Positions 1 through 64,000 of a stretch of 64,000 nt of DNA are shown here, piece after piece. The stretch is from Zunongwangia sp. HGR-M22. Lineage in GTDB: Bacteria; Bacteroidota; Bacteroidia; Flavobacteriales; Flavobacteriaceae. The position numbers and the translations under genes are program-made. A model generated the notes under the pieces. The model searched no databases and was not told the origin of the DNA. It saw only the letters and a list, made by a program, of their open reading frames with translations. The stretch is taken from NCBI RefSeq assembly GCF_027594425.1, contig NZ_CP115159.1, forward strand, positions 310,001-374,000. The letters run 5' to 3'. The stretch's first letter is position 1, and each line of letters begins with the position of its first letter.

Positions 1-1001
1 AAAAATCTTATGCCAACTATTCATTTATGTTTGGTGGTACGAACGACAATTTAGAAGAAATTTTAAAAGTTGATCCTAAAAAGACAGCAGCCTTAAAATT
101 ATTTTTGGGATCGTCTACGGGAAATATGCTAGTGGACGATCAAAAGGTTTTAGAGGAAATATTTTCCAAATCTCCATTAATGATTGCAGTTCACTGCGAA
201 GATGAAGAAACCATACAGAATAATTTAAAGGAATGTATAGAGCGTTATGGTGATGATATTCCAATAGAACTTCATCCCAAAATACGAAGTGAAGAAGCAT
301 GTTATAAATCGTCTTCTAATGCCGTAAAATTAGCTAAAAAAACAGGGGCAAGATTACATGTTTTTCATGTTTCTACTGCTAAAGAATTAGCGCTTTTTAG
401 CAATAAAAAACCTTTAAAGGATAAAAAGATCACTGCCGAGGTTTGTATCCACCATCTTTGGTTTAATGATAATGATTATCAAAAAAAGGGCACCTTTATT
501 AAATGGAATCCTGCTGTGAAAACAGAAAACGATCAGGAAGCTTTAATGAAAGCGTTAAACGATGACAGGCTAGATGTTGTGGCCACAGATCATGCCCCGC
601 ATACTAAACAAGAAAAACAAAATCCATACACCAAAGCCCCAAGTGGAGGTCCCTTGGTGCAGCATGCATTACCAGCAATGCTTCAGTTTTATCATCAGGA
701 AAAAATATCTTTAGAGAAGATTGTCGAAAAGATGTGCCATAACCCTGCAATCCTTTTTAATATTAAAGATCGTGGATATATTCGCGAAGGTTATAAAGCA
801 GATTTAGTTCTTGTAGATCTTAATGCACCATGGCAGGTAAAATCTGATAATATGCTTTATAAATGCGGATGGTCTCCTTTTGAAGGAGTTACTTTTAAAT
901 CTAGGATTACCCATACTTTTGTAAACGGAAAACTGGTGTACAAGAATTTTAAGCATCAGCCTTTTGCAAATGTGGCACAGCAATTGGAGTTCGATAGGTA
1001 A
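1..1001 (+). CDS. pyrC: Dihydroorotase, 5'-truncated by window edge
   Basis: Zinc amidohydrolase that cyclises carbamoyl-aspartate to dihydroorotate in cytosolic pyrimidine synthesis. The reading frame is open from base 3. The residues before the first ATG (base 27) read KSYANYSF and run into FGGTNDN, a conserved block, so that ATG is internal and the true start lies upstream of the window. Visible metal-site blocks are ALKLFLG (the lysine that is carboxylated in class I enzymes), AVHCED, FHVST and ATDHAPH (about residue 190 of the visible part). The N-terminal HxH pair must be in the missing part. The stop overlaps the next start as TAATG, so the two genes are probably co-transcribed. The family call is secure; full length cannot be judged. 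Confidence 0.93.
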   Translation, partial: KSYANYSFMFGGTNDNLEEILKVDPKKTAALKLFLGSSTGNMLVDDQKVLEEIFSKSPLMIAVHCEDEETIQNNLKECIERYGDDIPIELHPKIRSEEACYKSSSNAVKLAKKTGARLHVFHVSTAKELALFSNKKPLKDKKITAEVCIHHLWFNDNDYQKKGTFIKWNPAVKTENDQEALMKALNDDRLDVVATDHAPHTKQEKQNPYTKAPSGGPLVQHALPAMLQFYHQEKISLEKIVEKMCHNPAILFNIKDRGYIREGYKADLVLVDLNAPWQVKSDNMLYKCGWSPFEGVTFKSRITHTFVNGKLVYKNFKHQPFANVAQQLEFDR

Positions 1002-1501
1002 TGAGATTTTTAAAAAACAGCCTTATTTTTCTAATTTTCATTGGTTTTTCCTGCCAGGACGTAAAACATGTGAGTAAACCCGATAATCTTATTCCCATGG
1101 ATAAGATGGTTGATATTCTTACTGAAATTGTTCTGGTGAATTCTGCACGAAATTATAATAAGATTAAGCTGGAGCAGACCGGCTTAAAACCTGATAAGTA
1201 TATCTATGAAAAATTTTCTATAGATAGTGTGCAGTTTCAGAAAAGCAACGCTTATTATTCTGAAAATTATAATGACTATGTCGGTATTTTTGATAGGGTA
1301 AAAGATACTTTAGATACCCTTAAAGAGCATTATAACAAATTAGAAGAACAGGAAAAAGCCGTTAAGGACTCTATTAAAGAGAAAAAATTAGATAAAGAAG
1401 CGCGTGAAATAGAAGATACAATCGAATCTATTAAAGAGGATAAAAGAACTTCAGTGCAAAAAAATAGAGCGGATAGCTTAAAGTTGCGTGAAGTACAATA
1501 G
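1001..1501 (+). CDS. DUF4296 lipoprotein
   Basis: Small predicted lipoprotein of 166 residues. It has a basic N-terminus, a hydrophobic stretch and a lipobox ending at Cys18 (GFSC), which predicts processing by signal peptidase II and anchoring in the cell envelope. Residues 30-100 match the DUF4296 pattern as I remember it (a DKMVDIL...N.Y block). From about residue 105 the protein is rich in Lys and Glu and probably forms a coiled coil. It starts inside the stop of the dihydroorotase gene. That pairing is common in Flavobacteriia, but the function is unknown and I do not assign one. Confidence 0.75.
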   Translation: MRFLKNSLIFLIFIGFSCQDVKHVSKPDNLIPMDKMVDILTEIVLVNSARNYNKIKLEQTGLKPDKYIYEKFSIDSVQFQKSNAYYSENYNDYVGIFDRVKDTLDTLKEHYNKLEEQEKAVKDSIKEKKLDKEAREIEDTIESIKEDKRTSVQKNRADSLKLREVQ

Positions 1502-1524
1502 ATTATTTATAACGCTTTTAGAAT

Positions 1525-2544
1525 TTATTTAGCCTTGTCTTTTAAGAAGTACTTTCCGGTTTCCTTAATTACTTCTTCGATTGGCGTGAATTTAAAATTC
1601 AATTCTTTTTTTATTTTCTTGTTATCATATTCAGATTTTTCGAAAATGCCAGAAATATCGCTTCTAGTGATATTTTGATTATATCCAAAAACAGAGGCTA
1701 TTTTCTGAAAAAACCATCCCAAAGATATCATCCATTTTTTTAGAGGTTTTGTTGGTTTGGGTTTGTTGATGCTTTCCGCAGTTACATCAAAAATCGTTTT
1801 AAAGCTTAGATTTTCAGCAACTAAAATAAATCTTTCATTGAAAATTTCAGAAGTCATTAACTTGATCATCACATCAATAACATCTTTTACGCCTACAAAA
1901 CCAGTCACTTTAGGGAAATGATAGTTTAAGCCGTTTTGAATGCGACTAAAAATCTGCCCACTTCCTTTTTTCCAAAATCCCGGACCTATAATCACCCCTG
2001 GGTTTACTATAATGACCTTTACGCCTTCCTGGGAAGCTCGCCAAACCTCAATTTCAGCACCATATTTAGATATCGCGTAATCGCTATTGTTTGTTTCAGG
2101 ATTCCAATTTGTTATTTCTGTAGTAGGTTCCGAAGAAATTACTGGTTTTCCCAAACTAGCAATACTGCTTACATAGCATAGTTTGTCAACTTTGTTGGCA
2201 ATGCATTGATTAACGATATTTGCGGTTCCTTCGATATTAATTTTTCGTAGGTCTTTCTCATCTTTAGGATTAAACGAGACCAGAGCTGCACAGTGATAAA
2301 CCTGGGTCACATCTTTAAAAACCTCATTTAATTGAGGAATATTAGTGATTTCAGCAATCACCCATTCGATTTTTTTGAAATATCGTTCTGCTTCTTCCCT
2401 CGTGTGGTAGTACGAAAATACCTCTAGCGTTTTATGTAAATCGCTTGTCACACGATGGATTGCTCTTATATGTTGCCGCTCTTCTGCTAATTTTAAAAGC
2501 AAATGAGCTCCCACTAGACCAGTGCCTCCTGTTACTAAAATCAT
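1525..2544 (-). CDS. NAD-dependent epimerase/dehydratase family protein
   Basis: Extended short-chain dehydrogenase of 339 residues. The N-terminal [10 protein letters not shown] is the TGxxGxxG dinucleotide loop of a Rossmann fold, and YAISKYGAE supplies the YxxxK catalytic pair. The substrate is not evident; the sequence resembles the broad group annotated as nucleoside-diphosphate-sugar epimerases or dihydroflavonol-4-reductase-like proteins. It stands alone on the minus strand between the DUF4296 gene, with which it converges (23 bp apart), and tyrS, from which it diverges. A weak -7-like TATATTTA lies just upstream on the minus strand. No metabolic partner is adjacent. Confidence 0.82.
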
Positions 2545-2625
2545 GCTGTAAATATAATTAAAGCACTTAGGAAAAATAATAGTAAATGGTATCTTTACAG
2601 CTGTTTTAAGAACAAATTGTTAATT

Positions 2626-3921
2626 ATGAACAAAAATTTTGTTGAAGAGCTTACCTGGCGCGGTATGATTCACGATGTGATGCCGGGAACAGAGGAACAT
2701 CTAAACGAAGAAATGCGCGCTGCTTATGTTGGGATCGACCCAACAGCAGATTCTTTACATATTGGTCACTTGGTAGGAGTTATGATGTTGCGTCATTTTC
2801 AATTAGCGGGACATAAACCTTATGCTTTGGTTGGTGGTGCTACTGGAATGATTGGTGATCCTTCCGGAAAGTCGGCAGAACGTAATTTGTTAGATGAAGC
2901 GACTTTAAGACATAACGAAAATTCGATTAAAGAACAGCTTTCAAGATTTTTAAATTTTGAAGGAGCAGAGGAGAACACTGCAGTTTTGGTGAATAACTAC
3001 GACTGGATGAAGGAATTTTCTTTTCTTGGATTTATTCGTGATGTTGGGAAGCACATAAGTGTGAACTACATGATGGCCAAAGATTCGGTTAAAAAGCGTT
3101 TATCTTCCGATGCTTCAGAAGGGATGTCTTTTACTGAATTTACTTATCAATTAGTGCAAGGTTATGATTTTCTACATTTGTTTAGAGAACATCAATGTAC
3201 TTTGCAAATGGGAGGTAGCGACCAGTGGGGAAATATCACAACCGGCACAGAGATGATTCGTCGAATTGGCGAAGGCAAAGGATACGCATTAACCTGCCCA
3301 TTAATCACTAAAGCAGACGGTACAAAATTTGGAAAGACTGAAGGCGGAAATATTTGGCTGGATGCCAATAGAACTTCGCCTTATAAATTTTACCAATATT
3401 GGTTAAATACCAGTGATGCGGATGCTGAAAAATATATCAAAATCTTTACATTTTTGAGTAAAGAGGAGATTTCTGAGATAATTGCAAAACATCAGGAAGC
3501 ACCTCATTTAAGAGAACTTCAAAAAGTTTTAGCGAAGGAAGTTACCGTGATGGTACACTCGGAAGAAGATTATAACAATGCCGTAAAAGCTTCTGAAGTT
3601 TTATTTGGAAAAAGTACTGCGGAAGATCTGAAATCTTTAAATGAAGCAACTTTTTTAGATGTATTTGAAGGAGTGCCACAAGCTGAAGTTTCTAGAGCGG
3701 ATGTTGAAGAAGGTTTGGATATGATTGGAGCACTTTCTGCTAAAACCGATTTTTTGAAATCTAACGGAGAAGCCAGAAGAGCTTTAAAAGAAAACTCGGT
3801 TTCTGTAAACAAAGAAAAGGTAAAAGAAGATTACAAGATCACCAATAATGATCTTATCAATAATAAATATGTTATTCTGAATAAAGGTAAAAAGAATACC
3901 TACATTTTGGTTGTGGTATAA
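2626..3921 (+). CDS. tyrS: Tyrosine--tRNA ligase
   Basis: Class I aminoacyl-tRNA synthetase that charges tRNA-Tyr in the cytosol; 431 residues from the chosen start, the usual length. HIGH is at residues 45-48, the KMSKS-equivalent KFGKT at 234-238, and the tyrosine/tRNA pocket block MGGSDQWGN near 195-203. The C-terminal 65 residues look like an S4 RNA-binding domain. The frame could be extended to a TTG at 2617, but ATG 2626 gives the family-typical N-terminus MNKNFVEEL and is preferred. The KFGKT variant (Thr for Ser) is common in TyrS. A hairpin terminator follows at 3947-3980. Monocistronic. Confidence 0.97.
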
Positions 3922-3946
3922 ATTATAAACCTAAACATGATTATAA

Positions 3947-3984
3947 AAAAGCCCCTTTTGAATTTTCAGAAGGGGCTTTTCAAC
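3947..3984 (+). terminator. Rho-independent terminator of tyrS
   Basis: Arms 3947-3957 and 3970-3980 (AAAAGCCCCTT with AAGGGGCTTTT) pair perfectly over 11 bp around a 12-nt loop and end in a short T run. It lies 25 bp past the tyrS stop. Confidence 0.88.
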
Positions 3985-4109
3985 TAACTAACCAATCTAA
4001 TATGAAAAATTTTATTTGCGAAAACCTATGATTACCACAATCATATATTTTGCTGAAGATAAGTCGTAATTAGAGTTTTAAACTTACAATTAGTTTTAAA
4101 AATATTTGA

Positions 4110-5096
4110 TTATAAAACCATTAGGTTGCACCCACGAATATCGCTATTGTCAAAACGCCCCAATATTTCAATCGTTCCATCTTTATTTATTTTTCCCAAA
4201 TCCTGAGTAGCAATAAACGAGCAAGAATTAATATTCGCAAGATCGATTACATTTATTCCTCCGGTTTTTCCCGATTTTACTGTCGTTAAAGCATCTTCAG
4301 GATCTCTAATAATAAGATCCATCCAAGGCGGGCATTCAAACACGCCATTGCCTTTAGAATAAGCCTGTGAAAGTAACTCGGTCATACCATACTCGCTATG
4401 TATCGACGAAACACCAAAACCTTTGGCAAGTATGCTGTGCAGTTCTTCTCTAATCATTTCTTTACGCCTACCTTTCATTCCACCAGTTTCCATTACAATG
4501 GTATTTTTAAGCTCAAATTGGTGGTTTTCTACAAGATCCAACAAAGCAAAAGAAACACCAATTAAAAGCGTTTTTTCGCCTTTTTTATCGAGCTCGATGA
4601 GCTTGTATTTTAGTTCTTCGAGATTGTGTAAATAGAAGCCGCTTTCTTTTTTTTGACTTTTCTGAATAAGATGCTCGGCCATGTAGATAAGCGAAGAACC
4701 TTCGCGTTCTAAGTAGGATGGCAAAAGTGCTAAAATAGTGATGTCTTCGGCAGCACCGTAAAATTTTTGAAATGCTTTTTCGAAACTTTGTTCGTAGATA
4801 TCCAAATCGGTAACCAAATGCTTACTGGTTTTATTTCCAGTAGTTCCGCTGCTGGTAAAAGTGATCTCTATTGGTTTATTTTCTGAAAGTATGCGGTGAC
4901 TCTTAAAAAACTCGATAGGTAGAAAAGGAATATCTTCTAATTGCTGAACGTTACCTGGAGTTTTATTTAAGTGATTGCAGAAATCCTGATAGGTTTTGTT
5001 ATTCTTATATTGAAATTCGAAGATTTCAAGACTTATTTTTTCAAAATCAGTTTTAGACTGAATATCAAAAATTTTGCTTTTCTGCATTGTCTGCAA
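4110..5096 (-). CDS. LuxE/PaaK-family acyl-protein synthetase
   Basis: Acyl-adenylating enzyme of 328 residues. The TSSGTTGNKTSKH block near residues 82-94 is the phosphate-binding loop of the ANL superfamily in its LuxE version. SEYGMTE near residue 235 is the second adenylate motif. LuxE proteins move an activated acyl group onto their own cysteine or a partner protein; in Bacteroidota such single-domain copies are common and their acyl acceptor is unknown. ATG at 5096 and an in-frame ATG at 5087 are both possible starts. A -7-like TAACTTTG sits at 5112-5105, only a few bases upstream, so the leader would be very short. No luciferase or reductase gene is nearby. Confidence 0.8.
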   Translation of the reverse strand: MQTMQKSKIFDIQSKTDFEKISLEIFEFQYKNNKTYQDFCNHLNKTPGNVQQLEDIPFLPIEFFKSHRILSENKPIEITFTSSGTTGNKTSKHLVTDLDIYEQSFEKAFQKFYGAAEDITILALLPSYLEREGSSLIYMAEHLIQKSQKKESGFYLHNLEELKYKLIELDKKGEKTLLIGVSFALLDLVENHQFELKNTIVMETGGMKGRRKEMIREELHSILAKGFGVSSIHSEYGMTELLSQAYSKGNGVFECPPWMDLIIRDPEDALTTVKSGKTGGINVIDLANINSCSFIATQDLGKINKDGTIEILGRFDNSDIRGCNLMVL

Positions 5097-5104
5097 TTTT
5101 TAAG

Positions 5105-5112
5105 CAAAGTTA
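5105..5112 (-). promoter_or_regulatory. -7 promoter element of LuxE-like gene
   Basis: On the minus strand it reads TAACTTTG, an exact TAnnTTTG. No good -33 TTG is found at the usual distance. The predicted start of transcription falls almost at the ATG at 5096. Confidence 0.35.
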
Positions 5113-5172
5113 GAAAGAATAAAAAATAAAGGAATAATTAATCGCAAGAATAAAGTTTATCTGCCTCTTGGG

Positions 5173-5205
5173 GAAGAGCGTCGTGGGCCGAAGCCTCTCC
5201 TCTTC
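5173..5205 (-). other. UUCG-capped hairpin at stop of T9SS protein gene
   Basis: Outer arms 5173-5178 and 5200-5205 (GAAGAG/CTCTTC) enclose an inner GGC-TTCG-GCC hairpin (minus-strand reading, 5195-5186), a canonical stable C(UUCG)G tetraloop. It overlaps the stop codon of the gene at 5204-5545. No T run follows, so it may protect a 3' end rather than terminate. Confidence 0.4.
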
Positions 5206-5545
5206 ATTTAACGATAAGCTTGCGCGTAGCAATCTCGTTCTTTTCTTTGATTTTCACGATGTAAATGCCAGCATCTAAAGAAGAAATGTCAAGCTCTTTA
5301 CCGATAAGTTTAGTTTTCTTGATGGCTTTTCCCAGAACGTTGTAAATTTCGATTTCTTTTTCAAGATTCTTCGTGCTGGTAATATAAACTTTATCTCCAG
5401 AAACCGGATTTGGATACATACTAAGACCATCAATTGTCTCTTCAGTCCTTTTGTTAAGGCGTAGATCATTTTCCTGAGCAGCTGCAGGAGCAGCTATCAG
5501 TAAAAATAGAACCATGATAAGACTGTAGAGATATTTTTGTTTCAT
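5204..5545 (-). CDS. Short secreted protein, essentially a T9SS type A sorting domain
   Basis: 113 residues. A signal peptide (about residues 1-23, ending AAPAAAQ) is followed after a linker of about 18 residues by a type A C-terminal domain of the type IX secretion system. That domain shows YPNPVSGDKVYI, an EIYNVLGK turn, LDISSLDAGIYIVKI and a basic RKLIVK end. Normally this domain is the C-terminal address tag of a large secreted enzyme. Here almost no cargo precedes it, so the whole mature protein is the tag. It follows the beta-helix lipoprotein gene on the same strand but is separated by a strong terminator. A TAAGTTTG -7-like element lies at 5573-5566. Confidence 0.8.
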   Translation of the reverse strand: MKQKYLYSLIMVLFLLIAAPAAAQENDLRLNKRTEETIDGLSMYPNPVSGDKVYITSTKNLEKEIEIYNVLGKAIKKTKLIGKELDISSLDAGIYIVKIKEKNEIATRKLIVK

Positions 5546-5565
5546 TCTTTCTTAGTCGGTTATTG

Positions 5566-5573
5566 CAAACTTA
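5566..5573 (-). promoter_or_regulatory. -7 promoter element of the short T9SS gene
   Basis: Minus-strand TAAGTTTG fits TAnnTTTG and lies 20 bp before the ATG at 5545, beyond the upstream terminator. No clear -33 TTG. Confidence 0.35.
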
Positions 5574-5660
5574 CAATAAATATTGAAAAAGTTTATCTAA
5601 AATTTGCATAATTAAAAGAGATGTATTTATGTTTATTTTAAGAAGTTAAAATGGTAACAA

Positions 5661-5692
5661 AAAACGGCTGCCATTGGCAGCCGTTTTTTTTA
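5661..5692 (-). terminator. Strong bidirectional-looking terminator after lipoprotein gene
   Basis: Arms 5661-5673 and 5677-5689 (AAAAACGGCTGCC with GGCAGCCGTTTTT) form a perfect 13-bp stem with a 3-nt loop, flanked by A and T runs. It ends the minus-strand TonB receptor/lipoprotein transcript. Confidence 0.92.
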
Positions 5693-5714
5693 AATTCTAA
5701 CAGAATTAAATAGA

Positions 5715-6941
5715 TTAATCTTCAGACTCTGTTCCTAAAGAAGGGAAATCATATCCTGTCCAAGCGAATACAGAAGTATCAGCTCCTGTGTTGCCATCTT
5801 CTACTGTAATAGTAGCACCAACATTTTTAATAGCAGTAGCATCGATACCTCCTAAAGCAGATACACTAATTGATGTTTCGCTAGATCCGTTTCCGGAGCC
5901 ATCTTCTAGATCGATAAAATCAGATGCAGTACCTGCATTTTCATCTTCTGCTGCAAAAATCGCAACAACAGCATTAGTTATAGTCGCAGAACTTCCTCTT
6001 CTAATTTTAATCATATCAGACATATTTGCGGTAGACTGGTGGTAAAGAGTAAGACCATCGATAGTTGGGTTTGATCTTGGAGAAGCGTCGTTATTACTCT
6101 CATTGCTATCTGCTTCAATACCTCTAGGATCTTCAGTTACATCGTTAAAACCAAACTCCCTAATTCCATAGAAGTTTTTCCCATTACCTGTCCATCCATG
6201 TGTCCAATCAAACCAATCGTCTTTGGCGTTTACAACAAGTGCATTGGTGACATTAACTGTACCTCCAAACCATTCGAGACCATCATCATCACCGTATCTT
6301 ACCATGATGTTGCTAATAGAAGTTTCGCTACCTACACCATAGAATGTAATAGCATTAAATTCTTGCGTTCCACCGATTCTTGCACCGGTATATTCTACGA
6401 TCATGTAGTCAATAATTCCTGAGTTATCTTCATTATTATCACCACCATAAGTTATTTCCGCAACTTCAGTTTGAGCAAACTCACCGGTGTTAATATTTGC
6501 GTACCCGGCTAAAATAAGTCCTCCCCAGTCTCCTGAACGTGGGTTCTCTGCTGCTGAAGTAATCGTGATAGGTTCTTCAGCTGTTCCCTGTGCATCTATT
6601 TTTGCACCTTGTAGAATGGCCATGTAAACTTCAGTGCCTCCTGCTTGAGCTTTTATAGTAACGCCAGGCTCTATGGTTAATGTGGCGCCATCTACTACTC
6701 TCAATGCTCCTGTAAGCATCCATTCAGAATCGGCTGTAATAGTTACATCAGCACGAACTTCACCTTTAAGATCTTCGGGATCTAAATCTGGATCATCCTG
6801 TGAATCGATAACATCGTCTTTTTGTTCGACTACGCCTCCATCGTCATCTGTACCTGGAGTTACATTATCGTCGTCATCAGAGCAACTTCCTAATAAAGCT
6901 GCAATGGTCAAAATCGATAGAAATAATTTTGATTTTTTCAT
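5715..6941 (-). CDS. Surface-exposed lipoprotein with predicted beta-helix
   Basis: 408 residues. The N-terminus ends in LLGSC with lipid-site Cys20, followed at once by SDDDDN. An acidic stretch at this point is the lipoprotein surface-export signal known in Flavobacteriia. The rest is rich in Asp, Gly, Asn and Thr with short repeated strand/turn units (ITITSAAENPRSGDWGGLIL, ISNIMVRYGDDDGLEWFGG, VTNALVVNAKDDWFDW), consistent with a right-handed parallel beta-helix. Similar proteins are often mislabelled as transporters. It lies 53 bp downstream of the TonB receptor gene on the same strand, and I infer that it is that receptor's surface partner, in the manner of SusD. The ligand is unknown; phosphate-containing compounds are a guess from the regulatory neighbours. 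Confidence 0.72.
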   Translation of the reverse strand: MKKSKLFLSILTIAALLGSCSDDDDNVTPGTDDDGGVVEQKDDVIDSQDDPDLDPEDLKGEVRADVTITADSEWMLTGALRVVDGATLTIEPGVTIKAQAGGTEVYMAILQGAKIDAQGTAEEPITITSAAENPRSGDWGGLILAGYANINTGEFAQTEVAEITYGGDNNEDNSGIIDYMIVEYTGARIGGTQEFNAITFYGVGSETSISNIMVRYGDDDGLEWFGGTVNVTNALVVNAKDDWFDWTHGWTGNGKNFYGIREFGFNDVTEDPRGIEADSNESNNDASPRSNPTIDGLTLYHQSTANMSDMIKIRRGSSATITNAVVAIFAAEDENAGTASDFIDLEDGSGNGSSETSISVSALGGIDATAIKNVGATITVEDGNTGADTSVFAWTGYDFPSLGTESED

Positions 6942-6994
6942 AAGTGTTTGTGTTTAGTTAAGATTTAATTTATAAAAGAGTGTTTAATAATTTA

Positions 6995-9748
6995 TTAGAG
7001 ACTATAACTTAGTCCTAGCGAAAAGACCATACCTTTTTTAAAGTTATTTATTGTGTTGGTATTTCCGTTTAAATCGTCTTGAGTTAATTTGAATTCAGGA
7101 TCTAAAATGTTTTTAATCTTCGCATTTATTCCCCAATGTTTTGAAATAGTGCCTGTGGCGATAAAATCTAATGTCGGGATTCCGGTTTCCACAATATTTG
7201 ATTGTTGCTGAACACCTAAAGAGTAAATTCGGTCACTAAAGTAATTTAGCACTATAGAAGACATTAAATTAAAATTATTGCTGTCGTAATTATAAGTAAG
7301 GTCTGTATTTAAAACCCATGGAGATGCACCTTCTAGCTCATCTTCACTATTCGTAAAGTTCGTGCTAGGATTTGATAAATCTTGTCTTGAGTATAGATAC
7401 GAGGTATTTAAGCCAAAAGCCAATTCGTGTTTTTTGCTTTCGGTAGATTCGACATTAAAAATAGTTTTACGAACTTCTAATTCGGCTCCCGCAACATCAG
7501 CTTCATCTCCGGAATTAATGTAAGAAAGTTGGTTAGCTGCAGAATTTACCTGTACTCTGTTGATAGGATTTTTAATTTTTTTGTAAAATCCTGTTATAGA
7601 TATTATTTGGTTACCGCCAAAATAGAATTCGTATTTCAGATCAAGATTGTAGTTATCTGAAGCTTCTAAATCTGGATTACCAAAGCTCGAAAAGTTTACG
7701 TTTTCATAAACAAATGGAGCTACTTCTTTAAATTGAGGAAAGGTGTAGGTTTTGCTACCGGTAAGTCTTACGATACTATTTTCGTTAAAATTATATTTAC
7801 CGGTAAAACTAGGTAGCAAATAAGTGTTTTGAATTTCAGAAGGATCTGTGTTTCTATTATTTTCACTACTCGATAAGTTAGTGTCCCAGTTTACATATTG
7901 ATTAATATGTTCTACACGCAAACCGGCATTAAAGGTAAATGCTTCACTAAATTGATAAAAAGCACTTGCGAAACCGGCATGTATGTCTTTTTCTCCTTCG
8001 TAGAAGAAAGGGTCCAAAGGATCAAAATCATCTCCAAAGCCACTGTTGGTTACTAACCTAAAAGTGCCATTTGAAAGATTTTCTTGATTGAAAACTAAAT
8101 CTGGATTGTTAGGATCTACGGTAACAGGGGAACCAAAATCGTGATTAAATTGTAAGAAGTTAAATGTTCTATCGGTATTTCTATAATCGTAACCAATGTT
8201 TATTTTTCCCTTGGCTTCTTCATCGTTAGTTGTCTTTCCAAAATCATATGAAGCATTCAAGCGACCTACAATCTCATCCTCTTTTAGGTCTGAAAAAAAT
8301 CGTAAATTATATCCAGGTGTACCTACGGCAACACGGTAATTATCATTGGTTTGGTTATAAACAAAAGTATTTTGTCTACGATCTGGTTCATTTGCTCTTG
8401 TCATGTTGTAACCTACACTAGCTTGTAAACTAATCCTTTCGGTTAAGGCAAATTCACTTAGCAACTGATTAACGAATACCGTATTGTCATTAACCTGCTG
8501 TCTTTTTATATATGCAGAATCGTCTGTTTCCTCAGATATATTTGCAGACTGGCCAAAATAGTTTCCTACACTTTGGGTATTATTATGGATATACAAAGAA
8601 TTGAAACTTAAATTATTTTCTCCAAACCCATAATCCAAATTAGCCATCAATATTTGGGAAACATTATATTGTGATTTTTGAAAATCCAGGTCTCTTAAAG
8701 GTAATCCCTGCGCATTGATTTCTTTGGTATTACCTTCGTTATAGCTGTATTTGCTATCGAAAGAGCCTATTAATAATGCTTTTAAAGAATTTTCTCCAAC
8801 ATCAAACCTTTTACCAAGTTGAAAATTTCCATTAACATTGATCTGAGAATTTTGATTGTTAGAAGCCATAGAATTTTCAAAACCGTAAGTATCCAAGCTG
8901 GTTATTGGGCTGTCTGAAGATAATCCATAGCCAAACCAAGAAGCTCCGTCTACAGTTTCGAAATCAGCGTTTACAGCTCTAGTGTTTACACCAGAACCAA
9001 AACCAACTTTTATGGTTTCTTTGCCGTATAATTCTTTTGAAATGATATCAATATTTGCTCCAGCAAAATCTCCATACAAAGAACTTTGGAATGTTTTATT
9101 TATTCCAACACTATTAATAATATTGCTGTCAAAAAAATCTAAAGCGACGTTTTTGTATTCTGGATCTTCAGAAGGAAGAGGTAATCCATTTAGAGTGGTA
9201 GAGTTGTAACGGTCACCAAGACCTCTTACAAAGACATTTTTAACTCCTTCTTGTTTACTTACACCAGCCATCTTTGTTAAAGCGCCTTGCGCATCACCAA
9301 CACCTTTTCTCGCTAATTCCTGTGCGCTAATGTTTTCGATCATTTCAATGGCACCCTTTTGTTCTAATAAAAGCGCAACTTCACTATCTCTTCTGGAAAC
9401 TGTAGTAATTACAACTTCATCTAAAGATGCAGCACTGGCGCCTAAATCTGTATTTATTTCTGTAACTTTATCTACAACAACCTGTACGTTTGGTATTTCT
9501 AAGGTCTCGTAACCTACAAAGCTAAAAACCACCGTATAAGTACCGGGTTCTAATTTGTTTAGAACATACAAACCGTCATAGTCTGAGGTTGTTCCTTTAG
9601 AAGTTCCTTTAATTGTTACATTGGCAAACGCTAGTGGTTCGCCGTTCATCTCGCGGTCGGTAAGCTTTCCTGCGATCGAACCTGTTGTTTCTTGAGCATT
9701 TACTACGATAGTAAGTAAAAATGCAATGAGTACTAAAAATTTATTCAT
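6995..9748 (-). CDS. TonB-dependent outer-membrane receptor
   Basis: 917 residues. Signal peptide 1-19 (ending VVNAQ), a carboxypeptidase-D-like regulatory domain at about 23-110 (GSIAGKLTD ... YTVVFSFVGYETL), a plug domain at about 115-250 containing VFVRGLGDRYNSTTLNG, and then a long 22-strand-type beta-barrel ending in GLSYSL with alternating aromatic residues. It imports a ligand across the outer membrane using TonB/ExbBD energy. The gene heads a minus-strand unit with the beta-helix lipoprotein and diverges from the two-component genes. The shared upstream region holds TTAACG direct repeats at the position where an activator replacing a weak -33 box would sit. The ligand cannot be read from sequence. 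Confidence 0.9.
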   Translation of the reverse strand: MNKFLVLIAFLLTIVVNAQETTGSIAGKLTDREMNGEPLAFANVTIKGTSKGTTSDYDGLYVLNKLEPGTYTVVFSFVGYETLEIPNVQVVVDKVTEINTDLGASAASLDEVVITTVSRRDSEVALLLEQKGAIEMIENISAQELARKGVGDAQGALTKMAGVSKQEGVKNVFVRGLGDRYNSTTLNGLPLPSEDPEYKNVALDFFDSNIINSVGINKTFQSSLYGDFAGANIDIISKELYGKETIKVGFGSGVNTRAVNADFETVDGASWFGYGLSSDSPITSLDTYGFENSMASNNQNSQINVNGNFQLGKRFDVGENSLKALLIGSFDSKYSYNEGNTKEINAQGLPLRDLDFQKSQYNVSQILMANLDYGFGENNLSFNSLYIHNNTQSVGNYFGQSANISEETDDSAYIKRQQVNDNTVFVNQLLSEFALTERISLQASVGYNMTRANEPDRRQNTFVYNQTNDNYRVAVGTPGYNLRFFSDLKEDEIVGRLNASYDFGKTTNDEEAKGKINIGYDYRNTDRTFNFLQFNHDFGSPVTVDPNNPDLVFNQENLSNGTFRLVTNSGFGDDFDPLDPFFYEGEKDIHAGFASAFYQFSEAFTFNAGLRVEHINQYVNWDTNLSSSENNRNTDPSEIQNTYLLPSFTGKYNFNENSIVRLTGSKTYTFPQFKEVAPFVYENVNFSSFGNPDLEASDNYNLDLKYEFYFGGNQIISITGFYKKIKNPINRVQVNSAANQLSYINSGDEADVAGAELEVRKTIFNVESTESKKHELAFGLNTSYLYSRQDLSNPSTNFTNSEDELEGASPWVLNTDLTYNYDSNNFNLMSSIVLNYFSDRIYSLGVQQQSNIVETGIPTLDFIATGTISKHWGINAKIKNILDPEFKLTQDDLNGNTNTINNFKKGMVFSLGLSYSL

Positions 9749-9770
9749 CCCTTTGTTTGATTCTTGAGTG

Positions 9771-9778
9771 CAAATTAA
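9771..9778 (-). promoter_or_regulatory. Possible -7 element of TonB receptor promoter
   Basis: Minus-strand TTAATTTG is one mismatch from TAnnTTTG, 23 bp before the ATG at 9748. No -33 TTG is present at the expected distance; the TTAACG repeats occupy that place, as would suit an activator-dependent promoter. Confidence 0.35.
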
Positions 9779-9800
9779 AGGGGGGTATGTAAAGCTTGTG

Positions 9801-9850
9801 TTAACGGCAAATTAACGCTTTGTCATTTTAGTGTTATGTAAAGGTTACTA
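9801..9850. promoter_or_regulatory. 11-bp-periodic TTAACG repeat array, Pho-box-like
   Basis: TTAACG occurs at 9801-9806 and again at 9812-9817, an 11-bp period. At the same period follow TCATTT (9823), TTATGT (9834) and TTACTA (9845), which are weaker. PhoB/PhoP-type regulators bind tandem 6-7-bp direct repeats with an 11-bp period (TTAACA-like in Bacillus subtilis). The array sits between a PhoB/PhoR-like pair and the TonB receptor. Binding is inferred, not shown. Confidence 0.45.
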
Positions 9851-9864
9851 AATAAATGCTTAAA

Positions 9865-9893
9865 TTGTAGGTTGAAATTAATAATTACATTTA
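9865..9893 (+). promoter_or_regulatory. Promoter of the two-component operon
   Basis: TTG at 9865-9867, an 18-bp gap, then TACATTTA at 9886-9893 (7 of 8 to TAnnTTTG). The start codon of the regulator gene is at 9924, giving a leader of about 25 nt. Confidence 0.55.
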
Positions 9894-9923
9894 CCCCGTA
9901 TTTGTTAAAATCTATACAATAAA

Positions 9924-10607
9924 ATGAAGAAAAAAGACATCCGTATCCTTCTAGTAGACGATGAGCCAGATATTCTTGAGATTGTTGGCTATAACCTTTC
10001 TGCTGAAGGATATCAGGTAATTACAGCCGATAATGGCGCAGATGCGGTAAAAGTGGCAAAAAAGAAAACTCCGCATCTTATTATACTAGATGTAATGATG
10101 CCGGGTATGGATGGTATTGAAGCTTGTGAGCAAATGAGAAAAATCCCTGAGTTAGACGAAACAATTATAACTTTTCTAACGGCCAGGGGTGAGGATTATT
10201 CTCAAATGGCAGGTTTTGATGCCGGAGCTGATGATTATATTACTAAACCAATAAAGCCAAAAGTTTTAATTAGTAAAGTGAAAGCTTTATTAAGAAGGTT
10301 TAGAGATGAAGAAGCAACTTCTAACATTGTAAAGGTTGGGGAGATTGTTATTAATAGAGATGAATATAAAGTAGTGAGAAATAAAGAGGAGATGATTTTG
10401 CCTCGTAAAGAATTTGAATTACTTTCATTATTAGCTTCCAAACCGGGTAAGGTTTTTAAAAGAGAAGATATTTTAGACAAAGTTTGGGGTAACGAAGTTG
10501 TTGTAGGAGGACGTACTATAGATGTTCATATTCGTAAACTAAGAGAAAAAATTGGAGACGACAGCTTTAAAACCGTAAAAGGCGTTGGTTATAAGTTCGT
10601 AGTTTAA
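9924..10607 (+). CDS. OmpR/PhoB-family response regulator
   Basis: 227 residues: receiver domain at 5-125 and winged-helix DNA-binding domain at about 135-227. Acidic pocket Asp12/Asp13, phospho-acceptor Asp56 (LIILDVMMPG), Thr86 (FLTARGED) and Lys108 (YITKPIKP) are all present, so it should be phosphorylated. The C-terminal half shows the PhoB pattern (LPRKEFELLSLLASKPGKVF, VHIRKLREKIGD, VKGVGYKFVV). It overlaps the histidine kinase gene as TAATG. The LTARGED and GADDYITKP blocks are close to PhoB. With the 11-bp repeat array upstream, a phosphate-responsive role is my best guess, but family members with other inputs cannot be excluded. Confidence 0.88.
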   Translation: MKKKDIRILLVDDEPDILEIVGYNLSAEGYQVITADNGADAVKVAKKKTPHLIILDVMMPGMDGIEACEQMRKIPELDETIITFLTARGEDYSQMAGFDAGADDYITKPIKPKVLISKVKALLRRFRDEEATSNIVKVGEIVINRDEYKVVRNKEEMILPRKEFELLSLLASKPGKVFKREDILDKVWGNEVVVGGRTIDVHIRKLREKIGDDSFKTVKGVGYKFVV

Positions 10608-11692
10608 TGGCAAAAAAATTTAAGAAGTCCTACACATTCGCAATAAAGACCTCTTTATATCTAACTTTATTTTTAAGCGGTCTCTGGGCTGCTTTTTCTT
10701 ATTTATCAGGAGACTTTCACTGGTGGGCTTTACTTGGTTTTATAATTGTTAGTTATACTTTTTCTTTTTTTATAATTCAGTATCGTGTAGAAAATTTTAT
10801 TTACAAAAGGATAAAAAAGATCTACGATGATGTCTCTTTATTGGATTCTTCAACCTTAAGGCCTAATCAGGTGACAACAGATATGGCAACCTTAACTAAA
10901 GAAGTAGAGAAGTTTGCCGAACATAAAAAGCTGGAGATAGAAACATTAAAAGTACGTGAGAATTACCGTAAGGAATTTATGGGAAATGTCTCTCACGAGT
11001 TAAAGACACCACTTTTTACGGTACAGGGATATATTTTAACTTTATTGGACGGGGCAATGAAAGACAAAACGGTGCGAAAAAAATATTTGCAACGTGCCAG
11101 TAAAGGGGTTGAGCGTCTAATCTACATTGTAAAAGATCTTGATATGATCACCAAATTAGAAACTGGTGATTTACATCTTTATATTGAGGACTTTAATATC
11201 GTAGAGCTAATCCAAAATACTTTTGATCTTTTAGAGATGAAAGCGGCCAAGAAGAATATCACGCTTACATTTGATATGCCGTATCGCGAAGCTATTTTCG
11301 TGAAGGCCGATAAAGAGAGAATTCAGCAGATAATTACGAATCTCGTTGTGAACTCAGTTAAATACGGTAAAGAAGGCGGTACAACAGAAATTAGTATAGA
11401 AAACCTGATTAAAAATAAAGTTATCGTTCGGGTAACAGATAATGGTGAAGGAATAGAAAAAGAAAATATTCCTCGTTTATTTGAGCGTTTTTATCGCGTA
11501 GATAAAAGTGGTTCTCGAAAAGAAGGAGGGTCTGGCTTAGGCTTATCTATTGTAAAACATATTATAGAAGCCCACCAGGAAAAAATTTATGTAGAAAGTG
11601 TTTTTGGTGTAGGAAGTGAGTTTTCATTTACGCTCGAAAAGAGTAAAGAGATCCCGAAAAGAGTGATCGAAACGGATACTTCTGAATCCTGA
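10607..11692 (+). CDS. Sensor histidine kinase, PhoR-like
   Basis: 361 residues: two membrane segments (about 12-34 and 40-58) with almost no periplasmic loop, a short linker/coiled coil at 65-120, a HisKA dimerisation helix with His130 (GNVSHELKTP), and an HATPase domain with the N box (NLVVNSVKYG), DNGEGIEKEN, RFYRVDKSGSRKEGG and GSGLGLSIVKHI. With so little outside the membrane it probably senses through the membrane or a partner, as PhoR does with the Pst/PhoU system. No pst or phoU gene is in the window. The last 69 bp overlap the convergent glycosyltransferase gene on the other strand. Confidence 0.88.
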   Translation: MAKKFKKSYTFAIKTSLYLTLFLSGLWAAFSYLSGDFHWWALLGFIIVSYTFSFFIIQYRVENFIYKRIKKIYDDVSLLDSSTLRPNQVTTDMATLTKEVEKFAEHKKLEIETLKVRENYRKEFMGNVSHELKTPLFTVQGYILTLLDGAMKDKTVRKKYLQRASKGVERLIYIVKDLDMITKLETGDLHLYIEDFNIVELIQNTFDLLEMKAAKKNITLTFDMPYREAIFVKADKERIQQIITNLVVNSVKYGKEGGTTEISIENLIKNKVIVRVTDNGEGIEKENIPRLFERFYRVDKSGSRKEGGSGLGLSIVKHIIEAHQEKIYVESVFGVGSEFSFTLEKSKEIPKRVIETDTSES

Positions 11693-12682
11693 AAATTCTT
11701 CTAAATCATTCAATTTTTCCAAAGTGAAATCTTGCTGAGTGCAGAATGGGGCAACTCCTAGCTTATGAAGTCTTTCAGCAAGATATTCCTGCTCGTATTG
11801 TCCCGGTGTAGGGATAAAGAAAGCCTTTGCTTCAATACTATTTAAATCCATAATAGTTGTATAGCCAGATCTTGCAATTATATATTTACAACTGTTAAGG
11901 GCTTGCTGTAGAACAGCTCCATAAAGATGGTTTCTTATATTAATATTGGTGTTTTTTACACTAATTTCTTCCGAAGAAAAAACGCCTCTTACAAATAGAA
12001 TTTTCTCCTTACTATCTTTAAAAGTATTTAATAATTTCTTCTCTAAAAAAGTTCGTTGAGGTTCTGGACCAGAGAGAATAATCAAAAAATCATATATTTT
12101 AGGCCAGGAGCGTTTTTCAATTCGGCTTAGAGGTCCAATATATTTTATAGCTGAATTTTCTTTTTTTAAATGTCCCAAAATACCGCTTAGGTTTTTTCTT
12201 CCGGGATAATCGGGAACCCAGCATTCATCGAATTTTTCGATGTAATTTTGCTGAATTTTACTACTAAAATATGTGGTGTTACCAGAGAGTACATTTAATT
12301 GATGCGTTACAAAGACGCTTTTTAAATTTTTGTGCCGTACACCCCAACGATTATCTGAAATTATTCCAATAATCTGATAATCCTTAATTATTTGCTTAGT
12401 TACTTTTTTTTCAGCCTTTATCGTTCTTAAAATATGTGGACTGTCAAAAAGTAATTTCCATTTCAAATTTGAGGGATCCTCGGTATATTTAATATTATAA
12501 GAAGGCAAACTTAAGCAGGTAATATGTGGAAACTCTCTTTGCAATAATTTTAGCGCATCACCATCGGATGCTAGAATAGGTTCGTAGTCATTTTTTAATA
12601 ATGCTTTAATTATAGGAACACACCTTGCGGCGTGGCCAAGCCCCCAATTTAAAGCAGCAACTAAAATTCTTCCTTTTTGCAT
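11624..12682 (-). CDS. GT-B (MurG-like) glycosyltransferase family protein
   Basis: 352 residues. The N-terminal NWGLGHAARCVPIIKAL block is the glycine-rich acceptor/phosphate loop of MurG- and UDP-glucuronosyl-like enzymes. A C-terminal nucleotide-side block reads CKYIIARSGYTTIMDL ... FFIPTPGQYEQEYLA, where the GQxEQ element contacts the sugar nucleotide. Bacteroidota carry this protein as an uncharacterised glycosyltransferase; donor and acceptor are unknown. It is not in a polysaccharide locus. The 3' end runs 69 bp into the histidine kinase gene in antisense. A minus-strand TATATTTG at 12694-12687 is so close to the ATG that the message would be nearly leaderless. Confidence 0.78.
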   Translation of the reverse strand: MQKGRILVAALNWGLGHAARCVPIIKALLKNDYEPILASDGDALKLLQREFPHITCLSLPSYNIKYTEDPSNLKWKLLFDSPHILRTIKAEKKVTKQIIKDYQIIGIISDNRWGVRHKNLKSVFVTHQLNVLSGNTTYFSSKIQQNYIEKFDECWVPDYPGRKNLSGILGHLKKENSAIKYIGPLSRIEKRSWPKIYDFLIILSGPEPQRTFLEKKLLNTFKDSKEKILFVRGVFSSEEISVKNTNINIRNHLYGAVLQQALNSCKYIIARSGYTTIMDLNSIEAKAFFIPTPGQYEQEYLAERLHKLGVAPFCTQQDFTLEKLNDLEEFSGFRSIRFDHSFRDLFTLFERK

Positions 12683-12686
12683 ATAA

Positions 12687-12694
12687 CAAATATA
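12687..12694 (-). promoter_or_regulatory. -7 element, nearly leaderless glycosyltransferase transcript
   Basis: Minus-strand TATATTTG matches TAnnTTTG exactly and ends 5 bp before the ATG at 12682, so transcription would begin at or next to the start codon. No convincing -33 element. Confidence 0.35.
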
Positions 12695-12815
12695 TACTTA
12701 CGCAGAGAACAGCATCTTTTTCCCGATTAAAAAAACATCATCAAAGCTTTAAATAAGCTCTATCGGTTTTTAGCAATTTTGTTTTAAACCGGAAATGTTC
12801 AATTGTAACCATGGC

Positions 12816-12850
12816 TTTGCTGAAAACTCAAATAATATTCTATAAATTTG
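12816..12850 (+). promoter_or_regulatory. Promoter of trmB, deciding its start
   Basis: TTTG at 12816-12819, a 23-bp gap and TAAATTTG at 12843-12850, an exact -7 consensus. Transcription should begin near 12856, downstream of the in-frame ATG at 12811. Translation must therefore start later, at GTG 12871. Confidence 0.6.
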
Positions 12851-12870
12851 TCGAAACTCAATTTTTAACT

Positions 12871-13545
12871 GTGGGAAGTAAGAATAAATTAAAGCGTTTT
12901 AAAGAGAACGAGGTGTTTTCTAATGTAATTCAGCCTAAAAGAGAAGATTTAATCGAAGCTCAGTTTGAATATAAAGGAAAATGGGCCAGTGATTTTTTCA
13001 AGAATGATAAGCCTATAGTATTAGAATTGGGTTGTGGTAAAGGTGAATATAGCGTTGGTCTTGCAGAAGCGTATCCCGATAAAAATTTTGTTGGTATAGA
13101 TATTAAAGGGGCTCGATTTTGGCGAGGTGCGAAAACAGCTTTAGAAGACGGATTGGAGAATGTTGGTTTTTTGAGAACTCAAATAGAACTTATCGATCAT
13201 GCTTTTGCAGAGAATGAAGTTAGTGAAATCTGGATTACCTTTCCTGATCCTCAGATTAAATATAAGAGAACAAAGCATCGCTTGACGAATGCAGAATTTC
13301 TACAGAAGTATAAAAAAATTCTTAAGCCAAATGGCGAAGTAAATTTAAAAACAGATAGTGAATTTATGCATGGTTATACTTTAGGCTTGCTTCATGGGGC
13401 AGGCCACGAGGTAATTTATGCTAATCATCATGTTTACAAAAATGAAGGAGCGCCAAAAGAAGTAACAGATATCCAAACTTTCTACGAAAAACAGTATCTT
13501 GAAAAAGGAAAACCCATTACATATATTAAATTCAGAATAAAATAA
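12871..13545 (+). CDS. trmB: tRNA (guanine(46)-N7)-methyltransferase
   Basis: Makes m7G46 in the variable loop of tRNAs using S-adenosylmethionine. VLELGCGKGEYSVGLA is the AdoMet motif I, and FPDPQIKYKRTKHRL is the family signature that follows the catalytic Asp. With GTG 12871 the protein is 224 residues and begins (V/M)GSKNKLKRF, the N-terminus usual in Flavobacteriia. The longer in-frame ATG at 12811 adds 20 residues of no family character and lies upstream of the predicted transcription start. The LysE exporter gene follows after 7 bp, so trmB, the exporter and the alkyltransferase-like gene look like one operon. Confidence 0.9.
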   Translation: MGSKNKLKRFKENEVFSNVIQPKREDLIEAQFEYKGKWASDFFKNDKPIVLELGCGKGEYSVGLAEAYPDKNFVGIDIKGARFWRGAKTALEDGLENVGFLRTQIELIDHAFAENEVSEIWITFPDPQIKYKRTKHRLTNAEFLQKYKKILKPNGEVNLKTDSEFMHGYTLGLLHGAGHEVIYANHHVYKNEGAPKEVTDIQTFYEKQYLEKGKPITYIKFRIK

Positions 13546-13552
13546 AAGGTTT

Positions 13553-14176
13553 TTGGAAGAAGCAAGGATTTTTCTTATCGTATATTTTGCAGCTCTTTTT
13601 GGAGTTTTACCGCCCGGTCTCGTGAACATGACTGTGGCGAAAACCTGTATAGAGCGTGGTAAGAAAAATGGAATGCTGGTTGCTATTGGTGCTTCGATAG
13701 TGATTTTAATTCAGGCATTTGTAGCCGTTCTTTTAGCCAAATATATATTCGATCATCCCTTTGTTCAGCGCGTAATGCTTAGAGCTGCTTTAGTAATCTT
13801 TATTATTTTAGGAGTTTATTTCTTTATTCAGGCTAAAAATAAAAAGGGCGCTCCCTCTCATTCCAAGAAAAAAAATAAAAACAGTTTGTATAAGGGTATG
13901 TTGATAGCAGCCCTCAATATTTTTCCCATTCCTTATTTTTGCGCTATCGCCGGTGGTTTTAATGTTGGGGTTGGTGTAAGCTATAATTGGTTTAAAATTA
14001 TAGCATTTGCAGCAGCAGCATCTCTGGGTAGTTTTACGAGCCTATATTTATACGTGCTTTCTTTTATTAAAATTGAAAGTAAAGCAGAGAAATTCGCTAA
14101 ATATTCAAACTACTTTATGGCTGGTTTGATGCTTATTCTAGTGATTGTTACGATTTTTAGGATCTATAATTCATGA
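13553..14176 (+). CDS. LysE-family translocator
   Basis: 207-residue inner-membrane protein with about six hydrophobic segments. The first contains ALFGVLPPGLVNMTVAKTCIERG, the conserved PPG..N..V pattern of LysE/RhtB amino-acid exporters. A basic loop of repeated Lys/Ser (about residues 98-112) separates the halves. The start is TTG 13553, behind AAAAGG; the next ATG (about 13627) would remove the first membrane segment and the PPG motif. Substrate unknown. It lies 7 bp after trmB and overlaps the next gene as ATGA. Confidence 0.82.
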   Translation: MEEARIFLIVYFAALFGVLPPGLVNMTVAKTCIERGKKNGMLVAIGASIVILIQAFVAVLLAKYIFDHPFVQRVMLRAALVIFIILGVYFFIQAKNKKGAPSHSKKKNKNSLYKGMLIAALNIFPIPYFCAIAGGFNVGVGVSYNWFKIIAFAAAASLGSFTSLYLYVLSFIKIESKAEKFAKYSNYFMAGLMLILVIVTIFRIYNS

Positions 14177-14517
14177 GTTCTAATACCGGTTTTTTCGAAA
14201 AAGTTTACAAAGTTGCATCTCAAATCCCAGAAGGTCGTGTGACCTCTTACGGTGCTATAGCTAAATATTTGGGAGCGGCTAAAAGTGCAAGGATGGTTGG
14301 TTGGGCGATGAATGCTTCAAAAGATAGAGATGAGGTTCCCGCCCATCGTGTAGTTAATAGAAATGGTGTGCTAACTGGTAAAATTCATTTTGGAGGTACT
14401 AATGCCATGCAACAGCTTTTGGAGGCAGAAGGCGTAGAGGTGAAAGATCTTAAGATTGTAAATTTCAAATCTATTTTTTGGGATCCTATGAAAGCGCTTT
14501 TTAAGGAAGATAAGTAG
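14173..14517 (+). CDS. Alkyltransferase-like protein (ATL), active-site Cys replaced by Ala
   Basis: 114-residue DNA-binding protein of the MGMT fold. The GRVTSYGAIAKYLG helix-turn-helix and the RVVNRNGVL block match O6-alkylguanine-DNA alkyltransferase, but the PCHR active site reads PAHR (residues 56-59): Ala57 stands where the alkyl-accepting Cys should be. Such ATL proteins bind O6-alkylguanine and hand it to nucleotide-excision repair rather than removing the alkyl group. The start ATG overlaps the stop of the exporter gene (ATGA). A lone ATL downstream of trmB and a LysE exporter has no obvious functional link with them. Confidence 0.88.
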   Translation: MSSNTGFFEKVYKVASQIPEGRVTSYGAIAKYLGAAKSARMVGWAMNASKDRDEVPAHRVVNRNGVLTGKIHFGGTNAMQQLLEAEGVEVKDLKIVNFKSIFWDPMKALFKEDK

Positions 14518-14652
14518 CTAATATTTGTAAGGTTTTACATACTTATCATACTGAATTTATGAATATACCAATTTAGAAAAACTGAATTGGTTTTGGAAAT
14601 ATTAGGGTAGATCAATTCTATATAAATGCTTCGTGTTCTTAGCATTTCAAGC

Positions 14653-14660
14653 TATATTTG
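14653..14660 (+). promoter_or_regulatory. -7 element upstream of apbC
   Basis: TATATTTG matches TAnnTTTG exactly, 46 bp before the ATG at 14707. No good TTG at the -33 distance. It starts the Fe-S block 14707-17550. Confidence 0.45.
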
Positions 14661-14706
14661 CATTTAGAATCGGTCTAATTAGAGGATATTCTTACTAAAA
14701 AATTTT

Positions 14707-15849
14707 ATGAAATTAGATAGAAAAGAAATCATAAGTGCATTAGAAACTATCAGTATCGCCGGAGAAGGCAAAAATATTGTAGATAGTGGTGCATTACAAA
14801 ATGTAATGACCTTTGGTGACGAGGTTGTTGTGGATCTGGTGTTAAGTTCTCCCGCTTTACATATTAAAAAGCGTGCTGAAGTTGATGTGATGAAAACTAT
14901 TCACGAAAAGGTCTACGAAAAAGCCAAGATTAAGGTAAATATTAAAGTCGAAACTCCCGAGCCTGAAAAAAAAGCTCCTGAAATAAAAGGAAAAGCAATT
15001 CCTGGGATAAAGAATGTAGTTGCTATAGCTTCTGGAAAAGGTGGGGTTGGTAAATCTACCGTAACTGCTAATTTAGCAGTCACTTTGGCAAAAATGGGCT
15101 TTAAAGTAGGAGTTTTAGATGCAGATATCTATGGTCCTTCGGTGCCAATCATGTTTGATGTAGCAGCAGAAAGACCACTATCGGTTACTGTAGCTGGTAA
15201 ATCTAAAATGAAGCCGGTAGAGAACTATGGTGTTAAAATTCTTTCCATAGGATTTTTTACTAAACCTAGCCAGGCTGTAATTTGGAGAGGACCAATGGCA
15301 GCAAAGGCATTGAATCAGATGATTTTCGATGCAGCATGGGGAGAATTAGATTTTCTATTGGTAGATCTTCCTCCGGGAACAGGAGATATTCATCTTTCCA
15401 TCATGCAATCCCTTCCAATTACGGGATCTGTTGTGGTAAGTACACCGCAAAATGTGGCTTTAGCAGATGCGAGAAAGGGAGTAGCAATGTTTCAGCAGGA
15501 AAGTATAAATGTACCGGTGCTGGGTATTGTAGAAAATATGGCGTATTTTACTCCGCAAGAATTGCCAGAAAATAAATATTATATTTTTGGTGAACAGGGA
15601 GCTAAAAACCTTTCCGAAGATTTGCAAATACCATTTTTAGGAGAAATTCCATTGGTTCAAAGTCTTAGAGAATCTGGAGATATAGGTCGTCCTGCTGCAC
15701 TTCAGGAAGATACCCCCTTAGAAGAATCTTTTAAGGAGTTAACCCGAAATATGGTGCAAGAAACGGTAAAAAGAAATAAAAGCTTACCTCCAACCGAGGC
15801 GATTAAGATCACCACAATGGCTGGATGTAGTGCGGTTAAAACTAAGTAA
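14707..15849 (+). CDS. apbC: Mrp/ApbC-family Fe-S cluster carrier ATPase
   Basis: 380 residues: a MIP18/DUF59 domain at about 3-80, a Lys/Pro-rich linker, and a Mrp P-loop ATPase with GKGGVGKST at 110-118, the switch block DADIYGPSVP and VDLPPGTGD. The family carries or transfers Fe-S clusters to apoproteins. The CxxC pair found in many Mrp proteins after NMAYF is absent (TPQELPENKYYIFG stands there), as in other Bacteroidota copies as far as I recall. The next gene, a NifU-type scaffold, follows without any gap, supporting a joint role in cluster delivery. Confidence 0.92.
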   Translation: MKLDRKEIISALETISIAGEGKNIVDSGALQNVMTFGDEVVVDLVLSSPALHIKKRAEVDVMKTIHEKVYEKAKIKVNIKVETPEPEKKAPEIKGKAIPGIKNVVAIASGKGGVGKSTVTANLAVTLAKMGFKVGVLDADIYGPSVPIMFDVAAERPLSVTVAGKSKMKPVENYGVKILSIGFFTKPSQAVIWRGPMAAKALNQMIFDAAWGELDFLLVDLPPGTGDIHLSIMQSLPITGSVVVSTPQNVALADARKGVAMFQQESINVPVLGIVENMAYFTPQELPENKYYIFGEQGAKNLSEDLQIPFLGEIPLVQSLRESGDIGRPAALQEDTPLEESFKELTRNMVQETVKRNKSLPPTEAIKITTMAGCSAVKTK

Positions 15850-16092
15850 ATGACAAGCGAAGAAGTAAAACTTAATGTAGAAAAGGCATTGGCCGAAATC
15901 CGTCCTTTTCTAGAAAGCGATGGCGGAGATATATCTTTGGTTGCGATTGAAGACGACCGCCTTGTAAAAGTACAGTTAGAGGGTGCTTGCGTAGGTTGCT
16001 CTGTAAATCAAATGACTTTAAAATCTGGCGTAGAAATGACTATTAAAAAGTATGTGCCACAGATTGAAGAAGTAATAAATATCCAGAAGTAG
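15850..16092 (+). CDS. NifU C-terminal domain protein (Fe-S scaffold)
   Basis: 80-residue stand-alone NifU-like domain. Cys47 and Cys50 in GACVGC form the CxxC that holds a bridging 4Fe-4S cluster in a dimer, and the preceding SDGGDISL block is typical. The start ATG directly follows the apbC stop, and an oxidoreductase gene follows 23 bp later. It probably builds or passes Fe-S clusters together with the ApbC protein. Confidence 0.93.
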   Translation: MTSEEVKLNVEKALAEIRPFLESDGGDISLVAIEDDRLVKVQLEGACVGCSVNQMTLKSGVEMTIKKYVPQIEEVINIQK

Positions 16093-16115
16093 ACTTTCGA
16101 ATTAACCCAAACAAC

Positions 16116-17177
16116 ATGATTAAAACAGATATGATTATTGTTGGTGCCGGGCCAACTGGACTTTTTACTGTTTTTGAAGCAGGATTGCTGAAATTGAAAT
16201 GCCATCTAATCGATGCATTGCCGCAACCTGGTGGTCAATGTTCAGAGATTTATCCTAAAAAGCCTATTTATGATATTCCGGGTTTTCCAGAGGTTCTTGC
16301 TGGTGATCTTGTGAATAATCTGATGGAGCAAATAAAATCCTTTGAGCCTGGTTTTACCTTGGGAGAGCGAGCAGAAACTATCGATAAACAAGAAGACGGC
16401 AGTTTTATCGTTACTACAAATAAAGGGACAAAGCATCATGCGCCTGTAGTTGTTATTGCCGGAGGTTTGGGTAGCTTTGAGCCTAGAAAACCGCCTATTC
16501 CTTCAATAAATGAGTTTGAAGATAAGGGAGTGGCTTATATAATTAAGGAACCAGAAATTTATCGCGATAAAAAAGTGGTTATAGCAGGTGGTGGAGATTC
16601 AGCACTAGATTGGGCTATTTATCTTGCCGATATTGCTTCAGAAGTTTCTTTAGTTCATCGCCGACAAGAATTTAGAGGTGCTCTAGATTCCGTAGAAAAA
16701 GTTGAAGAACTCTCTAAAATTGGACAAATAAAAATGATAACCAATGCAGAGGTTGTAGATCTAAAGGGTAAGGACAATCTTGAAGCTGTGGTTATTCGGC
16801 ACAAGGATACAGCTCTGGGTGAAGAAATTAAAGAAGTAGATAATTTTATTCCTTTATTTGGACTGTCTCCAAAACTTGGGCCTATTGGCGATTGGGGATT
16901 AGAGATCGAAAAAAATGCGATTAAAGTAAATAATTCTTACGATTATCAAACCAATATTCCCGGGGTGTATGCCATTGGGGATGTAAATACCTATCCTGGT
17001 AAATTAAAGCTTATTTTATGTGGTTTTCATGAGGCAGCGATTATGTGCCAAAGTGCCTACCAACGTATTTTTCCGGATAAAAAGTACGTGATGAAATATA
17101 CCACCGTTAGTGGTGTTAATGGCTTTGATGGAAGTAAGAAAGAGGCAAAAAAAGAAGTAGTTAAAAGTATAAGTTAA
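16116..17177 (+). CDS. Ferredoxin--NADP reductase, thioredoxin-reductase type
   Basis: 353-residue FAD/NAD(P)H oxidoreductase. Residues 10-15 are the FAD GxGxxG loop (VGAGPTG), and a second dinucleotide loop (IAGGGDSALDWA) lies near residue 158. The redox CxxC of true thioredoxin reductases is missing, and the C-terminus carries YAIGDVNTYPGKLKLILCGFHEA, as in the TrxR-like ferredoxin-NADP reductases of Bacillus and green sulfur bacteria. The 2Fe-2S ferredoxin encoded 37 bp downstream is the natural redox partner. It may supply electrons for Fe-S assembly by the upstream genes. Confidence 0.9.
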   Translation: MIKTDMIIVGAGPTGLFTVFEAGLLKLKCHLIDALPQPGGQCSEIYPKKPIYDIPGFPEVLAGDLVNNLMEQIKSFEPGFTLGERAETIDKQEDGSFIVTTNKGTKHHAPVVVIAGGLGSFEPRKPPIPSINEFEDKGVAYIIKEPEIYRDKKVVIAGGGDSALDWAIYLADIASEVSLVHRRQEFRGALDSVEKVEELSKIGQIKMITNAEVVDLKGKDNLEAVVIRHKDTALGEEIKEVDNFIPLFGLSPKLGPIGDWGLEIEKNAIKVNNSYDYQTNIPGVYAIGDVNTYPGKLKLILCGFHEAAIMCQSAYQRIFPDKKYVMKYTTVSGVNGFDGSKKEAKKEVVKSIS

Positions 17178-17214
17178 TAGTACAAGCGAAGCGTTAGCTT
17201 CAAAAAATAAAGAA

Positions 17215-17550
17215 ATGTCTGATATAAAGATTACCATCATCGACAGAGAAGGAGAGGCTCATACGGTAGATGCCCCTACAGATATGAATATGAATTTAAT
17301 GGAAGTGATTCGTTCTTACGAGTTGGCGCCTGAAGGAACTATTGGTATCTGCGGAGGAATGGCAATGTGTGCATCCTGCCAATGCTATGTTATGAATTTA
17401 GAACATATGTTGCCCGAACAAAGTTTCGAAGAAGAAGATATGTTAGACCAGGCATTTTTTGTTGAAGGTAACAGCCGATTAAGCTGTCAAATTCCAATTA
17501 CAGAAGACTTGGATGGCCTTGAAGTTAAATTAGCTCCAGAGTCTACTTAA
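17215..17550 (+). CDS. 2Fe-2S ferredoxin, adrenodoxin-like
   Basis: 111-residue electron carrier. Ligand cysteines 46, 52, 55 and 91 fit C-x5-C-x2-C ... C of vertebrate/bacterial-type 2Fe-2S ferredoxins; Cys57 is an extra cysteine. The protein is strongly acidic, as usual for the family. It is the last gene of the apbC-nifU-reductase-ferredoxin unit, closed by the hairpin at 17579-17605. Confidence 0.93.
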   Translation: MSDIKITIIDREGEAHTVDAPTDMNMNLMEVIRSYELAPEGTIGICGGMAMCASCQCYVMNLEHMLPEQSFEEEDMLDQAFFVEGNSRLSCQIPITEDLDGLEVKLAPEST

Positions 17551-17578
17551 TTAATTCTATCTGAAAATATATAGCAAC

Positions 17579-17605
17579 AAAGCCGATGGGAAACCAATCG
17601 GCTTT
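17579..17605. terminator. Bidirectional terminator, ferredoxin/DUF3050
   Basis: Arms 17579-17587 and 17597-17605 (AAAGCCGAT/ATCGGCTTT) pair over 9 bp with a 9-nt loop between two convergent genes. Confidence 0.75.
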
Positions 17606-17609
17606 ATTG

Positions 17610-18377
17610 TTATAATTGTACTATTTCTTTTTCTATTCCATCCCATAGCTCTATGCGCGCATCTAAAGCTTGCTTGGCCACAGTTTCTACTTCTTCCCAT
17701 TTTTTGCCGTCGAAGGCGCATAAATGTTCAATCATTTCAAAAGCCATCGGCCCGTGTTCATCATCATCCAATTCTATATGGCGATCAAAATAATATTTAA
17801 AAAGCTCCAAATCCTTTTCTGGGAAATTCTGCTGGATATTGCTGATTATAGAAGTGAACATTCCGGGAATTAGTCCTTCTCTTCCAAAGGTAAAAGCAGC
17901 GGCGATTTTGTGGGGTTTTCCTTCAGAAATTAACTCAAAAGTAAATTTTAGAAACTGTTTAATGCTCCAAGGTAGCTCACTGGTAGCGATAATTAAATAG
18001 ATATCTGTACCATGAATTACCTGATTTATAAATTTATAAATCTTTGTATTATCTGCACCAGCTTTTTGCATGGCGTCAATATACATTTCGTAGTGACTTT
18101 GGTGCTTTCCGTAGAAATTAATATCGGTTTCCTCGGCAAGTACAATTTCGTTAATTAAATAGCGTGTTTCAGGATTTCCTACGGGAAACCATGGATTAGT
18201 GGTTTTTGTTAAACTTTGCTGTAAAGCTTTAAGTAAAGACATAAAATCCCATACTGCAAAAACATGATGTTCCATAAAGATCTGCAATTCTTTAGGGGAA
18301 GTGATCTTTGAATATAGCGAGTGATTTAGTAAAGTTTCTACCTTAGGCTTTAAAACTTTATTGATGTCTTTAATCAT
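17610..18377 (-). CDS. DUF3050 domain protein (haem-oxygenase-like fold)
   Basis: 255 residues from the chosen start. It matches the DUF3050 pattern (FMEHHVFAVWDFMSLLKALQ, PETRYLINEIVLAEETD, HIELDDDEHGPMA), an all-helical family related to haem-oxygenase-like and TenA-like iron proteins. The conserved His/Glu/Asp residues (EHH, EE, DDDEHG) could bind a di-iron centre; that is inference. A GTG at 18398 could extend it by seven residues, but a minus-strand TATTTTTG at 18405-18398 looks like the -7 box, so ATG 18377 is preferred. Function unknown. Confidence 0.8.
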   Translation of the reverse strand: MIKDINKVLKPKVETLLNHSLYSKITSPKELQIFMEHHVFAVWDFMSLLKALQQSLTKTTNPWFPVGNPETRYLINEIVLAEETDINFYGKHQSHYEMYIDAMQKAGADNTKIYKFINQVIHGTDIYLIIATSELPWSIKQFLKFTFELISEGKPHKIAAAFTFGREGLIPGMFTSIISNIQQNFPEKDLELFKYYFDRHIELDDDEHGPMAFEMIEHLCAFDGKKWEEVETVAKQALDARIELWDGIEKEIVQL

Positions 18378-18397
18378 GGTTAAGCTTAAATTTCCCA

Positions 18398-18405
18398 CAA
18401 AAATA
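18398..18405 (-). promoter_or_regulatory. -7 element of DUF3050 gene
   Basis: Minus-strand TATTTTTG fits TAnnTTTG and overlaps the alternative GTG start, favouring ATG 18377. No clear -33 TTG. Confidence 0.35.
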
Positions 18406-18495
18406 CTAGCTAGGTTCGGATTTTAAAATAATAACAGTCTTTTTAAATAATCTTAGTATCGATTTTCATTAAATCTCTTTAAATTCGTTGCTATT

Positions 18496-18666
18496 ATGAT
18501 TGGTTTCCTGCATTTAAATATTATTGTTTTTTACTCCGAAAAATCTAAGGATTTTCTTAGAGTAGAAGGTGTTGTGCCCAAAAAGGAAATGAAGCTAAAA
18601 AAGAAGTGTTGCGAGAAATATAAAAAGGGCAATCGGTGTAAACGCTGCCCTTGCTTCGATCTTTAG
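18496..18666 (+). CDS. Small Cys/Lys-rich protein
   Basis: A 56-codon frame in the 325-bp space between two minus-strand genes. The C-terminal 25 residues read KKKCCEKYKKGNRCKRCPCF, i.e. five Cys in C-C-x8-C-x2-C-x-C order among many lysines, then DL and the stop. An internal ATG at 18589 would give a 25-residue peptide containing just this part. I recall similar short Cys-rich tails in other Flavobacteriia but cannot confirm it here. The spacing suggests a small metal- or nucleic-acid-binding knuckle. The function is not known and the start is uncertain. Confidence 0.5.
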   Translation: MIGFLHLNIIVFYSEKSKDFLRVEGVVPKKEMKLKKKCCEKYKKGNRCKRCPCFDL

Positions 18667-18723
18667 TAAAAAATTAAAATCCATTAAATACTAGCTAGTT
18701 TTATCGAATTTCAGCATATATTT

Positions 18724-19899
18724 TTAGAATGCTGAATGTCCTGTGATATCCAATCCTGTGATAAGAAGATGTATGTCATGTGTGCCTTCATAGGTAACGA
18801 CGCTTTCTAGATTCATCATATGCCGCATTATACTGTATTCCCCGGTAATTCCCATAGCGCCTAAGATCTGGCGGGCCTCACGAGCTACTTTTAAAGCCAT
18901 ATCAACGTTATTTCTTTTAGCCATGGATATTTGGGCTGAAGTTGCCTTTCCTTGATTTTTGAGTGTTCCAAGGCGCCAGGCTAGTAATTGAGCTTTTGTA
19001 ATTTCAGTGATCATTTCTGCCAGCTTTTTCTGCTGAAGTTGTTTTACAGCGATGGGTTTACCAAACTGGATTCTCTCTTTTGCATAGCGCAATGCTGTAT
19101 CATAACAATCCATAGCGGCACCAATGGCACCCCAAGCGATACCGTAACGAGCAGAATCGAGACAACCAAGTGGTGCACCCAATCCATTTTTATTTGGCAA
19201 GAGGTTTTCCTTTGGTATTTTTACATTATTAAAGATCAATTCTCCGGTAGCACTTGCTCTTAACGACCACTTATTATGAGTCTCTGGTGTAGAAAATCCA
19301 TCCATCCCACGTTCAACAATAAGTCCGTGAATTCGATCTTCTTCATTTTTGGCCCATACAATAGCAATATCTGCAAAAGGAGCGTTAGAGATCCATAGTT
19401 TTGCTCCGTTAAGCAAATAGTGATCTCCTTTATCTTTAAAATTGGTTAGCATTCCACTAGGATTCGATCCAAAATCGGGTTCAGTTAAGCCAAAGCAGCC
19501 AATTAATTCGCCAGAGGCTAGTTTAGGGAGGTATTTTTTTCTTTGTTCTTCAGATCCATAAGTGAAAATAGGATGCATTACCAAAGAAGATTGAACAGAT
19601 GTCGTAGATCGTATTCCGCTATCGCCCCTTTCAATCTCTTGCATTATGATTCCGTATGAGATCTGGTCTAGGCCGGCACCACCATATTCTTCAGGAATAT
19701 AAGGTCCAAAAGCACCAATTTCAGCTAAACCATTTAATAAAATCTTTGGGAATTCGGCTTTTTGTGCAGCATCTTCTATTATTGGGCTTACTTCTTTTTT
19801 TACCCAAGAACGAGTTGCTTCGCGAACCATTTTATGTTCGTCGTTCAATAAGTCATCAATATTATAATAATCGGGAGCAGTAAAAAGATCTGTTTTCAT
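18724..19899 (-). CDS. Acyl-CoA dehydrogenase, glutaryl-CoA dehydrogenase type
   Basis: 391-residue FAD enzyme. It shows the CFGLTEPDFGSNPSG and WISNAPFADIAIVWA blocks of acyl-CoA dehydrogenases and a C-terminal TYEGTHDIHLLITG in which Glu371 is the expected catalytic base. The Y-E-G-T-H-D-I-H-x-L arrangement and the NSNWSLRAS-like KWSLRASATGE block resemble glutaryl-CoA dehydrogenase of lysine/tryptophan breakdown, which oxidises and decarboxylates glutaryl-CoA to crotonyl-CoA. No other lysine-degradation gene is adjacent, so the substrate is a family-based guess. Confidence 0.85.
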   Translation of the reverse strand: MKTDLFTAPDYYNIDDLLNDEHKMVREATRSWVKKEVSPIIEDAAQKAEFPKILLNGLAEIGAFGPYIPEEYGGAGLDQISYGIIMQEIERGDSGIRSTTSVQSSLVMHPIFTYGSEEQRKKYLPKLASGELIGCFGLTEPDFGSNPSGMLTNFKDKGDHYLLNGAKLWISNAPFADIAIVWAKNEEDRIHGLIVERGMDGFSTPETHNKWSLRASATGELIFNNVKIPKENLLPNKNGLGAPLGCLDSARYGIAWGAIGAAMDCYDTALRYAKERIQFGKPIAVKQLQQKKLAEMITEITKAQLLAWRLGTLKNQGKATSAQISMAKRNNVDMALKVAREARQILGAMGITGEYSIMRHMMNLESVVTYEGTHDIHLLITGLDITGHSAF

Positions 19900-20056
19900 T
19901 TTAGTTGACTTATTATCTATTATAAAATTAGTATTGAAATTACGGAATAACTACTATAGAACAAATTTTATTGATATAATTTATGTAAATAGGTTTCTTT
20001 TTAATTCCATAATAATTACAGTTTAGCTAATCAATATGCAGGTTATTGTTAAGCTG

Positions 20057-20088
20057 TTGCTTAATCTGTATAATTAGCTTTATATTTG
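20057..20088 (+). promoter_or_regulatory. Promoter of RhlE-type helicase gene
   Basis: TTG at 20057-20059, 21-bp gap, then TATATTTG at 20081-20088 (exact TAnnTTTG). The ATG at 20105 is only about 10 nt past the predicted start, so the leader is very short. Confidence 0.6.
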
Positions 20089-20104
20089 GAGATTATATTA
20101 CTAT

Positions 20105-21328
20105 ATGACATTTAAAGAACTGGGTATTATAGACTCAATCTCAAGGGCGTTAGAAGATAAAGGTTATTCTGAGCCTACTCCCATTCAGCAACAAGCTATT
20201 CCAATCTTATTAAAAGGAAAAGACTTACTAGGATCTGCTCAAACAGGTACGGGTAAAACTGCGGCTTTTACAATTCCTATATTACAAAGGTTGGTAGAGG
20301 GTGTCCCGCCGAAGGGTAAAAGAAAAATAAGAGTGCTTATCATTACACCAACAAGAGAGTTGGCTATTCAGATAGCAGATAATATCGATACGTATTCAAA
20401 ATATACCGACATTCGAAATACGGTAATTTTTGGTGGAGTAAAGCAACATCAGCAGGTAAGAAAAATACAGAGTGGAATAGATATTCTAACAGCAACCCCT
20501 GGAAGGTTATTAGATTTGATTAATCAGGGTTTTATATCGCTAAATAATATTGAGCATTTTGTGCTTGATGAAGCCGACCAGATGTTGGATATGGGGTTTG
20601 TACATGAGATAAAAAAAATTCTCAAAAAGTTACCTAAAGAGCGTCAATCGCTGTTTTTCTCTGCCACCATGCCGAAGTCTATTATTGAACTTTCAAGACA
20701 AATTTTAGGTGATTTTGAGCGGGTAAAGATCGCGCCTCAACAAACTACGGCAGAGCGTGTAGATCAAGAAATTTATTTTGTGCCAAAACAAAATAAGGTT
20801 AAGCTGCTTGTTCATTTATTGAAAACTGCTTCTTTTGATACCGTAATTGTATTTTCTAGAACTAAGCATGGGGCGAATAAAATTGTAAAGAAATTGAGTC
20901 AGGCTGGTATTGATTCCGCAGCAATTCATGGTAATAAATCTCAGAATCAACGGCAAAATGTGTTGAATGACTTTAAGGATGGGAAAATCAAAGTTTTGGT
21001 AGCGACAGATATTGCTGCCAGAGGTATAGATGTATCTCAGCTTTCTCTTGTAGTGCAGTTTGATTTGCCAAATGTAGCAGAAACGTACGTACATAGGATA
21101 GGGAGAACAGGTCGTGCCAAAGCTAGCGGTAGTGCGATTGCTTTTTGTGATATTGAAGAACGACCTTATTTAAAATCTATAGAAAAACTTATCGATCAGC
21201 GATTACCGGTTATAGATGATCATGCTTTTAAAGAAATATCTGCGGAAGCAAAGGCTGCTCAAAGTACTGGCAAATCACAAAAAAAGCCAAGAGCTAATTC
21301 TGGAAGGAAACCGAGAGGCAAAAAATAG
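20105..21328 (+). CDS. rhlE: DEAD-box RNA helicase, RhlE type
   Basis: 407 residues with the full helicase set in order: Q motif (PTPIQQQAIP), motif I AQTGTGKT (45-52), PTRELA, TPGRLLDL, DEADQMLDMGF, SAT, VIVFSRTKHGA, ATDIAARGID and HRIGRTGRA. The C-terminal tail from about residue 380 is short, basic and rich in Lys, Arg and Ser, which helps bind RNA. It unwinds structured RNA during ribosome assembly or decay. The preceding promoter gives an almost leaderless message. No gene follows closely on the same strand. Confidence 0.93.
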   Translation: MTFKELGIIDSISRALEDKGYSEPTPIQQQAIPILLKGKDLLGSAQTGTGKTAAFTIPILQRLVEGVPPKGKRKIRVLIITPTRELAIQIADNIDTYSKYTDIRNTVIFGGVKQHQQVRKIQSGIDILTATPGRLLDLINQGFISLNNIEHFVLDEADQMLDMGFVHEIKKILKKLPKERQSLFFSATMPKSIIELSRQILGDFERVKIAPQQTTAERVDQEIYFVPKQNKVKLLVHLLKTASFDTVIVFSRTKHGANKIVKKLSQAGIDSAAIHGNKSQNQRQNVLNDFKDGKIKVLVATDIAARGIDVSQLSLVVQFDLPNVAETYVHRIGRTGRAKASGSAIAFCDIEERPYLKSIEKLIDQRLPVIDDHAFKEISAEAKAAQSTGKSQKKPRANSGRKPRGKK

Positions 21329-21410
21329 CTTTGTGCTATAATAGAGATTAATAACGAATCGGCGATATTTATTTTATGGATGATTCAAAGGTATTATCTT
21401 AGATGAATAC

Positions 21411-22133
21411 CTACATGGCAAGGTAAAAATCTTTAACTAAGTTCTTATAAGCTTCAGTGTATTGATGTCTGTCTATTTCGATGGTCAATTCGTCTTTTTC
21501 AGTTTTTGTATTATCAAAACCAAGTAATACCAGACATCTTTTAATTTCTGAATCTTGGTTGCCTTTTACATAAGTGATTTTTTTAGGGAATAATTGAAAG
21601 TTTTCTGCTGTAGTTAGGAAACTTTCTTCTTGATTCTTCGGAATAATAACTGCTAGAGTGCCATTTTCGGAAAGTAGATAGGTCGAGCCTTCAAGTAGAA
21701 GCTCAAAAGGTAGGGCATCCTGAAAACGTGACATATCGCGTTCTTTAGATGTGGTTTTATAGTCTGCGTTGTAGAATGGAGGGTTGGATATAATAAGATC
21801 GTATTTTTCCTCATCCTGCATTTCTTCGACAAATTCTCCAAATTCTGCGTGGTAGCAAAAAAGACGATCGCCCCAATCGCTGGCTTCAAAATTTCCCACA
21901 GCTTGCTCGTATGCATTTTCGTCGATTTCTAATGCGTCTATAAGTTGGGCGGGAGAGCGTTGGGCAAGCATAAGTGCGATAATGCCTGTGCCTGTACCAA
22001 CATCTAGTATGCTGTTTAGATTTTCAGGAAGTTCTACCCAGGCGCCAAGAAGTACGCCATCGGTGCCGATTTTCATTGCGCATCTATCCTGATGAACTTC
22101 AAATTCTTTAAATTGGAATGATTTTTTGGACAT
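21411..22133 (-). CDS. trmN6: tRNA1(Val) (adenine(37)-N6)-methyltransferase
   Basis: 240-residue AdoMet methyltransferase of the YfiC family. ILDVGTGTGIIALMLAQR is motif I, and IISNPPFYN is the NPPF motif that places the target adenine N6. The frame opens at a TTG at 22160, but those bases form the tsf terminator hairpin (22145-22174), so ATG 22133 (MSKKSFQFKEF) is chosen. It is the next gene after tsf on the same strand, beyond that terminator. Confidence 0.88.
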   Translation of the reverse strand: MSKKSFQFKEFEVHQDRCAMKIGTDGVLLGAWVELPENLNSILDVGTGTGIIALMLAQRSPAQLIDALEIDENAYEQAVGNFEASDWGDRLFCYHAEFGEFVEEMQDEEKYDLIISNPPFYNADYKTTSKERDMSRFQDALPFELLLEGSTYLLSENGTLAVIIPKNQEESFLTTAENFQLFPKKITYVKGNQDSEIKRCLVLLGFDNTKTEKDELTIEIDRHQYTEAYKNLVKDFYLAM

Positions 22134-22144
22134 GGTTTGAAAAT

Positions 22145-22174
22145 AAAAAAACCGCTTCAATTGAAGCGGTTTTT
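22145..22174 (-). terminator. Terminator of the rplM-rpsI-rpsB-tsf operon
   Basis: The sequence is a continuous palindrome: AAAAACCGCTTCAA at 22147-22160 followed at once by its complement at 22161-22174. The minus-strand transcript gives a GC stem with a U run, 23 bp after the tsf stop. Confidence 0.9.
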
Positions 22175-22196
22175 GATAAAATATTTTAAAAAGAAA

Positions 22197-23024
22197 TTAC
22201 TCTCCTAAAGCAACTCTTTCAAAAGCAACTACAGTAAGATCTGAATCTACAGATTTTACATATTGTGCAACAGATTGTTTGTTGTCTTTAATAAAAGCCT
22301 GGTTTACTAAAGTGTTATCTTTAAAGTAACGCTTTATTTTTCCTTTAGCAATGTTATCTAACATTTCTTCTGGTTTACCTTCAGCTCTTAATTGATCTTT
22401 AGCAATTTCTACTTCTTTATCAATTATAGTCTGGTCGATACCTTCCTCATTAAGAGCAACTGGATTCATTGCAGCCGCCTGCATAGAAACATCTTTAGCA
22501 GCATCCTCAGCACCTTCTACATTTTTAGAAAGACCTGTTAAAACAGCAATTTTGTTACCAGCGTGAATGTAAGAACCTACAAATGGAGCTTCTAAAGTTT
22601 TAAAAGCACCAATTTCGATTTTCTCTCCAATTACACCGGTTTGTTCAGTTAATTTATCTTGAACTGAAATTCCGTTGTAATCTGCAGCTAAAAGTTCTTC
22701 TTTAGTAGAAACAGTTAATGCAAGATCTGCGAAATCATTTGCTAATTTTACGAAGTCATCGTTTTTAGCAACGAAATCTGTTTCACAGTTAAGAGAGATA
22801 ACAGCTCCTTTAGAATTGTCTGCATTTACTTTTGCAATTGCAGCACCTTCAGCAGAATCTCTATCGGCTCTCTTAGCAGCTACTTTTTGTCCTTTTTTAC
22901 GAAGAACTTCAATAGCCTTATCAAAATCACCATCAACTTCCACAAGAGCTTTTTTACAGTCCATCATTCCTGCTCCTGTAGCTTTTCTTAATTTATTTAC
23001 TTCAGCGGCGGTTATCTTTGCCAT
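22197..23024 (-). CDS. tsf: Elongation factor Ts
   Basis: 275 residues. Nucleotide exchange factor that regenerates EF-Tu-GTP in the cytosol. The N-terminal LRKATGAGMMDCKKALVE is the family signature (UBA-like domain and EF-Tu contact), followed by the core block LNCETDFVAKNDDF near residue 80. It lies 89 bp downstream of rpsB, the usual rpsB-tsf order, and is the last gene before a strong terminator. Confidence 0.97.
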   Translation of the reverse strand: MAKITAAEVNKLRKATGAGMMDCKKALVEVDGDFDKAIEVLRKKGQKVAAKRADRDSAEGAAIAKVNADNSKGAVISLNCETDFVAKNDDFVKLANDFADLALTVSTKEELLAADYNGISVQDKLTEQTGVIGEKIEIGAFKTLEAPFVGSYIHAGNKIAVLTGLSKNVEGAEDAAKDVSMQAAAMNPVALNEEGIDQTIIDKEVEIAKDQLRAEGKPEEMLDNIAKGKIKRYFKDNTLVNQAFIKDNKQSVAQYVKSVDSDLTVVAFERVALGE

Positions 23025-23113
23025 AGTTGTTTTAGTTTTTAATGAATAAGTCGCTTAGTTCATTCTGCAAAGAAAAAAACTAAACGACTCATAGAATTTA
23101 CCAAAATGTTATT

Positions 23114-23998
23114 TTATTCTTCTTCGTTAGAAGATGCTTTCTTTAAAGTTTCTTGCTTAGATTCTAATTTAACATCATTCTTAGCCTCACTCATGGCTTT
23201 TTGATCTGATGCATCTTTAGATGGCACTTCTCCTTCAGCTTTTGGCATTTTAGGAGCCGCTTTTTCGCTTTTACTTTCTTTATCAGCTTTCTTAGAATCT
23301 TTACCTGATTTTCTATCAGATAAACCTTCTACGATAGCATCTGAAACGTAAGAAACTACTTTGTTGATAGATTTTGAAGCATCATCGTTGGCAGGAATCA
23401 AATAATCCACCTCACGAGGATCTGAATTCGTGTCTACCATAGCAAAAATTGGAATGTTTAATTTTTGAGCTTCTTTAATAGCAATGTGTTCACGAGTAAT
23501 GTCTACCACAAATAATGCACCTGGAAGTCTGGTCATATCTGCAATAGAACCTAAGTTTTTCTCTAACTTAGCTCTTAAACGATCTACCTGAAGACGTTCT
23601 TTTTTAGAAAGAGTGTTGAATGTACCGTCTTTCTTCATTCTATCGATAGAAGCCATTTTCTTAATAGCTTTACGGATAGTAACAAAGTTGGTAAGCATAC
23701 CACCAGGCCATCTTTCAGTGATGTAAGGCATGTTTGCTTTTTCAGCTTGCTCTGCTACGATTTCTTTTGCTTGTTTTTTGGTAGCAACAAAAAGTATTTT
23801 TCTGCCGCTGGCTGCTATTTTCTTAAGGGCTTCACCAGCCTCTTCCATTTTAGCAGCACTTTTATATAAGTTGATGATGTGAATTCCGTTACGCTCCATA
23901 TAGATGTAAGGAGCCATATTTGGATTCCATCTTCTTGTAAGGTGTCCAAAATGTACACCTGCATCAAGTAATTCTTTAACTTCTACTTTGTTTGCCAT
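23114..23998 (-). CDS. rpsB: 30S ribosomal protein S2 with long charged tail
   Basis: 294 residues. The S2 core occupies about residues 1-230 ([59 protein letters not shown]). The last 60 or so residues are low-complexity Lys/Glu/Ser/Ala/Asp, beyond the 241-residue E. coli protein. S2 joins the 30S subunit late, near S1, and helps initiation. It lies 162 bp after rpsI with a small inverted repeat in the gap. No good promoter box was found there, so read-through from the rplM promoter is likely. Confidence 0.96.
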
Positions 23999-24088
23999 TT
24001 TTGTAATAGTTTACGTTCTGTTGAGATAGCAACATTCAGGTGGCTACTTATTAAAGTATGGCCCTGATTGTTTAGATGCTAAACTAAC

Positions 24089-24106
24089 TTCCAATCATAA
24101 TTGGAA
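24089..24106 (-). repeat. Inverted repeat in the rpsI-rpsB gap
   Basis: Arms 24089-24095 and 24100-24106 (TTCCAAT/ATTGGAA) with a CATA loop. No U run follows on the minus strand, so it is not a standard terminator. It could be part of an S2 leader; weak evidence. Confidence 0.3.
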
Positions 24107-24160
24107 TAACAACAAAATTTTTAATTTAAATAAACTGTTTGGGTAACAACCCGGTAAATA

Positions 24161-24547
24161 TTAACGTTTAGAGAACTGGAATTGCTTACGAGCTTTCTTC
24201 TGACCGAATTTCTTACGCTCTACCATTCTTGGATCTCTTGTAAGTAATCCTTCTGGTTTAAGTGCTCCTTTGTTTTCTTCGTTAAGCTCTACCATTGCTC
24301 TAGATAAAGCAAGACGGATAGCCTCAGCCTGTCCGGTGATTCCTCCACCATATACATTTACTTTTACATCAAAAGTACCAGCAGTTTCAGTAAGATTGAA
24401 AGGTTGGTTTACTTTGTATTGTAACGTACTTGTGGTGAAGTAATCGTTAAGATCTTTTTTGTTTACAGTGATGTTTCCATTTCCTTCAGAAACATATACA
24501 CGTGCAACAGCCGTTTTTCTACGGCCAATTTTGTGAATAACTTCCAT
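24161..24547 (-). CDS. rpsI: 30S ribosomal protein S9
   Basis: 128 residues, normal length. It starts [15 protein letters not shown] and ends in the [16 protein letters not shown] tail whose C-terminal Lys-Arg reaches the decoding site; [18 protein letters not shown] is the conserved core. The start codon overlaps the rplM stop by one base, the standard rplM-rpsI pair. Confidence 0.98.
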
Positions 24548-25002
24548 TACTTAAGATCGTTTAAGTTAATAGTTTTCGGTTTTTGAGCCTCATGATCGTG
24601 CTGAGTTCCAGAATAAACCTTTAAATTACGGAAAAGAGCTGATCCTAGTTTGTTCTTAGGAAGCATTCCTTTTACTGCTTTTTCAATAAGACGCTCTGGC
24701 GCTTTTGTAAATAATTCTGAAGCAGTTAGACTTCTCTGTCCACCTGGATAACCTGTGTGACGGATGTATTCTTTAGCATCCCACTTTTTTCCAGTTAAGT
24801 TGATTTTCTCTGCGTTGATAACAATTACATTGTCTCCGCAATCAACGTGTGGGGTGAAGTCTGCCTTGTGCTTACCTCTAATGATTTTTGCAACCTTAGA
24901 TGATAGGCGGCCTAAAGTCTGTCCTTCAGCATCTACAAGTACCCATTCTTTGGTTACTGTCGCCTTATTGGCTGATACTGTTTTGTAGCTTAATGTGTCC
25001 AC
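24547..25002 (-). CDS. rplM: 50S ribosomal protein L13
   Basis: 151 residues, normal length. It contains [19 protein letters not shown], the [16 protein letters not shown] block and the RHTGYPGG signature. L13 is an early 50S assembly protein; in E. coli it can repress its own operon by binding the mRNA leader. Here it heads rplM-rpsI-rpsB-tsf behind a consensus promoter and a hairpin leader. Confidence 0.98.
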
Positions 25003-25037
25003 ACTAATTAAATTTACTTGTTATTAAACATTCCATT

Positions 25038-25073
25038 CCTGAACCCCAAAGTTGTAGCAAGGGGAAATTCAGG
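25038..25073 (-). promoter_or_regulatory. Structured 5' leader of rplM, possible L13 autoregulatory element
   Basis: In the minus-strand RNA, CCTGAA (25073-25068) pairs with TTCAGG (25043-25038), and inside it CCCC (25064-25061) pairs with GGGG (25047-25044), with a 3-nt bulge on one side and a 13-nt loop. The hairpin begins at the predicted 5' end of the transcript. L13 leaders have been described in bacteria, including, I believe, Bacteroidia; identity with a known family is unchecked. Confidence 0.5.
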
Positions 25074-25077
25074 GGTG

Positions 25078-25108
25078 CAAATGTACAATTATAAATTTAT
25101 ATAGCAAA
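25078..25108 (-). promoter_or_regulatory. Consensus promoter of the rplM operon
   Basis: On the minus strand TTTG (25108-25105), exactly 19 bp, then TACATTTG (25085-25078): a perfect Bacteroidota -33/-7 pair. Predicted transcription start is near 25072, leaving a leader of about 70 nt. Confidence 0.75.
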
Positions 25109-25269
25109 CATCATTTTTATCTAAAATTTATTGGAAGCGATTTGATAGTCAAAGATATACGTTTTAAGCTCTAATGTGCTTGTCTCTCTCTTCTGAAAAG
25201 GAGGATACAATGATTATTCAAAAATAGATTTTTGATGTTAAAGCTAAAAACTTTGAAATTTTTCGCAAT

Positions 25270-26310
25270 CTAATTCTCACCATATCTTTCCATTGGCTTA
25301 ACATATAGTTCCTGAACGAGTATAATAATAATAAGCATAAGCGGTGTAGCAAATATAACTCCCCATATACCTGTTAATGCTCCAACAAAAATTTGAGAAA
25401 TAATTATTAGAGCTGGTGGTATTTTAATAAGTCTTTGTTGAGCTCTTGGAGTGATAAAGCTACTTTCAAACAATTGTATTGCTGAATACATAATCACGAC
25501 GATAAGTGCTGTAGTAGGGTCTTCAGTAAGTGCAACTAGCACTGCAGGAATCATGGCTGCTAGAGGACCAAAATTAGGTATGAAATTTAGAACTCCGGCT
25601 ATAATCGCTAAAGTTAGCCACATAGGCATCCCCAAAATGGCCAGACCAATTGCTGTTAATACAAATACCGCAAACATGGCAATAAATTTGCCAGCTAGCC
25701 ATTTTGTTAGTCCGTTTACCAGCCGTTCTAGGATGTCATTTGCTCTTTCCCTTTGTGAAGGAGGGATTAATTTAATTACTCCTTCTTTATAAATGTATGG
25801 AGAAACCGTAAAAAAGATACCTATTAATATTATGATATAGATATCACCAATCCCTCCAAAAGTGGTCATAAAAAACCTGGAAAGAAATTCAGGTACTTTT
25901 TCTGAAGATTGAATTTGTTCCAGTTGCTGAGAAGCTTCGCGTCCCAACCTACTTCCGTTGAGTGAATTTTGGGCATTTTCTAATAGCTTTGGGAAAGTTT
26001 CTTCCATTTTTGCAATTTCAGAAGAAACGGTGGCTCCAATAAGCCAAGATAAGCCAGCGACAATTAGAATCACGCCAATAACTGCTGTTAAAAGCGAAAT
26101 TTTAGAACTCCAGGAAGTTTTTTTATGTATTAAGTCTCCCAAACCTCTGAAAAAGCAAGCGATAAGACTTCCTGCAAGTATTAAGATAAGGATGTCGAAT
26201 GTTGCTTCTAAAAGAAGAAGGATAATAGCAATTAAAGAAAATATTAGACCAACAATCCAAACTTTCTTAACGAAAGAATAGTGTGGTTCTGATGGTTTGT
26301 TGGCTGGCAT
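25270..26310 (-). CDS. AI-2E family transporter
   Basis: 346-residue inner-membrane protein with about eight hydrophobic segments. The C-terminal half shows the family pattern PNFGPLAAMIPAVLVALTEDP, IQLFESSFITPRAQQ and IWGVIFATPL. Members range from autoinducer-2 exporters to Na+/H+ antiporters, so the substrate is open. It stands alone between polA and the ribosomal operon, all on the minus strand. Confidence 0.85.
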   Translation of the reverse strand: MPANKPSEPHYSFVKKVWIVGLIFSLIAIILLLLEATFDILILILAGSLIACFFRGLGDLIHKKTSWSSKISLLTAVIGVILIVAGLSWLIGATVSSEIAKMEETFPKLLENAQNSLNGSRLGREASQQLEQIQSSEKVPEFLSRFFMTTFGGIGDIYIIILIGIFFTVSPYIYKEGVIKLIPPSQRERANDILERLVNGLTKWLAGKFIAMFAVFVLTAIGLAILGMPMWLTLAIIAGVLNFIPNFGPLAAMIPAVLVALTEDPTTALIVVIMYSAIQLFESSFITPRAQQRLIKIPPALIIISQIFVGALTGIWGVIFATPLMLIIIILVQELYVKPMERYGEN

Positions 26311-26461
26311 TTTTTTTGGTCTGGAATTGAAATTTCTTCCAAGTTATCAAAGTTTTGGCTCAACTATCTTAACGAATGCTTAATTTTAAGACATCAATAG
26401 CCGGATAATAACTTTAAGTTTTGTTCCAGACACCTATGCTTGTATAAATTCTAAATGCTGT

Positions 26462-29287
26462 TTAATGCGCTTCTAGCCAATCTTGCCCCACTCCTAAATC
26501 AACATCTAAAGGAACTTCAAGTTGATAGGCATTTTCCATTTCAGATTTAATAAGCGTTTTTATTTTTTCCAATTCAGGTTTATAGACATCAAAAACCAAT
26601 TCATCATGTACTTGAAGAAGCATTTTTGTTTCAAATTTTTCTTCTTTTAGTTTTTTGTGAATATTGATCATTGCTATTTTGATAATATCAGCAGCACTTC
26701 CCTGGATAGGAGCGTTCACAGCATTACGTTCAGCAGCGCCTCTAACTACTGCATTTTGAGAGTTGATATCCTTTAAATATCTTCTTCTGCCTAATATTGT
26801 AGAAACATATCCATTTTCCCTGGCAAAAGCTACCTGATCTCCAATGTAATTGCTAAGTTTTGGGTAGGTTTTGTAGTAAGTGTCTATTAGGTCTTTAGAT
26901 TCGGCTCTGCTTAAACTTGTTTGATTGCTTAAACCAAAAGCAGAAACACCATATATAATCCCAAAATTTACGGTTTTTGCGTTACTACGTTGTTCTCGTG
27001 TAACTTCATCTAAGGGAACATTAAAAACCTGCGATGCAGTTGAAGCATGAATGTCTTCGCCATCTTTAAATGCTTTGATCATGGTTTCTTCTTCGCTAAG
27101 TGCAGCGATAATGCGTAGTTCAATTTGAGAATAATCGGCAGCTAATAATATATAATCTTCGTTTCTGGGAACAAAAGCTTTTCTAACCTGTCTACCGCGT
27201 TCGGTACGAATTGGGATATTTTGCAAATTAGGATTATTGGAGCTTAGTCTTCCGGTAGCTGCGATAGTTTGGACGTAATCGGTATGCACTCTGCCGGTTT
27301 TTTCAACCTGCCCAGGTAAAGCATCAACGTAAGTGTTTTGTAGTTTTACGAGTCCGCGGTAATCTAAAACATATTGAACAATATCGTGTTCTGCGGCTAA
27401 ATAAGAAAGAACATCTTCGCTGGTAGAATATTGCCCGGTTTTTGTTTTCTTCGGTTTCTTAACTAAAGCTAATTTTTCAAAAAGGATAATCCCTAATTGC
27501 TTGGGAGAACTTATTTTGAATTCTTCCCCTGCTTCTTCATAAATTTTAGTCTCTAATTCTTTAATATCATGATCTAAAGCTTCAGAAAGTGAGTTCAGAA
27601 AATCTAAATCTAGGTTTATTCCTTCAATTTCCATATCAGAAAGCACCTCGACTAGCGGCATTTCAATCTCGTCAAATAATTTGCGAGTATTCGCTTCAGC
27701 TAATTCTTTTTCAAAAAATTCTTTAAGCTGAAAGGTGATATCGGCATCTTCAGAAGCATATTCCGTTTGTTCAGCTAAAGGAACATCACGCATGCTTTTT
27801 TGATTTTTGCCTTTTTTTCCAATCAATTCTGAAATAGGTTGCGGAGTATAATTTAGATAGGTTTCGGCTAAAATATCCATATTATGGCGCATATCAGGAT
27901 TAATTAGGTAGTGGGCGATCATGGTGTCGAAAGTCTTTCCTTTAATCTTTATGCCATATTTATCTAGAACTTTGATATCATATTTTAGGTTTTGGCCTAT
28001 TTTTTCAATTTCAGGATCTTCAAAGAACGGGCGTAAAAGTTCAATAAGTTGTTGTGCTTTTTCGGTGTCTTCTTCAAACGGAAGATAATATCCTTTCCCG
28101 GCTTCCCAAGAAAACGCAATTCCTACTAGCTGTGCTTCAAGCGGATTAAGACTGGTAGTTTCAGTATCAAAACAAACCGATTTTTGCTTCATTAATTTCT
28201 GAAGAAACAATCGGATTGCCAAACCGGTGTCTACTTTTTGGTAAACGTGCGCTGTATCCTTTAGCGTTTTTCTGCTATTGCTATCCTCTATTTTTTCTGA
28301 ATTATCGCCTCCGAATAAAGAAAATTGTCCCGCACCTGCGACTTTAGCATTTTTCTTGGCTGATGGAGAATTAGTAACCTGAGTTTGGTTGCTTTCGGTT
28401 TCTCCGCTAAATAATTTTATAAACTGATCTTTAAGTCTTCTAAATTCCAGTTCGTCAAAAATTGACTGTACTTTTTCTGAATCTGGCATTGAAAGTTCGT
28501 AGTCTTCAGCATGAAATTTCACATCACAATCTATAATTATTCGGGCAAGTTTCTTTGATAAAATTCCTTGTTCAGCATTCGCTTCAACTTTCTCTTTCAT
28601 CTTGCCTTTTAGCTTATCGGTATTCGCTAAAAGTTCTTCCATAGAACCAAACTGTTTCAGGAATTTTTTAGCGGTTTTCTCACCAACACCAGGAAGACCA
28701 GGAATGTTATCTACAGCATCGCCCATCATTCCTAAAAAGTCGATTACCTGTTCTGGTCGCTCGACTTCAAATTTTTTCTGAACTTCTGGAATTCCCCAAA
28801 TTTCGATACCGTTGCCCATTCTAGCCGGGCGATACATGAAAATATTTTCTGAAACTAACTGTGCAAAATCCTTATCGGGAGTAACCATAAAAACCTGGTA
28901 ATCCTCTTTTTCGGCTTGTTTTGCCAAAGTACCTATAATATCATCGGCTTCGCATCCGGGAAGTTCTACAACGGGGATATGCATGGCTTTCAGAATATCC
29001 TGAATTATGGGAATAGCTTCTTGAATCGGCTCTGGTGTAGCATCTCTATTGGCTTTATAATCTGAAAAAAGTTCGGTTCTTAGTTCGCTTCCTTCTTTGT
29101 CGAAGCACACCGCCAGGTGGTCTGGTTTTTCTCTTCTTATAACATCAAAAAGAGAATTCATAAATCCCATTATTGCTGAAGTGTCGAATCCTTTAGAATT
29201 TATCCTGGGGTTTTTTATAAAAGCATAGTATCCGCGGAAGATTAATGCGTATGCATCTACTAAGAAAAGTCTTTTTTGAGCAGCCAT
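26462..29287 (-). CDS. polA: DNA polymerase I
   Basis: 941 residues with three domains: 5' nuclease (about 1-300; KANRDATPEPI, GCEADDIIGTLA, GDAVDNIPGLPGVGEKTA), 3'-5' exonuclease (about 340-530), which keeps its acidic residues (CFDTETTSLNP, YASEDADITFQL) and so should proofread, and polymerase (about 540-941), with DYSQIELRIIAA (motif A), RSNAKTVNFGIIYGVSAFGL (motif B) and QVHDELVFDV (motif C). It fills gaps in repair and removes Okazaki primers. Single gene; a terminator belonging to the upstream sugar-porter unit lies 61 bp before its start. Confidence 0.97.
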   Translation of the reverse strand: MAAQKRLFLVDAYALIFRGYYAFIKNPRINSKGFDTSAIMGFMNSLFDVIRREKPDHLAVCFDKEGSELRTELFSDYKANRDATPEPIQEAIPIIQDILKAMHIPVVELPGCEADDIIGTLAKQAEKEDYQVFMVTPDKDFAQLVSENIFMYRPARMGNGIEIWGIPEVQKKFEVERPEQVIDFLGMMGDAVDNIPGLPGVGEKTAKKFLKQFGSMEELLANTDKLKGKMKEKVEANAEQGILSKKLARIIIDCDVKFHAEDYELSMPDSEKVQSIFDELEFRRLKDQFIKLFSGETESNQTQVTNSPSAKKNAKVAGAGQFSLFGGDNSEKIEDSNSRKTLKDTAHVYQKVDTGLAIRLFLQKLMKQKSVCFDTETTSLNPLEAQLVGIAFSWEAGKGYYLPFEEDTEKAQQLIELLRPFFEDPEIEKIGQNLKYDIKVLDKYGIKIKGKTFDTMIAHYLINPDMRHNMDILAETYLNYTPQPISELIGKKGKNQKSMRDVPLAEQTEYASEDADITFQLKEFFEKELAEANTRKLFDEIEMPLVEVLSDMEIEGINLDLDFLNSLSEALDHDIKELETKIYEEAGEEFKISSPKQLGIILFEKLALVKKPKKTKTGQYSTSEDVLSYLAAEHDIVQYVLDYRGLVKLQNTYVDALPGQVEKTGRVHTDYVQTIAATGRLSSNNPNLQNIPIRTERGRQVRKAFVPRNEDYILLAADYSQIELRIIAALSEEETMIKAFKDGEDIHASTASQVFNVPLDEVTREQRSNAKTVNFGIIYGVSAFGLSNQTSLSRAESKDLIDTYYKTYPKLSNYIGDQVAFARENGYVSTILGRRRYLKDINSQNAVVRGAAERNAVNAPIQGSAADIIKIAMINIHKKLKEEKFETKMLLQVHDELVFDVYKPELEKIKTLIKSEMENAYQLEVPLDVDLGVGQDWLEAH

Positions 29288-29347
29288 ATTTACTGAAAAA
29301 TTTATCTGTATCTTCCCAAAACTACGAAGATAATATTATACAAAAAG

Positions 29348-29376
29348 AAAACCGTTCATTTTTATGAACGGTTTTT
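29348..29376 (-). terminator. Terminator of the glycosylasparaginase/sugar-porter operon
   Basis: Arms 29348-29359 and 29364-29375 (AAAACCGTTCAT/ATGAACGGTTTT) form a perfect 12-bp stem with a 4-nt loop, 26 bp past the porter stop on the minus strand. Confidence 0.88.
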
Positions 29377-29401
29377 ATATATGTTGTTGATCTTATTTGT
29401 C

Positions 29402-30718
29402 TTAAACTTCTACTTGTCTTTTGCGGTTTATAAAACCATAAAAGAAGATATAAGCATACGCAATCATTACTAAAAAGAAAGCGATACCAAATCCAAATCT
29501 ATCAGTCAAAAACCCGAAAGAAGGCGGTAATACTGCGCCACCAACGATCATGGTACATAAAACACCCGATCCTTGTGGTTTATCGTCTCCCAGGCCATCT
29601 AGTGCTAAACTAAATATTGTTGGGAACATGATAGAATTAAATAATCCTACAGATATTATCGTAACCATGGCAACTATACCAACAGAAAGGTTAGAAATAT
29701 TAATCATTAAAAAAGCACAAAGTGCGAATGCACATAAAACTAATGCTGGATTAAATTTCTTGGTTAGATACGACCCTATAAATCGGCCAATCATAGCGGC
29801 TGTCCAGTAGAATGTGACGAATACACCAACTACGGCCATATTGCTGGCCTCTTCTAGACCAGAATCTAATATCCATTGAGCGATATTACGTAAAAAAGGA
29901 GTGGATTTTATAATTTCAGATAACTCCAGATTTAAAAAGTAATTTACCATATAGCTTCCCAGAGCTACCTCGGCACCTACGTAGAAAAATATCCCGAAAG
30001 CTCCCATCACCAGATTTCTATTTTTTAGAACATTTCTGTAATCATTAGAAGCTGCTTTATCTCCTACTTTGGGTAGATTGACAAACGCAAAAACTAAAGC
30101 GATTACTGCTATAAAAATAGCAATGCCAACAAATGGTTTTTGTACAGCACCCGCTTCAGAAATATAATAAGCTTTTTGCTGAGTAGCAGATAATGCTTCA
30201 ATTTCGGCAGTGGTCATTACTTTATCTTTCAGAATAAATAATGCGCCAATTGCAGGAGCTATTGCAGTTCCTAAGGCATTAAATGCCTGGGAAAGATTCA
30301 ATCTACTTGACGCTGATTTTTCGGGACCCAAAATAGTTACGTATGGATTAGCTGCTACTTGAAGAATCGTAATTCCTCCTGCCAAAACAAAGTAACCTAC
30401 CATAAAGACCCAGAAAACTCTAAACGACGCTGCCGGCCAAAACAACAAACAACCAGCGGCCATAGTGCTTAGACCTAAGATTATTCCCTTTTTATAACCA
30501 ATTTTGGATAGAATATAACCTGCAGGGATAGAAAGCAAAAAGAAGGCTCCAAAAAAAGCAAACTGCACCATGCCTGCCTGAAAGTAGCTTAAAGTAAATA
30601 CTTCTTTTAATCTAGGAATTAAGGAGTCTACTAATACTGTAATAAATCCCCAAAGGAAAAATAAAATAGTTAAGAAAATAAATGCGGTACGATGCGACTT
30701 GTTTGTATTGTTACTCAT
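29402..30718 (-). CDS. Sugar MFS transporter, FucP/NagP type
   Basis: 438-residue major facilitator with about 12 membrane segments. The N-terminal FLWGFITVLVDSLIPRLKEVF and the long central loop are typical of the FucP/GluP/NagP group of proton-sugar symporters in Bacteroidota. ANPYVTILGPEKSASSRLNL, a block shared by that group, is present near residue 123. It begins 19 bp after the glycosylasparaginase stop and so is probably co-transcribed. I infer that it takes up a sugar released from glycoprotein N-glycans, perhaps GlcNAc or fucose. The exact sugar is not decidable here. Confidence 0.87.
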   Translation of the reverse strand: MSNNTNKSHRTAFIFLTILFFLWGFITVLVDSLIPRLKEVFTLSYFQAGMVQFAFFGAFFLLSIPAGYILSKIGYKKGIILGLSTMAAGCLLFWPAASFRVFWVFMVGYFVLAGGITILQVAANPYVTILGPEKSASSRLNLSQAFNALGTAIAPAIGALFILKDKVMTTAEIEALSATQQKAYYISEAGAVQKPFVGIAIFIAVIALVFAFVNLPKVGDKAASNDYRNVLKNRNLVMGAFGIFFYVGAEVALGSYMVNYFLNLELSEIIKSTPFLRNIAQWILDSGLEEASNMAVVGVFVTFYWTAAMIGRFIGSYLTKKFNPALVLCAFALCAFLMINISNLSVGIVAMVTIISVGLFNSIMFPTIFSLALDGLGDDKPQGSGVLCTMIVGGAVLPPSFGFLTDRFGFGIAFFLVMIAYAYIFFYGFINRKRQVEV

Positions 30719-30737
30719 AGTTAATTAAGACTTTCCT

Positions 30738-31712
30738 TTAAAGAAAGCTTTTACATTTTACATTTTCATTTTTATTGTCCTGATACTTGGCGTAAGAAAA
30801 ACCGTCGTGAATGGCATATCCGCCAACCTCTCCATTTTTGTTTATAGCAATAAAGCAAGCCTGGAAATCTTTATGATTGGCATTCTTTTTTACAATTCGC
30901 TCTACAGCTTCCTTACATGCTTGTTGTGGAGATCTACCGTTTCTCATTAACTCTACCACTAAAAAGCTACCTACGCTTTTCATGATAGCTTCTCCCATAC
31001 CGGTAGCAGCTGCGCCGCCAACTTCGTTATCTACAAATAAACCAGAGCCTATAATTGGGGAATCTCCAACACGGCCATTCATTTTATAAGCTAAGCCAGA
31101 AGTGGTGCATGCACCTGCGATATCACCATCTTTATCCATGCATAGCATGCCTATGGTATCGTGATTCTCGATGTTGATGATTGGTTTATACTCTTTTTCC
31201 TTAAGCCATTCTTTCCAGGCTTTTTCAGAATTTTTAGTTAGTAAGTTTTTCTTTTTAAATCCGTTTTGGATAGCAAACTGTAGAGCACCTTCTCCTGCTA
31301 GCATAACATGCGGAGTTTGTTCCATAACCTTTCTTGCTACAGAGACAGGGTGTTCAATATTTTTAAGATAAACCACAGATCCAGCATTTCCTTCTGGATC
31401 CATGATGCAGGCGTCTAAAGTTACATTTCCGTCACGGTCTGGAGCACCTCCATTGCCTACGGTTGTATTCTTTAAGTTAGCTTCTTCAACCATTACGCCT
31501 TGTTCTACAGCGTCAAGTGCAGATGTTCCTTTGTTTAAAAGTTCTCCGGCTTTTTTTGTTGCTTCATGGAAATTCCATGTTGCAATAGCAATGGGAAGAG
31601 ATGCTTCTCTTGATGTTTTGATTTCAGAAATATTCTGGGCGAAAATAGAAGGGGTGGCACTTATCGCAGCTCCCGTGATTCCTGCCTTTTTTATAAAATT
31701 TCTACGTTTCAT
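30738..31712 (-). CDS. N4-(beta-N-acetylglucosaminyl)-L-asparaginase
   Basis: Ntn-hydrolase of 324 residues that cleaves the GlcNAc-Asn link of N-glycoproteins after proteolysis. It is made as a precursor that cuts itself before the nucleophile, Thr186 in NHDTIGML, and that motif is intact. GNGGAPDRDGNVTLDA and GSGLFVDNEVGGAAATGMGE are family blocks. The N-terminus MKRRNFIKKAGITGAA looks like a twin-arginine signal followed by a hydrophobic stretch ending SIFAQ, placing the enzyme in the periplasm. The sugar porter gene follows in the same unit. Confidence 0.92.
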   Translation of the reverse strand: MKRRNFIKKAGITGAAISATPSIFAQNISEIKTSREASLPIAIATWNFHEATKKAGELLNKGTSALDAVEQGVMVEEANLKNTTVGNGGAPDRDGNVTLDACIMDPEGNAGSVVYLKNIEHPVSVARKVMEQTPHVMLAGEGALQFAIQNGFKKKNLLTKNSEKAWKEWLKEKEYKPIINIENHDTIGMLCMDKDGDIAGACTTSGLAYKMNGRVGDSPIIGSGLFVDNEVGGAAATGMGEAIMKSVGSFLVVELMRNGRSPQQACKEAVERIVKKNANHKDFQACFIAINKNGEVGGYAIHDGFSYAKYQDNKNENVKCKSFL

Positions 31713-31914
31713 AGTGCGTAGCTATAAGGTTTTAGCTGAGAATTAGGCTGGAAAGGTAGACTTTACGGGGTAAATTTACAATGTTAGCGCTGTTAATTTT
31801 AAGGAATTTTGATTTTAAGGCTAGTGTTTACAAGGCTTATTACGTTAAATTAATTTTAAAGAAGGATAATAAAGAATTGATTAAAAGTACCTTCGTTGAA
31901 AATCTCCTAGAATT

Positions 31915-33129
31915 ATGCGGTGGTTGCTATTTATTGCTTTCTATTTGCTTATTGATATTTATGCTTACCAAGCTTTAAGAAGTTTGAACCGTTCTTGGTG
32001 GGTTACTATAATATATATCCTTGTTAGTGTCGCTGTGATTGGTAATTTTATCTATCAATGGAAAAGTGCAGGCGGTGGTTTTTTTAGTGCAATTGGATTT
32101 GCTTTTGGGATCGTTCTTGCTTTTTTATTGGCTAAAATTGTTATCGTACTTTTTCTTTTTGGAGAGGATATTATTAGATTTTTTATTGGAGTTTTTAAAG
32201 CATTTTCTGGAAGTGGTTACAGCGCGCCCGGCAGGCGAAAATTTGTGAGTCAGCTCGCGCTTGGTCTAGCTGCGATTCCTTTTGTTTCTGTTTTGTATGG
32301 AATGTTTAAAGGGAAATACGATTTCAGAGTATTAAACTACACATTGCATTTTGAAGATCTTCCCGATGCTTTCGACGGTTACCGAATAGCCCAGATTAGT
32401 GATGTACATAGCGGTAGTTTTGATAATCATGAAAAGGTTTCCTATGGAATAGATTTACTTAATAAACAAAAAACCGATGTGGTCTTCTTTACGGGAGATT
32501 TAGTAAATAATATGGCTACTGAAATGAATGATTGGAAATCACTTTTCAGCACAATAAAAGCGAAAGATGGCGTTTACTCCATATTAGGAAATCATGATTA
32601 TGGCGATTATGTAGATTGGAGTAGTGCGGATGCAAAAGCGCAAAATCTTGAAAAATTAAAAGCTACGCATGCTGAAATGGGTTGGGATCTGCTACTTAAC
32701 GAACATCGATATTTAGAAAAAAACGGGGAGAAAATCGCCGTTGTAGGTGTGGAAAATTGGGGAGGTGGACATTTTAAAAAAGCCGGAGATTTAGATCTTG
32801 CGGGTAAAAATGTTGCTGATAAAGATTTCAAAATATTGCTTAGTCATGATCCTTCGCACTGGCAGGAAAAAGTGAAGAATCATAATAAATTTTATCACTT
32901 AACGCTAAGTGGTCATACCCATGGTATGCAATTTGGAATAGAGATTCCCGGTTTTATAAAGTGGAGCCCGGCGAAATATCGTTATAAAAACTGGGCGGGG
33001 ATATACCAAGAGAATCAGCGGTATATTAATGTGAATCGTGGATTTGGTTATTTGGCTTTTCCCGGTAGAGTAGGGATATGGCCAGAGATTAGTGTAATAG
33101 AATTACGAAAAGGAGAGGCGCCTTCATAA
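31915..33129 (+). CDS. Membrane-bound metallophosphoesterase
   Basis: 404 residues: four N-terminal membrane segments within about 1-125, then a calcineurin-like phosphoesterase domain. Metal motifs in order are ISDVHSGSFD, FTGDLVNN, GNHDYGDY, LLSHDP and SGHTHGMQFG. This resembles the YkuE-like group, some of which hydrolyse lipid phosphates such as UDP-diacylglucosamine; the substrate is not known. The start ATG 31915 opens directly on the first membrane helix. No close operon partner; the thioredoxin-like gene follows after 118 bp with its own -7 box. Confidence 0.87.
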   Translation: MRWLLFIAFYLLIDIYAYQALRSLNRSWWVTIIYILVSVAVIGNFIYQWKSAGGGFFSAIGFAFGIVLAFLLAKIVIVLFLFGEDIIRFFIGVFKAFSGSGYSAPGRRKFVSQLALGLAAIPFVSVLYGMFKGKYDFRVLNYTLHFEDLPDAFDGYRIAQISDVHSGSFDNHEKVSYGIDLLNKQKTDVVFFTGDLVNNMATEMNDWKSLFSTIKAKDGVYSILGNHDYGDYVDWSSADAKAQNLEKLKATHAEMGWDLLLNEHRYLEKNGEKIAVVGVENWGGGHFKKAGDLDLAGKNVADKDFKILLSHDPSHWQEKVKNHNKFYHLTLSGHTHGMQFGIEIPGFIKWSPAKYRYKNWAGIYQENQRYINVNRGFGYLAFPGRVGIWPEISVIELRKGEAPS

Positions 33130-33143
33130 TAAGGATTAATTAT

Positions 33144-33151
33144 TATATTTG
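33144..33151 (+). promoter_or_regulatory. -7 element of the thioredoxin-like gene
   Basis: TATATTTG, an exact TAnnTTTG, lies about 100 bp before ATG 33248. No TTG at the right distance. Confidence 0.4.
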
Positions 33152-33247
33152 GTTAGCGTCTGGGAGTAGTGTTTAAAGAAATCACCTTGAAATAAGGTGA
33201 ATGTTGAAAAAAATAATATCTCGGTTTATCGAGTAAAGCGCAATTTT

Positions 33248-33544
33248 ATGTCAAAATTTGGAGAACTAGTAGGGTCTAATATACCTGTACTTATCGATTT
33301 TTATACGGAATGGAATGAAGCTTCTGTAAATATGCATCCTATTTTGAGGGATGTTGCTTCCGCTGTTGGGGATAAAGCAAAAGTGATTAAGATCGATGTA
33401 GATAAAAATACACAATTGGCAGAGGCACTTCGTGTAAAAGGTCTGCCAACACTTATGATTTATAAAAATGGAGAAATGATGTGGCGAAAAAGTGGAGAAC
33501 AAAAGGCAGAGGCTATTCTTTCACGCTTAGAAGAATATTCTTAA
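33248..33544 (+). CDS. Thioredoxin-fold protein lacking the CxxC active site
   Basis: 98 residues with the thioredoxin layout: IPVLIDFYTEW before the active site, KVIKIDVDKNTQLAEAL, and GLPTLMIYKNG with the cis-proline. The WCGPC motif is replaced by WNEAS (Trp22 to Ser26), so both catalytic cysteines are gone and disulfide exchange is not expected. It may act as a chaperone or binding domain. The frame can be extended to a GTG at 33197, adding 17 untypical residues; ATG 33248 gives the usual length. The stop shares TTAA with that of the convergent deacetylase gene. Confidence 0.83.
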   Translation: MSKFGELVGSNIPVLIDFYTEWNEASVNMHPILRDVASAVGDKAKVIKIDVDKNTQLAEALRVKGLPTLMIYKNGEMMWRKSGEQKAEAILSRLEEYS

Positions 33545-34188
33545 TAGATCGCTTTAAATTTCCAGCCTTTTTTAGTGTATTCTTCCAATAGTCTTGGTAG
33601 TACGTATTTCAGGTTTTTTTCAGCTTTTAAACTGTCGTGAAATACAACTATGCTGCCTGGACGTATTAGTTTTTTTGCATTTTTAAGGCATTTTTCTTCA
33701 TCATATTTGGCATCAAAATCTCCCGTGATCACATCCCACATTACAATTTTGTAACCAAGTTTCGTAATTTCAGAAGCTTGTTTATTTTTAATCTTTCCGT
33801 AGGGAGGTCGAAACAATTTTTCTTCGGAAGGAAATAAATTGTGAAGCTGAGATTGTATAATTTGTTCTGCTTTTTTGAAATTCTCCAAATAATCTGAAGT
33901 GGATGTTTTCCAGCCATCCAAATGGTTAAATGTATGATTTCCTATGGTATGTCCCTTAGCTTCAATTTGGCGAAAAACTTCAGGATGTTTTCTAACATTG
34001 TCTCCTATACAGAAAAAAGTAGCCTTTGCGGCATACTTTTCAAGTTGTTCTAGTACCCACGGAGTAACTTCAGGAATAGGGCCGTCATCGAAACTTAGGT
34101 ATAGTGTTTTTTCCGAAGGAATTCTGGAAAGTCTTTTTGGATAAAGCTTTTTTAGAATCCAGGGATATTTAAGTATAAAACGATTCAT
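33541..34188 (-). CDS. Polysaccharide deacetylase family protein
   Basis: 215-residue NodB-domain carbohydrate esterase 4. SFDDGPIPE supplies the catalytic/metal aspartates (34 and 35), NHTFNHLDGW the metal histidines 85 and 89, and FRPPYGK plus FHDS the later motifs. It removes N-acetyl groups from GlcNAc-type polymers such as peptidoglycan. No signal peptide is obvious; a short basic N-terminus precedes the domain. It converges on the thioredoxin-like gene with a 4-bp overlap and lies downstream of a terminator. Confidence 0.9.
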   Translation of the reverse strand: MNRFILKYPWILKKLYPKRLSRIPSEKTLYLSFDDGPIPEVTPWVLEQLEKYAAKATFFCIGDNVRKHPEVFRQIEAKGHTIGNHTFNHLDGWKTSTSDYLENFKKAEQIIQSQLHNLFPSEEKLFRPPYGKIKNKQASEITKLGYKIVMWDVITGDFDAKYDEEKCLKNAKKLIRPGSIVVFHDSLKAEKNLKYVLPRLLEEYTKKGWKFKAIY

Positions 34189-34192
34189 AAAA

Positions 34193-34236
34193 AGAAGGTC
34201 TCAAAATATCGAATTTAGATATTTTAAGACCTTTTT
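34193..34236 (-). terminator. Terminator of the DUF2723 gene
   Basis: Arms AGGTCT (34196-34201) plus AAAATATC (34203-34210) pair with GATATTTT (34218-34225) plus AGACCT (34227-34232), with one mismatch and a 7-nt loop, and an A/T-rich flank. It lies 7 bp after the minus-strand stop at 34243. Confidence 0.75.
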
Positions 34237-34242
34237 ATTTGT

Positions 34243-37200
34243 TTATTCGACAGCATCAATCCGCAGGGAATCTTGTGCTGCTTGTCCCTGGTTAAGTTCC
34301 TGCTCTAATTCTTGCTCTAATTCTTGCTGGCGTAATTGATTTGCCGGAGATGCTTCAGGTTCGATACCTTCATCCTCAGCATAGAAATGCTGGAATTTCT
34401 TTAGGTAATTATTGAATTCTTCAGCTTTCTCTTTCATTATTTTTTCATCCTGATTTCTAACCAAAATGTCAACCAGACCGCGGTAACGTTCTACGTCTGT
34501 AAAAATATCTTCAGCATATCTTCGCTGTCTCTGGAAATCCCAGGTGCTGTACCAATCCAGATTTTGCTTATATTTTTCAGCAACTTTATTCCAAAGATCT
34601 CTTGCTTTTTCGTCTTCTCCAACTTTATAGTAGCCATTGATAAACGGTTCTAAAAGCGTATAATAACCGTAATAATCTACCGGCATATTTTCCATTCCTA
34701 AATCTAAAATTTCTTTTGCACGTTCCTGGTCGCCTTCGTTAAGAAGATTCTCTATTAGTCTTGCAAGATTGCTTCTATAGGTGATGGAGTTTTTACGTGT
34801 TTCTGGATCGTGGTAGATATTTGGATCTCCCATATTACCCCAATCCCAGTTTTTTACCAAGTTGTACATCTTATCGGTATTTACCCTTCCCATATCAAAT
34901 GGGTTTCTAGGATTAACCGGTGTTTTAATCGGTACAAGTTTGTAAGCTACTCCTTCTAGTTGAAGGTAGTCTTTCATCCATAAATAATCGTCATCGCCAT
35001 AACTTCCGCCTGTAAAATAGATTGGACGTTCCCAATTGTTGTTAGCAATAATGTCTAACATTAGCAATCTGTTTTTATAGATAAGGTTGGAGCCTATTTC
35101 TATATCTATATGATCAACAACCTGGTCGGCTTCGCTAGGATCTACGATTCCGCTATCAATAACAGTTTGTTTATTTACCGGAATTCTAACATGTTTAGAA
35201 GGGTAGGTGTTAAAAGTTTCGTTTTCAGAATATTCTAATTTGGTTCTGGCATCGTCGCTTTCAATGTAATTCATCCATTGTTTAATATTGAGCGTATCCT
35301 GAGTAATTTCTCTGCCGATCACAATATCATTTTGCCCAGAATAGAAATCATGTTCTAATTGCGAAGGTATCGGGTCGCTATCAAAAGCTTTTCGCTTCAT
35401 CTGGTCGATATACCAATCGGTCGCAAATAAACTTGTGTTTACAACTCTAACGTCCATCCTGTATCGCTCCACCTGCTGTGCATACCAAAGCGCAAAGGTG
35501 TCGTTATCACCAATGGTAAATATTATTCCGTTTTCGTCTACAGAATCCAGATACATTTTGGCCATCGCTAATGCCGAATATTTATCAGAACGATCGTGAT
35601 CATCCCAGTTTTGGGCTGCCATTATAACGGGTACAATCAACGAAGCAGAAATGACAATCGGAGCCACAATTTTTGGTGATAGATAATGCTTCAGTTTGTC
35701 ATAAATCGCATAAACCCCAAAACCTATCCACATCGCAAATACATAGAACGAACCTACTAATGCGTAATCTCTCTCTCGAGGTTCAAATGGTCTTTCATTC
35801 AGATAAATCTTAAGCGCTATACCTGTAAATAAGAAAAATACAAGTAATACCCAGAAGTTCTTTTTATCACGGTTTAAATGAAAAAAGAAACCAATAAAAC
35901 CAAGTAAAAATGGTAGAAAATAATAGGTATTTCTAGCCGGGTTGTCTTTAACATCATCAGGTAGATTATCCTGCGGCCCTAAGTGCCATTCGTCAATTGG
36001 TGTTATGCCACTTAGCCAATTTCCATGTAAATCAGTATATTTTCCCTGAATATCATCTTGTCTCCCAACAAAATTCCACATAAAATACCTCCAGTACATA
36101 TAACCAATTTGGTATTCTAGTAAATAGGAAATATTAGCTGAGGGTGTAGGTTTTCCAACATCAATGTAATCACTAAATTGTTGAAGAAATTTATGATAGT
36201 CTGAGTTATCTAACTCTCCACTAGAATAGCGTTGTTTAAACTGAGAGATAGCTTGCATCAAACGTTCTTCACCCTGGTATTCTGGTTTAACGGTAAATTT
36301 AAGTGCTCCCGTTAAATCCATATAATTTGAAGCATGCTCTGTACTCCACATTCTTGGAAGGAAAGTTTTATGATCATCATCCAGATTTTGCTTCGTATTT
36401 TTCCAGTTATTGGTAATCACATACTTGCCAAGCTCTTCGTTTTTCTCGTATTTAGGTTTTTTATCGCTGTATGGATTGTCTTCATCTAAACCAGAATACA
36501 TTTCAGACCATTGCGGGCCGTAAAATAAATGTGTTTCTCCGTATTGCTCTCTATTGTAGTAAGCAAGTAGTTCACGCGCATTATCAGGGCTGTTTTCATT
36601 AATAACAGTCGGTGCGTTAGAACGAATAGGTAGCATGATCCAACAAGAGAATCCTATTAAGATAAAGAGAATACAATGTAATAGTGTGTTTATTTCAGTT
36701 TTCTTGTTTCTTATACTCCAATTAATTCCGAAGTAAAAAGCAGCAATAACGACTAAGAAAGCTACGATTGTACCCGTATTAAAAGGCATCCCGAGTGAGT
36801 TTGTAAAGAAAACTTCGGAAGCTGAAAAGAATGTTAAGGTGTAAGGTAGTAATAATTTAAATATGAATAGTAATACTGCTACTACTACGACATTGGCAAT
36901 GATGAAATTCTTTACGGTTACCTTTGGATAATTTTTAAAGAAATATAGAAAACCAATCGCTGGGATCGTTAAAAGTCCCATAAAGTGAATCCCGAATGTT
37001 AGTCCTGTAACTAAAGATATTAAAATTAGCCATTTGTTTCCGCGAGATTCAAACATATCCCGTTCCCAAAGTAATCCAAGATAAAACATAAGGGACATAA
37101 GACATGCCGCACCAGCGTAAACTTCAGCTTCTACAGCACTAAACCAAAAACTATCGGTAAAAGTGAAGGCTAAAGAGCCAACGGCTGCACTCCCAAGAAC

Positions 37201-37560
37201 GGCAATTTGTCCAGAAACACTAAGCGTGTTCGCTGGTCCTGAAATTTTACGGATAAGTAGAGAAACTGACCAGAACATAAATAATACCGCAAACGCACTG
37301 GCTAATCCAGACATAAAGTTTACCATTAACGCTATATGTGCGTTATCGGGAGCGAAAGTAGAGAAAAACGCCCCAAGCATTTGGTAAAGTGGCGCACCCG
37401 GCGGGTGGCCTACTTCTAAATTAGCTGAAGTTGCAATATATTCTCCTGCATCCCAAAAACTGGCTGTAGGTTCTAGAGTCGAGCTGTAGGTAAAAAGGGC
37501 GATAGCAAAAATCACCCAACCGGTGATTATATTCCACTTTTTAAAGTTGAATTTTGTCAT
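34243..37560 (-). CDS. DUF2723 (GT117-like) large membrane protein
   Basis: 1105 residues. The N-terminal half carries about a dozen hydrophobic segments in the DUF2723 pattern (SSTLEPTASFWDAGEYIATS, EVGHPPGAPLYQMLGAFFS), with the acidic residue near the start that GT-C enzymes use. From about residue 640 there is a large soluble part (FTIGDNDTFALWYAQQVE ... NRLLMLDIIANNNW), ending in a Gln/Glu-rich tail (EQELEQELNQG). The family is listed as glycosyltransferase family 117 and is thought to use lipid-linked sugars to glycosylate exported proteins. Its partner and target are unknown. It is the only gene of its transcript. Confidence 0.86.
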   Translation of the reverse strand: MTKFNFKKWNIITGWVIFAIALFTYSSTLEPTASFWDAGEYIATSANLEVGHPPGAPLYQMLGAFFSTFAPDNAHIALMVNFMSGLASAFAVLFMFWSVSLLIRKISGPANTLSVSGQIAVLGSAAVGSLAFTFTDSFWFSAVEAEVYAGAACLMSLMFYLGLLWERDMFESRGNKWLILISLVTGLTFGIHFMGLLTIPAIGFLYFFKNYPKVTVKNFIIANVVVVAVLLFIFKLLLPYTLTFFSASEVFFTNSLGMPFNTGTIVAFLVVIAAFYFGINWSIRNKKTEINTLLHCILFILIGFSCWIMLPIRSNAPTVINENSPDNARELLAYYNREQYGETHLFYGPQWSEMYSGLDEDNPYSDKKPKYEKNEELGKYVITNNWKNTKQNLDDDHKTFLPRMWSTEHASNYMDLTGALKFTVKPEYQGEERLMQAISQFKQRYSSGELDNSDYHKFLQQFSDYIDVGKPTPSANISYLLEYQIGYMYWRYFMWNFVGRQDDIQGKYTDLHGNWLSGITPIDEWHLGPQDNLPDDVKDNPARNTYYFLPFLLGFIGFFFHLNRDKKNFWVLLVFFLFTGIALKIYLNERPFEPRERDYALVGSFYVFAMWIGFGVYAIYDKLKHYLSPKIVAPIVISASLIVPVIMAAQNWDDHDRSDKYSALAMAKMYLDSVDENGIIFTIGDNDTFALWYAQQVERYRMDVRVVNTSLFATDWYIDQMKRKAFDSDPIPSQLEHDFYSGQNDIVIGREITQDTLNIKQWMNYIESDDARTKLEYSENETFNTYPSKHVRIPVNKQTVIDSGIVDPSEADQVVDHIDIEIGSNLIYKNRLLMLDIIANNNWERPIYFTGGSYGDDDYLWMKDYLQLEGVAYKLVPIKTPVNPRNPFDMGRVNTDKMYNLVKNWDWGNMGDPNIYHDPETRKNSITYRSNLARLIENLLNEGDQERAKEILDLGMENMPVDYYGYYTLLEPFINGYYKVGEDEKARDLWNKVAEKYKQNLDWYSTWDFQRQRRYAEDIFTDVERYRGLVDILVRNQDEKIMKEKAEEFNNYLKKFQHFYAEDEGIEPEASPANQLRQQELEQELEQELNQGQAAQDSLRIDAVE

Positions 37561-37746
37561 TTTCCGTAATGTTGAATCTTGTGTGGCGAATTTAGTAATA
37601 AAATTAGGAACGTCTGTACAACGCTTATTTAAAGTATTTATTTTTTGCTGAATTTAGAAAAGTACTGAAGTTCTTAAATTTAGTATAATATTGGATAGTG
37701 CGTTCATGCTGATTTCAATTAAAAGTTGTATTTTTTTTAAAAAATA

Positions 37747-37777
37747 TTTGTGGGAATGAAACTTTGTTTTAAATTTG
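37747..37777 (+). promoter_or_regulatory. Perfect promoter of tRNA-Gln
   Basis: TTTG at 37747-37750, 19-bp gap, TAAATTTG at 37770-37777. Predicted start near 37784, about 11 nt before the mature tRNA. Confidence 0.75.
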
Positions 37778-37794
37778 CATCCGCATTACAGCAA

Positions 37795-37867
37795 TGGCCT
37801 ATGGTGTAACTGGCAACACGTCTGGTTTTGGTCCAGAAGAGTCTAGGTTCGAGCCCTAGTAGGCCAA
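37795..37867 (+). tRNA. tRNA-Gln (anticodon UUG)
   Basis: A 73-nt cloverleaf. The acceptor arm TGGCCTA (37795-37801) pairs fully with TAGGCCA (37860-37866), and 37867 is the discriminator A. The anticodon arm TCTGG-TTTTGGT-CCAGA gives anticodon TTG, reading CAA. The T arm contains GGTTCGAGCC. CCA is not encoded. It has its own promoter and terminator. Confidence 0.95.
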
Positions 37868-37870
37868 CAG

Positions 37871-37902
37871 AAAAAGCCCTCAAATTTTTGAGGGCTTTTT
37901 TA
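37871..37902 (+). terminator. Terminator of tRNA-Gln
   Basis: Arms 37871-37884 and 37887-37900 (AAAAAGCCCTCAAA/TTTGAGGGCTTTTT) with T run, 3 bp after the tRNA. Confidence 0.9.
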
Positions 37903-37903
37903 T

Positions 37904-37933
37904 TTTGATCAGGATTTGAATTCTATATATTTG
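37904..37933 (+). promoter_or_regulatory. Promoter of SLC13 permease gene
   Basis: TTTG at 37904-37907, 18-bp gap, TATATTTG at 37926-37933, starting right after the tRNA terminator. The ATG is at 37966. Confidence 0.65.
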
Positions 37934-37965
37934 AAATACTAATCCTAACCCGGAACCTAGAAATT

Positions 37966-39759
37966 ATGTCGATCGAGGCAATTATAACGATATGTGTTAT
38001 AGTTGGAGCAATTATACTTTTTGCTACCGAACTTTTATCTATTGACCTAGTAGCCTTATCGGTTATGCTGGTTTTAATTTTAAGTGGTGTTCTAACTCCA
38101 CAGGAAGGGGTAAGAGGGTTTAGCAATACCGCTACTATTACTGTGGCTTTTATGTTTGTTTTAAGCGCTGCTTTGTTAAAAACTGGTGCACTTCAGGTTA
38201 TGGCACATCGATTATCCGGTATTTTTAGATATAAATTTAATGTAGGCATAATTTTGATGATGGTGCTTATAGCCTTCATTTCGGCTTTTATTAATAATAC
38301 ACCGGTTGTTGCTGTATTTATTCCTGTTATTATTCAGATTGCTCATTCTTCCGGCCAAAGTCCCGCAAAAATGCTTATTCCGCTTTCGTTTGCTTCAATT
38401 TTTGGTGGAACTTGTACGCTTATAGGAACTTCCACAAATATTTTGGTAAACAGTATTTCTGAATCTGATGCGGGTATTTCGATTTCAATGTTCGATATGA
38501 CTCCTTTGGGACTAATTTTCCTGGTTGTTGGTATTTTATATATGATTGTTTTTGGAGTTAAAATATTACCTAATAGAAAAGTAAGTAAAGATCTCCGTGC
38601 AAAATTTCAGATGAGCGGTTACCTTACCGAAATTGAACTTTTAGAGGATTCTGGTTCTGTAGGAAAAAAAATAATGGACTCCGGTTTAGTGAAAGAATTG
38701 GAGATGGATATCATCGAAATTCGAAGAAATGACCAGAAGTTTACGCTTCCTGCAGGAGACTTTATCTTGCAAAGAGGAGATATCCTGAAAATACGATGCG
38801 ATGTCGAGAAGATTAAGTCTTTAAAGGATCGAGCTAAGATAGTTATTGGTACTTCCATTCGAATTGGCGATGATGATTTAACTGGAACAAATTCTACCAT
38901 AGTAGAACTTGTTTTAACAGCTAATTCTGAAATTGAAGGTAAAACCTTAAAATCTATGGATTTTAGAAGAAGGTATAGGGCTGTTCCTTTAGCTATTAGG
39001 CATCGCGAGGAGGTAAAACACGATCAACTTTACGATGTGAAATTAAAAGCCGGAGATGTAGTTCTTGCAGAGGTTAAAACCCATTACGTTAAGGAATTAC
39101 GTAAAAAAGGAAGTTCTCAAAAGGCACCTTTTATTGTTCTTTCAGAAGATATGATAACCGATTTTGATAAGAAGAAGTTTTATACCGTGATTAGCGTGAT
39201 ATTAGGTGTAATTCTGTTAGCTACTTTTAATATTCTTGATATTATGGTAGGCGCTATAACGGGTGTTACCCTTTTAGTCCTACTGAAAACAATATCTATG
39301 AAAGAAATGTATCAGGCAATTAACTGGAAAATTGTGTTTCTCCTGGCTGGTGCATTAAGTATGGGAACTGCTATGAGCAAAACAGGTCTTGATGAAATGA
39401 TTGCTAATGGATTAATTAGCAGTTTAGGCAGTTGGGGACCGGTGGCTATTGTTTCGGGTTTATATTTAGTAACCTCAATGCTTACAGAAATTATGTCTAA
39501 TAATGCAGCGGCAGCTTTATTGACTCCAATTGCGATTGCTACAGCAGTAAATCTTGGTGTAGATCCTATGCCATTTTTAATGGCAATTATGTTCGCCGCT
39601 TCAGCAAGCTTTATGACGCCGGTTGGTTATCAAACCAATACAATGGTCTATAGTGCGGGACAATATAAGTTTAAAGATTTTTTAAAAGTAGGTACACTAC
39701 TTAATATTATCTTTTGGATAATAGCTACGATAATGATTCCGCTTTTGTATCAATTTTGA
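37966..39759 (+). CDS. SLC13/DASS-type permease with paired RCK-C domains
   Basis: 597-residue inner-membrane transporter. Hydrophobic halves at about 1-200 and 400-597 surround a soluble insert with two TrkA-C (RCK-C) modules (about 215-300 and 305-390). [15 protein letters not shown] and [16 protein letters not shown] are the paired SNT-like substrate/sodium motifs of the divalent-anion/sodium symporter group. Members carry sulfate, dicarboxylates or similar anions. Sulfate would fit the sulfate-activation genes 5 kb away, but that is only a suggestion. It converges with a YceI gene, 2 bp between stops. Confidence 0.87.
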
Positions 39760-39761
39760 AA

Positions 39762-40334
39762 TTAACCCTCTAGATACAAATCGAATTTAATTTCAATTTC
39801 TTCTTTGACTTTAATTAAACCGAAAACTTTTTTAGGAGGTTCTAGTTTAAAATCATTGATATTTAGAAGAATTGTTCCTTTGTAATTTGAAGAAGCCTGA
39901 TCTATTTTTACCGGGACTTCAAAAGTTTTTGCTATGCCTGCAATATTTATTTCTAAAGTAATTAATGAAGAAGATAAATCTTTGAATTCTAACTTTATCA
40001 AATTTAGAATAATATTAGGGTGTTTTTCAGCTTTCATCAAAGCTTTAAAATCCTTGTTGATTGGTCGACTTCCGCAGTCAAAAGCTTTAGAATTTAGTTT
40101 TAAACTGGTGTTTTGGAAGAATAAGGTATTTTGTTTTCTTTGAAAAGAAACTCTTAGATGTTCTGGTAGTTCCTTAGGGTCAAATTCGCAGCTAAAAGTA
40201 TTGATATTAGTGTCGCCTGTAATTTTAAGATGGGACTCTTTATTGATTTTTAGGGTTTTATGTTCTAGGTCTTGAGCATTGGTTAATTGAATTCCAAAAA
40301 ATGCTAAAAATAGTATAAATAAGAAAGTTTTCAT
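39762..40334 (-). CDS. YceI family secreted protein, copy 2
   Basis: 190 residues: signal peptide 1-20 (FFGIQLTNAQ) and a YceI-like lipocalin-fold barrel (DTNINTFSCEFDP, AGIAKTFEVPVKI, INDFKLEPPKKVFGLIKVKEE). YceI proteins bind isoprenoid or amide lipids in the periplasm; ligand unknown here. It lies below the terminator of the porin transcript, so it is probably expressed separately from the other YceI copy at 41709-42245, with which it shares layout but only modest sequence. Confidence 0.83.
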   Translation of the reverse strand: MKTFLFILFLAFFGIQLTNAQDLEHKTLKINKESHLKITGDTNINTFSCEFDPKELPEHLRVSFQRKQNTLFFQNTSLKLNSKAFDCGSRPINKDFKALMKAEKHPNIILNLIKLEFKDLSSSLITLEINIAGIAKTFEVPVKIDQASSNYKGTILLNINDFKLEPPKKVFGLIKVKEEIEIKFDLYLEG

Positions 40335-40361
40335 TGCTAAGGGGATTTTAATGAAAAAATG

Positions 40362-40394
40362 AAAAAGGAGAGCGATAAATTCGTTCTCCTTTTT
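40362..40394 (-). terminator. Terminator of the YceI-porin unit
   Basis: Arms 40362-40374 and 40382-40394 (AAAAAGGAGAGCG/CGTTCTCCTTTTT, one G-U pair) with a 7-nt loop, 15 bp after the porin stop on the minus strand. Confidence 0.8.
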
Positions 40395-40409
40395 CTAAAT
40401 TGAATTTAT

Positions 40410-41687
40410 CTAAAAACTAATCACTGCTTCAACTGTTGCACCATTAAATTTTCCTTCATTTAAAATACTTGTCTGGCTAAAGTCATCGTAGTTTTGCACT
40501 ACGTATTCAGCTTTCAATAGAATATTATCAGTCATAAACCAACCTGCAGCTGCTTGAAATCTGTTGATATTTATATCTTGTCCTGAAGGATCTTCTGCAT
40601 CTACTACATTATAACGAGCGCCAACATAGATGTTTTCATCAAGTCCAAATCTGTATATCAATTCACCAGCATATTGGTTAGCAGTTCTGTCATCAACTTC
40701 AGCACTGGCTTTTCCTGTGGCAGTTTCAATTGTTCCGAAGAATTCAAGACCTCTATATTTCACAAATGGGTTAATCATAATTGCAGTGATTTCGTTAGAT
40801 AACTTAGGGTCGTATCTTGAAGCTCTAAAATCATCACTTTCACTACCTAATACTTGCATTACATTATAATATCTAGCTCCTGCTCTATCTGCGCTGTATA
40901 GATATGTGTTTGGAATGTAGCCAGTGTTATACATAGAACCAGTAAGACGAACACGTAAATCGTTATTTAATTGTTTGTCGTAACCTAATTTTGCTAAGAA
41001 AGAAGCTCCGCCTGTTTTGCTGTATTCATTTTCGCTAACAGATTGGTTTAATTTACCGTTTGTAAAACCAACCATTCCTATAAATCCGTTACGGCGGTAG
41101 TAAAGTTCAGCCCCTACTTCAGTAGTAAAAGCATCCATAATTAAGTTTCCTACAAATGGATTGTAGATAGCTTGTGCATTATCTGATCTTCTAAAGTGAG
41201 CATCACCATAGTTGTTTTCCATATGTCCAATTTTAATCGTGGTGTATTTCATAACATCCTCTAAAAATCCTTCTTGCACAAAGTTGAGTTTGTCTACCAA
41301 TAAATATCCTCCTTTTACATAAGGTTCGTGGTGGTGTCTTGAAGATAAGTATGTACGAAGGTGCATTCTAACTCCATCATACAAGGCTACATCTAAATCG
41401 AAATTTGCGGTAGGAAGGTTAAAATTCTCGCCAATACCTTGTATTTGATAACCGTCTATATTTGCATTTTCATTATCTAAAGCCTGGAACTGTAAAGCAA
41501 AGGCTCCTCCGATTCTAACTTTTAATCCATCAAAAGTAGTGGTGGTATCTTTTGGTGCTTCAAAAACATTGACACCATTTTTATCTGGTTCGCGATAATT
41601 ATCTAGATTTCGATTGTCTTGAGCTTGTATATTTACTCCTAGGAATAAAGAGAAAGCAATAGCGGAGATTTTAAATATAGTTTTCAT
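40410..41687 (-). CDS. Outer-membrane porin
   Basis: 425 residues. Signal peptide 1-22 (LFLGVNIQAQ), then about 35 polar residues and a beta-barrel of alternating strands (VRIGGAFALQFQAL ... IYVGARYNVVDAED ... LLKAEYVVQNYDDF ...) ending in VEAVISF with a C-terminal Phe, the signal for outer-membrane insertion. It resembles the phosphate-selective porin O/P family in general layout, but the match is not firm. It lies 21 bp downstream of a YceI gene on the same strand, so the two are likely co-transcribed. Confidence 0.78.
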   Translation of the reverse strand: MKTIFKISAIAFSLFLGVNIQAQDNRNLDNYREPDKNGVNVFEAPKDTTTTFDGLKVRIGGAFALQFQALDNENANIDGYQIQGIGENFNLPTANFDLDVALYDGVRMHLRTYLSSRHHHEPYVKGGYLLVDKLNFVQEGFLEDVMKYTTIKIGHMENNYGDAHFRRSDNAQAIYNPFVGNLIMDAFTTEVGAELYYRRNGFIGMVGFTNGKLNQSVSENEYSKTGGASFLAKLGYDKQLNNDLRVRLTGSMYNTGYIPNTYLYSADRAGARYYNVMQVLGSESDDFRASRYDPKLSNEITAIMINPFVKYRGLEFFGTIETATGKASAEVDDRTANQYAGELIYRFGLDENIYVGARYNVVDAEDPSGQDININRFQAAAGWFMTDNILLKAEYVVQNYDDFSQTSILNEGKFNGATVEAVISF

Positions 41688-41708
41688 ATTGTTTGATTTA
41701 TGAATTAG

Positions 41709-42245
41709 TTATTGATTGAATTGAAAATTGAAGTTTACCGTTACCTCTTCACCTGTTTTAATGGTACCCATCAAAGCTGTTGGAGGTTCTACACCGTAAT
41801 CGGTCATGTTAATTGTCTGTTTTCCTGAGATTTTGATGTTTTGGTTAGAATTTTTTATACTTACTGGTATTGAAATTGTTTTAGACTTTCCATTCATTGT
41901 AAGGTTTCCAATAATCTTGTTTGATTGTACTTCTTTCGAAGTAAATTTTACTTTAGGATAATCATCTTCGTTTAAAGCCTTGTACGCATTTTTATCCATG
42001 CCTCCTTTTCCGCTTTTTAGAGATTTAATCGGGATTTCAATTGTGATTTTAGAGACTTTTCCGTCTTTACTTTCTATGTGTCCAACGGCATTTTTAGAAG
42101 TCATTTCCCAATCATGAATATTAGATGTTCCTTCTACCAAAATGTTAGAGGTAATCGATTTAAGATTCTGGCTGTTTACATTAAATCCTGTGAAAATTAT
42201 AAGGATTAAAGTGATCAATGAATAATTAAGGGATTTAGTTCTCAT
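41709..42245 (-). CDS. YceI family secreted protein, copy 1
   Basis: 178 residues: signal peptide 1-25 (FTGFNVNSQ) and a YceI barrel (TSNIHDWEMTSK, GNLTMNGKSKTISIPVSI, MTDYGVEPPTALMGTIKTGE, VNFNFQ). The family binds hydrophobic ligands in the periplasm. First gene of a two-gene unit with the porin; a paralogue follows beyond the porin terminator. The grouping suggests a shared ligand or stress response, not proven. Confidence 0.87.
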   Translation of the reverse strand: MRTKSLNYSLITLILIIFTGFNVNSQNLKSITSNILVEGTSNIHDWEMTSKNAVGHIESKDGKVSKITIEIPIKSLKSGKGGMDKNAYKALNEDDYPKVKFTSKEVQSNKIIGNLTMNGKSKTISIPVSIKNSNQNIKISGKQTINMTDYGVEPPTALMGTIKTGEEVTVNFNFQFNQ

Positions 42246-42419
42246 GGCTTATTTGTTTTGTTTGATACAAATTTCTCATATTAACTCTGGAGAAATTATG
42301 ATTAATGTCATGTTTTGCTGAAATCACGCGGTATTTGTGAGGAGTTATTAACTATTTCGATATAGTTCTTTTTTCTTTTTAGTATTAATGAGCCATGAAA
42401 ATTTTTACACTTTCTTTTA

Positions 42420-42447
42420 TTGAATTTTATTAATTGATTTATATTTA
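42420..42447 (+). promoter_or_regulatory. Promoter of the exopolysaccharide locus
   Basis: TTG at 42420-42422, 17-bp gap, TATATTTA at 42440-42447 (7 of 8). Predicted start near 42453, inside or at the hairpin 42449-42466, leaving a leader of about 100 nt before upxY. Confidence 0.5.
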
Positions 42448-42448
42448 C

Positions 42449-42466
42449 AGCTTCATTTTTGAAGCT
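42449..42466 (+). promoter_or_regulatory. Leader hairpin before upxY
   Basis: AGCTTCA (42449-42455), TTTT loop, TGAAGCT (42460-42466): perfect 7-bp stem at the predicted RNA 5' end. The 9-mer TACAGCTTC that opens it returns before the second gene (43236-43244), also with a GAAG partner. Confidence 0.5.
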
Positions 42467-42550
42467 ATGATTCATTTAGAAACTTCCCCACTTAAGGTTT
42501 CTTTAATTATTCCCCAAAAGATAGCTTCTGTTTCAAACCAGTGATTTATT

Positions 42551-43024
42551 ATGTCTTGGTATGTAGTAATAACAAAGCCTAAGTCTGAAATTAGAGTGGC
42601 TAAAACTCTAAAGGAAATGGGAATTGAGGTCTTTTGTCCCGTAATAGAAGAAGTACGACAATGGAGTGATCGTAAAAAGAAGTTCACTGTTCCTTTATTT
42701 CGAACATATATTTTTGTGAAGTTATTAGAAAAGGATCGTTCTATAGTTTTTGATGTGCCAGGGGTCGTAAAATATTTATTTTGGTTAGGAAAGCCGGCTA
42801 AAGTTCGTCAAAATGAAATTGAAATGATCAAAGAGTGGTTGGGCAATGAAACCATCAATAATATTAGAGTTTCACAATATAAACCGGGTGAAAATTTCAA
42901 GATTAAAAAAGGAGCTTTTAAAGATAAAACGGCTTTTGTTCAGGAGATAAATAAAACAAAATTAAAGCTTGTTCTGCCAGATTTAGGAATATTTTTAACT
43001 GCTGATATTAATGAAGTTATTTGA
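42551..43024 (+). CDS. UpxY/NusG-type transcription antiterminator
   Basis: 157 residues: NusG N-terminal domain (WYVVITKPKSEIRVAKTLKE, PLFRTYIFVKL) at 1-100 and a KOW-like end (IKKGAFKDKTAFVQEINKTK). Specialised NusG paralogues of the UpxY type ride RNA polymerase through long capsule/EPS operons and stop early termination. As first gene of a polysaccharide locus of over 21 kb it almost certainly acts on that transcript, perhaps through the hairpins at 42449 and 43239. A 332-bp untranslated gap separates it from the next gene. Confidence 0.9.
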   Translation: MSWYVVITKPKSEIRVAKTLKEMGIEVFCPVIEEVRQWSDRKKKFTVPLFRTYIFVKLLEKDRSIVFDVPGVVKYLFWLGKPAKVRQNEIEMIKEWLGNETINNIRVSQYKPGENFKIKKGAFKDKTAFVQEINKTKLKLVLPDLGIFLTADINEVI

Positions 43025-43356
43025 ATTAATGAATATCACATTATTCTGAATTTAACTATTTAATTAATGAATATTTCTTGATAACACCGGAGTCTTTTTA
43101 AATATATAGCAATAGTAAAAAAAATGTTAAATTTTAGTTTTGTTGAATTAACATTTATTTATAGGTTAGTGTACTCTAAATAAATAGTTTTGGAGCTCGG
43201 TTTAACTAAAGGTTGAATCGATTTTACACATAAAATACAGCTTCTTTTTTATATGAATTGAAGTTTCGAATAAACTACTTGGGAGATTTAAATCTGTGAC
43301 TCTTGCGGCGAAGCCGTATAAAATTTTATCTTTAAAGTAAAATAATCAGTTAAAGT
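43025..43356 (+). other. Long untranslated gap between upxY and the EPS genes
   Basis: 332 bases, very AT-rich, no open frame of note. Features seen: TAGTTTTG at 43185-43192 (a -7 match without a good -33), the second TACAGCTTC hairpin at 43239-43265, palindrome AGATTTAAATCT near 43283-43294, and a small CGGC-GAA-GCCG hairpin near 43305-43315. It looks like a regulatory leader. Confidence 0.5.
43239..43265 (+). promoter_or_regulatory. Second leader hairpin, similar to that before upxY
   Basis: AGCTTC (43239-43244) can pair with GAAGTT (43260-43265) using one G-U pair around a 15-nt T-rich loop. It shares TACAGCTTC with the upxY leader. Weaker than the first copy. Confidence 0.35.
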
Positions 43357-44358
43357 ATGGGTGCTACTTATCATGTTGTATTAACCGGGGGGGTGGGAAG
43401 CCGTTTATGGCCACTATCCAGAAAATCCAGACCTAAACAATATTTAGAAATCTTTAAGAATGATTCTTTATTTGAGCTTGCTGTTAAGCGAAATCAGAAA
43501 TTTTCTGATGGATTGATAGTGGTGGGAAATAAAGATAATCGCAATCTTTCAATTAAAAGTCTGGAAAAACTTGGAGTTAATAATTATTATGAAATAGTTG
43601 AAGCCACTCCTCGAAATACTGCTCCAGCTATTGCCTTTGCAGCATTTCAGGTAAAACCAGATGATATATTGGTGGTGACACCTGCCGATCATATTATCAA
43701 GGCAGATCAATTTTATGATAAAGCAGTTTCTAAGGCTATAGAGTTAGCTAAATCAGATAATATTGTAACATTTGGTGTAAAACCAACTAGGCCAGAAACT
43801 GGTTATGGGTATATTGAAAGTGATGGACAATCGGTACTTTCTTTCCGCGAAAAGCCCAACTTAGAGACCGCAAAAGATTTTCTGCATAAAGGTAATTTTT
43901 TATGGAATAGCGGAATGTTTTGCTTTAAAGCAGGGGTGTTTTTATCAGAACTTCAAAAATATGAACCCGAGGTGTATAATAATTCTAAGGAGGCTTTTGA
44001 AAAGGCGAATGATGGGATGCTTGATGAGGAATTGTCGATGCAAATCCCTTCTATAAGCGTCGATTATGCTGTAATGGAACGTAGTGAATTAATAAAGGTG
44101 GTTAATGCTGAATTCGACTGGAGCGACATGGGTAGCTTTGAAGCGGTATATGATTACTTTTTAGAGTCTGGTTATCCTGTAGATGAATATGGGAATATGG
44201 TTATTGGCTGCGATAAATTTACCGCTTTTGTTGGATTGAAAAATTGTATTTTCATAAATACTGATGATGCTATTTTGATTTTGTCGAAAAAAGCTTCGCA
44301 AGATGTAAAAGGGGTTTATCAACAACTGGTAGATAAAAATTCACCTTTAATCCAATAG
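43357..44358 (+). CDS. manC: Mannose-1-phosphate guanylyltransferase
   Basis: 333 residues. It makes GDP-mannose from mannose-1-phosphate and GTP. GGVGSRLWPLSRKSRPKQ is the nucleotide-binding signature with its lysine, FREKP and WNSGMF follow, and the end carries the short left-handed-helix part. The C-terminal phosphomannose isomerase domain of bifunctional ManC is absent, so isomerase must come from elsewhere. GDP-mannose feeds Gmd and GDP-fucose synthase encoded downstream (49463-51576). First enzyme gene of the locus. Confidence 0.92.
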   Translation: MGATYHVVLTGGVGSRLWPLSRKSRPKQYLEIFKNDSLFELAVKRNQKFSDGLIVVGNKDNRNLSIKSLEKLGVNNYYEIVEATPRNTAPAIAFAAFQVKPDDILVVTPADHIIKADQFYDKAVSKAIELAKSDNIVTFGVKPTRPETGYGYIESDGQSVLSFREKPNLETAKDFLHKGNFLWNSGMFCFKAGVFLSELQKYEPEVYNNSKEAFEKANDGMLDEELSMQIPSISVDYAVMERSELIKVVNAEFDWSDMGSFEAVYDYFLESGYPVDEYGNMVIGCDKFTAFVGLKNCIFINTDDAILILSKKASQDVKGVYQQLVDKNSPLIQ

Positions 44359-44417
44359 AAATATTTAATTCTGCTTTTATTTTTAAGTTGCTAGCTTCTT
44401 AAGTAGAATAGATTAAT

Positions 44418-45008
44418 ATGAGTAATATTATTCCCCATAAATATGAAATTTCTGTTTCCGAACGAGCTTCTTTAAAAGGTCAGAAGCCTATTGCAGTATG
44501 GTTTAGCGGTCTTTCAGGATCTGGTAAATCTACCTTGGCTAATCTGCTGGAGAAAAAACTTTTTTCCGAAGGTTTTCATACGTACACATTGGACGGGGAT
44601 AATATGAGGTGTGGACTCAATAGAGATCTAGGATTTGATCAAGAATCCAGAAATGAAAACATTAGAAGAATAGCTGAAGTTTGTAAATTGTTTTTGGATA
44701 GTGGTTTAATTGTGATTGCTGCATTTATAACCCCTAAAAAAATTGATCGGAACATTATAAAATCAACTCTTGGTGATGCATGTATAGAGATTTTTGTTGA
44801 TACGCCAATAGAGATTTGTGAGAAAAGAGATGTTAAAGGTCTATATAAAAAGGCAAGGCAGGGAGAGATAAGAAATTTTACAGGAGTTACCTGTGAGTTT
44901 GAGAAGCCTACAGCACCAGATTTGCATGTAGAAACTCAAAAGGAAGAAATAGAAGAAAGCATTCGGAGAATATTTCAGTATATTCACGACCGAATAATTG
45001 AAAAATGA
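44418..45008 (+). CDS. cysC: Adenylylsulfate kinase
   Basis: 196 residues. It phosphorylates APS to PAPS. The P-loop GLSGSGKST is at residues 31-39; LDGDNMRCGLNRDLGF is the APS-binding signature, and RDVKGLYKKARQGEI and FTGVTCEFEKP complete the family pattern. Its stop lies 1 bp before the cysD start, so cysC, cysD, cysN and cysQ form a tight block. PAPS is the donor for sulfotransferases, which in a polysaccharide locus points to polymer sulfation. Confidence 0.95.
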   Translation: MSNIIPHKYEISVSERASLKGQKPIAVWFSGLSGSGKSTLANLLEKKLFSEGFHTYTLDGDNMRCGLNRDLGFDQESRNENIRRIAEVCKLFLDSGLIVIAAFITPKKIDRNIIKSTLGDACIEIFVDTPIEICEKRDVKGLYKKARQGEIRNFTGVTCEFEKPTAPDLHVETQKEEIEESIRRIFQYIHDRIIEK

Positions 45009-45009
45009 T

Positions 45010-45915
45010 ATGAAGAAGTATTATCTGAATTATTTAGATGAACTTGAATCGGAAGCAATTTATGTTTTACGAGAAGTCTGGGCTCAATTTGATAATCCGG
45101 TAATCTTATTTTCCGGTGGCAAAGACTCGATTCTTGTGACTCATTTAGCAAAAAAAGCGTTCTATCCAAGTAAAATACCGTTCTCGCTATTGCATGTGGA
45201 TACTGGGCATAACTTTCCAGAGACCATTGCTTTTCGTGATGATCTAGTGGAGAAATTAGGCGTTAATCTTTTGGTTGGTTCTGTTCAGGAATCTATAAAC
45301 CAAGGCCGGGTGCAGGAAGAAAAGGGTAAAAATGCAACTCGTAATGCATTACAAATTACCACTCTGCTCGATGCTATTGAGGCTAATAAGATTGATTGTG
45401 CCATAGGTGGTGGGAGAAGAGATGAAGAAAAGGCTAGGGCTAAAGAACGATTTTTTTCGCATAGAGACGATTTTGGACAATGGGATCCTAAAAATCAACG
45501 TCCGGAATTATGGAATCTCCTTAATGGAAAGCATTTTGAAGGAGAACATTTTAGGGCATTTCCAATAAGTAATTGGACTGAAATGGATGTTTGGAATTAT
45601 ATAAAACGTGAAAATATTCAAATCCCATCTTTATATTTCGCTCATGAGAGAGAGGTGGTTTGGAGAAACAATTCTTGGATTCCGGTTTCGGATTTTTTGA
45701 AATTGGAAGAGCATGAAGAAATTTTATCTAAGAAAATAAGATTTAGAACACTAGGAGACATCACAATTACTGGAGGCATAGAGTCTGATGCAGATACACT
45801 GGAAAAAATTGCAGAAGAGGTTTCTACCATGCGCAAGACAGAACGGGGCGATCGATCTGACGATAAGCGCTCAGAAACGGCTATGGAAGACAGAAAAAAA
45901 CAGGGTTATTTTTAA
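45010..45915 (+). CDS. cysD: Sulfate adenylyltransferase small subunit
   Basis: 301 residues. With CysN it makes APS from sulfate and ATP. SGGKDS (35-40) is the PP-loop of the ATP pyrophosphatase fold; LHVDTGHNFPETI, AIGGGRRDEEKARAKER and FPISNWTEMDVW are family blocks. A TTG at 44998 would extend it into cysC; ATG 45010 is the natural start, just after the cysC stop. cysN follows after 35 bp. Confidence 0.95.
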   Translation: MKKYYLNYLDELESEAIYVLREVWAQFDNPVILFSGGKDSILVTHLAKKAFYPSKIPFSLLHVDTGHNFPETIAFRDDLVEKLGVNLLVGSVQESINQGRVQEEKGKNATRNALQITTLLDAIEANKIDCAIGGGRRDEEKARAKERFFSHRDDFGQWDPKNQRPELWNLLNGKHFEGEHFRAFPISNWTEMDVWNYIKRENIQIPSLYFAHEREVVWRNNSWIPVSDFLKLEEHEEILSKKIRFRTLGDITITGGIESDADTLEKIAEEVSTMRKTERGDRSDDKRSETAMEDRKKQGYF

Positions 45916-45950
45916 ATAAATGGGTCTTAGACCTTAAGATACAAGTTACT

Positions 45951-47207
45951 ATGGAAATTAGTAATAATCAATTATTACGATTTACAACCGCAGGTAGTGT
46001 AGACGACGGTAAAAGTACCTTGATAGGAAGGCTTTTATACGATTCAAAATCTATATTTGAAGATCAATTAGCTTCCGTTACAGAGACGAGCTCTAAAAAG
46101 GGACATGACGGCGTCGATCTTGCTCTTTTTACGGATGGGCTTAAAGATGAAAGAGAACAGGGGATTACCATAGATGTTGCATATCGCTATTTTACTACTC
46201 CCAAAAGGAAGTTTATAATAGCAGATACACCCGGTCATATTCAGTATACAAGAAATATGGTGACAGGAGCTTCGACAGCTAATGCAGCGGTGATTCTTAT
46301 TGATGCCAGAAACGGCGTTATCGAGCAAACAAAAAGACATTCTTTTATAGCTTCGCTATTAAATATTCCACATCTTGTGGTATGTGTAAATAAAATGGAT
46401 CTTGTTGATTTTTCTGAAGAGGCTTTTAATAAAATTACGGCTCAATTTGAAGAATTTAGTAGTAAGTTATTAATGAAAGATGTGCGGTTTATTCCAATTA
46501 GCGCTTTAGAAGGAGATAATGTTGTGAATAAATCAGAAAATATGAACTGGTATGCTGGTGGTACTCTTTTAAACGTTCTTGAGACACTTCATATTAGTAG
46601 CGATATTAATAAGATAGATGCTAGATTTCCTGTTCAAACAGTTCTAAGACCGCAATCTGAGGAGTTTAGGGATTATAGAGGATACGCTGGTAGAATCGCT
46701 AGCGGAATTTATAGAAAAGGAGATGAAGTAGCTGTTTTACCTTCAGGATTTACTTCAAAAATTAAGTCCATCAATACAGGTGATATTGAAGTTGAAGAAG
46801 CTTTTGCTCCAATGTCTGTTTCGATTACCTTGGAAGATGATATAGATATTAGCCGAGGAGATATGATCGTGAAAAAAAATAATCAGCCGGAACCTTCTCA
46901 AGAGTTTGATGTGATGTTATGCTGGTTAAATAATGAGGCTGCGAAGCCACGTGCTAAATATCTAATTCAGCATACTTCGAATGAGGAAAGAGCAATGATT
47001 AAATCTGTGGTTTATAAGATAGATATCAATTCTTATGACCGTGAGGAAGGTGATGATAGCTTGAATATGAATGATATTGCTCGAGTGAAGATTCGGGCTA
47101 CAAGAAGATTAATGATCGATTCTTATCGTGATAATAGAAATACCGGAAGCATCATTCTAATTGATGAAGGAACTAATGAAACTGTAGCTGCAGGAATGAT
47201 TGTTTAA
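45951..47207 (+). CDS. cysN: Sulfate adenylyltransferase GTPase subunit
   Basis: 418 residues. GTPase partner of CysD; GTP hydrolysis drives APS formation. GSVDDGKST (15-23), DVAYRYF, DTPGH and NKMD are the G motifs, followed by EF-Tu-like beta-barrel domains. The protein ends without a fused CysC kinase domain, in agreement with the separate cysC gene upstream. The 3' end overlaps the TTG start of cysQ by 8 bp. Confidence 0.95.
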   Translation: MEISNNQLLRFTTAGSVDDGKSTLIGRLLYDSKSIFEDQLASVTETSSKKGHDGVDLALFTDGLKDEREQGITIDVAYRYFTTPKRKFIIADTPGHIQYTRNMVTGASTANAAVILIDARNGVIEQTKRHSFIASLLNIPHLVVCVNKMDLVDFSEEAFNKITAQFEEFSSKLLMKDVRFIPISALEGDNVVNKSENMNWYAGGTLLNVLETLHISSDINKIDARFPVQTVLRPQSEEFRDYRGYAGRIASGIYRKGDEVAVLPSGFTSKIKSINTGDIEVEEAFAPMSVSITLEDDIDISRGDMIVKKNNQPEPSQEFDVMLCWLNNEAAKPRAKYLIQHTSNEERAMIKSVVYKIDINSYDREEGDDSLNMNDIARVKIRATRRLMIDSYRDNRNTGSIILIDEGTNETVAAGMIV

Positions 47208-48006
47208 TTTGGAAAATCAGTATTTAGAGATAGCAATTAAGGCAAGTTTTAAAGCGGCCAAAAAGGTAATGTCAATTTATAATGAAGGAGGCTTCGATGT
47301 AGAGTTTAAATCGGATAATTCACCTTTAACCCGAGCCGATAAAGCTGCGCACAGAATTATAAAAGAAGAGCTGGAAAAAACAGGAATTCCAATTCTTTCT
47401 GAAGAAGGAAAACATTTGTCTTACGAGGAGAGAAAAGATTGGGAGAAGCTTTGGATTGTAGATCCAATAGATGGTACTAAAGAGTTTATCAAAAAAAGTG
47501 GAGAGTTTACCATAAATATCGCTTTGATCGAACAACAAAAACCAGTGTTGGGTGTTGTATATGCTCCGGCCTTAAAGGTAATTTATTGGGGATCAAAGTC
47601 AGGATCATACAAATTAGCTAATGTTACATGTTTCGATGATTTTCAGAGTAGTTTTAAAAATAAACAGAAACTTCCTTTAAAATCTGATACAAAGAATTTT
47701 ACAATTGCAGCAAGTAAATCTCATTTGACAGAAAAAACTAAAAATTTTATTGAAAAGCAAAGAAGAGAATACCCTAATGTAGAGGTTATTTCTAAAGGAA
47801 GTTCTTTAAAAATCTGTATGGTGGCTGAAGGTGTTTTGGATTGCTATCCAAGATTTGGCACGACTATGGAATGGGATACCGCCGCAGGACACGCTGTTTG
47901 TTCTTATGCACATGCCGAAATACAGGATTGGAATCAAATACCACTATTATATAATAAAAAAGATTTAAGGAACAGTGACTTTATATGTGTTTCTGCTCAT
48001 TCATAA
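47200..48006 (+). CDS. cysQ: 3'(2'),5'-bisphosphate nucleotidase
   Basis: 268-residue Mg2+-dependent, Li+-sensitive phosphatase of the inositol monophosphatase fold. It turns PAP, the by-product of PAPS use, into AMP. ILSEEGK, VDPIDGTKEFI and the metal Asp in MEWDTAAGHAV are the active-site blocks. No ATG precedes residue 24, which lies after conserved sequence, so translation probably starts at TTG 47200 or TTG 47209. Its place right after cysN suggests that PAPS is turned over here in quantity. Confidence 0.92.
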   Translation: MFNLENQYLEIAIKASFKAAKKVMSIYNEGGFDVEFKSDNSPLTRADKAAHRIIKEELEKTGIPILSEEGKHLSYEERKDWEKLWIVDPIDGTKEFIKKSGEFTINIALIEQQKPVLGVVYAPALKVIYWGSKSGSYKLANVTCFDDFQSSFKNKQKLPLKSDTKNFTIAASKSHLTEKTKNFIEKQRREYPNVEVISKGSSLKICMVAEGVLDCYPRFGTTMEWDTAAGHAVCSYAHAEIQDWNQIPLLYNKKDLRNSDFICVSAHS

Positions 48007-48029
48007 AGTAATCAACTAAAATATTATAA

Positions 48030-49424
48030 ATGAAAATTAAGAATATCTGCTGTATAGGAGCTGGTTATGTTGGTGGGCCAACTATGTCAGTTATTGCTCA
48101 AAAATGCCCGGAAATTAATGTAACCGTAGTAGATCTTAATGAAAAAAGAATTGCTGCCTGGAACGATGAAGATGTGAATAATATTCCTATTTATGAGCCC
48201 GGTTTATCTGAAATAGTAGAGGAAGCCAGAGGTAGAAATCTATTTTTTTCTACTGAAGTGGATCAGGCGATCGATAAAGCAGATATGATTTTTATTTCGG
48301 TTAATACACCAACAAAGACCTATGGTATAGGTAAGGGAATGGCAGCTGATCTAAAGTGGATAGAATTATGTGCACGTCAAATTGCAAGGGTTGCTACTTC
48401 AGATAAAATTGTTGTTGAAAAATCTACCTTACCCGTTAGAACGGCTCAGGCATTAAAAAATATCCTTGAAAATACTGGGAATGGCGTTAATTTTCAAATT
48501 TTATCAAACCCTGAATTTTTAGCAGAAGGAACGGCAGTAGATGATTTATTAAATCCGGATAGGGTTTTAATTGGTGGCGAGATTGATACTGAAAAGGGTA
48601 GAGAAGCAATGCAAGCTTTAGTTGATGTGTATGGACATTGGGTGCCTCAAACCAATATCCTAACCACAAATGTTTGGTCTTCGGAATTATCGAAATTAAC
48701 GGCTAACGCTTTTCTGGCACAACGAGTGTCTAGTATAAATGCAATGTCTGAACTTTGTGAAAAGACAGGTGCAGATGTGAATGAAGTAGCGAAAGCTGTA
48801 GGCATGGATACTAGAATTGGGCCCAAATTTCTTAAAGCTTCTGTAGGCTTTGGAGGATCTTGTTTTCAGAAAGATATTCTTAATCTCGTCTATATTTCTA
48901 AGTCTTTCGGTTTAAATGAAGTGGCTGATTATTGGGAGCAGGTGATTATCATGAATGATCATCAAAAAAGACGTTTTGCTGCTAACATTGTAAAGACACT
49001 TTATAATACAGTATCAGGAAAGAAAATTGCAATGCTAGGATGGGCTTTCAAAAAAGATACTAACGATACAAGAGAGGCTGCATCTATCTATGTCGCAGAT
49101 TATCTTTTAAATGAACAGGCAGAAATTGTTGTATACGATCCTAAAGTAACTGCTGAACAAATTTATGCTGATTTGGCTTATCTAGGTTCAAGGTCTGATG
49201 AAGAAAACCGCAAACTTGTTAAAGTTGTAAATACTGCTGAAGCAGCCTGTAATGATGCTCATGCAATAGCACTGATGACAGAGTGGGATGAATTCAAAAC
49301 TTTAGATTGGAAAGAAATTTATGAAAATATGCTTAAACCTGCTTTCCTTTTCGATGGAAGAAAATTATTGAGTAATAAAGAAATGGAAGATTTAGGATTT
49401 AAATTTTATGCGATTGGAAATTAA
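48030..49424 (+). CDS. ugd: UDP-glucose 6-dehydrogenase
   Basis: 464 residues. It oxidises UDP-glucose to UDP-glucuronate with two NAD+. The N-terminal [13 protein letters not shown] loop, [20 protein letters not shown] and the catalytic Cys in [10 protein letters not shown] are present. The length and the insert [17 protein letters not shown] resemble the longer animal/plant-type enzymes rather than the roughly 390-residue bacterial form. It provides the acidic sugar for the polymer. Confidence 0.94.
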
Positions 49425-49462
49425 TTCAATTGTTAAAAAAAGAAATTAAAATAATGATTGTT

Positions 49463-50413
49463 ATGGATAAAACTGCTAAAATTTATATTGCAGGTCATCG
49501 TGGAATGGTAGGTGGCGCTATATGGAGAACTTTAGAAAATAAAGGCTATTCTAATTTGATAGGAAAAACTAGTAAAGAGCTTGATCTTAGAGATCAAAAG
49601 CAAGTCGCTGACTTTATTTCAAAAGAAAAGCCGGATGTTATTATAGACGCCGCAGCAAGAGTTGGTGGGATTTTAGCAAACAATGATTATCCATACCAAT
49701 TTATTATGGAGAATATGCAAATCCAAAACAATCTAATTAATGCAGCACATGAACTAGATGTTGAAAAATTTGTATTCCTAGGAAGTTCTTGTATTTATCC
49801 TAAGTTAGCTCCGCAGCCATTAAAAGAAGAATATTTGCTTACTGGACCTTTGGAAGCTACTAATGAATGGTATGCGATTGCAAAGATTACGGGTGTAAAG
49901 ACCTGCCAGGCAATACGCAAACAGTTTAATAAAGATTTTGTTAGTTTGATGCCTACCAATTTATATGGAACGCACGATAACTTTGATCTTAAAACTTCAC
50001 ATGTTTTACCTGCAATGATTCGTAAATTTCATGAAGCAAAAGAAAATGGAAATGCGCCAGTTACTTTATGGGGTAGTGGGACACCAATGAGAGAATTTTT
50101 ATTTGTTGATGATATGGCTGAAAGTATTGTTTTTGCACTTGAGAATAAACTACCTGAACATTTATATAATATAGGTACCGGTATCGATATCACCATTAAA
50201 GAACTGGCGGAAACAATACAAAGAAGCGTTGGTCATACAGGTGATATTTTTTGGGATAGTTCGAAGCCAGATGGAACACCTCGTAAATTAATGGACGTTT
50301 CCAAAATGCATAATTTGGGGTGGAAACATAAAGTAGATCTAGAAGAAGGAATAGAGAGAACGTATCGATGGTTTCTTGAAAATATAGAGAACTTTAAGGA
50401 AGTAAAATTATAA
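49463..50413 (+). CDS. fcl: GDP-L-fucose synthase
   Basis: 316 residues. Epimerase/reductase that turns GDP-4-keto-6-deoxymannose into GDP-L-fucose with NADPH. AGHRGMVGGAI is the Rossmann loop; LGSSCIYPKLAPQP and YAIAKI (the YxxxK pair) form the active site. ATG 49463 gives the usual N-terminus; ATG 49454 and TTG 49430 are possible longer starts. It is encoded just before gmd, the enzyme that acts before it in the pathway. Confidence 0.93.
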   Translation: MDKTAKIYIAGHRGMVGGAIWRTLENKGYSNLIGKTSKELDLRDQKQVADFISKEKPDVIIDAAARVGGILANNDYPYQFIMENMQIQNNLINAAHELDVEKFVFLGSSCIYPKLAPQPLKEEYLLTGPLEATNEWYAIAKITGVKTCQAIRKQFNKDFVSLMPTNLYGTHDNFDLKTSHVLPAMIRKFHEAKENGNAPVTLWGSGTPMREFLFVDDMAESIVFALENKLPEHLYNIGTGIDITIKELAETIQRSVGHTGDIFWDSSKPDGTPRKLMDVSKMHNLGWKHKVDLEEGIERTYRWFLENIENFKEVKL

Positions 50414-50451
50414 CGATTTAACAATCTAAACTAATACTTAAAATTTTAATT

Positions 50452-51576
50452 ATGAAAGTCGCATTAATCACGGGTATTACAGGTCAGGATGGATCTTATT
50501 TAGCTGAGTTATTATTAGAAAAGGGCTATATGGTTCATGGTATCAAAAGAAGAGCTTCCTTATTTAATACTGATAGGATTGATCATTTGTATCAGGATCC
50601 ACATGATCCAGAACAAAAGTTAAAGTTGCACTATGGTGATCTAACAGATTCTATGAATCTAACCCGTATTATACAGGAAACGCAACCTGATGAGATCTAT
50701 AATTTGGGAGCGATGTCTCATGTTAAAGTGTCTTTTGACTCTCCGGAGTATGTAGGTAATGTAGATGGATTAGGGACTCTAAGAATTTTAGAAGCAGTGC
50801 GCTTATTAGGGCTAGAGAAAAAAACAAGAATTTACCAGGCTTCTACTTCTGAACTTTACGGCGGTTTACCGGAAAATAAAAATGCAAATGGCTTCTATGA
50901 TGAAACATGTCCTTTTTATCCAAGGTCTCCTTACGGAGTAGCTAAAATTTACGGCTTTTGGATTACTAAGAATTACCGTGAAGCTTATGATATGTATGCT
51001 TGTAACGGAATCCTGTTTAATCACGAATCTCCGCGACGAGGTGAAACTTTTGTGACCCGAAAGATTACTCGAGCTGTAGCAAAAATAGCCCTTGGTTTAC
51101 AGGATAAAATATATTTGGGGAATTTAGAAGCTCAACGAGATTGGGGACATGCTAAAGATTATGTGCGTATGATGTGGATGATATTGCAAGCTGAAAAAGC
51201 AGAAGACTGGGTAATTGCCACTGGGGTGACTACCACGGTTAGAGAATTTGTTCGTATGGCTTTTGAAGAAGTTGGGATTGAGTTAGATTTTAAAGGTAAA
51301 GGAGTTGATGAAAAAGCTTATGTTGTATCCTGTAAAGGCGAATATAAAGTCGAGATTGGAAAAGAAGTATTGTCGGTAGATCCTTCATATTTCCGTCCAA
51401 CAGAGGTAGATTTATTGTTAGGAGATCCTTCTAAAGCAAAAGAAAAGCTGGGTTGGGTGCCGGAATATGATCTAAAAGGATTAGTGAAAGATATGATGAA
51501 AGGGGACATAAAGTTGATGAAAAGAGATGTAGATCTTTTAAAAGCAGGGCATAAAATTTTAAAACAGGTTGAGTAA
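50452..51576 (+). CDS. gmd: GDP-mannose 4,6-dehydratase
   Basis: 374 residues. It makes GDP-4-keto-6-deoxy-D-mannose from GDP-mannose. [15 protein letters not shown] is the NADP loop; [11 protein letters not shown] and the YGVAKIYG active-site block, [16 protein letters not shown] and [11 protein letters not shown] are diagnostic. With manC and fcl it completes the path from mannose-1-P to GDP-fucose inside the locus. A long T-rich inverted repeat follows (51582-51622). Confidence 0.96.
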
Positions 51577-51581
51577 AAGTA

Positions 51582-51622
51582 AAACTTTCTTTTTTTTCAA
51601 AATTTGAATTGAAAGAAAGTTT
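51582..51622 (+). repeat. Inverted repeat between gmd and the flippase gene
   Basis: AAACTTTCTTT (51582-51592) and its complement AAAGAAAGTTT (51612-51622) form an 11-bp A/T-rich stem around a 19-nt loop that begins with seven T. No T run follows the second arm, so it may be a pause or attenuation site inside the operon. Confidence 0.45.
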
Positions 51623-51672
51623 AGATGCGAATATGTTAGTAACCAAAGTTTTATTATTTGATTTTTTTCTAA

Positions 51673-53202
51673 ATGTCCATAGCTAATAGGGTAATAAAAA
51701 ATACAGGTTTTTTGTATGCCAAGATGGGGATAACTATGTTTATCTCATTGTACACTACAAGGTTGATTCTTAATGCTTTGGGGGTTACGGATTTTGGTAT
51801 CTTCAATGTGGTTGGCGGAGCAATTGCAATGTTAGGTTTTCTACATGCTGCAATGGCGGGAGCTACACAGAGGTTTATGTCTTTTTATGAGGGCAAAGGA
51901 GATATAAATATGCAAAAGCGTATTTTTAATATCAGTTTTGTTCTTCATTTTTGTATAGCTTTATTTGTTGGAATATTGTTATTGTGTGCTGGATATTTTT
52001 TTTTTAGGGAATTTTTGACTATACCGGAAGAACGGATCTATGCCGCTAAGGTCGTATTTGGCTGTTTAATTATTAGTACAATGTTTACGGTCATGAGTGT
52101 GCCTTATGAAGCAATTCTTAACTCTCATGAAAATATGCTATATTATTCAATTGTAGGCGTTATAGAATCAGTATTAAAATTAACAGTTGCAATTTATGTT
52201 GTCTATACAGAAGCTGACAAATTGATAGTTTACGGAGTATTAATGGCAATTATACCAATTATCATTCTTACTGTCATGAGAATTTATTGTCATAAGAAAT
52301 ATGAAGAATGTACTATTTCTATTAAGAGATATTGGGATTATGTCTTTATGAAAGAAATGACAAGTTTTGCAGGATTCAATCTTTTAGGAGCTTCAAGTTC
52401 GATGATTACTCAGTATGGTTTTGGAGTAGTTTTGAATAGTTTTTTTGGACCTGTATTAAATGCAGCACAGGGAGTTGCTAATCAAATATCTGGGCAGCTT
52501 ATGGTATTCTCTAATAATATGATGAAAGCCGTAAATCCCGTAATTTCAAAAAGTGAAGGGGAAGGTAATAGAGCTCTAATGCTAGATACTTCATTGATAA
52601 GCTGTAAATTTTCATATTTACTTTTAGCTTTTTTTGCTATACCTTTTATCATAGAAACTGAATTTATTTTAAAAGTTTGGTTAAAAAATATTCCAGAATG
52701 GGCAGTATTATTTGTTCGTTTGCAATTGTTGAAATCTTTAGTTGAACAATTAACTTTTATGATTAGTAGGACAGTAGTTGCACAGGGTAATATAAAAACA
52801 TACACTATTGTAAAAAGTATAATAAATATTCTGCCAATAATTATCACTTATATTTTATTTAATTATGGCAGTCCACCTTATGTTCTATATATAGTTTGGA
52901 TATTTTTTTGGGGTATTTTGGGTGGCTATGCAAACATTTTCTTTTCCCGTAAATTGTGTGATCTTAAATATAGTAGTTATTTTTTTAAAGTCTTTTGGCC
53001 CGTTAGTGTTATTTCATTATTGATGATAGTATCAGGGTTTTCAATAAATATCTTGTTAGATAGAGGTGTTTTGAGATTGTTATTAGTAGGATTACTCACT
53101 ACAGTCACTTTCTTGTTAGTTTATTATTTCTTTTTTATAACTCAGATGGAAAAGAATATGTTAAGGAATGTAAAAAATAAAATAATTAAGTTTAAAAAAT
53201 AG
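51673..53202 (+). CDS. Polysaccharide flippase (Wzx-like)
   Basis: 509-residue inner-membrane protein with about 12-14 hydrophobic segments and few charged residues between them, the MOP/MATE-like layout of oligosaccharide flippases. The N-terminus (RVIKNTGFLYAKMGITMFIS, VGGAIAMLGFLHAAMAGATQ) fits the lipopolysaccharide-biosynthesis flippase group of Bacteroidota. It should move undecaprenyl-linked repeat units to the periplasmic face for polymerisation by the Wzy candidate at 54122. From this gene on, base composition becomes visibly more AT-rich than in the sugar-nucleotide genes. Confidence 0.87.
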   Translation: MSIANRVIKNTGFLYAKMGITMFISLYTTRLILNALGVTDFGIFNVVGGAIAMLGFLHAAMAGATQRFMSFYEGKGDINMQKRIFNISFVLHFCIALFVGILLLCAGYFFFREFLTIPEERIYAAKVVFGCLIISTMFTVMSVPYEAILNSHENMLYYSIVGVIESVLKLTVAIYVVYTEADKLIVYGVLMAIIPIIILTVMRIYCHKKYEECTISIKRYWDYVFMKEMTSFAGFNLLGASSSMITQYGFGVVLNSFFGPVLNAAQGVANQISGQLMVFSNNMMKAVNPVISKSEGEGNRALMLDTSLISCKFSYLLLAFFAIPFIIETEFILKVWLKNIPEWAVLFVRLQLLKSLVEQLTFMISRTVVAQGNIKTYTIVKSIINILPIIITYILFNYGSPPYVLYIVWIFFWGILGGYANIFFSRKLCDLKYSSYFFKVFWPVSVISLLMIVSGFSINILLDRGVLRLLLVGLLTTVTFLLVYYFFFITQMEKNMLRNVKNKIIKFKK

Positions 53203-53213
53203 CTATTGACGAA

Positions 53214-54122
53214 ATGAAATTAATTAACATAAAAAATATAATTCTTGATAAATTAAATATTATATATTTCTTATCTAGTTTCTTATCAAGCAAAGGGTAT
53301 ATTTATATATCATTTGCTATACCTAGGTTCAAAAAAGATAATTATAATTGGGGAGATGATATTAATTTTGAGATTGGAGAAATAATTTCTGGTAAAAAAG
53401 TGATTCCATATCGTTATAGGATTTTTAATAGTAATAATTACTTATTTATTGGTAGCGTTATACAATGGTATTGCAATTCAAACTCAGTAATATGGGGAGC
53501 AGGTTTGTTGCATGAAGTTGGAAAATTAGAAAAACCTAAAAAAGTCTTAGCTGTAAGAGGCCCTTTGACTAGATATGAACTTTTAAAATGTGGGATTGAT
53601 TGTCCAGAAGTATATGGTGATCCTGCTTTAATTCTACCAAGAATCTATTATCCAAAGTTTAGGAAAAAGTACAAGATAGGACTAATTTTACATTACTCAG
53701 AGCTTAACAAAGTACAGGTCGAACTTCCATATGGTTATTCCAAAGAGGATGTACTCTTTATTAATATTTCAAATTACGGAAAATGGACAAATTTTATTGA
53801 TGAAATCTTATCTTGTGAAGCTATTTTATCTAGCTCTCTTCATGGGGTGATTGTTTCAGAAGCATACAATGTACCAAATCTATGGACTGCATTTGGCTTT
53901 CACCTAGCTTCTAAGAAATCTTACTTTAAGTATAATGACTTCTATCTTTCGATAAATAAATCTATAAATGAGCCCTATTTTTATGATAATATTAGGAAGA
54001 TTGACAATCTTTCAAAATATATAATGGATGAATGGGAGACTCCGGAAATAGATTTAGAACCTTTGATTTCTGCATGCCCATTTGATGATATAAATAAAGT
54101 TTTATTACCAAACAGCTTTTGA
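53214..54122 (+). CDS. Polysaccharide pyruvyl transferase family protein
   Basis: 302 residues. YNWGDDINFEIGEIISGKK near the N-terminus, GSVIQWY, VRGPLTRYELLKCGI, YGDPALILPRIYYP and SSLHGVIVSEAYNVP form the standard PS_pyruv_trans pattern. The family moves a pyruvyl group from phosphoenolpyruvate onto sugar hydroxyls to make cyclic ketals, which adds negative charge. This one is of the shorter type similar to ExoV/GumL-like proteins. The stop overlaps the next ATG as TGATG. Confidence 0.86.
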   Translation: MKLINIKNIILDKLNIIYFLSSFLSSKGYIYISFAIPRFKKDNYNWGDDINFEIGEIISGKKVIPYRYRIFNSNNYLFIGSVIQWYCNSNSVIWGAGLLHEVGKLEKPKKVLAVRGPLTRYELLKCGIDCPEVYGDPALILPRIYYPKFRKKYKIGLILHYSELNKVQVELPYGYSKEDVLFINISNYGKWTNFIDEILSCEAILSSSLHGVIVSEAYNVPNLWTAFGFHLASKKSYFKYNDFYLSINKSINEPYFYDNIRKIDNLSKYIMDEWETPEIDLEPLISACPFDDINKVLLPNSF

Positions 54123-55354
54123 TGATAAAAATAAAAGATATTCTTCCCTTTTTTATTATTGTAATTACTTTTATTTCTGTCAATCAATGGAGTGCTTTAC
54201 CCTTGTCTAATGTAATGATTGAATGGTTTATTGCATTTCTTACTATTATAACAGTAATTGTTTATACTAGAAATGCAACTCTATCTATGCCTAGTAGGTA
54301 TTTTCCTATGTTGTACTTATATTTTGGATGGTTAATTTTTGAAGTAATAAGGGGAGGAATTATAGCTGATGGCTATTGGGAGTATAAACAACTGATAGCA
54401 GGTTCTTTAGCTCTTTCTATTCCCGTATTCGTTTTCCCTTATTCCAATCCTTTGATTCTAGGGTACACTTTGAGAAAGTGGATGAAATATGCTTTTCCTG
54501 CGTTTTTTATATTTTTTATTTGGGTACTTAAATCTGGTAATTACCATTTTTATTTGGGGCCTGTAATTTTGCTCTGTTGTTTTTTGCCAGTACTTAAAAA
54601 AAAGTGGAGAATCATTTTTATCATTTTGTTATTGGTGATGATGTTTTCAGATCTTGGGGCACGAAGTCAAGTGATTAAATCTTTCGTAGTTCTAATACTG
54701 AATTTTGTCTATGTATTTTACAGAGTGTTATCTTTAAAATTTATAAAATATATATATGTTTTTTGTTGTTTTATACCGTTCATTTTAATTGCTTTAGGCG
54801 TTACGGGTCATTTTAATGTATTTAAAGATATTTACAGCGATGACGATTATACACAGCAAAAAATTGTAAATGGGAAAACTGTTACAGAAGATCTGTCCGC
54901 GGATACGCGAACTTTATTATACAGTGAAGTTATAAGCTCAGCAATAAAAAATAGATATGTAATCATTGGAAGGACTCCAGCTCGAGGCAACGATTCTAAA
55001 GTTTTGGGTGATAAAATTTCTCAAGCTGTCGAAACCAATCATCAAGAGAGGCATTACAATGAAATGGTTTTTCCAAATGTCTTTACATGGCTAGGGCTGA
55101 TTGGTTTAACTCTCTATTTTTTAATATATATTAGGAGTGGTTATTTAGCTATTTATAGATCTAATAATATTTATTTAAAAGTTTTAGGTCTTTTTATAGG
55201 TTTCCATATTATATATGGTTGGGTTGAAGACTTTAATAAATTTGATATAATGAATATTTCTTTGTGGATGGCAATAGCTATGGGATATTCAGAGGAATTG
55301 AGAAGGATGAATAACAAAGAATTCGGTTTGTGGATAAATACCATATTTAGATGA
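54122..55354 (+). CDS. Candidate O-antigen/EPS polymerase (Wzy-like)
   Basis: 410-residue membrane protein with about 10-12 hydrophobic segments and one large loop (about 230-320) between late helices, containing ARGNDSKVLGDKIS and NHQERHYNEM. This is the Wzy/O-antigen-ligase layout, where such a loop holds the catalytic Arg/His residues. Sequence is poorly conserved in this group, so the call rests on topology and on lying two genes after the flippase. ATG 54122 is preferred to TTG 54119. It overlaps the next gene by 4 bp (ATGA). Confidence 0.7.
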   Translation: MIKIKDILPFFIIVITFISVNQWSALPLSNVMIEWFIAFLTIITVIVYTRNATLSMPSRYFPMLYLYFGWLIFEVIRGGIIADGYWEYKQLIAGSLALSIPVFVFPYSNPLILGYTLRKWMKYAFPAFFIFFIWVLKSGNYHFYLGPVILLCCFLPVLKKKWRIIFIILLLVMMFSDLGARSQVIKSFVVLILNFVYVFYRVLSLKFIKYIYVFCCFIPFILIALGVTGHFNVFKDIYSDDDYTQQKIVNGKTVTEDLSADTRTLLYSEVISSAIKNRYVIIGRTPARGNDSKVLGDKISQAVETNHQERHYNEMVFPNVFTWLGLIGLTLYFLIYIRSGYLAIYRSNNIYLKVLGLFIGFHIIYGWVEDFNKFDIMNISLWMAIAMGYSEELRRMNNKEFGLWINTIFR

Positions 55355-56562
55355 AAAAAATTGTTTGGTTAAGTAATGTATCTTTTTCTAAAGAGCTTAT
55401 AAGAGCTACAGGTGGTTGGTTACAACCATTAGCAATGAAATTGAACCATACCGGTAGTTTTAAAATGTATAATTTAGCATTAGGTAATAAAGCTGAGGAA
55501 TACGATGTAGATGGTATTTCGCAAATAGTAATCCTTAAAAAATCGGATAAAGCTCTTTCATTGGAGGTAAAGTCTATTTTAGATAAAATAAAGCCTGATT
55601 TAGTGCATATATGGGGAACCGAAGGAATATGGGCAGCAATTTATAAAAATGGGTTTATAAGTTTTAAAACAATAATAGACATACAGGGGCTCTTATTTGC
55701 TTATACTCAATTTTATTATGGAGGCTTAAGTTATTTGGAAATTTTTAAAACCATTACAATTAAGGAGTTAATTATGCCTAATCGTATTTTAACTCAAAGG
55801 AAAAATAAATTTAGAGAACGAGGATATGAAGAAGTGGAAGCTTTAAAATGTTTTAAGCATATTTCTTATCAATCAATTTGGGTGAAAAATCATGTTCAAT
55901 ACATTAATTCAAAGGCTAATCTTTATGCTACTAAAATACTCTTGAGAGATTCTTTTTATTCTTCTCCGAAATGGAAATTTAAAAAGAATAAAGGTTCTCC
56001 AGTTATTTTTTCTTCGAGCTCCGCTGCTGTTTCGTATAAAGGTATTCATGTTTTGATTAAAGCTACGAAATTTTTAAAAAGACAATATCCTAATGTTAAG
56101 CTTAGGCTCGCTGGAAACCTAATGGTTGGTAATAAAATGATTGACGGCTATTCCCTTTTTTTAAAATCTTTAGTTGATAAAAACGATTTGAAGGATAATG
56201 TTTTCTATACGGGATCATTATCTGAAAAGGAAATAGTAAAGGAATTATTAGCTTGTGATGTTTGTGTAGTACCATCTTTTGTAGAAACTTATTGTCTAGC
56301 ATTTGCTGAGGCGATGATCTTAGGGGTTCCCGTAGTAGCTTCTTATGCTGGTGCTATGCCTGAGCTTGCACAGGATCGTAAAGAAGCACTTTTTTATAAC
56401 TCTAGGGATGTGGTGGCATGTGCTTCAATGATCGCTCAATTAATAGAAGATGAAAAGTTGGCTAGCGATATTTCAAAATATGCAATTAAAAGGCGCGAAT
56501 TGGAAAATGCTCCTGAGTTAGTATTAGAAAATCAAATTCAAATTTATAATCAATTAATTTAA
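55351..56562 (+). CDS. Glycosyltransferase family 4
   Basis: 403 residues of GT-B fold. The nucleotide-sugar half carries VIFSSSSAAVSYKGIHVLIKA, RLAGN, VFYTGSLSEKEIVKEL and the E-x7-E pattern in VPSFVETYCLAFAEAMILG. It should transfer one sugar of the repeat unit on the cytoplasmic face. Donor unknown; GDP-fucose and UDP-glucuronate are made by this locus. It overlaps the polymerase gene by 4 bp. Confidence 0.9.
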   Translation: MKKIVWLSNVSFSKELIRATGGWLQPLAMKLNHTGSFKMYNLALGNKAEEYDVDGISQIVILKKSDKALSLEVKSILDKIKPDLVHIWGTEGIWAAIYKNGFISFKTIIDIQGLLFAYTQFYYGGLSYLEIFKTITIKELIMPNRILTQRKNKFRERGYEEVEALKCFKHISYQSIWVKNHVQYINSKANLYATKILLRDSFYSSPKWKFKKNKGSPVIFSSSSAAVSYKGIHVLIKATKFLKRQYPNVKLRLAGNLMVGNKMIDGYSLFLKSLVDKNDLKDNVFYTGSLSEKEIVKELLACDVCVVPSFVETYCLAFAEAMILGVPVVASYAGAMPELAQDRKEALFYNSRDVVACASMIAQLIEDEKLASDISKYAIKRRELENAPELVLENQIQIYNQLI

Positions 56563-56616
56563 TTCTTTCAATCTAAGATTTTCCAAATTTAGTTACATAA
56601 ATTAAAAAGTACCGTT

Positions 56617-57219
56617 TTGTATTATTTATATAAAATAACATTAAAAATAAGATCAATTTTTACCAGAAAACTGGAGAAATTAATAACGATTTATCTTTTT
56701 AAAGGTAACAGAATTGATTATAAAACATTTAGAACAAGAGGAATTCCTTACACGATGGTAGCTAAAAATGGAAGGTTTTCTATAGATGAAAATTTCGCTA
56801 TGAATAATGGAATAAAAGGTAATCCTATAGGATACTATAATAGATGTACTTTTTTCGTAAACCATCATGCAGAATTAATTATAGGTAAGAATGTTGGTAT
56901 TTCGCAAACAGCATTGATTTGTCACCATAAAATCACTATTTGTGATAATGTGAAGATAGGAGGAGGAGTGAAAATTTTTGATACGGATTTTCATTCCTTA
57001 GATCCAAAAATTAGAGCTAGTAAAGAAGACGTTTTTCATAAGGCTGTAGCACCAGTTATTATAAAGGAAAATGCTTTTTTGGGTGCAGGGGCAATGATCT
57101 TAAAAGGAGTTACCGTAGGAGAAAATTCAATAGTTGGAGCATATTCTCTAGTTACTAAAGATATTCCGGATAATCAGATATGGGGTGGCAATCCCGCTAA
57201 ATTTATTAAAAATGTGTAG
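56617..57219 (+). CDS. Left-handed beta-helix acyltransferase
   Basis: 200 residues with hexapeptide repeats from about 85 to 190 (IIGKNVGISQTALI, ITICDNVKIGGGVKIFDTD, IKENAFLGAGAMILKGVTVG, NQIWGGNPAKFI). DTDFHSLDP contains the His that serves as base in this family. It probably O- or N-acetylates a sugar of the polymer. The start appears to be TTG 56617: no ATG lies in frame between the upstream stop (near 56590) and residue 47. The next gene starts without a gap. Confidence 0.87.
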   Translation: MYYLYKITLKIRSIFTRKLEKLITIYLFKGNRIDYKTFRTRGIPYTMVAKNGRFSIDENFAMNNGIKGNPIGYYNRCTFFVNHHAELIIGKNVGISQTALICHHKITICDNVKIGGGVKIFDTDFHSLDPKIRASKEDVFHKAVAPVIIKENAFLGAGAMILKGVTVGENSIVGAYSLVTKDIPDNQIWGGNPAKFIKNV

Positions 57220-58047
57220 ATGAAAACTGTAGCGGCTATACTAACTGTATTTAATAGAAAAGAGAAAACGCTTGAATGCCTAGAAAAGCTTTATAATCAG
57301 CAAATACCTGAGGCTTATGAGTTGGAAACCTTTATGGTGGATGATGGTTGTACCGATGGAACACCTGATGCAGTAGCTGAAAATTTTCCAATGGTAAAAA
57401 TAATAAAAGGTTCTGGAGATTTGTTTTGGAACCGAGGTATGCATTTGGGTTGGAAAGCTGCAGTAACACATAAGAAATATGACTTTTATTTATGGTTAAA
57501 TGATGATACCTTTCTTTTTGAAGGAGCATTGAATACAATGCTCAAGAATTCAGAAAGTAAAGGGAACACTGCTATTATATGTGGAACTACTCAAAATACT
57601 GATGGTACAAAATTAAGCTATGGAGGAAGTTTGCCAGGTAAAGGTATATTAGAGCCTTCAAATCAGCTAAGGGAATGCAGTTATATGAATGGTAACTTTG
57701 TTTTAGTGCCTGAATATGTATATAATAAGATAGGTTTAATTGATCCTGTATTCAGGCACAGTATGGGAGATCTGGATTACGGACTGAGGGCAAAAAAGAA
57801 GGGAATCAAAATTTTTGTCGCCTCACAAATCATTGGTGTTTGCGATAATCATGAAACACAACCAAAGTGGTGTCTGCCAGAGACCCCAATAATAAAAAGG
57901 TACAAATCCTTATATTCCCCGTTAGCCAATAGTCATCCTTATTATTTTTATATATATGAGCTAAGGCATTACGGCATTTTTATAGCTACCAAACATTTTT
58001 TTTCAATTCATCTCAGAGCTACATTCCCTAAATTATGGAAAATATAA
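57220..58047 (+). CDS. Glycosyltransferase family 2
   Basis: 275 residues of GT-A fold. VAAILTVFNRKEKTLECLE is the N-terminal nucleotide block, VDDGCTDGT the first acidic motif, WLNDDTFLF the DxD-type metal site, and HSMGDLDYGLRAKKKG the acceptor-side motif. The GDLFWNRGMHLGW block resembles rhamnosyl/GlcNAc transferases of EPS loci. Donor unknown. The 3' end overlaps the next gene by 13 bp. Confidence 0.9.
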   Translation: MKTVAAILTVFNRKEKTLECLEKLYNQQIPEAYELETFMVDDGCTDGTPDAVAENFPMVKIIKGSGDLFWNRGMHLGWKAAVTHKKYDFYLWLNDDTFLFEGALNTMLKNSESKGNTAIICGTTQNTDGTKLSYGGSLPGKGILEPSNQLRECSYMNGNFVLVPEYVYNKIGLIDPVFRHSMGDLDYGLRAKKKGIKIFVASQIIGVCDNHETQPKWCLPETPIIKRYKSLYSPLANSHPYYFYIYELRHYGIFIATKHFFSIHLRATFPKLWKI

Positions 58048-58904
58048 TAAATGTATTTCAGTCCGATTCTCAGGAAGTAAATGAATATTATAGAAATAAT
58101 CCCAACTTTATTATTCAATTTTCGCAGATAGATGACCCTGCTGTTAAGAGAGAAAGCAAACCTTATTGTGCTATTTATTTTAGTAGCCATGATATTTATT
58201 ATCCAAATCATCCAGAAGCATTTAAAAAGCAATTAGTCGACCGTAATCGCTTTGAATGGTATGGTACACGTATAGAAAAAGCGGAAAAGCATATTTTTGT
58301 AAGAGATATTAAAAAGCAATGGTATTTAAATGGAATAAACAAAGAACTAAATTCTATTGAAAAGCTTTATGAAATGCTAAAAGTAGAAACAAAAGGGTAT
58401 GAAGTGGTAACAGTGGGTAGTTCTGCTGGAGGATATGCTGCTATACTTTTTGGGCAGCTATTAAAGGCAGGATCTATATTTTCATTTAATGGTCAAACGC
58501 AATTGTATGATCTTTTAGAAACTTCTAATGAATCTAAAAATCCTATTGTTTTTCGTAAGAAATATGATTCTTCAGTGAATTCATATTTTTCATTGAAAAA
58601 ATATATTTCATCTCCTGAAAACATTTTTTATTTCTATTCCAATAAAAGTGATTGGGATCTCATTCAATATGAGCATATAAAACATTTAGATATGCATTTT
58701 TTTGGTTTTAAAACCTCTCATCATGGTATTCCATTTGTGAAAGTAAGTATTCCCAAAGTAATTAATCTTGAAAGTGAAAAATTACAAAGCCTAGCAAAAG
58801 AAAGTCATAGTCCTATTTTTTTTTCGGTCAAATTAAATGGTTTAAGAAAGGTGAGCCTATTTTTATTTAAGCAAATCAAAAGGAAATTAAGAAATAGGTA
58901 TTGA
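58035..58904 (+). CDS. Unassigned alpha/beta-hydrolase-like protein of the EPS locus
   Basis: 289 residues, no family recognised with certainty. VVTVGSSAGGYAAILFGQLL (126-144) looks like a nucleophile elbow, GxSxG with Ser130, after a beta-strand. SNKSDWDLIQ (Asp206/Asp208) and KTSHHGIPFV (His229/His230) could give the rest of a triad in the right order. No signal peptide or membrane segment, so it would act in the cytoplasm. Overlapped and tightly flanked by glycosyltransferase genes, it may be an esterase or acyl/sulfo-group transferase modifying the repeat unit. Function is a guess. Confidence 0.7.
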   Translation: MENIINVFQSDSQEVNEYYRNNPNFIIQFSQIDDPAVKRESKPYCAIYFSSHDIYYPNHPEAFKKQLVDRNRFEWYGTRIEKAEKHIFVRDIKKQWYLNGINKELNSIEKLYEMLKVETKGYEVVTVGSSAGGYAAILFGQLLKAGSIFSFNGQTQLYDLLETSNESKNPIVFRKKYDSSVNSYFSLKKYISSPENIFYFYSNKSDWDLIQYEHIKHLDMHFFGFKTSHHGIPFVKVSIPKVINLESEKLQSLAKESHSPIFFSVKLNGLRKVSLFLFKQIKRKLRNRY

Positions 58905-58906
58905 TT

Positions 58907-60010
58907 ATGTTAAAACCAAAAGCGCTTATTTTTTTTCAATATCTTCCTCCTTGGCGTATTGATGTATTTAATGAAATGGCAAAATTTTATGATTTAACTA
59001 TAGCTTTTACTGATGCCGATCTTGATGGGTTTAAATATAACAGGGAAGAGTTGCTAAGCAAATTGGATCGAAATATTAAGACCATATTTTTATATAAAGG
59101 CTTGAGGATCGGGAAGCGTCCAATTAGGACTGGGGTTTTTAAGATTATCAAAGTATTAAAGCCAAAAGTCATATTTTCTCACGAATATTCTGCTACTAGT
59201 ATAATGGTGGCGAGATTTAAGAATAAGTATAATTACCAATTAGTTATTACAACTTCTGATAATCTAAGTATTGCTAAATCCGTTAGTGGGCTTAAGTCTT
59301 ATTTTAGAAATTATGTTTTGCTTCGTTCCAATTCAGTAGTTGTATATAGTAATAGAGTAAAAAAATGGTACAAGGAAAACTTTCCTTATTTGAATGTGGA
59401 AGTTTGTCCAAATATCCAAAACCCTCAAAGTTTATTAAAATATAGGCGTGAATTTCCTAAGTTAATAAAACGGTATAAAGAGCAGTTTAACTTATTTAAT
59501 AAGAAACTAATATTATATTCTGGTCGCCTAGAGCATATTAAAGGGCTAGATTTACTATTATCTTCCTTTTCGAAATCTCAAAATAGTGACTGCATATTGG
59601 TGTTGGTAGGAGAAGGGAGTAAAAAAGATGATTTAGTAGCTCAGACCATTTCACTGGGTATTAAAGATAAAGTTATTTTTCCTGGTTTCTATTCTGGAGT
59701 AAAACTTTATACCTGGTATGAAATGGCGCAATTTTATGTATTGCCAAGCCGATTTGAACCTTTTGGTGCGGTTATAAATGAGGCGCTAATATTTGGGACT
59801 CCGGTTATGGCGAGTAAATATATTGGTGCCATTGATTTTGTAACAGATCAAAATGGAAAATTATTTGATCCTTTGAGTGAAATGGAATTCGTAAATGTAC
59901 TTGATTATTTTATAGAAAATTCAGGGAATTTTAGAAGCGATAATAATTCCAATCTAATGCCAGTATCCTTTCAGGATTATGTAGAGGTGTTTAAAAAGTT
60001 TGCAAAATAA
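58907..60010 (+). CDS. Glycosyltransferase family 4
   Basis: 367 residues. N-terminal FFQYLPPWRIDVFNEMAKFY is the acceptor-side start typical of GT4 enzymes that act on lipid-linked sugars; LILYSGRLEHIKGLDLLLSS, VLVGEGSKKDDLV, VIFPGFYSG and PSRFEPFGAVINEALIFGTP form the donor side with both Glu residues of E-x7-E. ATG 58907 is chosen over TTG 58901. The stop overlaps the next gene as TAATG. Confidence 0.91.
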   Translation: MLKPKALIFFQYLPPWRIDVFNEMAKFYDLTIAFTDADLDGFKYNREELLSKLDRNIKTIFLYKGLRIGKRPIRTGVFKIIKVLKPKVIFSHEYSATSIMVARFKNKYNYQLVITTSDNLSIAKSVSGLKSYFRNYVLLRSNSVVVYSNRVKKWYKENFPYLNVEVCPNIQNPQSLLKYRREFPKLIKRYKEQFNLFNKKLILYSGRLEHIKGLDLLLSSFSKSQNSDCILVLVGEGSKKDDLVAQTISLGIKDKVIFPGFYSGVKLYTWYEMAQFYVLPSRFEPFGAVINEALIFGTPVMASKYIGAIDFVTDQNGKLFDPLSEMEFVNVLDYFIENSGNFRSDNNSNLMPVSFQDYVEVFKKFAK

Positions 60011-60588
60011 TGAAAATACAATACACTAATTTACCAAAAGGATCAAGCAAATATAAATTCTTAATAAAATGGTATTTAAATTTGCTAAGAACTTGGTATT
60101 TTTTCAATATAAAATTTCCATGGGTTCAGTACAATGGTTTTGTGAGAGTTATGAAATACACTAGTTTCGTAAAGGGAAATATAAAAATTGGAGATAGGGT
60201 TCAATTCGGAAAATATTGTAGCATAGCAACTGATGTTCATTTCGGAGATAATATTTTAATGGCTGGAAGAGTTTCATTTGTGGGAAGAAATGATCATTAT
60301 TTCGAAGCTGCGAGTAAATATATCTGGGATGGAGAAAGAATAAATGATGGATTGACAATCGTTGAAGATGATGTATGGATAGGGCATGCTTCCACCATCA
60401 TAGCAGGCGTAACTATAGGAAAAGGTTCTATAATTGCAGCAGGTTCAGTCGTAAATAAAAGTATACCTCCATGTGAAATATGGGGAGGAGTCCCTGCTAA
60501 AAAACTTAGAGAAAGATTTAAAAATGAAAGTGATAAATCTAAGCATTTAAGATTTTTATCACAAAACTCTCAAGAAATTGAAATATGA
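60010..60588 (+). CDS. Left-handed beta-helix acyltransferase, second copy
   Basis: 192 residues. Hexapeptide repeats from about 55 to 165 (VKGNIKIGDRVQFGKYCSIATD, GDNILMAGRVSFVGRNDH, VEDDVWIGHASTIIAGVTIG, SIIAAGSVVNKSIPPCEIWG). GRNDHYF carries the likely catalytic His. It differs from the copy at 56617 in its N-terminal 50 residues and probably acetylates another position or sugar. It overlaps both neighbours by a few bases (TAATG; ATGA). Confidence 0.88.
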   Translation: MKIQYTNLPKGSSKYKFLIKWYLNLLRTWYFFNIKFPWVQYNGFVRVMKYTSFVKGNIKIGDRVQFGKYCSIATDVHFGDNILMAGRVSFVGRNDHYFEAASKYIWDGERINDGLTIVEDDVWIGHASTIIAGVTIGKGSIIAAGSVVNKSIPPCEIWGGVPAKKLRERFKNESDKSKHLRFLSQNSQEIEI

Positions 60589-61757
60589 AAAAAATTGGAA
60601 TAATTACAATATCTCGAACAAATAATTATGGAGCCGAATTGCAGGCATATTCGACTCAAAAAAAATTGCGGCTAATAGGCTACGATGCAGAATTAATCGA
60701 TTACGTTTACTATAAGCATAAAAGACATATAGAGTCTCCAGCTTCTCGCCCTGATATTAATTTTCAAAAAAGTGATAGAGTGAAACATTTTTTCTTGTAT
60801 AGAATGGTGTCTCCTGTTGTAGAAGATTTCGGATCTCTATTTATTAAGAAGATTAGCCTGAGAAAAAAAAATTTTCACAATTTTCATAGAAAGAATACTA
60901 AATTTTCTAATGAATACAGAAAATACGAAGATTTGAAGAAAGCACAATTAGAATATGATGTGATAGTTGCTGGAAGTGACCAAATATGGAATCCTAGTGC
61001 AGGTACTTCTTTAGCACCTTATTTTTTAGATTTTGTGCCGAAGTCTACTAAGAAAATTTCATTCGCTTCGAGTTTTGGTGTTTCCAAAATAGATGAGGAG
61101 TATTATCAACTATATAAAAAATATATTGATAACCTTGATGCAATTGCTGTCAGAGAAGATGACGGGGTAGATTTAGTGAAGGAAATTGCAGGAAGAGAAG
61201 CTAAGAGGGTGTTAGACCCGACTTTGCTCATGTCTAAAGAAGAATGGATGGAAGTGATAGTTGGTAATAGCTGTGTTGCTCACTTAAAAGCAAATCCTTA
61301 TATTATTATTTACATGCTGCATGAATCTGAAACGCTTATTAACATAGCTAATTACTTAAAAGAAAAGTTGGGTCTTAAAGTGATTATGCTAACCAAAAGG
61401 GCTTATTCTAATAAAAGTTATTCTGGTATAGAAATAATCGAGTATGCAGGGCCAGCAGAATATATCGAATTGTTTATGAGTGCAAGTTTTGTTTTAACAA
61501 ATTCTTTTCACGGTACAGCTTTCGCTACTAATTTTAACGTTCCTTTTTTTGCAATTTTAAATCCAGAAAGAAAAAATAATTCTAGAATGATTAATTTTCT
61601 TAAAATGACTCGGTTGGAAGATAGAATAGTCTGGGAAGATATTAAAGAGATGTCATTGTTAGATAAATATTTTGAGTGTAATTTTATCGAAGCCAATAAG
61701 ATTCTTGATGCAGAAAAGAAATCATCAGTGGCATTTTTAAAAGAACATTTAGGATAG
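60585..61757 (+). CDS. Polysaccharide pyruvyl transferase family protein, long type
   Basis: 390 residues. IGIITISRTNNYGAELQAYS is the N-terminal block of the long pyruvyltransferase group (CsaB/WcaK-related), followed by VIVAGSDQIWNPSAG, SFASSFGVSKI, VREDDGVDLVKEIAG, VLDPTLLMSKEEW and TNSFHGTAFATNFNVPFFA. In many Bacteroidota loci proteins of this type stand beside a nitroreductase-like gene, as here (61789). Distinct from the short-type copy at 53214, so two different ketal sites, or two functions, are possible. Confidence 0.87.
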   Translation: MKKIGIITISRTNNYGAELQAYSTQKKLRLIGYDAELIDYVYYKHKRHIESPASRPDINFQKSDRVKHFFLYRMVSPVVEDFGSLFIKKISLRKKNFHNFHRKNTKFSNEYRKYEDLKKAQLEYDVIVAGSDQIWNPSAGTSLAPYFLDFVPKSTKKISFASSFGVSKIDEEYYQLYKKYIDNLDAIAVREDDGVDLVKEIAGREAKRVLDPTLLMSKEEWMEVIVGNSCVAHLKANPYIIIYMLHESETLINIANYLKEKLGLKVIMLTKRAYSNKSYSGIEIIEYAGPAEYIELFMSASFVLTNSFHGTAFATNFNVPFFAILNPERKNNSRMINFLKMTRLEDRIVWEDIKEMSLLDKYFECNFIEANKILDAEKKSSVAFLKEHLG

Positions 61758-61788
61758 TCTAAATCTGTACTAATCAAAAAAATCAAAA

Positions 61789-62772
61789 ATGGGGTTTCGA
61801 TCTTTTGTTAAGAAATATTTATTTTTTTCTATATATATAATTGCTTTTGTTGAATTCATATACGCTTATTTTAAATTTGTTATTTATTCTGGTATTTTTA
61901 AATACCCTATAACCAGAAACAAATTGTTAGGACGTATAGTTGAGGGTTACCATTCAGTTGAAAGATCATTGGCTCTGCCTAATGTTAGACTAGGATTTGC
62001 TCAAAAACATATTGCGGAATTAGTAGAGTTAAATAGCTTATATTTTGAGAAATATGGTCTTGATACAAGTCAGATTATCCATAGCATAGAAGTGGTGAAT
62101 GAGTATCAGCATTATCATAAAAAATTTAATTATTCGATTGATGATGATCTGGATAAAAAAATAGAATTATTAAAAGAAAAGACGGGTGTAACAAATCATT
62201 CTTTACAGATTACGACTAACGCCCAAAATTATTTTGAAAATCAGAATGCGCCTTTTAAAGCTTTCTCTTTTTCCAGAAAAAGCGTTAGAAAATATAAAAA
62301 TAAAATTATTCCTCGAGAAGATTTAAACGAAGCTTTTTTAATAGCTCAAAATGCGCCGTCGGCTTGCAACCGTCAGGGTGCTAGGATTCATTTAATAGAA
62401 GATAAAGAATTAATTCAAAACATTTTATCTATACATGTTGGTACTGGCGGATTTAAAAACACAATACATAAATTAATTGTCTTAACAGAGGATATGGAAA
62501 TATCGAATGGTGTTTTTGAAAAAAATCAGGTTTATATAGATGGCGGTATATTTTTAATGAATTTATTATATGCTTTACACTATAAAGGGATCGCGGCCTG
62601 TCCTTTAAATAATAGTTTCTCTATAAAACAGGATCGTAAAATTCGAAAATTGTTAAAGATAAAGGAATCAGAATGTTTTATAGCGTTTGTTTCTCTAGGC
62701 TATCCTGAGGAAGATTTAGTTGTTACAACCTCTAAGAAAAGGGATCTTTCTGAAATAGTTAATTTTCACTAA
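61789..62772 (+). CDS. Nitroreductase-family protein with N-terminal membrane segment
   Basis: 327 residues. One hydrophobic stretch (about 9-33, with further aromatic residues) is followed by a helical region to about 160 and a nitroreductase-like FMN domain: FSFSRKSVRKYKNKIIPRED, AQNAPSACNRQGARIHLI, YIDGGIFLMNLLYALHYKGIAACPLNN and AFVSLGYPEED. RKSVR and the GIAACPL block are usual FMN contacts. EPS-locus copies of this family have no established reaction. It follows the long pyruvyltransferase by 31 bp and precedes a glycosyltransferase by 2 bp. Confidence 0.82.
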   Translation: MGFRSFVKKYLFFSIYIIAFVEFIYAYFKFVIYSGIFKYPITRNKLLGRIVEGYHSVERSLALPNVRLGFAQKHIAELVELNSLYFEKYGLDTSQIIHSIEVVNEYQHYHKKFNYSIDDDLDKKIELLKEKTGVTNHSLQITTNAQNYFENQNAPFKAFSFSRKSVRKYKNKIIPREDLNEAFLIAQNAPSACNRQGARIHLIEDKELIQNILSIHVGTGGFKNTIHKLIVLTEDMEISNGVFEKNQVYIDGGIFLMNLLYALHYKGIAACPLNNSFSIKQDRKIRKLLKIKESECFIAFVSLGYPEEDLVVTTSKKRDLSEIVNFH

Positions 62773-62774
62773 TA

Positions 62775-64000
62775 ATGCTAAAAATTTTAATTAATTCGTA
62801 TGCCTGTTCTCCCCATACAGGAAGCGAGCCAGGAATGGGTTGGAATTGGTGTGCTAATTTGGCTAAATACTGCGAAGTGCATGTAATTACTGAAGGAGAA
62901 TTTAAGGATTATATAGAGGATGCCTTAAAAACCTTGCCTCAGGCATCCAATATGCATTTTTATTATAATCCAGTGTCAGAAGAGATTCGAAAAATGTGCT
63001 GGAATCAAGGTGATTGGCGATTTTATAAGCACTATAGGCTATGGCAAAAAAAAACCTTAGAAATAGCTAGAGCGGTAGTAGAGAAGGAAAATATAGATAT
63101 CGTTCATCAACTAAATATGATTGGATTTAGAGAACCAGGTTATCTTTGGAAACTTGAGAATGTACCTATTGTATGGGGGCCTGTTGATGCAAAAGAGTCT
63201 TTTCCTGAATCGTTCCTTAATCAAGCAGATTATAAAACGAGACTATTTACTAAATTAAAGAATAGAATTACTAAATTTCAATTAAAGCATTCAGCTAGGG
63301 TTAAAAGACTTGCAGAAAAGGCATCACTCGTAATAGCAGCTTCCTCTAATTCTCAAGATTCATTTAAAAAATTCCTAAATATTGATGCTAAGCTTATAAA
63401 TGAGACTGGCTGCTATATCAAAGAAGAAACTTTAAATGAAAGATCAAGTCATGAGTGTCTTAATTTGCTATGGGTTGGGAAATTTGATTTTAGAAAGCAA
63501 TTAAATTTGGCAATTAAAACTCTTGCCGAATTATCGAATAAAAATGTAAGATTGCATATAGTTGGCGATGGAAATATGCTGAAATTTAAAGAATTGGCTC
63601 AATCTTTAGAAGTTGAAAGCTTATGTGTTTGGTATGGATTAGTAAGTCATTCTAAAGTTCAAGAACTTATGAAAACTTCTGATTTGTTATTTTTTACTAG
63701 TGTAGCTGAAGGGACCCCTCACGTGGTGTTAGAAGCTATAAGTAATCATCTTCCAATTATATGTTTTAATACTTGTGGTCAGGGTGATATTGTAAATAAT
63801 GAGATAGGTTTTAAGGTTCCATTGTCAAACCCTGAAAAAGCGACCCAAGACTTTTCCAACATTATTAATTCGGCTATACGAGAAAGAGATAAATTGTTTT
63901 CGTTATCACAAAATTGTAAGGATTACAAATTTAAACTATCATGGGATTATAAATCTAGAGAAGTTGTTAGTTTGTATAAATCTCTAACTAAATCTTTCTA
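62775..64000 (+). CDS. Glycosyltransferase family 4, runs to window end
   Basis: At least 408 residues, open to the last base; the final two bases (TA) begin a codon that may be a stop, so the gene is complete or almost complete. It starts MLKILINSYACSPHTGSEPG, the GSEPGMGW loop that marks a GT4 subgroup, and carries LLWVGKFDFRKQLNLAIKTL, LHIVGDGNM and FFTSVAEGTPHVVLEAISNH. Starts 2 bp after the nitroreductase-like gene. Fourth glycosyltransferase of the locus; donor unknown. Confidence 0.9.
   Translation, partial: MLKILINSYACSPHTGSEPGMGWNWCANLAKYCEVHVITEGEFKDYIEDALKTLPQASNMHFYYNPVSEEIRKMCWNQGDWRFYKHYRLWQKKTLEIARAVVEKENIDIVHQLNMIGFREPGYLWKLENVPIVWGPVDAKESFPESFLNQADYKTRLFTKLKNRITKFQLKHSARVKRLAEKASLVIAASSNSQDSFKKFLNIDAKLINETGCYIKEETLNERSSHECLNLLWVGKFDFRKQLNLAIKTLAELSNKNVRLHIVGDGNMLKFKELAQSLEVESLCVWYGLVSHSKVQELMKTSDLLFFTSVAEGTPHVVLEAISNHLPIICFNTCGQGDIVNNEIGFKVPLSNPEKATQDFSNIINSAIRERDKLFSLSQNCKDYKFKLSWDYKSREVVSLYKSLTKSF

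Follow-up and report, generated by a model that had tools for sequence, protein, structure and literature searches.

The window, that is, the whole stretch of 64,000 nucleotides that was analysed, corresponds to positions 310001-374000 of a single-contig genome of 4.04 Mb. Here a divergent intergenic region (9749-9923) parts the genes of a TonB-dependent receptor and a lipoprotein-like protein from those of a response regulator and a sensor kinase, and it holds an array of short direct repeats. The features are:

5715..6941, minus strand: lipoprotein-like protein of 408 aa, downstream of the receptor, in the position of FII (Fjoh_0546) of F. johnsoniae (PMC8115612)
6995..9748, minus strand: TonB-dependent receptor of 917 aa, divergent from the regulator, placed in the gene order as Fjoh_0545 of F. 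johnsoniae (PMC8115612)
9771..9778, minus strand: -7-like box TTAATTTG (consensus TAnnTTTG) of a putative receptor promoter
9789..9854, no strand given: candidate operator array of six contiguous 11-bp units, read directly from the sequence
9800..9817, plus strand: receptor-proximal pair GTTAACGGCAAATTAACG, which is the exact TTAACG repeat of the earlier note
9833..9847, plus strand: regulator-proximal pair GTTATGTAAAGGTTA, the pair type most widely kept at regulator orthologues
9886..9893, plus strand: -7-like box TACATTTA of a putative regulator promoter
9924..10607, plus strand: PhoB/OmpR-type response regulator of 227 aa with Response_reg and Trans_reg_C domains
10607..11692, plus strand: PhoR/PnpS-like sensor kinase of 361 aa
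11624..12682, minus strand: glycosyltransferase (PF04101), in the position of the phosphate-starvation-induced Fjoh_0541 (PMC8115612)

The top NCBIfam match of the regulator is PhoB TIGR02154 (219.8 bits; cut-off, 296.2), and the PhoB model NF053854 gives 208 bits (cut-off, 270). Since both scores lie below the cut-offs, the regulator is not classed as a curated PhoB; it may work like PhoB despite these scores. Its nearest named relatives belong to the Flavobacteriaceae, the top one being a Salegentibacter MAG (87% identity), and the same genome encodes six other full-length OmpR-type regulators. HisKA and HATPase_c are the only Pfam sensor-kinase domains of the kinase, with no PAS domain recognised by Pfam, and the lipoprotein-like protein has no Pfam or NCBIfam match.

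On the plus strand, the six units of the array start with GTAA (9789), GTTA (9800), ATTA (9811), GTCA (9822), GTTA (9833) and GTTA (9844); in the receptor sense, this reads TAAC-TAAC-TGAC-TAAT-TAAC-TTAC. The exact TTAACG copies at 9801 and 9812, from which the earlier note started, are seen in the sequence, and so are the hexamers that continue at the same 11-bp step (TCATTT at 9823, TTATGT at 9834 and TTACTA at 9845); a further unit on the left, GTAAAG at 9789, goes beyond that description. The 11-bp step of these hexamers was borne out, but not their designation as weaker, as the pair at 9833-9847 is the better conserved one among regulator orthologues. When the 4.04-Mb genome was scanned with a four-copy pattern, the window array ranked best with 1 mismatch of 16, the other matches listed having at least 2.

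For promoter numbering, TAnnTTTG was taken as positions -12 to -5 (PMC9723704), with transcription starts predicted near 9766 for the receptor and near 9898 for the regulator. No -33 TTTG is present at the proper distance from the receptor box TTAATTTG. Instead, the left unit of GTTAACGGCAAATTAACG and the 9789 unit together span the -33 zone, at about -22 to -37 from the predicted start, which agrees with the earlier proposal that the array covers the place where the receptor promoter lacks this box. In relatives, a TTTCTTTG-like box lies at equal distance from the array on the receptor side, and a TATCTTTA-like box stands upstream of the regulator in many of them. Relative to the predicted regulator start, the array extends from about -51 to -110, close to the -50 to -100 estimated before, with its nearest unit at about -51 to -54. 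Thus, like a Pho box, the array occupies the -35/-33 zone of its target at the receptor promoter (start derived from coordinates), whereas at the regulator promoter it sits further upstream than this zone. Some regulators (L142 and L099 among them) have one more upstream pair, ATTA-N7-GTTA, that starts 8 bp past the start of the last GTTA; this pair (19 bp from GTTA to GTTA, a spacing found in 37 of 160 regulator regions) would span the regulator's -33 zone.

Regulator orthologues (E up to 1e-90) are present in 109 of 120 family genomes. The upstream regions of all 109, together with those of the 52 out of 80 named loci that reach 50% identity, make 161 regions, or 160 after removal of one that was too short; some species may recur in both sets, so that 160 is not a number of independent lineages. 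GTTA-N7-GTTA occurs within 200 bp upstream of the regulator in 114/160 regions against 12/160 on the other strand, and shuffled regions had the pair 2.1 times on average and 7 times at most. The GTTA spacings peak at 11 (114 regions), 22 (39), 33 (51), 19 (37), 30 (27) and 31 (28), every other spacing being found 0-12 times. The exact pair is missing in 46/160 regions, and it stands upstream of none of the six full-length regulator paralogues that the own genome encodes (0/6). Of the regulator regions with the proximal pair, 38 have a receptor match in the examined flank, and 21 of these carry TTA at -33 as well as at -22, the two positions further upstream; of the 77 regions lacking such a match, 7 do. 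This difference indicates that the regulator promoter is served by the downstream pair at 9833-9847 and the receptor promoter mainly by the TTAACG pair; we infer that in the window a single array serves both.

The receptor side provides an independent test. Receptor matches (E up to 1e-100) are found in 69 of the 120 genomes; in 18 of these the match neighbours the regulator, in 51 it lies elsewhere. Read in the receptor sense, TAAC-N7-TAAC precedes the receptor in all 18 regulator-linked and in 41 of the 51 unlinked cases (shuffle maximum 3), and a 33-bp TAAC spacing is seen in 40 of the 51 unlinked regions (shuffle maximum 2). Conservation of the repeat upstream of orthologues, the lack of which the earlier note had named as one refuting result, is therefore borne out at regulator genes and at unlinked receptors alike. 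The exact pair is missing in 10/51 unlinked regions, including that of genome G041, which is also without a regulator at the E threshold of 1e-90.

Outside the window's genus, 49 of 67 receptor regions could be anchored; they were chosen for having the pair, so that conservation of units 1-2 is there by construction. Their consensus is TAACATTtAgc TAACntTtTTA TtACaaAtgTT TAAccTnnagt TAACatnancT TTACA, with a TTTCTTTG-like -7 box after it. The four TAAC phases hold 1.1-1.8 bits of information, compared with 0.2-0.6 elsewhere; the 11-bp phase is kept far better than the spacers at many Flavobacteriaceae regulator and receptor promoters. Like a Pho box, the array thus has a conserved half-site in direct repeats at an 11-bp step. 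A weight matrix from the 49 regions scores the window array at 50.4, against -4.5 for the best non-overlapping place, up to 1.5 for overlapping registers and a maximum of 16.1 over 60 simulated windows. A profile of 60 positions built from 45 of the 49 arrays, with the window's genus left out, finds the array in the own genome at 319788-319847 (window 9788-9847, minus strand; 42.4 bits, genome-wide E 3.1e-10), with no second match in the 64-kb window at E up to 10, and thus none upstream of the glycosyltransferase. The second-best match in the own genome is G000:C1:1247525-1247562 (E 0.0097).

Across the family, the profile at E up to 1e-3 matches 64 of 100 genomes, namely 63/91 with the regulator and 1/9 without; at E up to 1 it is uninformative, matching 99/100, and this cut-off was discarded. 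One genome, G048 (82% complete), has a strong profile match (E 5.8e-8) and no regulator at the E threshold of 1e-90. Six of the 30 best profile loci do not lie at a receptor match, and all six stand in front of a gene whose product resembles the 408-aa lipoprotein. The four-copy pattern with up to 1 mismatch occurs 167 times in the 120 genomes against 88 for the control, in 93 genomes against 55. The four-copy array is found in 92/109 genomes with the regulator and 1/11 without. This overall co-occurrence is significant, but it is confounded with genome size; when the comparison is restricted to genomes of at most 2.7 Mb, significance is lost (4/15 vs 1/11, p 0.36).

Repeats of the same type also occur at other genes of relatives, several of them phosphate genes. 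At ten loci selected for arrays, six out of six PiT genes have their own TAAC pair, its near edge 43-53 bp before the gene start (PF01384, for PiT, and PF07396 were confirmed on one example each, the remaining genes being named by eye). The earlier suggestion to look upstream of pst and phoX in relatives gave a divided answer: 3 of 11 PstS regions have the pair (L215, L217 and L218) and 8 of 11 do not, with starts that are estimated and some pstS perhaps inside operons, while none of six PhoX regions has it (PhoX at E up to 1e-60 in 6/120 genomes; starts uncertain). The own genome has no PstS match (TIGR02136; 10/100 family genomes match); by this marker, its kinase and regulator do not qualify as a Pst-coupled PhoR-PhoB system. 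Nor does it have a PhoX match (E up to 1e-60), and its PiT gene (L374) is not preceded by a pair. A YwqK/MORN-like gene, often near OprP and PiT, has an upstream pair in 10 of 10 array-selected loci, and its counterpart in the own genome (L245, about 3782.6-3783.1 kb) has two; its product is likely a new member of the Pho regulon. This product is a small secreted protein of 118-122 aa, and the GTTA pairs stand upstream in the gene's own sense (L354-L363). In another group of loci (L364-L373), arrays lie beside an HD-domain dGTPase-like gene (10/10 by eye; PF01966 checked on one), with a short CarboxypepD_reg-like secreted protein on the other side in 9/10 and a lipoprotein in L372.

In E. coli, Pho boxes replace a missing -35 promoter element, and the window array likewise stands where the upstream element of the receptor promoter is lacking. 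The PhoP box of B. subtilis consists of TTA-rich hexamers in several copies at 11-bp steps. The window array resembles it in its TTA hexamers and in having four or more copies in phase, and differs from it in phylum and promoter type. The E. coli Pho box is made of two 11-nt direct repeats bound head-to-tail, with CTGTCAT as the most conserved part (PMC4415409). With this box the array shares the 11-bp direct repeats, the PhoB-type regulator and a unit TTGTCAT at 9820-9826; it differs in its half-site (GTTA vs TGTCA), its six units, its TAnnTTTG-type promoter and in the main targets seen, an outer-membrane receptor and a lipoprotein.

Closer parallels come from the same phylum. In F. johnsoniae, the PhoBR operon/PUSIV (glycosyltransferase-OprP-PhoR-PhoB / receptor-lipoprotein FII) forms a block that is induced by phosphate depletion, with fold changes of 8.02 for the receptor, 9.91 for FII, 3.06 for PhoB and 5.42 for the glycosyltransferase (PMC8115612, Table 1); the changes of PhoR and OprP were not significant, and phosphate-responsive loci were tightly repressed under N and Fe limitation in this study. 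The window shares the gene order glycosyltransferase, PhoR, PhoB, receptor, lipoprotein, but is without the OprP that stands between glycosyltransferase and PhoR in F. johnsoniae. The available text of PMC8115612 names no operator (0 occurrences each of 'pho box' and 'promoter'). In F. panici, F. potami and F. hibernum (L157-L159), matches to the glycosyltransferase, kinase, regulator, receptor and lipoprotein follow one another in this sequence, and the array profile reaches 19.5-24 bits upstream of the regulator in L156-L160.

Riemerella anatipestifer belongs to the same order as the window organism. Its PhoP was studied by DAP-seq and EMSA and has an ArcA-like motif with TTTAACA as the most conserved part; its targets include its own promoter, where it binds 121-156 bp upstream, and that of a TonB receptor (PMC9603813). 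TTTAACA, compared here by its published description, agrees with the GTTA/TAAC half-sites, although the available text of PMC9603813 does not mention an 11-bp array. B. fragilis PhoB, likewise of the Bacteroidota, binds a pst promoter fragment; it differs in this target, and no binding motif is given in the accessible text ('motif', 0 occurrences; PMC3547664).

Taken together, we consider it highly probable that the array is a shared, divergent operator of the Pho-box type, the mechanism below included, and the site at which phosphate-scavenging genes are switched on. Upon phosphate starvation, the kinase would phosphorylate the regulator, and each 11-bp unit would take up one regulator monomer in a head-to-tail row. 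The pair of units closest to the receptor promoter (-22 to -37) would replace the missing -33 box; from this position, we propose, the bound regulator could hold RNA polymerase and turn on the receptor and the lipoprotein. With its nearest unit about 51-54 bp from the regulator start, the same bound array could also provide positive autoregulation from upstream. In relatives, boxes of this type would serve PiT, an OprP-linked locus, some pst genes and the small secreted MORN-type protein. The operator of a Bacteroidota Pho-type regulon, as the earlier note had put it, thus gains support, as a putative assignment, from the conservation, from the induction in F. johnsoniae (PMC8115612) and from the pairs at phosphate transporters in relatives.

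The signal is where an alternative has most to offer: the array could be the operator of the neighbouring regulator and respond to a signal other than phosphate, of the redox or envelope type, an idea put forward for Riemerella PhoP, whose motif is ArcA-like. That protein is tied to aerotolerance genes and to many promoters, and its authors favour roles in virulence and aerotolerance (PMC9603813); in an earlier paper of these authors, pstS was 8-fold up in the mutant (PMC5399024). The absence of PstS and PhoX matches from the own genome and the sub-cut-off scores with both PhoB models fit such a signal as well. However, phosphate depletion induces the corresponding F. johnsoniae locus, phosphate loci being repressed when N or Fe is limiting (PMC8115612), pairs stand before PiT and some pst genes in relatives, and the Riemerella authors themselves cite induction of phoPR in phosphate starvation (PMC9603813). 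We therefore regard a non-phosphate signal as improbable.

Another protein, be it a further regulator of the OmpR family or a factor specific to the receptor, might bind the array and leave the neighbouring regulator a mere passenger, given that six further full-length OmpR-type regulators are encoded and that binding by the neighbouring one is predicted. Against this speak the 77 regulator regions that keep the proximal pair where the examined flank has no receptor match, the repeat at 41/51 receptors away from the regulator and the 0/6 count at the own paralogues, which make this reading very improbable. A third reading takes the repeats for a chance product of A+T-rich intergenic sequence. 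The exact TTAACG pair is indeed at chance level, with 1 copy found in the genome vs 0.95 expected from base composition, about once per genome, and the window has no surplus of near matches (10 vs a shuffle mean of 7.3); for this reason the proof of the array rests on conservation. Chance or base composition as the origin of the array is ruled out by the shuffles, the phase conservation across genera, the cross-genus profile match and the unlinked loci, leaving this reading a negligible probability.

Returning to the Pho-type operator, the array offers a concrete, searchable candidate for the site through which a large environmental family responds to phosphate. Strongly phosphate-induced outer-membrane proteins of flavobacteria have already been measured, and the literature found does not describe their regulatory site; in the open PMC texts available, no description of this operator in Flavobacteriaceae was found. 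The Pho box as a kind of operator is known; what is new is the putative array in Flavobacteriaceae, well supported by the family-wide comparison that defines it. The operator predicts regulon members genome by genome, and through it phosphate sensing mostly without PstS becomes directly testable. In a wider and more doubtful picture, which we put forward tentatively, the phosphate-starvation circuit of Flavobacteriaceae would be built on the receptor-lipoprotein pair and PiT, not on Pst, and its kinase would be one without a recognised PAS domain; phosphate would be sensed without Pst-PhoU flux, perhaps via the receptor and the lipoprotein, and the six-unit array would be the core operator of a largely Pst-free Pho regulon.

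Within the own genome, simpler patterns were rejected as regulon signatures. Exact TTAACG-N5-TTAACG with up to 1 mismatch has 16 sites vs 53 in the reversed control, and the four-copy pattern with up to 3 mismatches shows no excess (75 vs 110 in the control); of 30 four-copy loci inspected, 18 fall within ORFs, and the remaining 12 include the window array three times, in different registers. Two half-sites are not a sufficient signature either, since GTTANNNWANNGTTA has 24 sites vs 68 in the reversed control. Eleven of the 24 lie inside ORFs of at least 70 aa and 13 outside, one of the latter being the window array. Two other GTTA pairs outside ORFs, which may be more targets or chance, are found at 2510.5 kb (L236), between a lipoprotein-like and an EutB-like gene (named by eye), and at 389.6 kb (L228), between two secreted-protein genes.
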